Shown here piece by piece: positions 1 to 23,278 of a DNA stretch of 23,278 nt. The translations under genes were made by a program, and so were the position numbers. The notes beneath the pieces were generated by a model. The model had not been told where the DNA came from. It searched no databases and worked only from the letters and a program-made list of their open reading frames with translations. How positions within the stretch are numbered: position 1 is the stretch's first letter; the number at the start of each line of letters is the position of its first letter. The stretch is from a virus: the IMG/VR virus record IMGVR_UViG_3300029448_000464, positions 1-23,278 of that record. One strand, written 5' to 3'.

Positions 1-177
1 CGGATGACCTCCAATTCCAATCCTATCTGTATTAAGGTATAGTGGAGAGGCAGTTCCATCTCCATCTACTACTTGAATTGCACTCCCACTACTATCTACT
101 AATGTATCTGTATTGCCACTTAATTTTAAAAGCGAGGTGTAACTACTCGCAATTGTTGATCCTGTTAAACTTGCCAT
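1..177 (-). CDS. Tail fibre-like protein, N-terminal fragment (cut by window edge)
   Basis: The reading frame starts at ATG 175-177 and stays open for 59 codons to the window edge, so only the N-terminus is present. The protein begins MASLTGSTIASSYTSLLKLS and continues with IQVVDGDGTASPLYLNTDRI. This resembles the opening of tail-fibre or tail-spike-like proteins I associate with marine phage genomes, where a short N-terminal part precedes a long repetitive or intramolecular-chaperone region. The family assignment is from memory of that sequence style. On the coding strand an AAGGA ribosome binding site lies 7 nt before the ATG and overlaps the stop codon of the preceding small gene. Position at the far end of the structural operon fits an adhesin or host-recognition role. 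The receptor-binding part lies outside the window. Confidence 0.6.
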   Translation of the reverse strand, partial: MASLTGSTIASSYTSLLKLSGNTDTLVDSSGSAIQVVDGDGTASPLYLNTDRIGIGGHP

Positions 178-186
178 AATAAATCC

Positions 187-321
187 TTAATTTGATTGAT
201 CCCAAGTATTAGCTTGAGTTTCCCATGTGTCAATTTTATTTTGCCAAAAACTTTTAACAGCAACAGCAGCTGATTGTATTGTTGAAGCTGCTATTGCAAT
301 TGCTATTCCTAATCTAGGCAT
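187..321 (-). CDS. Small Ala-rich hydrophobic protein (44 aa), unknown
   Basis: ATG at 319-321 overlaps the stop codon of the upstream gene by one base (TAATG), and 45 codons end at TAA 187-189. Residues 5-23 (GIAIAIAASTIQSAAVAV) are hydrophobic and Ala/Ile-rich, and the C-terminus is polar with three Trp residues (FWQNK, TWETQ, TWDQ). The segment could be a membrane helix or a helix buried in a virion assembly. The perfect stop/start coupling and its place between two structural genes support a real gene. The function is not recognised; a small tail component or a holin-like peptide are both possible but unproven. Confidence 0.5.
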   Translation of the reverse strand: MPRLGIAIAIAASTIQSAAVAVKSFWQNKIDTWETQANTWDQSN

Positions 322-647
322 TATCCGAAATACAAGAGGACTTTATCCCCAGCAGTTTGAAGTTTTACATTATTCCATCTTCCAAAAATAGTTACCCCAC
401 CTGGAAAAGTATCTGCGTTAGTTAATGTAGATCCATTAGTGCCAGGGCTAGCAGCTGTAGTTCCAAAATTTATATTAACATCTTCTGGTGTTAAAGTATT
501 AAACTCAACATCAGTAAGCATTGTTATCATAATAATTTTCATTCCAGAAGGGGGAGTGTATGCATCAGTTGTATCTAAAAAAGCTGATCCACCTTGACCT
601 AATTGTATATTTTGTGATTCAACTACTGAATACTTATTTATTGCCAT
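321..647 (-). CDS. Probable virion protein (108 aa), unknown
   Basis: The start ATG (645-647) has an AGGAGA ribosome binding site 6 nt upstream on the coding strand. The protein is acidic to neutral, rich in Thr, Gly and Asn, with alternating hydrophobic residues, and lacks charged helices or membrane segments. This composition suggests a beta-sheet protein. An N-terminal stretch (QNIQLGQGGSAFLDTTDAYT) and a C-terminal NVKLQTAGDKVLLYFG look like strands of a small beta-sandwich. It sits in the structural operon just before a tail-fibre-like gene, so a small tail or head accessory role is inferred. No family is recognised. Confidence 0.6.
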   Translation of the reverse strand: MAINKYSVVESQNIQLGQGGSAFLDTTDAYTPPSGMKIIMITMLTDVEFNTLTPEDVNINFGTTAASPGTNGSTLTNADTFPGGVTIFGRWNNVKLQTAGDKVLLYFG

Positions 648-749
648 CTTGTTTCTCCTAAGTTATGATGCCTTTCCGAGCTTGACAATTCTCATGGACA
701 TCTTGGTATTAAAAATTAATGCTGTTAATATATATAAAGAAACATATAT
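648..749 (-). other. Intergenic patch with possible 12-residue ORF (663-701)
   Basis: This is the longest non-coding gap in the structural arm, where other genes overlap or nearly touch. On the minus strand ATG 699-701 opens a short frame MSMRIVKLGKAS ending at TAA 663-665, directly before the ribosome binding site of the next gene. The patch 663-701 is visibly richer in G+C than its surroundings. The same frame is open all the way back to the stop codon of the 750-1028 gene, so it would extend that protein by 28 residues if the stop were read through. There is no good ribosome binding site for the short ORF. It may be a gene remnant, a leader peptide or chance. Confidence 0.15.
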
Positions 750-1028
750 TTAACCCATATCTTCAAAAGAAAAGTTTACGTTTTCCCAATTAACATCATC
801 AAAGGCCTGCCAAAAAACATTTTGTAAAGTTGTTATTAATGTTAATGAATCAAAAGATGTAGATGGATTTATAATAGTTTGAATATATGTAGAAGATAAT
901 TCTCCAGAAGAAAATGTATAAGTAGAATCTAATTCTTCAAAAGAATGAGAATAAGTTGAAGATAATTCTCCAGAATTATGACTATATGTAGAAGAAGGAT
1001 TTGTTATAGTTTGTGTAAAAGAAGACAT
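750..1028 (-). CDS. Virion-region protein built of 11-residue repeats (92 aa)
   Basis: The start ATG (1026-1028) overlaps the previous gene's stop (TAATG). Residues 1-55 divide into five units of eleven: MSSFTQTITNP, SSTYSHNSGEL, SSTYSHSFEEL, DSTYTFSSGEL and SSTYIQTIINP. The first and last units resemble each other (QTITNP and QTIINP), and the middle three share STY at positions 2-4 and EL at the end. The C-terminal part (FWQAFDDVNWENVNFSFEDMG) is acidic and aromatic and not repetitive. Short Ser/Thr/Tyr-rich repeats occur in beta-fibrous tail proteins, so a tail or fibre-associated role is inferred. No family is recognised. A 100-base gap, unusual for this arm, follows it. Confidence 0.55.
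   Translation of the reverse strand: MSSFTQTITNPSSTYSHNSGELSSTYSHSFEELDSTYTFSSGELSSTYIQTIINPSTSFDSLTLITTLQNVFWQAFDDVNWENVNFSFEDMG
892..975 (-). repeat. 18-nt direct repeat within the 11-residue repeat gene
   Basis: The plus-strand sequence GAAGATAATTCTCCAGAA is present identically at 892-909 and 958-975. The copies are 66 nt apart, exactly two 33-nt repeat units, and encode the SGELSST junctions. The nucleotide identity suggests recent duplication or recombination within the repeat array, so copy number could vary between related phages. Confidence 0.75.
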
Positions 1029-1507
1029 TATTTAATTCCATATATACTACTTGTATATGAAATTGAAGTTTTAGATTTGTTACTTTGATGATCTCCAACT
1101 TTTTTCCAAAAAGATTTCATAAAATATTCTTTTAATTCTACATTGCCAGAAGCTTCAGCTATTTGCGCTTTTATGTAATCAACAACAGCTAAACATAACA
1201 TTCTACTTAAATTTATATGATCTTCTTCATCTGGACTAGATTGATTAGTTAAAGTTGGATTGTCATTACCACTTAATTCATTCGGATCATTATTAACAAA
1301 TAATTCAATAAAAGCAGTACCCTCATATCTTAATCCATTAGTAATATTTTCATTTGGATAAACTAATTCATTACCATAATATGAATGAGGTAATGCAATT
1401 CTATATCCAGCTAAAACACTAGAATTAGCAGCGCTCATATATTGATATAAATGAACATTTCTTCCCGAAATTTGATATACCCAAGTATTGTTTGTATCGT
1501 AACTCAT
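1028..1507 (-). CDS. Conserved virion-region protein (159 aa), unknown
   Basis: The start ATG (1505-1507) overlaps the preceding adaptor gene by 4 nt (ATGA), and the end overlaps the following gene by 1 nt. The first half (YQISGRNVHLYQYM, then ELVYPNENITNGLRYEGTAF) looks beta-rich. The second half contains a clear helix around INLSRMLCLAVVDYIKAQIAEA followed by a basic, Lys-rich stretch (YFMKSFWKKVGDHQSNKSK). It directly follows the adaptor-like gene, so a connector or tail-completion role is a reasonable guess. I recall similar proteins of unknown function in marine phage genomes but cannot name a family. Confidence 0.65.
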   Translation of the reverse strand: MSYDTNNTWVYQISGRNVHLYQYMSAANSSVLAGYRIALPHSYYGNELVYPNENITNGLRYEGTAFIELFVNNDPNELSGNDNPTLTNQSSPDEEDHINLSRMLCLAVVDYIKAQIAEASGNVELKEYFMKSFWKKVGDHQSNKSKTSISYTSSIYGIK

Positions 1508-1782
1508 TCTGGATCTGTATCCTCTGTAACGATAGGTTCCTCAATTAATCGTTTTATTTTTTTATATTTATTATCTGTAGTATCTAATACAGATATTGAT
1601 TTTAAATTAATTAAATTAGCTGGTAAAGCATACTCTCTTTGATCATCTACTATATTAGTTTTCCAAGTTGCTAAATTATCATATCCTTGAGATTGAATAA
1701 GATGAAATGCATCTTTAATATAAGCAATTGTTAAATTAGTTTCTTTAACTCCAGCTCTTTCCATTATTTCTTGAATAGTCAT
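1504..1782 (-). CDS. Phage adaptor protein (SU10-type), putative
   Basis: The 92-residue protein begins with a helical segment (MTIQEIMERAGVKETNLTIA, then YIKDAFHLIQSQGY), followed by REYALPANLINLKSISVLD and NKYKKIKRLIEEP. A helical start followed by a YxLPxnlixLxSVxVxD strand and a Y-x-x-I-x-R-L strand is the pattern I know from head-to-tail adaptor proteins of the SU10 type. These form a ring under the portal. The family call rests on this pattern alone. The start codon overlaps the upstream stop (TAATG) and there is no good ribosome binding site, so translation probably depends on coupling. The downstream gene overlaps by ATGA. Confidence 0.55.
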   Translation of the reverse strand: MTIQEIMERAGVKETNLTIAYIKDAFHLIQSQGYDNLATWKTNIVDDQREYALPANLINLKSISVLDTTDNKYKKIKRLIEEPIVTEDTDPE

Positions 1783-2279
1783 TAATCTACAACCAAATAT
1801 TCTACAGCTAAATGACCAGCGCTTGTATTATTACTTCCATTTGTATCTACTGTTCTAACATGAATACCTGTACACACTATTCCAGCATTATCGTCTTTTA
1901 AAACTATTGCTTCTCCAGCATCTAGAAGAGAAATAAGAGTTGTACCACTCATTATTTTTAAAGATTTATCTAATGAAGAACCTAAAGTTGTAGATGTATT
2001 AAATGTATATCCAGTATTTTTTATAAAAACAAAAGTCGCAGTAGCTTCAGAGCTAATGTCAGTTGTGTCTGCTGAATCTATTGCTTCCATATAATTAACA
2101 GTAGCATTTAAATAACCTTGATCAGCAGCGCTTCCAGCATAACTAGAACAAGTAGCTGAACCACTTCCTCCTAGTGATTTATTTACTTCACTTGCAATTA
2201 CATAAATAGTTCCAGAATTTTCATTTGTTAATTCTTCTTGAGGAGTACAACTTACTGCAAATGTTATTTTATCTGCCAT
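1782..2279 (-). CDS. Probable virion structural protein (165 aa)
   Basis: The start ATG has an AAGGTAAG ribosome binding site on the coding strand. The sequence is rich in Ser, Thr, Gly, Ala and Asp with regularly spaced hydrophobic strands (IVLKDDNAGIVCTGIHVRTV, HLAVEYLVVD), as in beta-barrel or jelly-roll capsid and tail accessory proteins. It contains three Cys (residues 11, 44 and one in IVCTG). No catalytic motif or membrane segment is seen. Together with its place between the coiled-coil protein and the adaptor, this supports a virion role, perhaps decoration or tail. No family is recognised. Confidence 0.6.
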   Translation of the reverse strand: MADKITFAVSCTPQEELTNENSGTIYVIASEVNKSLGGSGSATCSSYAGSAADQGYLNATVNYMEAIDSADTTDISSEATATFVFIKNTGYTFNTSTTLGSSLDKSLKIMSGTTLISLLDAGEAIVLKDDNAGIVCTGIHVRTVDTNGSNNTSAGHLAVEYLVVD

Positions 2280-2288
2280 AATTTATTC

Positions 2289-3479
2289 TTACCTTTGAGC
2301 AGCTTGAGCTGCCATTGTTTGACCAATTATTTTATTGTTATTTTGTATATATTGCGTTATCTCTGATTGAGCAAATTTATAATATTTTTCAGCTTCTCTT
2401 TCATACCTTTGAACATTTTGAGATAACAAAGCTGCTTCTTGAGTTTTTTCTCCAACTTCTGATTGATATTTTTGTAATTCAGAATTATATAATGATAATT
2501 TAGATTGATATTCTTGAACATTTTTATTTAATGTACTTGTATAATCTTGTATTTCTTTATTTACATTTTGTTGATATTCAGTTAATTCAGATTGATATTT
2601 TTGCAAATCTTGAGAATCTTTAGTTGAATTAAATTCTGCATTTTTAACAGACTCATTTACTTTTGCAGCGTAAATAACATTTTCTTTATTAAAATTAGAT
2701 TGAGATTCATTTAATCTAGCTGAATAATCTGAAATTTGAGCTTGTATAGTTTGTATTCTAGAATTAAGCATTTCAGAATCTTCTTCAGTAGTTATCCAAT
2801 TTTCTGTATCAGACCAATCTGGCGGTTGCATTACAGGAGGAACATAAGTAGGAACAACCCATTCAGAATTATTTAAAGTTACTAAATCTATAGAAGGAGC
2901 TATTGGAGCAGATGTATTTATTGTTAAATCATTTCCAAAGTTAGGAGATGCGGGGGGAGAAGGAATTACTAATGAAGTCCAATTTGGTAAATTATCACTT
3001 GCTAATTTTGTAAATTCTTTTGCACTTGCATAATTAATTACTATATTCCTTAAATCACTATCATCGTCTATTTTAGAAAAATCAACATAAGTTACATGAG
3101 CAGTTTTAATTGCAGTTGGATCTGGTTTTACAGTAACAACATTCCCAGATTTAATATAATATTTAGGATAAATAGTAGTTGGTATTTTTAAACTACCACT
3201 ATTTGATTCTAAAAATGCTCTTTCTGATATAGAAACTTCTACAACATCATATATGTCTCTTCTAACAGATAATATATTATCAGTTCCAACAGGTAATGTT
3301 ACATCAGTTGTAGTATTATTTCCTCCATTTGCACCTGTAGTAGTTTCAGTTCCAGCCCATTTTAATAATGTTTTTGGAATATTTGAAACTACATACTTTT
3401 GAGCATCTTCTATACTATTTGAAGTAGGAGTGCTATTTGTATTTGCTAAAACTGTTGCTATTATATCTGTTATTGCCAT
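2289..3479 (-). CDS. Structural protein with long C-terminal coiled coil (396 aa)
   Basis: The N-terminal half contains SNIPKTLLKWAG, VEVSISERAFLE, then TTIYPKYYIKSGNVVTVKPD and TYVDFSKIDDDSDLRNIVI, and looks like a globular beta-rich domain. A Pro-rich linker (about residues 170-235) precedes a long Gln/Tyr/Glu-rich coiled coil from about 240 to 395 with repeated pieces such as LQKYQSELTEYQQN and LQKYQSEVGEKTQE. The order, globular head, linker and rod, fits a virion fibre or internal tail component. I recall similar proteins next to capsid genes in marine phages, without a known function. The coding-strand region before the ATG is A-rich with no clear ribosome binding site, and a very stable hairpin lies 15 nt upstream. 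Confidence 0.65.
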   Translation of the reverse strand: MAITDIIATVLANTNSTPTSNSIEDAQKYVVSNIPKTLLKWAGTETTTGANGGNNTTTDVTLPVGTDNILSVRRDIYDVVEVSISERAFLESNSGSLKIPTTIYPKYYIKSGNVVTVKPDPTAIKTAHVTYVDFSKIDDDSDLRNIVINYASAKEFTKLASDNLPNWTSLVIPSPPASPNFGNDLTINTSAPIAPSIDLVTLNNSEWVVPTYVPPVMQPPDWSDTENWITTEEDSEMLNSRIQTIQAQISDYSARLNESQSNFNKENVIYAAKVNESVKNAEFNSTKDSQDLQKYQSELTEYQQNVNKEIQDYTSTLNKNVQEYQSKLSLYNSELQKYQSEVGEKTQEAALLSQNVQRYEREAEKYYKFAQSEITQYIQNNNKIIGQTMAAQAAQR

Positions 3480-3494
3480 TTAAAACTTTTTTTT

Positions 3495-3524
3495 ATATAT
3501 GAGGGTCCGAAGACCCCCATATAT
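3495..3524 (-). terminator. C(UUCG)G hairpin between structural genes
   Basis: On the minus strand 3512-3524 pairs with 3495-3507 as a 13-bp stem with one G-U wobble, closed by a UUCG loop with a C-G closing pair. C(UUCG)G loops are known to be exceptionally stable and are common in T4 intergenic regions. The loop has this form only on the transcribed strand. No U-run follows (the next bases on that strand are UA then an A-run), so a classical rho-independent terminator is unlikely. Protecting mRNA 3' ends, processing, or partial attenuation between the head gene upstream and the coiled-coil gene are better guesses. Confidence 0.7.
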
Positions 3525-3537
3525 TGTTTAATTGTAG

Positions 3538-3996
3538 TTATGCTAATCTAACTACTGATACAGCTTCAGATCCCGAAGTTGCATTTGTTACATGAATTCC
3601 CCATAATGAAGAACCTACACTAAAAGCATCATGAGTAGTTTCGGGATTTTCAATATCTGCAAATCCTACAATTGTAACTCCTGTTCCAGCTGTCATTGTG
3701 CAAGTTTCATTAGCTCCAGCTGTGCCAGCATTGATAAATGAAAATTTACAAGTATCTCCATTAACACATTTGCCATCACTAGCTTTTATTTTCATTTCAG
3801 CAACTATTAAAGCCGCTGTAGGAGTGGTAACTGTTCTAGCTGCTGCTGGATCACAAGTATGCGCAAATGAATTAAGCATATCATGAGCCGTAAGAACTAA
3901 ATTATCACCTAAAGTTCCATGCTCTTTAATAGTGCTATTTTGCAACCATCCAATGTTAGCATCAGCTTTGTTTTGTCCGTATAAAGGATTAGCCAT
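3538..3996 (-). CDS. Head accessory/decoration protein candidate (152 aa)
   Basis: A strong AGGAGGT ribosome binding site precedes the ATG on the coding strand, suggesting high expression. The protein starts MANPLYGQNKADANIGWL, has a long middle helix (TAALIVAEMKIKASDGKC) and a Gly/Thr/Ala-rich beta C-terminus (CTMTAGTGVTIVGFADIE, SLWGIHVTNATSG). Being immediately downstream of the major capsid gene, with a strong initiation site and a stable hairpin after it, fits a capsid decoration or stabilising protein. This is inferred from position. No named family is recognised. Confidence 0.55.
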   Translation of the reverse strand: MANPLYGQNKADANIGWLQNSTIKEHGTLGDNLVLTAHDMLNSFAHTCDPAAARTVTTPTAALIVAEMKIKASDGKCVNGDTCKFSFINAGTAGANETCTMTAGTGVTIVGFADIENPETTHDAFSVGSSLWGIHVTNATSGSEAVSVVRLA

Positions 3997-4006
3997 TATT
4001 TACCTC

Positions 4007-5572
4007 CTATTTCCAGACTGCATGAGCTTCTGGCATTTGCCATTCCATTCCTGCTTCTGTTTGAATTAAGTCAACCCTACGATCAACGCCACTATTCTCA
4101 AGTGTTTGCACACCTACATATACTGCTGTATCACGATTTAGTCCATTACCAACCAAAGGTCTGTATGCACAATATTTCATGTTACAACCAAGTATCTTTA
4201 CTGAAGTTCCGTCTAAGTGAATATTACGAGCAACATTCATAACACCATAAGGAGTATAAATCTGTGTAATATCTACACCAAAAACGTTTTTCTTAGCTCC
4301 AATGTCAAAACTAGCACTTGCACCAAATTTGTTAGCAGAACCTAAATCGGTTTTCTTAACATTTGCTGTAAAATACCCACTTAACTTATGTAACCAATTA
4401 TAAGTATCAGTTGAACACATAAACATTGTAGCATTTGCATTGTTGTATCGAGGATCTAAGAATTGAGACATATCATCAAGAAAATCATCTTGAGATTTAG
4501 TTCCTGTTCCACCAATACCAGAACCATCAAATATATTACCATAATTTGTAATAAAATCAAGAGCTCCTTCAGTATATTGAACTCCATCAACAGTCCCTTG
4601 AGAACCAAACAATAACGCTGTTTCAATGTCGAATTTATGTTCAATTAACTTTTCACGCCAGATTCTTGCAAACTCATTTGGTTCATACTTTAGTACAGAT
4701 GCACGAGTTGTGTTATCCATAGCCATAGCTGTTTTCCAAATTTGAGTTAAACCAAAAGCAGTTGAAAAAGGTTGATCTTTCCAAGTTTCTGGATAACCAG
4801 ATCCTTGAGCGTGAGCAGTTCCTACAACGTAAGAACGTCTTCCTTCAAGAGAACTTGATATTATTTGATCATATACTTGTTCACCACCAGCGTCTTGTCC
4901 ACCATCTCCACCAGAACCGCCTGGTGAAAAATTGTCACTTAAAAAAGAAGCAAGTTCGTTACCAGCAGAATCGAATTTAACAATCTTGCCTTCAATAGCA
5001 ACACATTCTTTACTATCTTTAGTTAAACTATCAGTAACTGTAGTAACTTTCATTAAATGATAACCTGCAACAGCTCCACCACCTGCGGTAGCAGAAACAG
5101 GTATTTTAACTACTTGGCCTGGTATAAAAAATGTAGGTCTAGTTCCGCTAGCTCCAACATCTATTTTACTACCAGATTGTCCATGAACACTTGTAATATT
5201 ACCAGCTGATTTATAATCAGTAGCCATATACAATTTAACTGTTTGTCCTGTTGCTGAAACAGCTCCAGAAGCATTAGATTGATCTAATTCTGCATTTGCA
5301 AAAGAATCAGAACCATTGTCTACATGCCCCATTACATAAGCATATCGTTTGTGATAACTTCCTCTACGTTCCGTAAATTTAAATTCTGGATCGTCAGTAG
5401 GTTTTTTAGCAACTTTAGATACAAATCTGAAAAAAGGATCTTGAGCTATATTAAGTTCAGAAACTCTATCTCCAAAGTTGTATTTTCTTCTAAGGTCACC
5501 TGTGTCTTTGCTAGTACCATCGTTATACGAAGCCGTATCACTATAAGTACCTAAGCTAAATACGTCAGCCAT
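4007..5572 (-). CDS. Major capsid protein
   Basis: The 521-residue product directly follows the scaffold-like gene, which follows the portal: the classic head-gene order. The start has an AAGGA ribosome binding site. N-terminal RRKYNFGDRVSELNIAQDPF and the later FARIWREKLIEHKFDIETAL (helix) then LFGSQGTVDG look like the N-arm and long helix of HK97-fold shells. The C-terminus has VFGVDITQIYTPYGVMNVA and MKYCAYRPLVGNGLNRDT, like strands of the A/P domain. The closest family I can suggest is the SU10-type major head protein. A Gly/Ser/Asp-rich stretch (about residues 205-235) may be a surface loop or an inserted domain. At 521 residues it is longer than a minimal shell protein. Confidence 0.8.
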   Translation of the reverse strand: MADVFSLGTYSDTASYNDGTSKDTGDLRRKYNFGDRVSELNIAQDPFFRFVSKVAKKPTDDPEFKFTERRGSYHKRYAYVMGHVDNGSDSFANAELDQSNASGAVSATGQTVKLYMATDYKSAGNITSVHGQSGSKIDVGASGTRPTFFIPGQVVKIPVSATAGGGAVAGYHLMKVTTVTDSLTKDSKECVAIEGKIVKFDSAGNELASFLSDNFSPGGSGGDGGQDAGGEQVYDQIISSSLEGRRSYVVGTAHAQGSGYPETWKDQPFSTAFGLTQIWKTAMAMDNTTRASVLKYEPNEFARIWREKLIEHKFDIETALLFGSQGTVDGVQYTEGALDFITNYGNIFDGSGIGGTGTKSQDDFLDDMSQFLDPRYNNANATMFMCSTDTYNWLHKLSGYFTANVKKTDLGSANKFGASASFDIGAKKNVFGVDITQIYTPYGVMNVARNIHLDGTSVKILGCNMKYCAYRPLVGNGLNRDTAVYVGVQTLENSGVDRRVDLIQTEAGMEWQMPEAHAVWK

Positions 5573-5587
5573 TTTATTTTCCTTTAA

Positions 5588-5631
5588 TTAAGGGTTTATG
5601 GCTTTTTAATATTATTTAAATACCAAAAGCC
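5588..5631 (-). promoter_or_regulatory. Capsid gene leader with inverted repeat and TTAAGGGT element
   Basis: Between scaffold and capsid genes, GGCTTTT (5600-5606) and AAAAGCC (5625-5631) form a 7-bp inverted repeat with an 18-nt AT-rich loop that overlaps the scaffold stop codon. Just downstream on the coding strand ACCCTTAA (complement of TTAAGGGT at 5588-5595) lies 3 nt before the AAGGA ribosome binding site of the capsid gene. The same octamer recurs in three other intergenic positions (12989-12996, 14109-14116, 14255-14262). It may be an mRNA stability, processing or translation element. A start of transcription here is unlikely because the element nearly touches the ribosome binding site. 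Confidence 0.35.
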
Positions 5632-6482
5632 TTTTCTAGTTCGTTAGTCGAACCCAAAATGGCATCAAAGACTGAATCATCTGGAGATTTTTCTGTTTGA
5701 ACACTTCCTTGCGTAGCTAAAGTACCAGGCGTTTGTTGAACTTCACGCATTTTATTTTGAATTTCTTGTCTAGTATTATCAGCAATTTTTTCATCTCTAC
5801 CTTTACGATTCATTAGGAAATAAATATCCTCAAGTTCAAGCGATTTAGATTTAGCAAAATCTACAAAAGTAGACCATTCTTCGTCATTTAAATTATGTTT
5901 ATTACGAAAATTAGTTTCTTTTGCAAGTTTTTGATTTTCAATTTTTTGCCCTTGTAAAGTTTTATTTAAACGATTTTGTACTATTCCATCTATCGTTGAT
6001 CCTAAAACTTTAGCAGAATCAGATTCGGGTTGAGAAAAAGCATCTTCAGCGTCGAAAACAAAGTCTTCTCCTAAATTCAGCTTTTCAGTCATTGTCTTTG
6101 GGGTTTGACCACCACCCTCAAAATAATTTCTCACATGAGTAATTAAATTCGGGTCTTCTCGCATAGCATCTAGTATTGGCATATAAGGCTCAATTTCATT
6201 TAATTTTCCATTTAACCTTTTAGCTTCTCTACTTGAATCACTATACCTTTTTTGTAAAGTATCCATTTCTGGTACTTCATTCTGAACTTCACTAGGGCTC
6301 GACTGCGTGTTATCGCTTTGTACCGAGGTTTGTTGCAAAGGTTCACTTTTTTCTATTATTGCACCATTAACTTGAGCGTCTAATTCTTCAAAAAAATTAT
6401 CTGAATTCATTCCACTCATAACAGTATCTTGTACGTTTATACTTTCGGGGGCCTCTTTGGCGTTACCTACTTGTTCTGACAT
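5616..6482 (-). CDS. Scaffold-like head assembly protein
   Basis: The 288-residue protein is acidic, Glu/Gln/Ser-rich and mostly helical, with no domain of its own fold. An N-terminal disordered stretch is followed by LQKRYSDSSREAKRLNGKLN (coiled coil), then PILDAMREDPNLITHVRNYF, and a second helical region near residues 195-250 (NKHNLNDEEWSTFVDFAKSK). It is encoded between portal and major capsid genes, the usual site of the capsid scaffold, and the DAMREDPxLitxvrnyf motif is one I associate with such proteins in related phages. The C-terminal tip (NELEKAFGI) could contact the shell protein. No protease gene is visible, so whether the scaffold is cleaved is unknown. Confidence 0.7.
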   Translation of the reverse strand: MSEQVGNAKEAPESINVQDTVMSGMNSDNFFEELDAQVNGAIIEKSEPLQQTSVQSDNTQSSPSEVQNEVPEMDTLQKRYSDSSREAKRLNGKLNEIEPYMPILDAMREDPNLITHVRNYFEGGGQTPKTMTEKLNLGEDFVFDAEDAFSQPESDSAKVLGSTIDGIVQNRLNKTLQGQKIENQKLAKETNFRNKHNLNDEEWSTFVDFAKSKSLELEDIYFLMNRKGRDEKIADNTRQEIQNKMREVQQTPGTLATQGSVQTEKSPDDSVFDAILGSTNELEKAFGI

Positions 6483-6544
6483 ACGTTCTCCTATTTTAAG
6501 ATTGCAATTAAATTAATAATATTACTTTATATAATACAATAACT

Positions 6545-8806
6545 TTATTGCTCGTTTTTAGAAATATCTGATCTTACAGATTCTTTATCTGTTTTAAAAT
6601 TTTCTTTCATTTTATTAAATTCAACTTTCATCATTTCTCTTAATAATTTTTGTTGAGATTCTGTTTCAATTACATCTTTTCTAATTTCATTATTAGCATC
6701 TCCAACTTTCATTTTAATACCAGCTTGCACTAATTGTCTTTCTAATGTTTCTATAGTTCCTGTTTTTTCTTTTAAAGATTCTTCCATAGAAGACACTTGT
6801 CCTTGTAATTGAGAATACATAGATTTTCTTTCTATAATTTGTTTCTTGTTTCTTATATCCGTTTCAGACATCATAGCTATATCATCTATTAATCCAGCTT
6901 GATACCATTTAAAATATTCTTCTAATAAAGCCCATCTATTAACTGGCATTGTAGCTCCAGCTACTACTCTAACATCAAATCTTGCACTTGCATAATCTTT
7001 ATATTTTGATATAGCTTCACCATAATCATTATATATTTGAATATTTATTTTTATTTCTTTTTCTTGTTCTTGTGGGGATTGACCAGCTTCTGGTTGAACT
7101 ATTCTAAATACTTTTTCTATTGTATAATGTTTTTGAGCTACCATTTGAAAAACTCTACCTAAATGTTCTAATGCAGGTTCTACAACACTTCCCATCCATG
7201 CTTTTAATCTTCTAGTCCCAAATTCATCGTTTGCTAATAATCCTCTATAAGTTTCTGCTTGATCTTGAGCAAAACCCATCATAGCTGAAGGAACTCCACT
7301 AATATATTCAGCATCAGCTTTACCTTCTTGAACAACTGTGTAAAAAGCATTATTTATTGGAGCGGGTAATATTGGAGTGGGAGTGGCAAAACCCTGTCTG
7401 TATTTTAATAATGCACCTGGCGATGAAGAATATCTTTCCCACTCATCTTCTGGCACTGCTCCTTCTTCGTACATCCAACGAAGATTAGATGCTAAATTAG
7501 CATTGTGGAGCATAATTTGATGAGCTTTGTTTATTTCTTGTTGTTTTCCTATTAATGGTTGAACTGCACTCATTGGATATGGAGTACCAGTGTACATATA
7601 TGGAATAGGTATAATTGGGTACTCATTGATAGGTAATGTGTATTCATATAAAAATACATCACTACCAGCACTACAAGTTTGAACAATTCTATTTTCATAA
7701 AAAACTATAGAATCAACAATATTTTTTTTAAATGAATTATTTTTTTCTAATAATCTAAATTTAGATTCAGACATAACTTGTTGTTTTATAACAGTCGATT
7801 CTTCTTTAGCTTTAGAAATTAATTCCATTTGTTTTTCTTTTATAGCTTGAGCTGCCATTTGTTGAGATTTTTCTATTTGCAACTTAGCTCTTTCTGGAAT
7901 AATTTCTCCAGTTTCAACAGATTGTTGAATTTGCATTTGTTTTTCTAAAAGACCAACTTCAATTTCTTTTTTAAATTCTTCTATTTGTTTTTCAACTTCT
8001 TCTTGTAAAAGAATTAACTCTGTTTTTGTAGGTTCTATTTTTATATAAACATTTCTATATTTAAATTTTTTCTTAGAATATGTTTCATAGTAAGGTATAA
8101 TATCTTCATCTTCTGAGTTAACATTTACTCCCATTGTTATATCTTCTGGTTGTATTGATTCACCTAAATCAATATCTCTTTGAGAATAAGATATTACATC
8201 AGTTCCTTTACTAACTTTTTTAATTTTAGCCTCAAATTGAGGTAACATATTAATTAATCTAGATCTTGATATATTTTTTCTTACTTGAATAAAATTAGCA
8301 TCTCTAAATAAAAAATCTGAACTTGCGGGATCTACATATACATCATAAGGATCAAGTCTATTAAATCTAACTTCTCCCATTCCTCTATCAGCGTCTCTAT
8401 CTACATCTACTAAAAAATAACCTACCCCTTTAGTAAGAGCATCTAAAGCAATTTGACTATATAAAGATTTTCCATTAGATAAATACCAACAATAATCTGC
8501 AATATCAGAATGTACTTGAGCAACATCTACATCATCTCCAGTAGCTCCAACTGCTTTCCATTTAGGATTATTAGCAGTAACAAAATATTTCATTATTTCA
8601 ACTATAGGAGTTATTCTATTAATCGTAAATGTAGGCATACCAGATTCTTCTAATTGGTCTTTTTCTTTTTTACTTAATTGTTCATTAAGATAAAAATCAT
8701 AACCTTTTTGACTTAATGTTTGCCATCTTTGTCTATGAGTATTATTTGCTCTATCCCAAAGTTGTTTATTAACTTGAGCTTTATTCTTTTTAGTAACTCT
8801 CGCCAT
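6545..8806 (-). CDS. Portal protein
   Basis: The 753-residue protein carries features of P22/SU10-type portals. Near the N-terminus are SGMPTFTINRITPIVEIMKY and RFNRLDPYDVYVDPASSDF, and in the middle PISA-like stem and crown positions with PIIPIPYMYTGTPYPMSAVQ and QEINKAHQIMLHNANLASN. It forms the 12-subunit ring through which DNA is packaged and to which adaptors attach. A long charged helical insertion (about residues 255-345, rich in KQ/EK) and a C-terminal coiled coil (about 665-750) are visible. The C-terminal helices could be a barrel. An AGAGGAT ribosome binding site precedes the ATG. Its order between terminase and scaffold is standard. Confidence 0.85.
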   Translation of the reverse strand: MARVTKKNKAQVNKQLWDRANNTHRQRWQTLSQKGYDFYLNEQLSKKEKDQLEESGMPTFTINRITPIVEIMKYFVTANNPKWKAVGATGDDVDVAQVHSDIADYCWYLSNGKSLYSQIALDALTKGVGYFLVDVDRDADRGMGEVRFNRLDPYDVYVDPASSDFLFRDANFIQVRKNISRSRLINMLPQFEAKIKKVSKGTDVISYSQRDIDLGESIQPEDITMGVNVNSEDEDIIPYYETYSKKKFKYRNVYIKIEPTKTELILLQEEVEKQIEEFKKEIEVGLLEKQMQIQQSVETGEIIPERAKLQIEKSQQMAAQAIKEKQMELISKAKEESTVIKQQVMSESKFRLLEKNNSFKKNIVDSIVFYENRIVQTCSAGSDVFLYEYTLPINEYPIIPIPYMYTGTPYPMSAVQPLIGKQQEINKAHQIMLHNANLASNLRWMYEEGAVPEDEWERYSSSPGALLKYRQGFATPTPILPAPINNAFYTVVQEGKADAEYISGVPSAMMGFAQDQAETYRGLLANDEFGTRRLKAWMGSVVEPALEHLGRVFQMVAQKHYTIEKVFRIVQPEAGQSPQEQEKEIKINIQIYNDYGEAISKYKDYASARFDVRVVAGATMPVNRWALLEEYFKWYQAGLIDDIAMMSETDIRNKKQIIERKSMYSQLQGQVSSMEESLKEKTGTIETLERQLVQAGIKMKVGDANNEIRKDVIETESQQKLLREMMKVEFNKMKENFKTDKESVRSDISKNEQ

Positions 8807-8811
8807 TTATT

Positions 8812-9192
8812 TTATCCTCTTATTTCTATATGAACTAAGTCGTCAAAACCATTATCTTTTATATCCCCATCGCTATCCCAGTCGCCGCCCCAGCGTACAG
8901 GTACATTAAGTTGTTTAGCGATACCTCGAATCATTCCACCCATATAATGAAATCCATCTCTATTATCCCAATCAATAGGATAAGGAGATAAGTCAACAGC
9001 TTTACCTTCCATATGTTTACTATATTTTACTTTAGTAGCTCCTTGTTTTAACAATTTTTCTTGTCTTTCTTTAGAACGAACTCCTTCAATGATAGTAACA
9101 TCCATTATTTTAATAAGTTCATTAAGTACGCTAACAAGTCTTGCGTCAACGCCTTTTAATCTTTGCTTAGATTTTTTCCCGAATTTATACAT
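8812..9192 (-). CDS. M15-type peptidoglycan peptidase (endolysin)
   Basis: The 126-residue protein matches the VanY/VanX-like D,D- or L-Ala-D-Glu peptidase fold of phage endolysins such as T5 Lyt. Zinc ligands are H60 and D67 in KHMEGKAVDLS, and H121 in DLVHIEI. D118, three residues before H121, is in the place of the catalytic acid. A GVRSKERQEKLLKQGATK stretch (37-54) is the typical substrate-side helix. It is at the normal length for a single-domain enzyme and has no signal peptide. It would cut peptide crosslinks in the cell wall at lysis. The start overlaps the upstream stop by one base (TAATG). No holin or spanin is adjacent. Confidence 0.85.
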   Translation of the reverse strand: MYKFGKKSKQRLKGVDARLVSVLNELIKIMDVTIIEGVRSKERQEKLLKQGATKVKYSKHMEGKAVDLSPYPIDWDNRDGFHYMGGMIRGIAKQLNVPVRWGGDWDSDGDIKDNGFDDLVHIEIRG

Positions 9193-9518
9193 TATTTACT
9201 ATATGGAAATTTTTGTTTTTTAACATCTCTACGTTTTTCCATACCTTTAGTTGCCCATTTTTTTCCTTCTTTAGATTGTTTAAATCTAATAGTTTCTAAT
9301 GCATTAGAAATAGATTTTCCATATTTTTTTGTATTTTTTGTTTTTTGATTTTTTGATTTACTATAAGACTCACTCATTTTATCAATATTTTTTCCATGTT
9401 GTTCATTACTTGCTTTTTTTTCTTTACGATTTCTTTTAAGATTTGCAACACAATCGTTTTTAGCTTTTCCTTTAAAAGAACCACATTTTTTTTGAATTAT
9501 TTTTTTTAAATTTGACAT
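9192..9518 (-). CDS. Lys-rich basic protein (108 aa), unknown
   Basis: The protein is extremely basic and low in complexity: Lys is by far the commonest residue, with Asn, Ser and Arg. It has two Cys near the N-terminus (QKKCGSFKGKAKNDC) but no recognisable domain, membrane segment or signal peptide. The start has an AGGAG ribosome binding site, and it ends in TAATG overlap with the endolysin start. A nucleic-acid-binding role is inferred from charge; it lies between terminase and lysis genes, so a packaging-associated or DNA-condensing protein is possible. No family is recognised. Confidence 0.6.
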   Translation of the reverse strand: MSNLKKIIQKKCGSFKGKAKNDCVANLKRNRKEKKASNEQHGKNIDKMSESYSKSKNQKTKNTKKYGKSISNALETIRFKQSKEGKKWATKGMEKRRDVKKQKFPYSK

Positions 9519-9527
9519 TTTGCACTC

Positions 9528-11093
9528 CTATGCAATTAACCAACTTTTTGCTTTTCTTTTTGGTTTAAACCATCCTTTTTTCTTTTTGTCTTTCTTCATA
9601 TTTGGAGGAAAAGCGTGTATTTGTGAATAATATAAGCTTTCTATTGTGTCATCATGAGCCATTTTAGGGCCAAAAGTAAGGATTTCGTTGATTAAATCAA
9701 ACATATTTTTCCTTAAATGCACCGTTCCTGTACTAAAACGCGCCGAAAGTCCAGAATAAATGCGATTTCTTTTCTGCGTTCCGCCAGGTTTTTCTGGAAT
9801 GACTGCAATATTGTATTTATTAAGTCTTCTTCTTTCATCATTAAGAGCTTGAAATATACTTCTATTCATAGCAACATCTTCAACTGTAGATGATAAACAA
9901 TTATACTTTTGATGTAATTCTAATATCATATCTACTACACCTTTTTTACCAAGTATTTCACCAGTTTCTGGATTTTTAGATCCTATAGTTGGAACACTTC
10001 TATGTCTTTCATATTCTAATACATATAATTCATTATTACTATCTATTGCAATAACAGTTATTACACTAAAGTCACTATGCTTAGTATCAATATCTGTAGC
10101 AGGATCGCATCCTATAAATGTATTAACTGGAATTTCTTGTCCTTCTTTTACAATATAACTAATTCCATCTTCGTATTTATAATAACCATTCCAATATTTA
10201 ATATGTTCTCTTCTCCATATAGAATCTTCTTCACTCATAACTTCCATCATATATTCTTGAAAAAACTTTTGAGGTTGTCCAGAATCAGCATAAAATTTCT
10301 TTTTTTCTTTTATTTTAGATAGAGGAAAAAACGATTCCCATAAAGGAGTTGTTTCATCAAGTAATGCTTTGTAAGTGATTACTTTCCAAGAAAATTTCTT
10401 TTTATCTTTTACAGATCGAGCATGATTATTTATAAGATTATTAATAAAGCTATCATAATGAACAGGAGTACCATTAACACGAAGCCTACCAGTATGTGGT
10501 TCAATCGCAGGATATACAACAGCTGTAACAAGATTAGCATTTTTATCTCTAGCTTCTTTTGTAATAGTATTCGCTTCATGTTCAAAATCATCAAGTACAA
10601 TAAGATCATATCGTTTATGTAATTTAGCTCCTCCACGAATACCAGCTACATTAGATTTACTAATTAACTTACATCCATTAATTAATTCAATATCTTCTTC
10701 TGTCCATTTTTTTCCACGCATAGGCCCAAAATAATATTTAATACTATCATTAAATTCTAAATGATGTTTAATATAATCCATATTACCTACACTTAATTTT
10801 TGTGTAGCAGATACCCAAGCGTAAAATTGAAAGTTTTCTTTAGTAGCAAAAACAAAATCTTTTATAATTGATGCTTTTGTTAAAACTGTTTTCCCATGGC
10901 CTCTAGGTATAATAATTGCAGTTTGTTTTATATTTTTATCATCTATAGCATCCGCTACTTCATAATGAAAGAAAGGAGTTTCACTTCGCATAAAGTCGTC
11001 TGGTAAAAAAAGTTTACCAAATGATATAAGATCTTTATGAGCTAATCTAAGAGCTTCTTCAGCTTTTGAAATGTTTTGAGAATTAATATTCAA
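9528..11093 (-). CDS. Terminase large subunit (TTG start)
   Basis: The 521-residue packaging motor shows an ATPase Walker A (IIPRGHGKT, K68), Walker B (DLIVLDDFE, residues 163-171) and coupling motif NGTP (207-210). The nuclease domain shows D330 in FIGCDPATDID, E405/D406 in TVEDVA, and D481/D482 in HDDTIES, as expected for an RNase H-type headful or site-specific endonuclease. The start codon is TTG (11091-11093), which follows the stop codon of the upstream gene with no gap (TAATTG). A weak GGGAAAA site precedes it. The next in-frame Met (residue 35) would remove a conserved N-terminal helix, so TTG is preferred. It acts with the terminase small subunit-like protein upstream. Confidence 0.93.
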   Translation of the reverse strand: MNINSQNISKAEEALRLAHKDLISFGKLFLPDDFMRSETPFFHYEVADAIDDKNIKQTAIIIPRGHGKTVLTKASIIKDFVFATKENFQFYAWVSATQKLSVGNMDYIKHHLEFNDSIKYYFGPMRGKKWTEEDIELINGCKLISKSNVAGIRGGAKLHKRYDLIVLDDFEHEANTITKEARDKNANLVTAVVYPAIEPHTGRLRVNGTPVHYDSFINNLINNHARSVKDKKKFSWKVITYKALLDETTPLWESFFPLSKIKEKKKFYADSGQPQKFFQEYMMEVMSEEDSIWRREHIKYWNGYYKYEDGISYIVKEGQEIPVNTFIGCDPATDIDTKHSDFSVITVIAIDSNNELYVLEYERHRSVPTIGSKNPETGEILGKKGVVDMILELHQKYNCLSSTVEDVAMNRSIFQALNDERRRLNKYNIAVIPEKPGGTQKRNRIYSGLSARFSTGTVHLRKNMFDLINEILTFGPKMAHDDTIESLYYSQIHAFPPNMKKDKKKKGWFKPKRKAKSWLIA

Positions 11094-11987
11094 TTAATTT
11101 TCCCAACACTTTATTCCTTTTTCAGAAAATTCTATTGTAGTCCAACCAGTTCTTACTATAGGATAAAAACAATATCTAGCGTAATCAGCATATCTTAAAA
11201 AAGATCCACCTCTAACATACCATCTTCTTCTTAATTCTTCTGTATTATCTTTAGCAATTACTAAACTATCCATTGGTTTTACATATAATTGATGATTATG
11301 CCCTAAAAAAAATACATCTCCTTCACTATACACAGCAGCCATTTTATCTAATTCCATATCTCCATTTTTACCACCACCTTTACCATGACCACTTACTAAA
11401 TTGTAACTTTTATTTTTAATATTTATTTTAGTATAACCTGGCATCCGATAATATGGAACCCCAAGTTCTTTAGCAAGAACTTTACATACGTCAAAATCTA
11501 AAATATTAAAGGATCGTATGTAGTCATGGTTCCCACCTCTTATAAACAGGCATTTGTCTTTAATAGGTTTAACTAAATTAATAAATTCTAAGTATTGATC
11601 GTCTGGAGAAATGTTTTGACCTCTTTGGTTTATTTTATAATTAGGAGGTATTAATTCTAATAAATCTCCATTACCAAACCATCTAGCATCATCATCTTTT
11701 TCTATTTCATCTAAAGCTTGTTTAAACTTTGTATAATCAAATTCAACTGCTCCAACATGAACATCTGTTAATCCATGAACTCTTAATGTTTTTTTACTAT
11801 TAACATTTAAAATATCACCTGGTTCTACTTCTACAGGTTGAGTATAAATATTATTAGATACAGTTTGTACTTTAAAAGAAAAAGAAGCTCCACATCTATT
11901 GCATTTATATTGTTGTTTTAAAACTCCAGTTCTAGAATCTGTACCATTTTTTTTAATATAAAGCGAATTGCATTTAGGACACTTCAT
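11094..11987 (-). CDS. Zinc-ribbon metallophosphoesterase
   Basis: An N-terminal zinc ribbon of the transposase/InsA style (C3, C6, C29, C32 when started at the second Met) is fused to a calcineurin-like phosphoesterase. The metal-binding motifs are D75-x-H77 in TDVHVG, D108 in GNGDLLE, N153-H154-D155 in GGNHDY, H201 in SGHGKG, and H230-x-H232 in GHNHQ. Such enzymes cleave phosphomonoesters or diesters, including DNA ends. The start at 11987 is chosen because GGAGAG lies 7 nt before it; the ATG at 11999, which would add four residues, lacks a ribosome binding site. Its gene lies between the two terminase subunits, so DNA-end processing in packaging is possible. This role is inferred. Confidence 0.85.
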   Translation of the reverse strand: MKCPKCNSLYIKKNGTDSRTGVLKQQYKCNRCGASFSFKVQTVSNNIYTQPVEVEPGDILNVNSKKTLRVHGLTDVHVGAVEFDYTKFKQALDEIEKDDDARWFGNGDLLELIPPNYKINQRGQNISPDDQYLEFINLVKPIKDKCLFIRGGNHDYIRSFNILDFDVCKVLAKELGVPYYRMPGYTKINIKNKSYNLVSGHGKGGGKNGDMELDKMAAVYSEGDVFFLGHNHQLYVKPMDSLVIAKDNTEELRRRWYVRGGSFLRYADYARYCFYPIVRTGWTTIEFSEKGIKCWEN

Positions 11988-12753
11988 TTGTCTCTCCATT
12001 TATTTGTGGTTGTTTTTTAGCACCTTCTAATTGATCTTGTGAAAAACCTTGAAATACACCCATTAATCCTAATTCTTTTTGTTTTACTACATTTCCCGAG
12101 GTCCCTACAATTTTACCTAATTCTTTAGCAGATTGCAATACAATATTATCGTCTTCACTATAATCTGCAAGATTTTTTAATTTACCAAGAATATATTCAT
12201 GATCTATTCCTAATCCTTTAGCTACGTCTAATACTGATTTTTCTATTTCATTCATAACTCTTTCCTGTTTTAATAATATTGTTGCTTTCTTTCTTGCTTT
12301 TTGATCTGACATTTCTTTATAAGCATTTTTATAAGCCTTTACAGCTCCCATACCTACTACAATATTAGTAGCAAATTCTTTTTCTTTATTAGTTATTTTT
12401 TTTCTTTTCTTAACAAGATCAGAAGTATTCTTTATTTTAGTAGAAAATGTGTATCTATTAGGATGCTTATCAAAATCTGTGTCCATTATCACATTTGGTC
12501 TATTTATAAAACTTCCTACAACAGTCCTAACCCATCCTTTAGCAAATTTATAATTCTTGCGATCTGAATGATGTTGTACGTTTTTTGATACTTTTATCAA
12601 TTGAATAATTCTATCGTCATCACTATATACCCAATCTCCTTGATCTGCAATTCTCCAATCTGGATGAACTACAAGATTAGGATGATGTTCTTTAAATTCT
12701 TCTATAGTATCATAAACATAATGATCTATTTTTTTTATAGTCCTTTTTTCCAT
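11974..12753 (-). CDS. Terminase small subunit-like protein
   Basis: Residues 119-175 match the pattern of the Terminase_2-type DNA-binding small subunits: ITNKEKEFATNIVVGMGAVK, then AYKNAY, KARKKATILLKQERV and MNEIEKSV. A later helix NLADYSEDDNIVLQSAKELG (195-214) also fits the family. The N-terminal 110 residues (e.g. HPDWRIADQGDWVYSDDDRI, HHSDRKNYKFAKGW) form an extra domain not in minimal small subunits, and its role is unknown. This protein recognises phage DNA for packaging and recruits the large subunit. It overlaps the phosphoesterase gene downstream by 14 nt and the preceding gene by 19 nt. It starts the packaging gene set. Confidence 0.72.
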   Translation of the reverse strand: MEKRTIKKIDHYVYDTIEEFKEHHPNLVVHPDWRIADQGDWVYSDDDRIIQLIKVSKNVQHHSDRKNYKFAKGWVRTVVGSFINRPNVIMDTDFDKHPNRYTFSTKIKNTSDLVKKRKKITNKEKEFATNIVVGMGAVKAYKNAYKEMSDQKARKKATILLKQERVMNEIEKSVLDVAKGLGIDHEYILGKLKNLADYSEDDNIVLQSAKELGKIVGTSGNVVKQKELGLMGVFQGFSQDQLEGAKKQPQINGETNEVS

Positions 12754-12941
12754 ATATTTTTCTCATCTCTTAGTTCTTTTAATTGATCCATTAATTGATC
12801 TATTAATTCAGATACTTCCATGTCTATAAAATACACTTTACTATCTATTTCTAATGGAATTAATTGTTTTTCAAATCCTTTTAATATTTTGTCTAATTTA
12901 TCATATGAAAGATTTTGTATATCAGTCATGCATTTAGCCAT
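12735..12941 (-). CDS. Small acidic helical protein (68 aa), unknown
   Basis: This is the first gene of the leftward operon. The start has an AAGGA ribosome binding site 8 nt upstream on the coding strand. The product is amphipathic and helical, with LIDQLMDQLKELRDEKN near the C-terminus, and an aromatic strand (KVYFIDMEVSELI) in the middle. The 19-nt overlap with the terminase small subunit-like gene supports translation. The function is not recognised. It could be a small regulator or a partner of the packaging protein. Confidence 0.6.
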   Translation of the reverse strand: MAKCMTDIQNLSYDKLDKILKGFEKQLIPLEIDSKVYFIDMEVSELIDQLMDQLKELRDEKNIWKKGL

Positions 12942-13041
12942 TGTATATTCCTTTATAATATCTCTACCTTATTTTCCCTTACCCTACCACCCTTAAAGTT
13001 AATACATTTGTCAAATTTGCCCAAGTTCTATTTGGAAAAAA

Positions 13042-13047
13042 ATTATA
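13042..13047 (-). promoter_or_regulatory. Possible -10 box of the leftward operon
   Basis: The minus strand reads TATAAT, an exact sigma-70 -10 sequence, about 100 nt upstream of the first leftward start codon. No TTGACA-like -35 is found at 16-18 nt spacing (the sequence there is A/G-rich), so it would need an activator or an altered polymerase. AT-rich DNA makes chance matches common. Confidence 0.25.
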
Positions 13048-13070
13048 CTATTTTGATATGTAGCCTTTTT

Positions 13071-13095
13071 CCCCTATATACCCCCTATATGGGGG
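13071..13095. repeat. Tandem CCCCTATAT repeats with 5-bp C/G stem
   Basis: CCCCTATAT occurs at 13071-13079 and again at 13082-13090, 11 bp apart (one helical turn), and the second copy is followed by GGGGG so that CCCCC and GGGGG can pair around a TATAT loop (13081-13095). The high G/C density is striking in this AT-rich region. It looks like an operator or a supercoiling-sensitive element. It lacks a following U-run on either strand. Confidence 0.5.
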
Positions 13096-13102
13096 ATTTC
13101 AT

Positions 13103-13122
13103 AAATAACTTTTTAGTTATTT
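13103..13122. repeat. 8-bp inverted repeat in the divergent region
   Basis: AAATAACT (13103-13110) and AGTTATTT (13115-13122) are perfect inverted copies around a TTTT centre. On the plus strand a T-rich stretch follows. It could be a repressor dimer site or a weak hairpin in the early leader. Confidence 0.45.
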
Positions 13123-13176
13123 TTCATTTTAAATATTATTATTAATAATTAATTAACAGTCAGATAAGGAGATTAT

Positions 13177-13434
13177 ATGGCAGATAATATATCGGTCAAA
13201 AGACCGAAGGAATTGCAGGAGTCTATAGATAGAACTAAGGCTAGTTACTATCGTAATATAGAGAAGGCTCCAGCTAAGAGAGGTTGGAATAGTACGTTTA
13301 ATGTTCCGATTGATGGATTGAATGAGTTGACTCGAGCGTATAATATGAAGATGAGAACCTTTAATCAAATATGTATTAATGAAGGTTATCCTCAGATATT
13401 AAACGAAGAGACTGTAATAGATCCAGTAGCTTAA
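13177..13434 (+). CDS. First rightward gene (85 aa), unknown
   Basis: An AAGGAGA ribosome binding site precedes the ATG. The protein begins MADNISVKRPKELQ and contains a basic helix (SIDRTKASYYRNIEKAPAKR) followed by GLNELTRAYNMKMRTFNQIC, which looks helical. Its DNA has fewer AT-only codons and looks richer in G and C than the following genes. It is alone between the divergent control region and a terminator-like hairpin, a place often used by very early host-takeover or regulatory proteins. This is inferred from position; no family is recognised, and there is no clear helix-turn-helix. Confidence 0.7.
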   Translation: MADNISVKRPKELQESIDRTKASYYRNIEKAPAKRGWNSTFNVPIDGLNELTRAYNMKMRTFNQICINEGYPQILNEETVIDPVA

Positions 13435-13480
13435 ATAGGATGGGAGTGAAGTTTAGTAGCTCCCACAACCTATCTTTCTT
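13435..13480 (+). terminator. Terminator-like hairpin after first early gene
   Basis: Starting one base after the stop codon, ATAGG (13435-13439) pairs with CCTAT (13469-13473), and TGGGAG (13441-13446) pairs with CTCCCA (13460-13465) around a 13-nt loop. The small internal loop is A13440 against 13466-13468. A pyrimidine-rich CTTTCTT tail follows (13474-13480). The tail is short and broken by C, so it may be a partial terminator or attenuator. It would let the first gene be expressed at a different level from those after the tRNA. Confidence 0.6.
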
Positions 13481-13498
13481 ATAATTATAGCCTAATTG

Positions 13499-13597
13499 TG
13501 TAGAGTGTCGCTAGTATTTGTGTAAGATATGCTAGTATTATATCTCTATGATATGTATTATTTAGTATTAACTTGGGCATAAACATTGTAAAGTGTC
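13499..13597 (+). repeat. Repeat cluster upstream of the tRNA
   Basis: TGTAGAGTGTC (13499-13509) and TGTAAAGTGTC (13587-13597) are near-identical, and the second abuts the first base of the tRNA. Between them GCTAGTATT occurs at 13510-13518 and 13531-13539, 21 bp apart. A related TAGTATTA lies at 13563-13570, followed by AACTTGGGCA (13570-13579). The stretch 13481-13597 has no gene. Spacing near two and three helical turns suggests binding on one DNA face. It could hold promoter and operator sites for the tRNA and genes downstream. Confidence 0.5.
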
Positions 13598-13666
13598 AGC
13601 AGAGAGAATGGGATTCAATCTAGGCTCATAATCTAGACTCTGGTAGTTCGACTCTACCCTCTGCTA
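13598..13666 (+). tRNA. tRNA-like gene, anticodon CAT, shortened D-arm
   Basis: A 7-bp acceptor stem pairs AGCAGAG (13598-13604) with CTCTGCT (13659-13665). The T-arm is GGTAG / TTCGACT / CTACC (13642-13658). The anticodon arm is CTAGG / CTCATAA / TCTAG (13620-13636, with one G-U pair), giving anticodon CAT at 13627-13629. The D-arm is abnormal: after A13605, GAAT and ATTC pair around a 3-nt GGG loop, so the usual 8-nt-plus D-loop and U8 are missing. CCA is not encoded. It could be a tRNA-Met, a tRNA-Ile whose C34 is modified, or a non-translating tRNA-like element. Total length is 69 nt. Confidence 0.75.
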
Positions 13667-13670
13667 CTAT

Positions 13671-13723
13671 TAAATATCTTAGAAGTCGTAAGACAAAGTT
13701 GAAATGAAACAAATAGATATTTA
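13671..13723 (+). repeat. 9-bp inverted repeat downstream of the tRNA
   Basis: TAAATATCT (13671-13679) and AGATATTTA (13715-13723) are perfect inverted copies with a 35-nt loop that contains a GTC-GTAA-GAC mini-hairpin with a GNRA loop. A T-rich stretch (13724-13732) follows. It may be a processing or termination structure for the tRNA transcript. AT-rich pairing lowers confidence. Confidence 0.4.
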
Positions 13724-13750
13724 TTAATTTTTAATAATAAAGGAGTAATC

Positions 13751-13921
13751 ATGACTAAATCTAAACAAGCTAAAAGATTAAAGAGACAAAAGTCTAAAAG
13801 GAAAATTTTAAATATGAGATCCAATGGTCTTTCATTTGAAAAAAAACAAGTAATCAGAAATCGTAAAGAAAAGTTTGCTGGTCTTAAAACATCAATGCCT
13901 AACTTTATAAAGGAGAAATAA
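13751..13921 (+). CDS. Small Lys/Arg-rich protein (56 aa)
   Basis: ATG 13751 follows an AAAGGAG ribosome binding site, and 56 codons end at TAA 13919-13921, overlapping the next ATG by one base (TAATG). The product starts MTKSKQAKRLKRQKSKRKIL and stays basic throughout (VIRNRKEKFAGLK). The composition suggests RNA or DNA binding. It has no Cys or membrane segment. The tight coupling and good ribosome binding site support a real gene. Function is unknown; small basic early proteins can bind host polymerase or nucleic acid. Confidence 0.65.
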   Translation: MTKSKQAKRLKRQKSKRKILNMRSNGLSFEKKQVIRNRKEKFAGLKTSMPNFIKEK

Positions 13922-14103
13922 TGGTAGAAATAAAAGAATTAATCAAAAATCTTCCAGATAGAATTGGTAGAGTATATATCGAGAAAGGACATAACCCTCT
14001 TAATGATGTAACTGTTTTAGAAATTCCTAATGGTAGATTAAAAATTATGCCAGAACATAGGAAACCATTAAACAAAAGAGCGACTCGATTAGGTTTAAAA
14101 TAA
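13921..14103 (+). CDS. Small protein (60 aa), unknown
   Basis: The start overlaps the previous stop codon (TAATG) and is preceded by an AAGGAG ribosome binding site inside that gene. The sequence begins MVEIKELIKNLPDRIGRVYI, has a beta-like middle (VTVLEIPNGRLKIMPEH) and a basic C-terminus (RKPLNKRATRLGLK). It is the last gene before a 178-nt non-coding leader. No family is recognised. Confidence 0.6.
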   Translation: MVEIKELIKNLPDRIGRVYIEKGHNPLNDVTVLEIPNGRLKIMPEHRKPLNKRATRLGLK

Positions 14104-14108
14104 AAAAG

Positions 14109-14262
14109 TTAAGGGTGTAAAAATACTTAATTGAACATTTTTTAGTTATATTGTTTAAATAACACAATTGTATGTTTAGTAAAAATAAATAATATAACAA
14201 GAAAAAAGAATGTACAAATAAAAAGTGTTGGCTCACTTTGGCAGGTATGCCTTCACCCTTAA
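14109..14262 (+). ncRNA. Putative branched structured leader RNA
   Basis: Hand pairing gives nested, compatible helices. P1 pairs TTAAGGGTG (14109-14117) with CACCCTTAA (14254-14262), 9 bp. P2 combines 14135-14143 with 14204-14213 (one bulged G at 14208), and then 14145-14157 with 14186-14198 (13 bp, one G-U). P3 pairs 14222-14227 with 14234-14239. P4 pairs 14240-14243 with 14248-14251. The ribosome binding site of the nuclease-like gene follows 9 nt after P1. No gene is seen here on either strand. I do not recognise it as a known riboswitch. P2 is AT-rich and could arise by chance; P1, P3 and P4 contain G-C pairs. Confidence 0.45.
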
Positions 14263-14281
14263 TAAATTATAAGGAGAGACT

Positions 14282-14677
14282 ATGAATTATAATGCAACTC
14301 GCAAAGGAATAATAGGTCAAGAAATTGTAAAATTATATTTGCTTACTCTTAATGCAAGAGTATTTGAACCAGTTTGTGATGATTTTGGAATAGATTTACT
14401 TGTCGACACAAAAAATGGATATAAAACTATACAAGTTAAATATCATAATTTTAAACAAGCTAATTCAGTTTCATCTATTCAAATATTTGTAGATAATACA
14501 AAAGCAGATTGGATTGCTACACCTTTTAATATAAATGAAAAAACCAAAATAATATGGTTTAAGAATGATTTAAATAAAAAAAGATGGGGCAAAAGTTTTT
14601 CAATAACCAAACCAATGAACAATCAAACAAAAAATATAAACTTTTATTGGGATTATTTAAAATCACCAGTAGAATAA
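14282..14677 (+). CDS. PD-(D/E)XK-like nuclease (131 aa)
   Basis: An AAGGAGAG ribosome binding site precedes the ATG. The N-terminus has the pattern of the PDDEXK_5 / Hjc-like type: GIIGQEIVKLYLLTLNARVF with E14, then GIDLLVD with D38, then KTIQVKYH with Q51-x-K53. E14, D38, Q51 and K53 are candidate active-site residues. The C-terminal half (DWIATPFNINEKTKIIWFKN, NFYWDYLK) probably completes the fold. Such small nucleases are often found in phages and mobile introns, and cut or resolve DNA. It is the first gene after the structured leader and is followed by a winged-helix protein. Confidence 0.75.
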   Translation: MNYNATRKGIIGQEIVKLYLLTLNARVFEPVCDDFGIDLLVDTKNGYKTIQVKYHNFKQANSVSSIQIFVDNTKADWIATPFNINEKTKIIWFKNDLNKKRWGKSFSITKPMNNQTKNINFYWDYLKSPVE

Positions 14678-14687
14678 GGAGAACAAT

Positions 14688-15002
14688 ATGCAAGAAACAT
14701 CAAGAATAGCTTATAAGCAAATCATAGAAGAAGGAACAATGAATAATCAAAAAGAACACATTGTAATGTATGTTCATGACTTTGCACAAGATAACGGTTT
14801 AAGTCTTAGAGAAATATGTAAAGGAACAGGACTTGATATAAATGCTGTATCTGGTAGAGTTAATGATTTAAAGAAAGAAGGAATACTAGTTACAATAGAA
14901 AAAAGAAATTGTTCTATAACTGGTAGACTTGTTATGCCTATTATATTAAATGAGAATATAAAACCTGAATGGAAAAAAGAGGTGCAACAATTATGGAAGT
15001 AA
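14688..15002 (+). CDS. Winged-helix DNA-binding protein (104 aa)
   Basis: Residues 38-86 fit a winged helix-turn-helix: LSLREICKGTGLDINAVSGR (helices 2-3), VNDLKKEGILVTI (recognition helix end and wing) and CSITGRLVMPIIL. The N-terminus ETSRIAYKQIIEEG is one I associate with small phage wHTH proteins. No catalytic site or oligomer domain is seen. It may repress or activate phage early promoters, or bind DNA in replication. AAGGAGAA precedes ATG 14688. An internal ATG (14738) also has a GAAGGAA site and would shorten the protein by 17 residues. The TTAAGGGT or repeat-cluster sites could be its targets, but nothing shows this. Confidence 0.7.
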   Translation: MQETSRIAYKQIIEEGTMNNQKEHIVMYVHDFAQDNGLSLREICKGTGLDINAVSGRVNDLKKEGILVTIEKRNCSITGRLVMPIILNENIKPEWKKEVQQLWK

Positions 15003-15256
15003 AAGATGAAATGCCAATCAATAAATATGAATCTAAAATTTTATTATTATTAAAGCTTAAAGGATATTATAAAAACATTAGATTTAGAACAGATTTAGAA
15101 GGTAATAGATTTTTAACTATCAATTATTGGGAATCAGTTAGTAATGATATATTAAACTATATAATGGAAAATATTCCAAATATAGTTATTAGAGAACAAA
15201 GTTGGCTTTCAAATCATGGAGAAAAAATTTATTACGATCTATATAAAAGGATATAA
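14993..15256 (+). CDS. Small protein (87 aa), unknown
   Basis: ATG 14993 is chosen because a GAGGTG ribosome binding site lies 7 nt upstream and the start overlaps the previous stop by 10 nt; an in-frame ATG at 14969 has no ribosome binding site. The protein has a helical N-terminus (INKYESKILLLLKLKGYYKN), a basic aromatic strand (IRFRTDLEGNRFLTINYWES), and a helix-plus-aromatic C-terminus. It may be an alpha/beta domain. No motif or family is recognised. It ends one base before the zinc-ribbon gene. Confidence 0.6.
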   Translation: MEVKDEMPINKYESKILLLLKLKGYYKNIRFRTDLEGNRFLTINYWESVSNDILNYIMENIPNIVIREQSWLSNHGEKIYYDLYKRI

Positions 15257-15257
15257 T

Positions 15258-15482
15258 ATGGAGTGGGTAATAAAAGCATTAGAAAACGCTCAATTAAATA
15301 AAAATAAATTAAGAGGAGTTAATCAACATAAAAAAGAGGCAAAACGATTAAAATATTGTATTAATTGTAAAAATGTCTGGGAAAATGATGTAACATATAA
15401 ATTTGAAATTCATTACAAAAATCTTCCAAGATATAAATTACCAAGAATAAAATGTAATAAATGTAAAAGGAGTAATAGATGA
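15258..15482 (+). CDS. Zinc-ribbon protein (74 aa), paralogue of the 20100-20330 product
   Basis: ATG 15258 is preferred over an upstream in-frame ATG (15216) because AAAAGG precedes it and it avoids overlap. The C-terminal half has two CxxC pairs: C34-x-x-C37 and C66-x-x-C69, with an aromatic strand between (YKFEIHYKNLPRYKLPRIKC). This is a rubredoxin-like zinc ribbon, which usually binds nucleic acid or protein partners. The N-terminus is basic and helical. The pattern YC-x2-C then YKN then C-x2-CK also occurs in the 20100-20330 gene. The 3' end overlaps the next gene by ATGA. Confidence 0.7.
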   Translation: MEWVIKALENAQLNKNKLRGVNQHKKEAKRLKYCINCKNVWENDVTYKFEIHYKNLPRYKLPRIKCNKCKRSNR

Positions 15483-15706
15483 AAGAAGAAGTATCAACAT
15501 ATAAGCAACAAAGTAGAATAAATCTTTTAATTGAAGATTTTTTTAGTCTTAAAAATCATGTAATAGATGTTAAACATATTATTATTAGAAAAATAAATAA
15601 TATGAAAGAAATGGAAGCTGTAGGAGATGTGACAAGTACTCTACATGCTGTTCATCAACTTCAAGAAATATTAAATTTATTAAATTCACATAAGGAGATA
15701 AAATGA
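15479..15706 (+). CDS. Small helical protein (75 aa), unknown
   Basis: The start overlaps the zinc-ribbon gene's stop (ATGA), and AAAAGGAG precedes it. The sequence is helical with possible coiled-coil stretches (NLLIEDFFSLKNHVIDVKHI and STLHAVHQLQEILNLLNSHK). No Cys, membrane segment or catalytic motif is visible. Its 3' end overlaps the membrane protein gene by 4 nt. The role is unknown. Confidence 0.6.
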   Translation: MKEEVSTYKQQSRINLLIEDFFSLKNHVIDVKHIIIRKINNMKEMEAVGDVTSTLHAVHQLQEILNLLNSHKEIK

Positions 15707-15906
15707 AATACTGGTTAGAATCATTAGTAGAAAATGGGTTTGATGTATTTATAGTAGTATATATGGCTATGTTATTAATTATATATCATTATTTATTAAG
15801 ATGGTATATAAATATTAAATATACAAAAATATATAATAAATTAAAATCAATAGAAGATTACCTACATGAATTACTATGGGATCATAATAAACATAATAAT
15901 GGATAA
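15703..15906 (+). CDS. Small membrane protein (67 aa)
   Basis: The start overlaps the upstream stop by 4 nt and is preceded by AAGGAG. A hydrophobic segment (about residues 13-33: FDVFIVVYMAMLLIIYHYLL) is followed by a basic amphipathic part (RWYINIKYTKIYNKLKS) and an acidic/His-rich end. The single transmembrane helix with a cytoplasmic basic tail could anchor a phage complex to the membrane. A holin role is possible by topology only, but its early-region place makes host takeover or superinfection exclusion equally plausible. Confidence 0.6.
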   Translation: MKYWLESLVENGFDVFIVVYMAMLLIIYHYLLRWYINIKYTKIYNKLKSIEDYLHELLWDHNKHNNG

Positions 15907-15919
15907 TAAAGAAGAAATA

Positions 15920-16099
15920 ATGGCAACACAAAAAATATATGTAAAACATAAAGATGAAATATTTGAAGAATTACTTAATACTTATAAAAAATGTGCAAAT
16001 CGTAAAGTAAGACCTTCTATTTCTGATGAAAATTATGGATATATAAAAGCATTAGAATGGGTATTAAATCTTAATGAAACAATAAAAAAGGAGAGTTAA
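15920..16099 (+). CDS. Small charged protein (59 aa), unknown
   Basis: The frame has in-frame ATGs at 15866, 15899 and 15920. I favour 15920, where a weak AAGAAG sequence precedes the start and the overlap with the membrane gene is avoided, but this is not certain. The product has VKHKDEIFEELLNTYKKCAN and NYGYIKALEWVLNLNETIKK, both helical and mixed in charge. It ends directly at the start of the next small gene (16100). No family is recognised. Confidence 0.5.
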   Translation: MATQKIYVKHKDEIFEELLNTYKKCANRKVRPSISDENYGYIKALEWVLNLNETIKKES

Positions 16100-16189
16100 A
16101 TGACTATGATAGCAATATTATTTTTAATGTTTATAATTCTTGTATTTGCATTAGAAATAGCAGATAGAAAAAAGAGGAGATTTAAATAA
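16100..16189 (+). CDS. 29-residue single-helix membrane peptide
   Basis: ATG 16100 directly follows the previous stop, with AAGGAGAG 4 nt before it. The 30-codon frame ends at TAA 16187-16189, overlapping the next start by one base (TAATG). The product is a hydrophobic helix (IAILFLMFIILVFALEIA) with a basic tail (DRKKRRFK), the arrangement of a one-helix membrane peptide with a cytoplasmic positive tail. The excellent ribosome binding site and tight coupling argue that it is translated. It was too short for ordinary ORF cut-offs. It could be a holin-like peptide or a modulator of a host membrane protein. Confidence 0.6.
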   Translation: MTMIAILFLMFIILVFALEIADRKKRRFK

Positions 16190-16554
16190 TGATTTTTGAA
16201 TTAGCAAAAAAAGAAGAAATGAATAATCTATCAAATGGAGCATCTTTAATTGGATATATGGATTTAAGTCCAACAAAATTAATAAAAACTTTTGGAGAAC
16301 CATTTGAATCTGATGGATATAAAGTATCTGGAGAGTATGTATTTGTAAATAGATATGGAGTCGTAACTTTATATGATTGGAAAATGACAAAACTATATGA
16401 TCAATACAATGATTTTACTCCAGAAGAACTTTGGGTTCAAAAAAGACCAATTAATTTTCACATAGGAGGTAAATTAACAATTGAAAATGATTTTTTTGAA
16501 GAAGATGATTTACTAAAACAATTTAAAGGATATTTAGAATTTAATCTGTTGTAA
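16189..16554 (+). CDS. Conserved phage early protein (121 aa), unknown
   Basis: The start overlaps the previous stop (TAATG), and AGAGGAGA lies inside the preceding gene. The protein has SLIGYMDLSPTKLIKTFGEP, then SDGYKVSGEYVFV, then GVVTLYDWK and FHIGGK. I recall the GY-x-x-S/Y-x-x-L-x-x-x-FG-x-P ... DGYKxxxEW ... TLYDWK ... WHIGG order from uncharacterised early proteins in many phages. The fold may be a small alpha/beta domain. The C-terminus is acidic (NDFFEEDDLLKQFKG). No activity is known to me. A 46-nt non-coding gap follows. Confidence 0.65.
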   Translation: MIFELAKKEEMNNLSNGASLIGYMDLSPTKLIKTFGEPFESDGYKVSGEYVFVNRYGVVTLYDWKMTKLYDQYNDFTPEELWVQKRPINFHIGGKLTIENDFFEEDDLLKQFKGYLEFNLL

Positions 16555-16600
16555 TTAACTTCTAATATTATTATATTTAACGTCATTTAAGGAGAGATAA

Positions 16601-17368
16601 ATGAACATAAACGCAGTTTACCACGCCTATTTAAAACAAAAAGAATCAGAAAGACCAAGAGATGAAAAAGTCTTTCATGCATCATCAGCTGGTAGTTGTT
16701 ACAGAAAACAAATGTATTCTATTAATAATTTCCCAAGTGATGAAAAAGATGAAAAATCATATAGATTATTAAGATTAGGAACAATAGTCCATAAAGATTT
16801 AGAAAAAGCATTATCATTGTATAAAGAAAAATTAGATAAAATGCAATTAAAAAATGCTCCAATTCAAAGAAATATTCACATTGAAGAAAAAGTTAGTATA
16901 AAAGACTTTAATATAGTAGGAACATTTGATGCTGGTGAATCAATAAATGATGGAGTTACTGTTCATTTTAATTTATATGATTTTAAAACTGTCGCAGCTT
17001 ATTCTTGGCAAGGAATGTTCGGCAGAATAAACAATAGAAGGCCCGTTTCACCTAATTATAAACTACAATTAGCAACTTACGCTATAGGAATACATGAAAA
17101 ATATAATAATGTTGATAAGATAGATATGTTCTTACTTTATTATAATAAAAACACAAGCTTAACTAAGCAAGTTCAAGTAGAATATAGCAAATGGGTATCA
17201 GAAGCTATGGAATATTGGGCAGAATTAGATGATATAGCAAACAATACTATTGATTTTGAAGAAGATCTTGTTCCAGAAATAACTTATGGAGTACCTTTTC
17301 AAGATTGGGAGTGTTCATATTGTCAATATGCTAGTATATGTCCAAGTAAATTAACTAAAAAAAGATAA
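16601..17368 (+). CDS. Cas4/RecB-like PD-(D/E)XK exonuclease with Fe-S Cys
   Basis: The start has an AAGGAGAG ribosome binding site. Features of the Cas4/AddB-like nucleases are present in order: C33 in SSAGSCYRKQ, H64 in GTIVHKDLE, D110 in VGTFDAGE, D127 and K129 in YDFKTV, Q156 in KLQLATYA, and C238-x2-C241-x5-C247 in WECSYCQYASICP. C33 and the last three Cys would hold a 4Fe-4S cluster. The 255 residues fit a single nuclease domain. Such enzymes trim DNA strands 5' to 3' for annealing. It is followed at once by a Rad52-like annealing protein, so the pair may act like lambda Exo and Beta. Confidence 0.85.
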   Translation: MNINAVYHAYLKQKESERPRDEKVFHASSAGSCYRKQMYSINNFPSDEKDEKSYRLLRLGTIVHKDLEKALSLYKEKLDKMQLKNAPIQRNIHIEEKVSIKDFNIVGTFDAGESINDGVTVHFNLYDFKTVAAYSWQGMFGRINNRRPVSPNYKLQLATYAIGIHEKYNNVDKIDMFLLYYNKNTSLTKQVQVEYSKWVSEAMEYWAELDDIANNTIDFEEDLVPEITYGVPFQDWECSYCQYASICPSKLTKKR

Positions 17369-17377
17369 GGAGTTTAA

Positions 17378-17989
17378 ATGTTAAAATTAATAAACGGAGA
17401 AAATATTGAAATTAAAGAAGCATTAAATGAAGTAACTAATCAACATAATAAAATTAGTAGTATAGTAACACCAAAAGCTTTTGTTAAAAAAGTAATGGGA
17501 TTAGATTATGTAGAAATAGGATATATGAAAGCTATTGCTGATAAAGAATTCCCAGGTTGGTCTTGGGAAATTATAAGTTCAGAAGCTTTAGGTTCAGCAG
17601 CTTATGTAGTACATGGTCGTCTTAAATGGTACGATAATGGTGTAATGCGAATAGGGGATATGGTAGCAGCTCATAGAATTCAAATTAAAAAAGGTACTAA
17701 TAATGAATTTGTAAATGTTGGTAATGATATTAAGTCAGCTAATACTGATTGTATGAAGAAAGCTCTTAATATGTATATGAATATTGCAGATGATATTTAT
17801 AAAAATCAATTTGAAGATCCAGAATTAACAACTATTCAAATAGATCAATTAAAAATGTATGCTAAGAAAATAAGTGAATCTAAATATAAACATATTAATA
17901 ATTTAATTAAAGATGGAATTGTTAATAATATGAATTATAAAGGATCACTTGCAAAACTAAAGAGAGAAGCAGATGAAAACAATAAATAA
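17378..17989 (+). CDS. Rad52-like single-strand annealing protein
   Basis: The 203-residue product follows the nuclease with a 9-nt gap and has a TAAGGAG ribosome binding site. Its middle reads YVEIGYMKAIADKEFPGWSW, then AYVVHGRLKWYDNGVMRIGD, VAAHRIQIKK and VGNDIKSANTDCMKKALNMY. This is the sheet-and-helix order of Rad52/Sak-type annealing proteins, where a DNA-binding beta sheet is followed by the IKSANTDaxKKAln helix. The C-terminal 55 residues are basic and less conserved. It probably anneals complementary strands in phage recombination or replication. The assignment is from motif recall and from the neighbouring nuclease and SSB-like genes. Confidence 0.68.
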   Translation: MLKLINGENIEIKEALNEVTNQHNKISSIVTPKAFVKKVMGLDYVEIGYMKAIADKEFPGWSWEIISSEALGSAAYVVHGRLKWYDNGVMRIGDMVAAHRIQIKKGTNNEFVNVGNDIKSANTDCMKKALNMYMNIADDIYKNQFEDPELTTIQIDQLKMYAKKISESKYKHINNLIKDGIVNNMNYKGSLAKLKREADENNK

Positions 17990-18254
17990 TACTTATGGAG
18001 AAATACATAGTCTTTTAGATAAAGAAGAATGTTATACTATAGGTACAAATGATGGAAAAGAATTTAGGAGAGTAGTGTTTAAAGGCACTAAACTTTTAAA
18101 TGGTAAACCAATGATGGTATTTAAAACAGAAAATAGTAAATCGTTAACTGTTAATCCTTCATTTCATACGTTTACAATAGAAGAAGATCCTCTACCAACA
18201 CCAGAAGATTTGGGATTGGATACATACATACAAAATAAAATAAAGGAGAGATGA
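17973..18254 (+). CDS. Conserved phage protein (93 aa), unknown
   Basis: ATG 17973 lies inside the previous gene (17-nt overlap) with GAGAGAAG upstream. The protein has ECYTIGTNDGKEFRRVVFKG and NGKPMMVFKTENSKSLTVNP then SFHTFTIEEDP, a small beta-rich domain with alternating strands, like a phage SH3-like or OB-like module. I recall similar proteins in recombination gene clusters but no function. The C-terminus is charged and helical (LGLDTYIQNKIKER). It ends directly before the next start codon. Confidence 0.62.
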   Translation: MKTINNTYGEIHSLLDKEECYTIGTNDGKEFRRVVFKGTKLLNGKPMMVFKTENSKSLTVNPSFHTFTIEEDPLPTPEDLGLDTYIQNKIKER

Positions 18255-18255
18255 T

Positions 18256-18531
18256 ATGGGAAAAATATCACAGAAAGAAACAGATGCTTTAATTAAAGGA
18301 GGAGTTTTATCTCCTAAAGCAGTTAAAGCTATGAAATCTAAAAATATGATTTCTAATAAAAAAACATCTATGAAAAGATTTATGAAAACTACTGATGGAA
18401 CTTATGTAGAACCTAATCTTTATTTTCGTGGAGCAAAAGGAACAACTCCTTCAAAAGAAATGAATGAATTTGTTTCAGAATACAACAAACTAATAGAAAA
18501 ATACACAATAATAAAAAAGGAAAATAAATAA
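18256..18531 (+). CDS. Small basic protein (91 aa), unknown
   Basis: An AAAGGAGAG ribosome binding site precedes the ATG. The N-terminus (ISQKETDALIKGGVLSPKAV, then KAMKSKNMISNKKT) is basic and helical and could be a small helical DNA-binding unit; the later GTYVEPNLYFRGAKGTTPSK is an extended stretch and the end is helical. It lies between an uncharacterised protein and the SSB-like gene, whose start overlaps its stop (TAATG). The place suggests a helper in replication or recombination. No family is recognised. Confidence 0.6.
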   Translation: MGKISQKETDALIKGGVLSPKAVKAMKSKNMISNKKTSMKRFMKTTDGTYVEPNLYFRGAKGTTPSKEMNEFVSEYNKLIEKYTIIKKENK

Positions 18532-19151
18532 TGGCAAAAACACTAGACGCAATATTCGATCCAACAAGTCAATTTGTGCCAATTACAGAAGGTACATATC
18601 CAGCTCATATTATTTCTTTAGTAAGTAAAGAAGTAAATACAAGAGCAGGAGCAGCTATTGTTGTAAATATGCAATATAAAGTAGCAGACGAAGTTCAAGA
18701 AATGGAACAAGCTCTTTATGAAATGGATGGGTATGATTACAAAACTAATAGTAGTGGTGACCGTATTCCTGTTATGAATGGAAAAGGACAAGCTGTTACA
18801 AAATGTAATCATTTAAAAGGTAAAACTTTTTATGATAATGGATTCTTTGTATTTACTGATACTTCATCAGCTAGTAAAAACGCTAGATATTTTCAATTAC
18901 TAGAAGGATTAGAAGTAGAATGTGAAGATGATGAAGGTATAAAGAAACTTGTTTTATTAGAAGAAGAAGATGTTATGGGTAAAGCTGTTATGGTAACAGT
19001 TAAAAAATCTCAATATGTAACTAAAGAAACAAGAGATTTACCTGTAAGTGAACAGATAAAACGAACAACTTTTAAAGTTGCTGTTGTAGATAAATGGAAT
19101 GGAGGTAAAGACATTAGTCAAGATGAACTTGATGATGATGTACCATTCTAA
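18531..19151 (+). CDS. SSB-like single-stranded DNA-binding protein
   Basis: The 206-residue protein ends DDDVPF, almost identical to the acidic tip by which bacterial SSB proteins bind partner proteins (E. coli SSB ends DDDIPF). The body is beta-rich (ITEGTYPAHIISLVSKEVNT, AIVVNMQYKV, KLVLLEEEDVMGKAVMVTVK, TTFKVAVVDKW) as in OB-fold proteins of the DUF669/phage SSB type. It probably coats single strands in phage replication and recombination and recruits the helicase or nuclease by its C-terminus. The gene lies after the annealing protein and before a 146-nt structured leader. A ribosome binding site AAAAGGA precedes it. Confidence 0.8.
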   Translation: MAKTLDAIFDPTSQFVPITEGTYPAHIISLVSKEVNTRAGAAIVVNMQYKVADEVQEMEQALYEMDGYDYKTNSSGDRIPVMNGKGQAVTKCNHLKGKTFYDNGFFVFTDTSSASKNARYFQLLEGLEVECEDDEGIKKLVLLEEEDVMGKAVMVTVKKSQYVTKETRDLPVSEQIKRTTFKVAVVDKWNGGKDISQDELDDDVPF

Positions 19152-19161
19152 ATAAATAACA

Positions 19162-19279
19162 ATATTAGGGTTTTACAATTGAATTATTGATGTTAATTTA
19201 TGTAAATTAGAGGCGAGGGTAGTCATTTTATTTATAATCTTCTCTCTCGTCTCTCCCCTAATGTAAATTGGCTACCCTC
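19162..19279 (+). ncRNA. Putative switching leader RNA after the SSB-like gene
   Basis: Two mutually exclusive folds can be drawn. Fold 1 is a three-way junction: 19162-19170 with 19256-19264 (9 bp, one G-U), 19172-19177 with 19201-19206 (TTTACA/TGTAAA), and 19209-19219 with 19244-19254 (11 bp, two G-U), joined by linkers of only 1-2 nt. Fold 2 pairs 19215-19225 with 19269-19279 (11 bp, one G-U), using bases 19215-19219 that fold 1 needs. The ribosome binding site of the next gene is 6 nt after fold 2. A repeated ATGTAAATT (19200-19208, 19261-19269) is present. It resembles a riboswitch layout but no known class is recognised. No gene lies in 19152-19297. Confidence 0.5.
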
Positions 19280-19297
19280 AATATATAAGGAGACAAA

Positions 19298-19591
19298 ATG
19301 GAAGAATCAACCGCTACAATAAAACTAACAAAAACTGAAATAACAACTTGTATTCAAGCATTTAATAAAGCATTAACAGGTCTTTATGAGTCTGGTGCAG
19401 AAAAAGAATACAGAGTAGATGTTATTATACCTTTGCAGAAAAAAATAAATTTACTATTAAAAGACTATAAAAAAATATTAAATCAAATAAAAGAAGGAGA
19501 GAGAAATGAAGCAGCGAAAAAACAAATATCAGAACAAGCTGAAGAAGAAAATAGGAATGGCAAACAAACTTGCGAAACTTGCTCTGAATGA
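19298..19591 (+). CDS. Small coiled protein (97 aa), unknown
   Basis: A TAAGGAGA ribosome binding site precedes the ATG after the structured leader. The N-terminus has TIKLTKTEITTCIQAFNKAL, then a helix with YRVDVIIPLQKKINLLLKDY, and an acidic, Lys/Glu-rich end (KEGERNEAAKKQISEQAEEE). The end contains CETCSE, a possible CxxC. The last 86 nt overlap the next gene in another frame. The early part looks like a real helical domain; the tail may be loosely constrained by the overlap. Function unknown. Confidence 0.6.
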   Translation: MEESTATIKLTKTEITTCIQAFNKALTGLYESGAEKEYRVDVIIPLQKKINLLLKDYKKILNQIKEGERNEAAKKQISEQAEEENRNGKQTCETCSE

Positions 19592-19820
19592 TAAATTTAA
19601 AGTAGAACCTGCTAAAGGATTTATGTATCTTAAAAACGTTAATGTTGGTGAATTAGTAACATTAGGTAAGGGAAATGAAGCTGTTCTAATAGATAAAACA
19701 AATGCTATTTGTACAGTTTTAGTAATAAAAGCAGACAATCATCCAATGGAAGATAGAAGCTATTATTTAGGGAAACAAAGATGGGCATTAGAAACAGAAG
19801 TTAAACACATAGGAGATTAA
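19506..19820 (+). CDS. Conserved small protein (104 aa), unknown
   Basis: ATG 19506 has AAGGAGAG 4 nt upstream, which favours it; an in-frame ATG at 19557 is preceded by an AGGA that is too close. Starting at 19557 would avoid most of the overlap and give a protein starting MANKLAKLALNDKFKVEPAK. The protein has KGFMYLKNVNVGELVTLGKG, EAVLIDKTNAICTVLVIKAD and HPMEDRSYYLGKQRW, strands of a small beta domain that I recall from uncharacterised phage genes. The extra N-terminus MKQRKNKYQNKLKKKIG is basic and may be optional. It ends one base before the next start. Confidence 0.6.
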   Translation: MKQRKNKYQNKLKKKIGMANKLAKLALNDKFKVEPAKGFMYLKNVNVGELVTLGKGNEAVLIDKTNAICTVLVIKADNHPMEDRSYYLGKQRWALETEVKHIGD

Positions 19821-19821
19821 T

Positions 19822-20103
19822 ATGGCTATAATAGACGATGGTTCTGGAAACGTAGAATTAACTGGTAAGCATTTAAAAAGTTACATAAAGAAAAGATTTC
19901 CAAATTCAGATTATGTAAAAAAAATAGAACACGAAGGAATAAAAGGTGATGGAATTATAGAACCTTTTTCTTTTAAATCTGAAAAAGAATCTGAAAAATT
20001 TATGATAACTTCAAGAATTGATGAATTAACTAATGAAATTATAGAATTACAAAAAACTATAAGATTGTTAAAACAAAAATTAGAATATCATAAATTAGGA
20101 TGA
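19822..20103 (+). CDS. Small protein with C-terminal coiled coil (93 aa)
   Basis: An AGGAGATTAAT ribosome binding site precedes the ATG. The N-terminus (MAIIDDGSGNVELTGKHLKS) is followed by a basic helix and GDGIIEPFSF, and the C-terminal 45 residues are a heptad-like coiled coil (RIDELTNEIIELQKTIRLLK, QKLEYHKLG). It may form dimers. The 3' end overlaps the zinc-ribbon gene by ATGA. No family is recognised. Confidence 0.62.
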   Translation: MAIIDDGSGNVELTGKHLKSYIKKRFPNSDYVKKIEHEGIKGDGIIEPFSFKSEKESEKFMITSRIDELTNEIIELQKTIRLLKQKLEYHKLG

Positions 20104-20330
20104 TTTACAAAAGAAAAAATATAGATGCTCAAAAAGCTGATGAATTTATAAAATATTGTTTTGATTGTAATAGTTGTTGGGAAATAAATACAACAAAAAA
20201 AGGATTGCAAAAAATAATATATTATAAAAATTTTGTAAAATTTGGAAAACAAAAACAAATTTGTGATATTTGTAAAGGGGAGAAAAACAATGTCAAAAAT
20301 GGGATACATAGCATACTTGATAGAAAGTAA
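20100..20330 (+). CDS. Zinc-ribbon protein (76 aa), paralogue of the 15258-15482 product
   Basis: The start overlaps the preceding stop (ATGA). C20-x2-C23 (with C26 nearby in FDCNSCW) and C55-x2-C58 form a zinc ribbon, separated by an aromatic, Lys-rich stretch (IIYYKNFVKFGKQKQICDIC). The order KYC-x2-C, WE, YKN, C-x2-CK matches the 15258-15482 product, so the two are likely paralogues. The N-terminus is basic and helical. Zinc ribbons of this type usually bind DNA, RNA or polymerase subunits. The 3' 41 nt overlap the next small ORF. Confidence 0.68.
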   Translation: MIYKRKNIDAQKADEFIKYCFDCNSCWEINTTKKGLQKIIYYKNFVKFGKQKQICDICKGEKNNVKNGIHSILDRK

Positions 20331-20478
20331 TAAAAAAGATGAATTAGAATCGTTAGTAGGAGAAAATACTGCTAATAAGTTTATTAATGATTATAACAAA
20401 AATAAGGAGGAAAAATGGCAAAATGTCCAGCGTGTGGATACCAATACAATAAAAACAACAACATTGGTAAAGAAATGA
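20290..20478 (+). CDS. Small ORF (62 aa) overlapping both neighbours
   Basis: ATG 20290 is preceded by a GGGGAG ribosome binding site, better than the in-frame ATG at 20242. The product starts MSKMGYIAYLIESNKKDELE, then SLVGENTANKFINDYNKNKE, a helical beginning like those of phage regulators. It overlaps the zinc-ribbon gene by 41 nt and the following gene by 64 nt, and the strong AAGGAGG site for that gene lies within it. The C-terminal residues (VDTNTIKTTTLVKK) come from the overlap and look unstructured. It may be real or shortened; certainty is moderate. Confidence 0.45.
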   Translation: MSKMGYIAYLIESNKKDELESLVGENTANKFINDYNKNKEEKWQNVQRVDTNTIKTTTLVKK

Positions 20479-20792
20479 ATACTATTCTTAAATCTAAAAG
20501 TAAAAATACTACTAGAATGTTAAATAAAATAGCTTCATTAATAACCATTAATGTACCTTCAGAATCAAGAATAACTTATTATCAATTTCTTAGAGGAACT
20601 AAAGATATTGAAGACAATGTAATGTCTTGGGCGATTGAAACTTTTTATCAAGGAAGGCATTATCAAAATGGTAAAGGATTTGCTTATCTAAGAAGTATTG
20701 CGCAAAATAGAAATAAAAATTTACCAATATTAATTAAAAATGAAAGAAATAGATTAGGATCAACACCACCTATCTACAAAGGAGAAGATTAA
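20415..20792 (+). CDS. CxxC protein of phage early region (125 aa), unknown
   Basis: A strong AAGGAGG ribosome binding site precedes the ATG. The N-terminus MAKCPACGYQYN has a CxxC knuckle, with no second pair visible, followed by a basic helical domain: RMLNKIASLITINVPSESRI, then YYQFLRGTKDIEDNVMSWAI and GKGFAYLRSIAQNRNKN. The GKGxxYLrxIxxNrnK stretch resembles DNA-binding phage early proteins I recall without a named function. A replication-accessory role is possible given the nearby helicase and SSB-like genes. Its stop codon abuts the start of the next small gene. Confidence 0.6.
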   Translation: MAKCPACGYQYNKNNNIGKEMNTILKSKSKNTTRMLNKIASLITINVPSESRITYYQFLRGTKDIEDNVMSWAIETFYQGRHYQNGKGFAYLRSIAQNRNKNLPILIKNERNRLGSTPPIYKGED

Positions 20793-20939
20793 ATGATAAT
20801 TATAGGAACTATTATAAGTTGGATAGTCAATTTTTTAATTCTTGGAATAGGATTTTTAATTTGGGTAATAGCTTTTGGAATATTATGTATAATATTTTCA
20901 TTGTTACTTGAATGGATTAAAAGTTTACTTAATAAATAA
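20793..20939 (+). CDS. 48-residue membrane protein, possible two-helix type
   Basis: ATG 20793 directly follows the stop of the preceding gene, with AAGGAGAAG upstream, and 48 codons end at TAA 20937-20939. Most of the sequence is hydrophobic (ISWIVNFLILGIGFLIWVIA, then FGILCIIFSLLL) with a short amphipathic C-terminus (EWIKSLLNK). It could cross the membrane once or twice. The layout fits a small holin or a membrane modulator, but its place among replication genes makes the role unclear. It is below usual ORF length limits. Confidence 0.6.
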   Translation: MIIIGTIISWIVNFLILGIGFLIWVIAFGILCIIFSLLLEWIKSLLNK

Positions 20940-20954
20940 TAAAAGGAGAGAAAT

Positions 20955-21743
20955 ATGTTAGAAAAAGTAATGTTTCCAGTAACAGAAATACCAGCTATAG
21001 GGAAAATGCCTAAAGGTTTTAAAGAAAGAGAGAATACTGGTTATAAATTTATAATGAGAGAAGACACTGGTCAAATTCTTAGTTGTATGACTAATGATTA
21101 TAAACTTGTTAAAAATGAAACTATAGTAAATAAAGCTAAACCTATTATAGAATCAAATAACGGAGTATTAAAAGAAGTTAGATCTTTTGGAACAGGAAAT
21201 AGAATGTTTACTAAATGGGAATTTCCAGACCATAAAGTTAAACTTTCAAAGAATGATGTTATGAGTCCAGAAATTGTAATAGCAAATAGTTATAATGGAG
21301 TAGTAGGAGTTAATATTATAGCAGGAGCTTTTAGAATGATATGTAGTAATGGAGCAGTAATAGGTATTATAGCTAAGAAGTACACTAACAGACATTTAAA
21401 GTCGAATGTAAGTCTGGATAATTTAGACTCTGTTATAGAAGACACTATGAATAAAACTAAGTTAATCTTTAAAGATGAATTTCCTATACTAATGGATACT
21501 CAAATTAAAGAAAATCATATTGTTAAATTCTTAGAAATGTTTCCTATTCAAACAAATGAAATAGTTACTCAAAAACTTATAACAGATAAACCTAAATCAT
21601 TTTGGGATTTGTTTAATGTAGGTACTAACGTGCTAACTCATAATGTAAATAGAAATGTACAAGCAGTGCATAGTGTAGAAAATCAATTATACCCTAAGAT
21701 CAAAAGAATGGCATTAAAAGAGGCTAAAATTGCCGTCGCATGA
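20955..21743 (+). CDS. DUF932 family phage protein
   Basis: The start has an AAGGAGAG ribosome binding site. The 262-residue protein contains the DUF932 (phage/plasmid TIGR03299-like) pattern: residues 46-50 NDYKL near the N-terminus, IVIANSYNG (107-115), then FRMICSNGAVIG (126-137) and a long helical C-terminus (VLTHNVNRNVQAVHSVENQL). The family is common in phages and plasmids and often lies by replication or defence-linked genes, but its biochemical activity is not known to me. The 3' 14 nt overlap the methyltransferase gene. Length is normal for the family. Confidence 0.82.
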   Translation: MLEKVMFPVTEIPAIGKMPKGFKERENTGYKFIMREDTGQILSCMTNDYKLVKNETIVNKAKPIIESNNGVLKEVRSFGTGNRMFTKWEFPDHKVKLSKNDVMSPEIVIANSYNGVVGVNIIAGAFRMICSNGAVIGIIAKKYTNRHLKSNVSLDNLDSVIEDTMNKTKLIFKDEFPILMDTQIKENHIVKFLEMFPIQTNEIVTQKLITDKPKSFWDLFNVGTNVLTHNVNRNVQAVHSVENQLYPKIKRMALKEAKIAVA

Positions 21744-22563
21744 TTGGTATGATTGTCCAATTGTAATACCTTATTATGGTGGTAAGTATGAGATGAGCAG
21801 AAGGTTTGTTCCTCTCATACCACACCATGAAAGATATTTTGAAGTATTTTCTGGAGGTTTATCAATGTTCTTTAGAAAAGAAAAAGCAAAGTGGAACGTA
21901 CTAAATGACAAAGACAACAACATTGTAAATCTATATATGTGTGTAATGCATGAATTAGATAAATTAGTAGAATATTTAAATTGGATTCCTAAGTCAAGAG
22001 AAGTATTTATGAATTGGAGAACTGATATTAAAGTTAAAAAAGATATTAATATTCCAGATCCATATCAAGCTGCTAAATACTTTTATTGTTTAAGGCATAG
22101 TTTTAATAAACTTATCCATACTCCTATGTCAATGGGGAAAGATTGGAGTAAAAATTGGGAAGCTGAATTTAAATATTCCAGAGAAAGAATAAAGGGAAGT
22201 ACAATAGAAAATTTAGATTTTGGAGATCTTATTGATAGGTACAAACCTAAGAAAGAAGATTTTTGGTATCTAGATCCACCTTATTTTATAGCAACAGATA
22301 AAGGAGATTATTATCAACACAATTTTAATGCAGAAGATCATTTAAGATTAAAAGATAAAGTTGATAAAATACATAAAGAAGGTGGTAAATTTATGGTTAG
22401 TTATGATTACAGAGAAGAAGTGTATAATTTATATAAAGAATACGATGTAAGAGTAATTAATTTAAAAAACTATTCTGGATGTACTGACGAAGCTAGAAAA
22501 AAAGAAAGAAAAGAATATTTAATATTAAATTACAAACCATTAGATCAAGTAGATCTATTTTAA
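21730..22563 (+). CDS. D12-class DNA adenine methyltransferase (TTG start)
   Basis: The 277-residue protein has the D12 Dam order: YYGGK (15-19), VFSGGLSMFF (39-48, SAM-binding loop), NVLNDKD (56-62), and the catalytic DPPY (182-185) in WYLDPPYF. Such enzymes transfer a methyl group from SAM to N6 of adenine, here without a partner nuclease nearby, so it is an orphan Dam-type enzyme. The target is unknown. The start is TTG 21730, with GAGG 7 nt upstream; the first in-frame Met (residue 22) would lose YYGGK. The 5' end overlaps the DUF932 gene. Methylation could protect phage DNA from host restriction. Confidence 0.88.
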   Translation: MPSHDWYDCPIVIPYYGGKYEMSRRFVPLIPHHERYFEVFSGGLSMFFRKEKAKWNVLNDKDNNIVNLYMCVMHELDKLVEYLNWIPKSREVFMNWRTDIKVKKDINIPDPYQAAKYFYCLRHSFNKLIHTPMSMGKDWSKNWEAEFKYSRERIKGSTIENLDFGDLIDRYKPKKEDFWYLDPPYFIATDKGDYYQHNFNAEDHLRLKDKVDKIHKEGGKFMVSYDYREEVYNLYKEYDVRVINLKNYSGCTDEARKKERKEYLILNYKPLDQVDLF

Positions 22564-22572
22564 GGAGAGAAT

Positions 22573-23278
22573 ATGACAATTAAAGAAAAACCATTACCAT
22601 CGGCAATAGAAGCTGAAGAAGCTGTATTAGGATGTGTTATAGTAGGTGGAGAAAGAGAACTAGAAGTTGCTATGGCGTGGATAAGAGATGATAATGCATT
22701 TTACGATGGAACAAACAAAGCTATATGGGAGTCTATAAAAAGTCTTAATAAAGATAATATAGAAATAGATATGGTTACATTATGTGATAAAGTAAAAGAT
22801 AAAATAGGAGAAAGCAAAGCATATCACATAACTGGATTAACAGATAATTTAGTAAGTAAATCTAATGTAGAAGGATATTCTAGAATTGTATGGGAAAAAT
22901 ATATACAAAGAGAAACTGCTAAATCTGCTGAATCATTATTAAATGCAAGTTTTGAAGATTATAAACAAGTTGGAAGTATATTACAAAAACATACTAGATT
23001 AATTGACGAACTTAAACAAATACAACCTTCTAAAATAAGAGATATTGAAGTTCTTGTTGATGAAATGAAAGCAACTGTTGAAGAAGATACTAATCTTATA
23101 CCATTTAACTTAGGGCATTTAGATACATTTGCAGGTGGAATGACTCGTAAAGAAATTACAGTTTTAGGAGGTAGGCCTGGACATGGTAAAACTACTCTTG
23201 TAATAAACATTATTAAAGGATTGATAGATCAAGGATATAAAGTAATGTTATTTAATAGAGAAATGAGTAATACAGAAA
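22573..23278 (+). CDS. dnaB: DnaB-type replicative helicase, N-terminal part (cut by window edge)
   Basis: ATG 22573 has an AAGGAGAG ribosome binding site. The frame is open to the window end (235 codons). The N-terminal domain begins PLPSAIEAEEAVLGCVIVGG like DnaB. The RecA-fold ATPase follows: GGMTRKEITVLGG then Walker A RPGHGKTT (201-208, K206) and LFNREMSNTE, where E230 fits the catalytic glutamate. The PS-M-GKT of many DnaB proteins is PGHGKT here. It would unwind phage DNA ahead of the fork, using the host loader or a phage partner. The C-terminal motor part is outside the window. Confidence 0.9.
   Translation, partial: MTIKEKPLPSAIEAEEAVLGCVIVGGERELEVAMAWIRDDNAFYDGTNKAIWESIKSLNKDNIEIDMVTLCDKVKDKIGESKAYHITGLTDNLVSKSNVEGYSRIVWEKYIQRETAKSAESLLNASFEDYKQVGSILQKHTRLIDELKQIQPSKIRDIEVLVDEMKATVEEDTNLIPFNLGHLDTFAGGMTRKEITVLGGRPGHGKTTLVINIIKGLIDQGYKVMLFNREMSNTE

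Follow-up and report, generated by a model that had tools for sequence, protein, structure and literature searches.

Organization of the locus downstream of the SSB-like gene

The DNA analyzed here (the window) was the complete 23,278-nt IMG/VR record IMGVR_UViG_3300029448_000464, which belongs to a group of uncultured marine phages. A gene encoding an SSB-like protein was followed on the + strand by a 146-nt gap, within which an earlier note, made from the sequence alone, had proposed a possible new riboswitch. The features of the locus, with the basis on which each was assigned, were as follows.

18531..19151, + strand: SSB-like protein gene, adjoining the element on its upstream side (ORF)
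19162..19170, + strand: 5' strand of P1, 9 bp with partner 19256-19264, upstream of the putative promoter (fold; own-versus-swapped pairing)
19172..19206, + strand: P2 hairpin of the junction, covering most of the DNA from the putative -35 to the putative -10 hexamer (fold)
19179..19184, + strand: putative -35 hexamer TTGAAT (TTG at fixed spacing in relatives)
19203..19208, + strand: putative -10 hexamer TAAATT, with the consensus TA[A/T]NTT in relatives (conservation; recurrence at the late operon)
19209..19219, + strand: 5' strand of P3, 11 bp with partner 19244-19254; 19215-19219 are common to the rival hairpin (fold, covariation)
19215, + strand: transcription start, predicted to within 1 nt (spacing from the -10 hexamer)
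19215..19225, + strand: 5' strand of the rival hairpin, 11 bp with partner 19269-19279 (fold, covariation, RNAalifold)
19244..19264, + strand: CU-rich tract, formed by the 3' strands of P3 and P1 (alignment, fold)
19269..19279, + strand: 3' strand of the rival hairpin (fold, covariation)
19287..19300, + strand: Shine-Dalgarno (SD) sequence AAGGAG and start codon (ATG 19298) of the next gene (sequence)
19298..19591, + strand: first downstream gene, 97 aa, no assigned function (ORF)

The SSB-like gene was thus directly upstream of the element, as the note had placed it, and was also its upstream neighbour in relatives. The protein ended in DELDDDVPF, an acidic tip of the SSB type, and the acidic DVPF tail was kept in all aligned members. 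It had no Pfam or PHROG match; the best PDB matches of its model were OB-fold or ssDNA-binding proteins with modest scores, the top one being PrgE (E 3.3e-3). Downstream of the element, several different small genes were found among relatives, and the gene at 19298-19591 was replaced in some of them. For this gene, Pfam EAD9 (effector-associated domain) scored 21.5 bits, below its cut-off of 25.

Distribution of the element

A close search with the single SSB-like protein returned no relatives, and neither the region nor the protein had a match among phage GenBank records. Relatives were reached via the terminase, for which they were many. SSB-like relatives were present in 24 of 46 larger records, and a profile search yielded 80 loci. 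In 61 of the 79 sequences examined (near-duplicates and the window counted), the element followed the SSB-like gene, either alone or after another structured element. A structure-aware pattern matched 38 stretches, each with a single match and all in contigs of this phage group. The element was seen as one copy per record, nowhere but after the SSB-like gene and in one IMG/VR phage group, a distribution that rests on pattern scans instead of a covariance model, so that very divergent copies could be missed. Stretches outside the group that carried the GTAAATT pattern (L205, L214, L216, L217, and L228) did not fit the element and were taken as chance matches. Three pattern matches in the bacterial collection were likewise assigned to chance; they came from GC-rich records (61-65% GC), and two of them sat inside open frames of at least 597 codons. 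Rfam gave no match at the gathering threshold in the window and 20 related loci, and only chance-level matches below it (the best had 27.4 bits where 60 were required).

Two competing folds in the window

P1, P2 (pairs 19172-19177/19201-19206 plus 19180-19186/19194-19200) and P3 formed a three-way junction with linkers of 1, 2 and 1 nt, and the junction fold of 19162-19279 had a minimum free energy of -30.8 kcal/mol. The best fold containing the rival hairpin reached -25.2 kcal/mol, 5.6 kcal/mol weaker. The two folds contested bases 19215-19219 (GAGGG), and the loop of the rival hairpin was about 43 nt long in the window and CU-rich. We found the geometry described in the note to be exact, both in the positions and short linkers of the three helices and in the 11-bp hairpin that shares these five bases with P3. 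The 118-nt element folded better than shuffled controls, as had also been expected (z = -3.8, with 2 of 200 shuffles equally good). The minus strand of the element was unremarkable (z = -1.2). Since folding energy alone was only moderately unusual, with z = -2.8 for the entire 146-nt gap, comparative evidence had to decide.

Covariation of both folds in the sense RNA

Helix pairing statistics were obtained from a 27-row alignment of relatives. In P3, 99.5% of cells were paired and double changes occurred in 3 of 8 pairs, and in the rival hairpin the values were 99.2% and 6 of 10 pairs, so that the covariation anticipated for homologues was present in both. Slid control helices had 39-82% of cells paired and 0-1 double-change pairs, with the exception of one P3 slide that had 2. 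When the tree of the SSB-like protein was used, four independent pair-keeping double changes were counted in P3 and eight in the rival hairpin; three of the four in P3 fell at pairs 1 and 5, the 5' bases of which precede the predicted start. RNAalifold chose the rival hairpin as the consensus of the 27 rows. At the shared base 19215, a change to A in L152 left both partners paired. Among non-Watson-Crick cells, G-U outnumbered A-C by 16 to 3 in P3 and by 49 to 3 in the rival hairpin, which indicates that selection acts on structure in the sense RNA. Both competing folds are real, covarying RNA features selected in the sense RNA.

P1 was misaligned by MAFFT and was therefore tested by pairing its own versus swapped strands, and the own 5' and 3' strands paired better (mean -10.2 versus -6.1 kcal/mol). 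The P2 hairpin was found in most relatives with weaker support (median shuffle p 0.04); L192, L193, and L199, which are the shortest members, lacked it. P1 and P2 both varied in sequence, length and position among relatives. The main conserved unpaired segment was TAANTT, which fits a -10 hexamer.

A promoter-like signal inside the junction

We scanned 25 non-redundant leaders for promoter signals, with rows anchored on TA-nn-TT. TTGnnn-17/18-TAANTT was present in 13 of the 25, with a spacer of 18 in 11 and of 17 in 2. TTG at any other offset was found in at most 3 of the 25 leaders, and shuffled leaders gave it no more than 4 times at spacer 18 and no more than 5 times at any offset. In all anchored relatives the rival hairpin lay 6-7 nt downstream of the TA-nn-TT, and this distance also held where P2 or a clear P3 was lacking (L163, L179, L183, and L181). 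The start predicted from the hexamer, 19215, coincided with the base at which the rival hairpin begins. At the divergent late operon, TTGnnn-16/17-TA(A/G)NTT occurred at a comparable upstream place in most relatives examined. The motif alone was common by chance, with 16 occurrences in the AT-rich window. The -35 TTG was missing in about half of the relatives, namely most of the closest ones (L125-L131), L162, L163, L179 and L183, and L151 and L160. In several lineages TTG and TAA sat in opposite strands of P2, and part of their conservation and spacing could therefore stem from P2. On balance there appears to be a sigma70-like promoter within P2 and its junction, which would start an RNA at ~19215.

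Two RNA forms and their predicted folds

Pairing probabilities were computed for the 25 leaders, with the read-through RNA taken from the SSB stop codon. In the read-through RNA the mean probability was 0.79 for P3 versus 0.17 for the rival hairpin. An RNA from ~19215 cannot form P1-P3, because their 5' strand precedes this position; in the RNA from the predicted +1 the mean probability of the rival hairpin was 0.78. Exceptions were found in both directions: even the +1 RNA did not favour the rival hairpin in L125, L135, and L171, and the read-through RNA favoured it in L160, L162, L163, and L183. SD accessibility was equal in the two forms (0.55 and 0.54, mean of 23 leaders), which argues against SD sequestration and against anti-SD pairing of the CU tract with the downstream SD. 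An intrinsic terminator or attenuator was rejected, the gap having no terminator-like site or U tract. The alternative expression structure suggested previously did not emerge in either form, as neither a switch in SD access nor a terminator-like site was predicted.

The folds with their covariation and action at the RNA level, the promoter-like signal with its spacing, and the fold taken by each RNA form are what was computed here; from them we infer promoter use, the precise position of the start, and the parts that the folds play in stability or processing. In the explanation we prefer, to which we assign about an even chance of being right, the element is an operon boundary at which the start of transcription decides the RNA fold, with the putative promoter inside the first fold. 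A sigma70-like promoter (TTGAAT 19179-19184, TAAATT 19203-19208) would start the small-gene message at ~19215. The GAGGG at the 5' end of this short RNA would fold at once into a 5'-terminal 11-bp stem-loop (19215-19225/19269-19279), most likely shielding the 5' end from 5'-end-dependent decay; the ~43-nt loop is long for a 5' stabiliser and counts against such protection. Read-through RNA from the SSB operon would retain the sequence upstream of the start and form P1, P2 and P3, which would take GAGGG and the CU-rich tract and so exclude the stem-loop. The three-way junction would then most likely stabilise the 3' end of the SSB message or be the site of its processing.

Alternative explanations

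It is possible, if on the unlikely side, that there is no internal promoter, that all RNA reads through, and that the element is a two-state or pseudoknotted regulatory RNA. In one form, P1-P2-P3 would be joined by the 3' strand of the hairpin in a pseudoknot with P3 shortened to GAGAC/GTCTC; a strict pseudoknot with full P3 and full hairpin was excluded, since both need GAGGG (or GAG). In the other form, a protein (e.g. the SSB) or another signal would trigger a switch. The covariation of P3 and the rival hairpin within the same sequences, the L152 change that keeps both partners, and the conservation of all of P1, P2 and P3 fit this reading, and T4 gp32 and gp43, which control their own translation through mRNA structures, offer a precedent (PMC3014915). 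However, the read-through RNA was predicted almost wholly in one fold, SD access did not change, no terminator-like U tract was present, P1 and P2 were freely variable or missing, and the element follows the SSB gene instead of preceding it. The spaced TTG/TAANTT and its recurrence at the late operon would also be left unexplained. Distinctly unlikely is a site of RNase III-type processing or of 3'-end stabilisation between messages, with the hairpin only protecting the processed or new 5' end. P1 and P3 do give up to ~20 nearly stacked bp in the read-through RNA, and in relatives this site is also taken by other structured elements, as if any structure would suffice. Yet the CU tract, GAGGG and TAANTT were more conserved in sequence than a generic helix needs, and the competition with the hairpin would have no explanation.

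The metabolite riboswitch of the earlier note has in its favour a compact three-way junction with a competing hairpin and the conserved bases in the P2/P3 junction (TAANTT). These bases fit a -10 hexamer, however, and the note had itself named a promoter inside the region as a refutation; a putative one, TTGnnn-17/18-TAANTT in P2 and its junction, is largely what was found. The next gene varied among relatives with no metabolic link, no Rfam riboswitch matched at a useful score, and no expression platform acting on the SD or a terminator was found. Instead of a conserved core with a variable periphery, P1 and P2 varied or were missing. What remains of the proposal is a conserved, covarying RNA with two folds that is absent from Rfam; its ligand-sensing aptamer is not borne out, given the promoter-like signal inside, the variable P1 and P2 and the changing downstream gene. 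The element is probably not a ligand-sensing riboswitch, and we regard a metabolite-sensing role as very improbable. Equally remote is an element acting at the DNA level, such as a replication origin or an operator with inverted repeats, to which the adjoining SSB-like gene in the early gene region and the palindromic P2 between two hexamers would lend themselves. The non-Watson-Crick cells were sense-strand G-U and hardly ever A-C, a preference that DNA structure would not have, and the minus-strand fold was unremarkable; a DNA cruciform or operator as the main reading was rejected on the G-U versus A-C counts.

Comparison with known systems

The operon boundary proposed here resembles the leaders of T4 genes e, soc, 49 and I-TevI, in which a late promoter lies inside the 5' strand of an RNA structure specific to read-through; the long early RNA forms the structure and the promoter-initiated RNA cannot (PMC3014915). 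As in the gene e leaders, the promoter (here putative) is in the DNA of the 5' part of the structure, and gating of this type, with the structure only in the read-through RNA, was computed for the inferred start. The T4 structure hides the SD or AUG, whereas SD access was equal here; moreover, the structure of our element is a three-way junction, and its short RNA has a conserved rival hairpin of its own.

The T7 phi10 leader is an example of a 5'-terminal stabilising stem-loop. Hairpins at the 5' end stabilise certain bacterial mRNAs and hinder RppH (PMC3997798). If the predicted start is right, the rival hairpin would resemble the stabilising stem-loops of ompA and papA in being a stem of the first transcribed bases, but it differs in its long CU-rich loop and in having one strand in common with a competing read-through fold. 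The STAXI motif, a tandem pseudoknot repeat, is likewise found near SSB genes (Weinberg 2010; PMC2864571), whereas our element is single-copy and has no Rfam match. Three-way-junction riboswitches share the layout of a junction and a competing hairpin; the variable P1 and P2, the promoter-like signal inside and the lack of a linked metabolic gene set the element apart from them.

If the operon-boundary account is true, it offers a comparative case in which two covarying, competing folds are explained by two RNA starts and not by a ligand, and a warning for covariance-based riboswitch hunting, as a promoter may lie inside a convincing 'aptamer'. A wider proposal, which we consider rather doubtful, is that the regulatory RNA at the SSB operon boundary represents a new class in phages, that its fold changes with the transcription start or with replication-protein binding, that the phage thereby tells apart two messages carrying the same genes, and that it would be one of several interchangeable structured RNAs at the site.

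Other structured elements in the window and its relatives

The site after the SSB gene seems to be a hot spot of structured RNAs, at which different elements replace one another in these uncultured marine phages; in the loci scanned, no Rfam family was recognised among them. In L161, L166, L167, L169, L182, L188, and L191, a different structured element replaced that of the window in the first ~140 nt after the SSB gene. Its closing stem was CTGAGGAGC/GCTCCTCAG, its inner stem showed compensatory changes, 7 of 28 pairs had double changes, and the members scanned had no Rfam match. Two further element types followed the SSB gene in L151, L154, L156, L159, L160, and L202, one with a GGTATTGCCA...TTATGGCTC stem and the other with GTGTTGAAGCG...CAGAGTTCGCCTT; in several relatives they stood in tandem just upstream of a window-type element. 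An element with a AAAGGGGAGT...ACTCCCCTTT stem, in many cases with GTTGGC near its 3' strand, separated the SSB gene from the window-type element in L162-L165, L179, L180, L183, and L189.

Elsewhere in the window, a second structured gap was found at 14104-14281 on the + strand (z = -4.2), with the layout GGGTGTAAAAATA...GTTGGC...TTCACCC and five related copies, in L097, L014, L018, L029, and L039. The upstream region of the late operon, at 12942-13040 on the minus strand and also in relatives, carried TTGnnn-17-TAACTT followed by a G-rich start, GGGTGGTAGGGTAAGGG, which is possibly quadruplex-forming. A tRNA-Met(CAT) gene was located at 13598-13667, in the gap 13435-13750.
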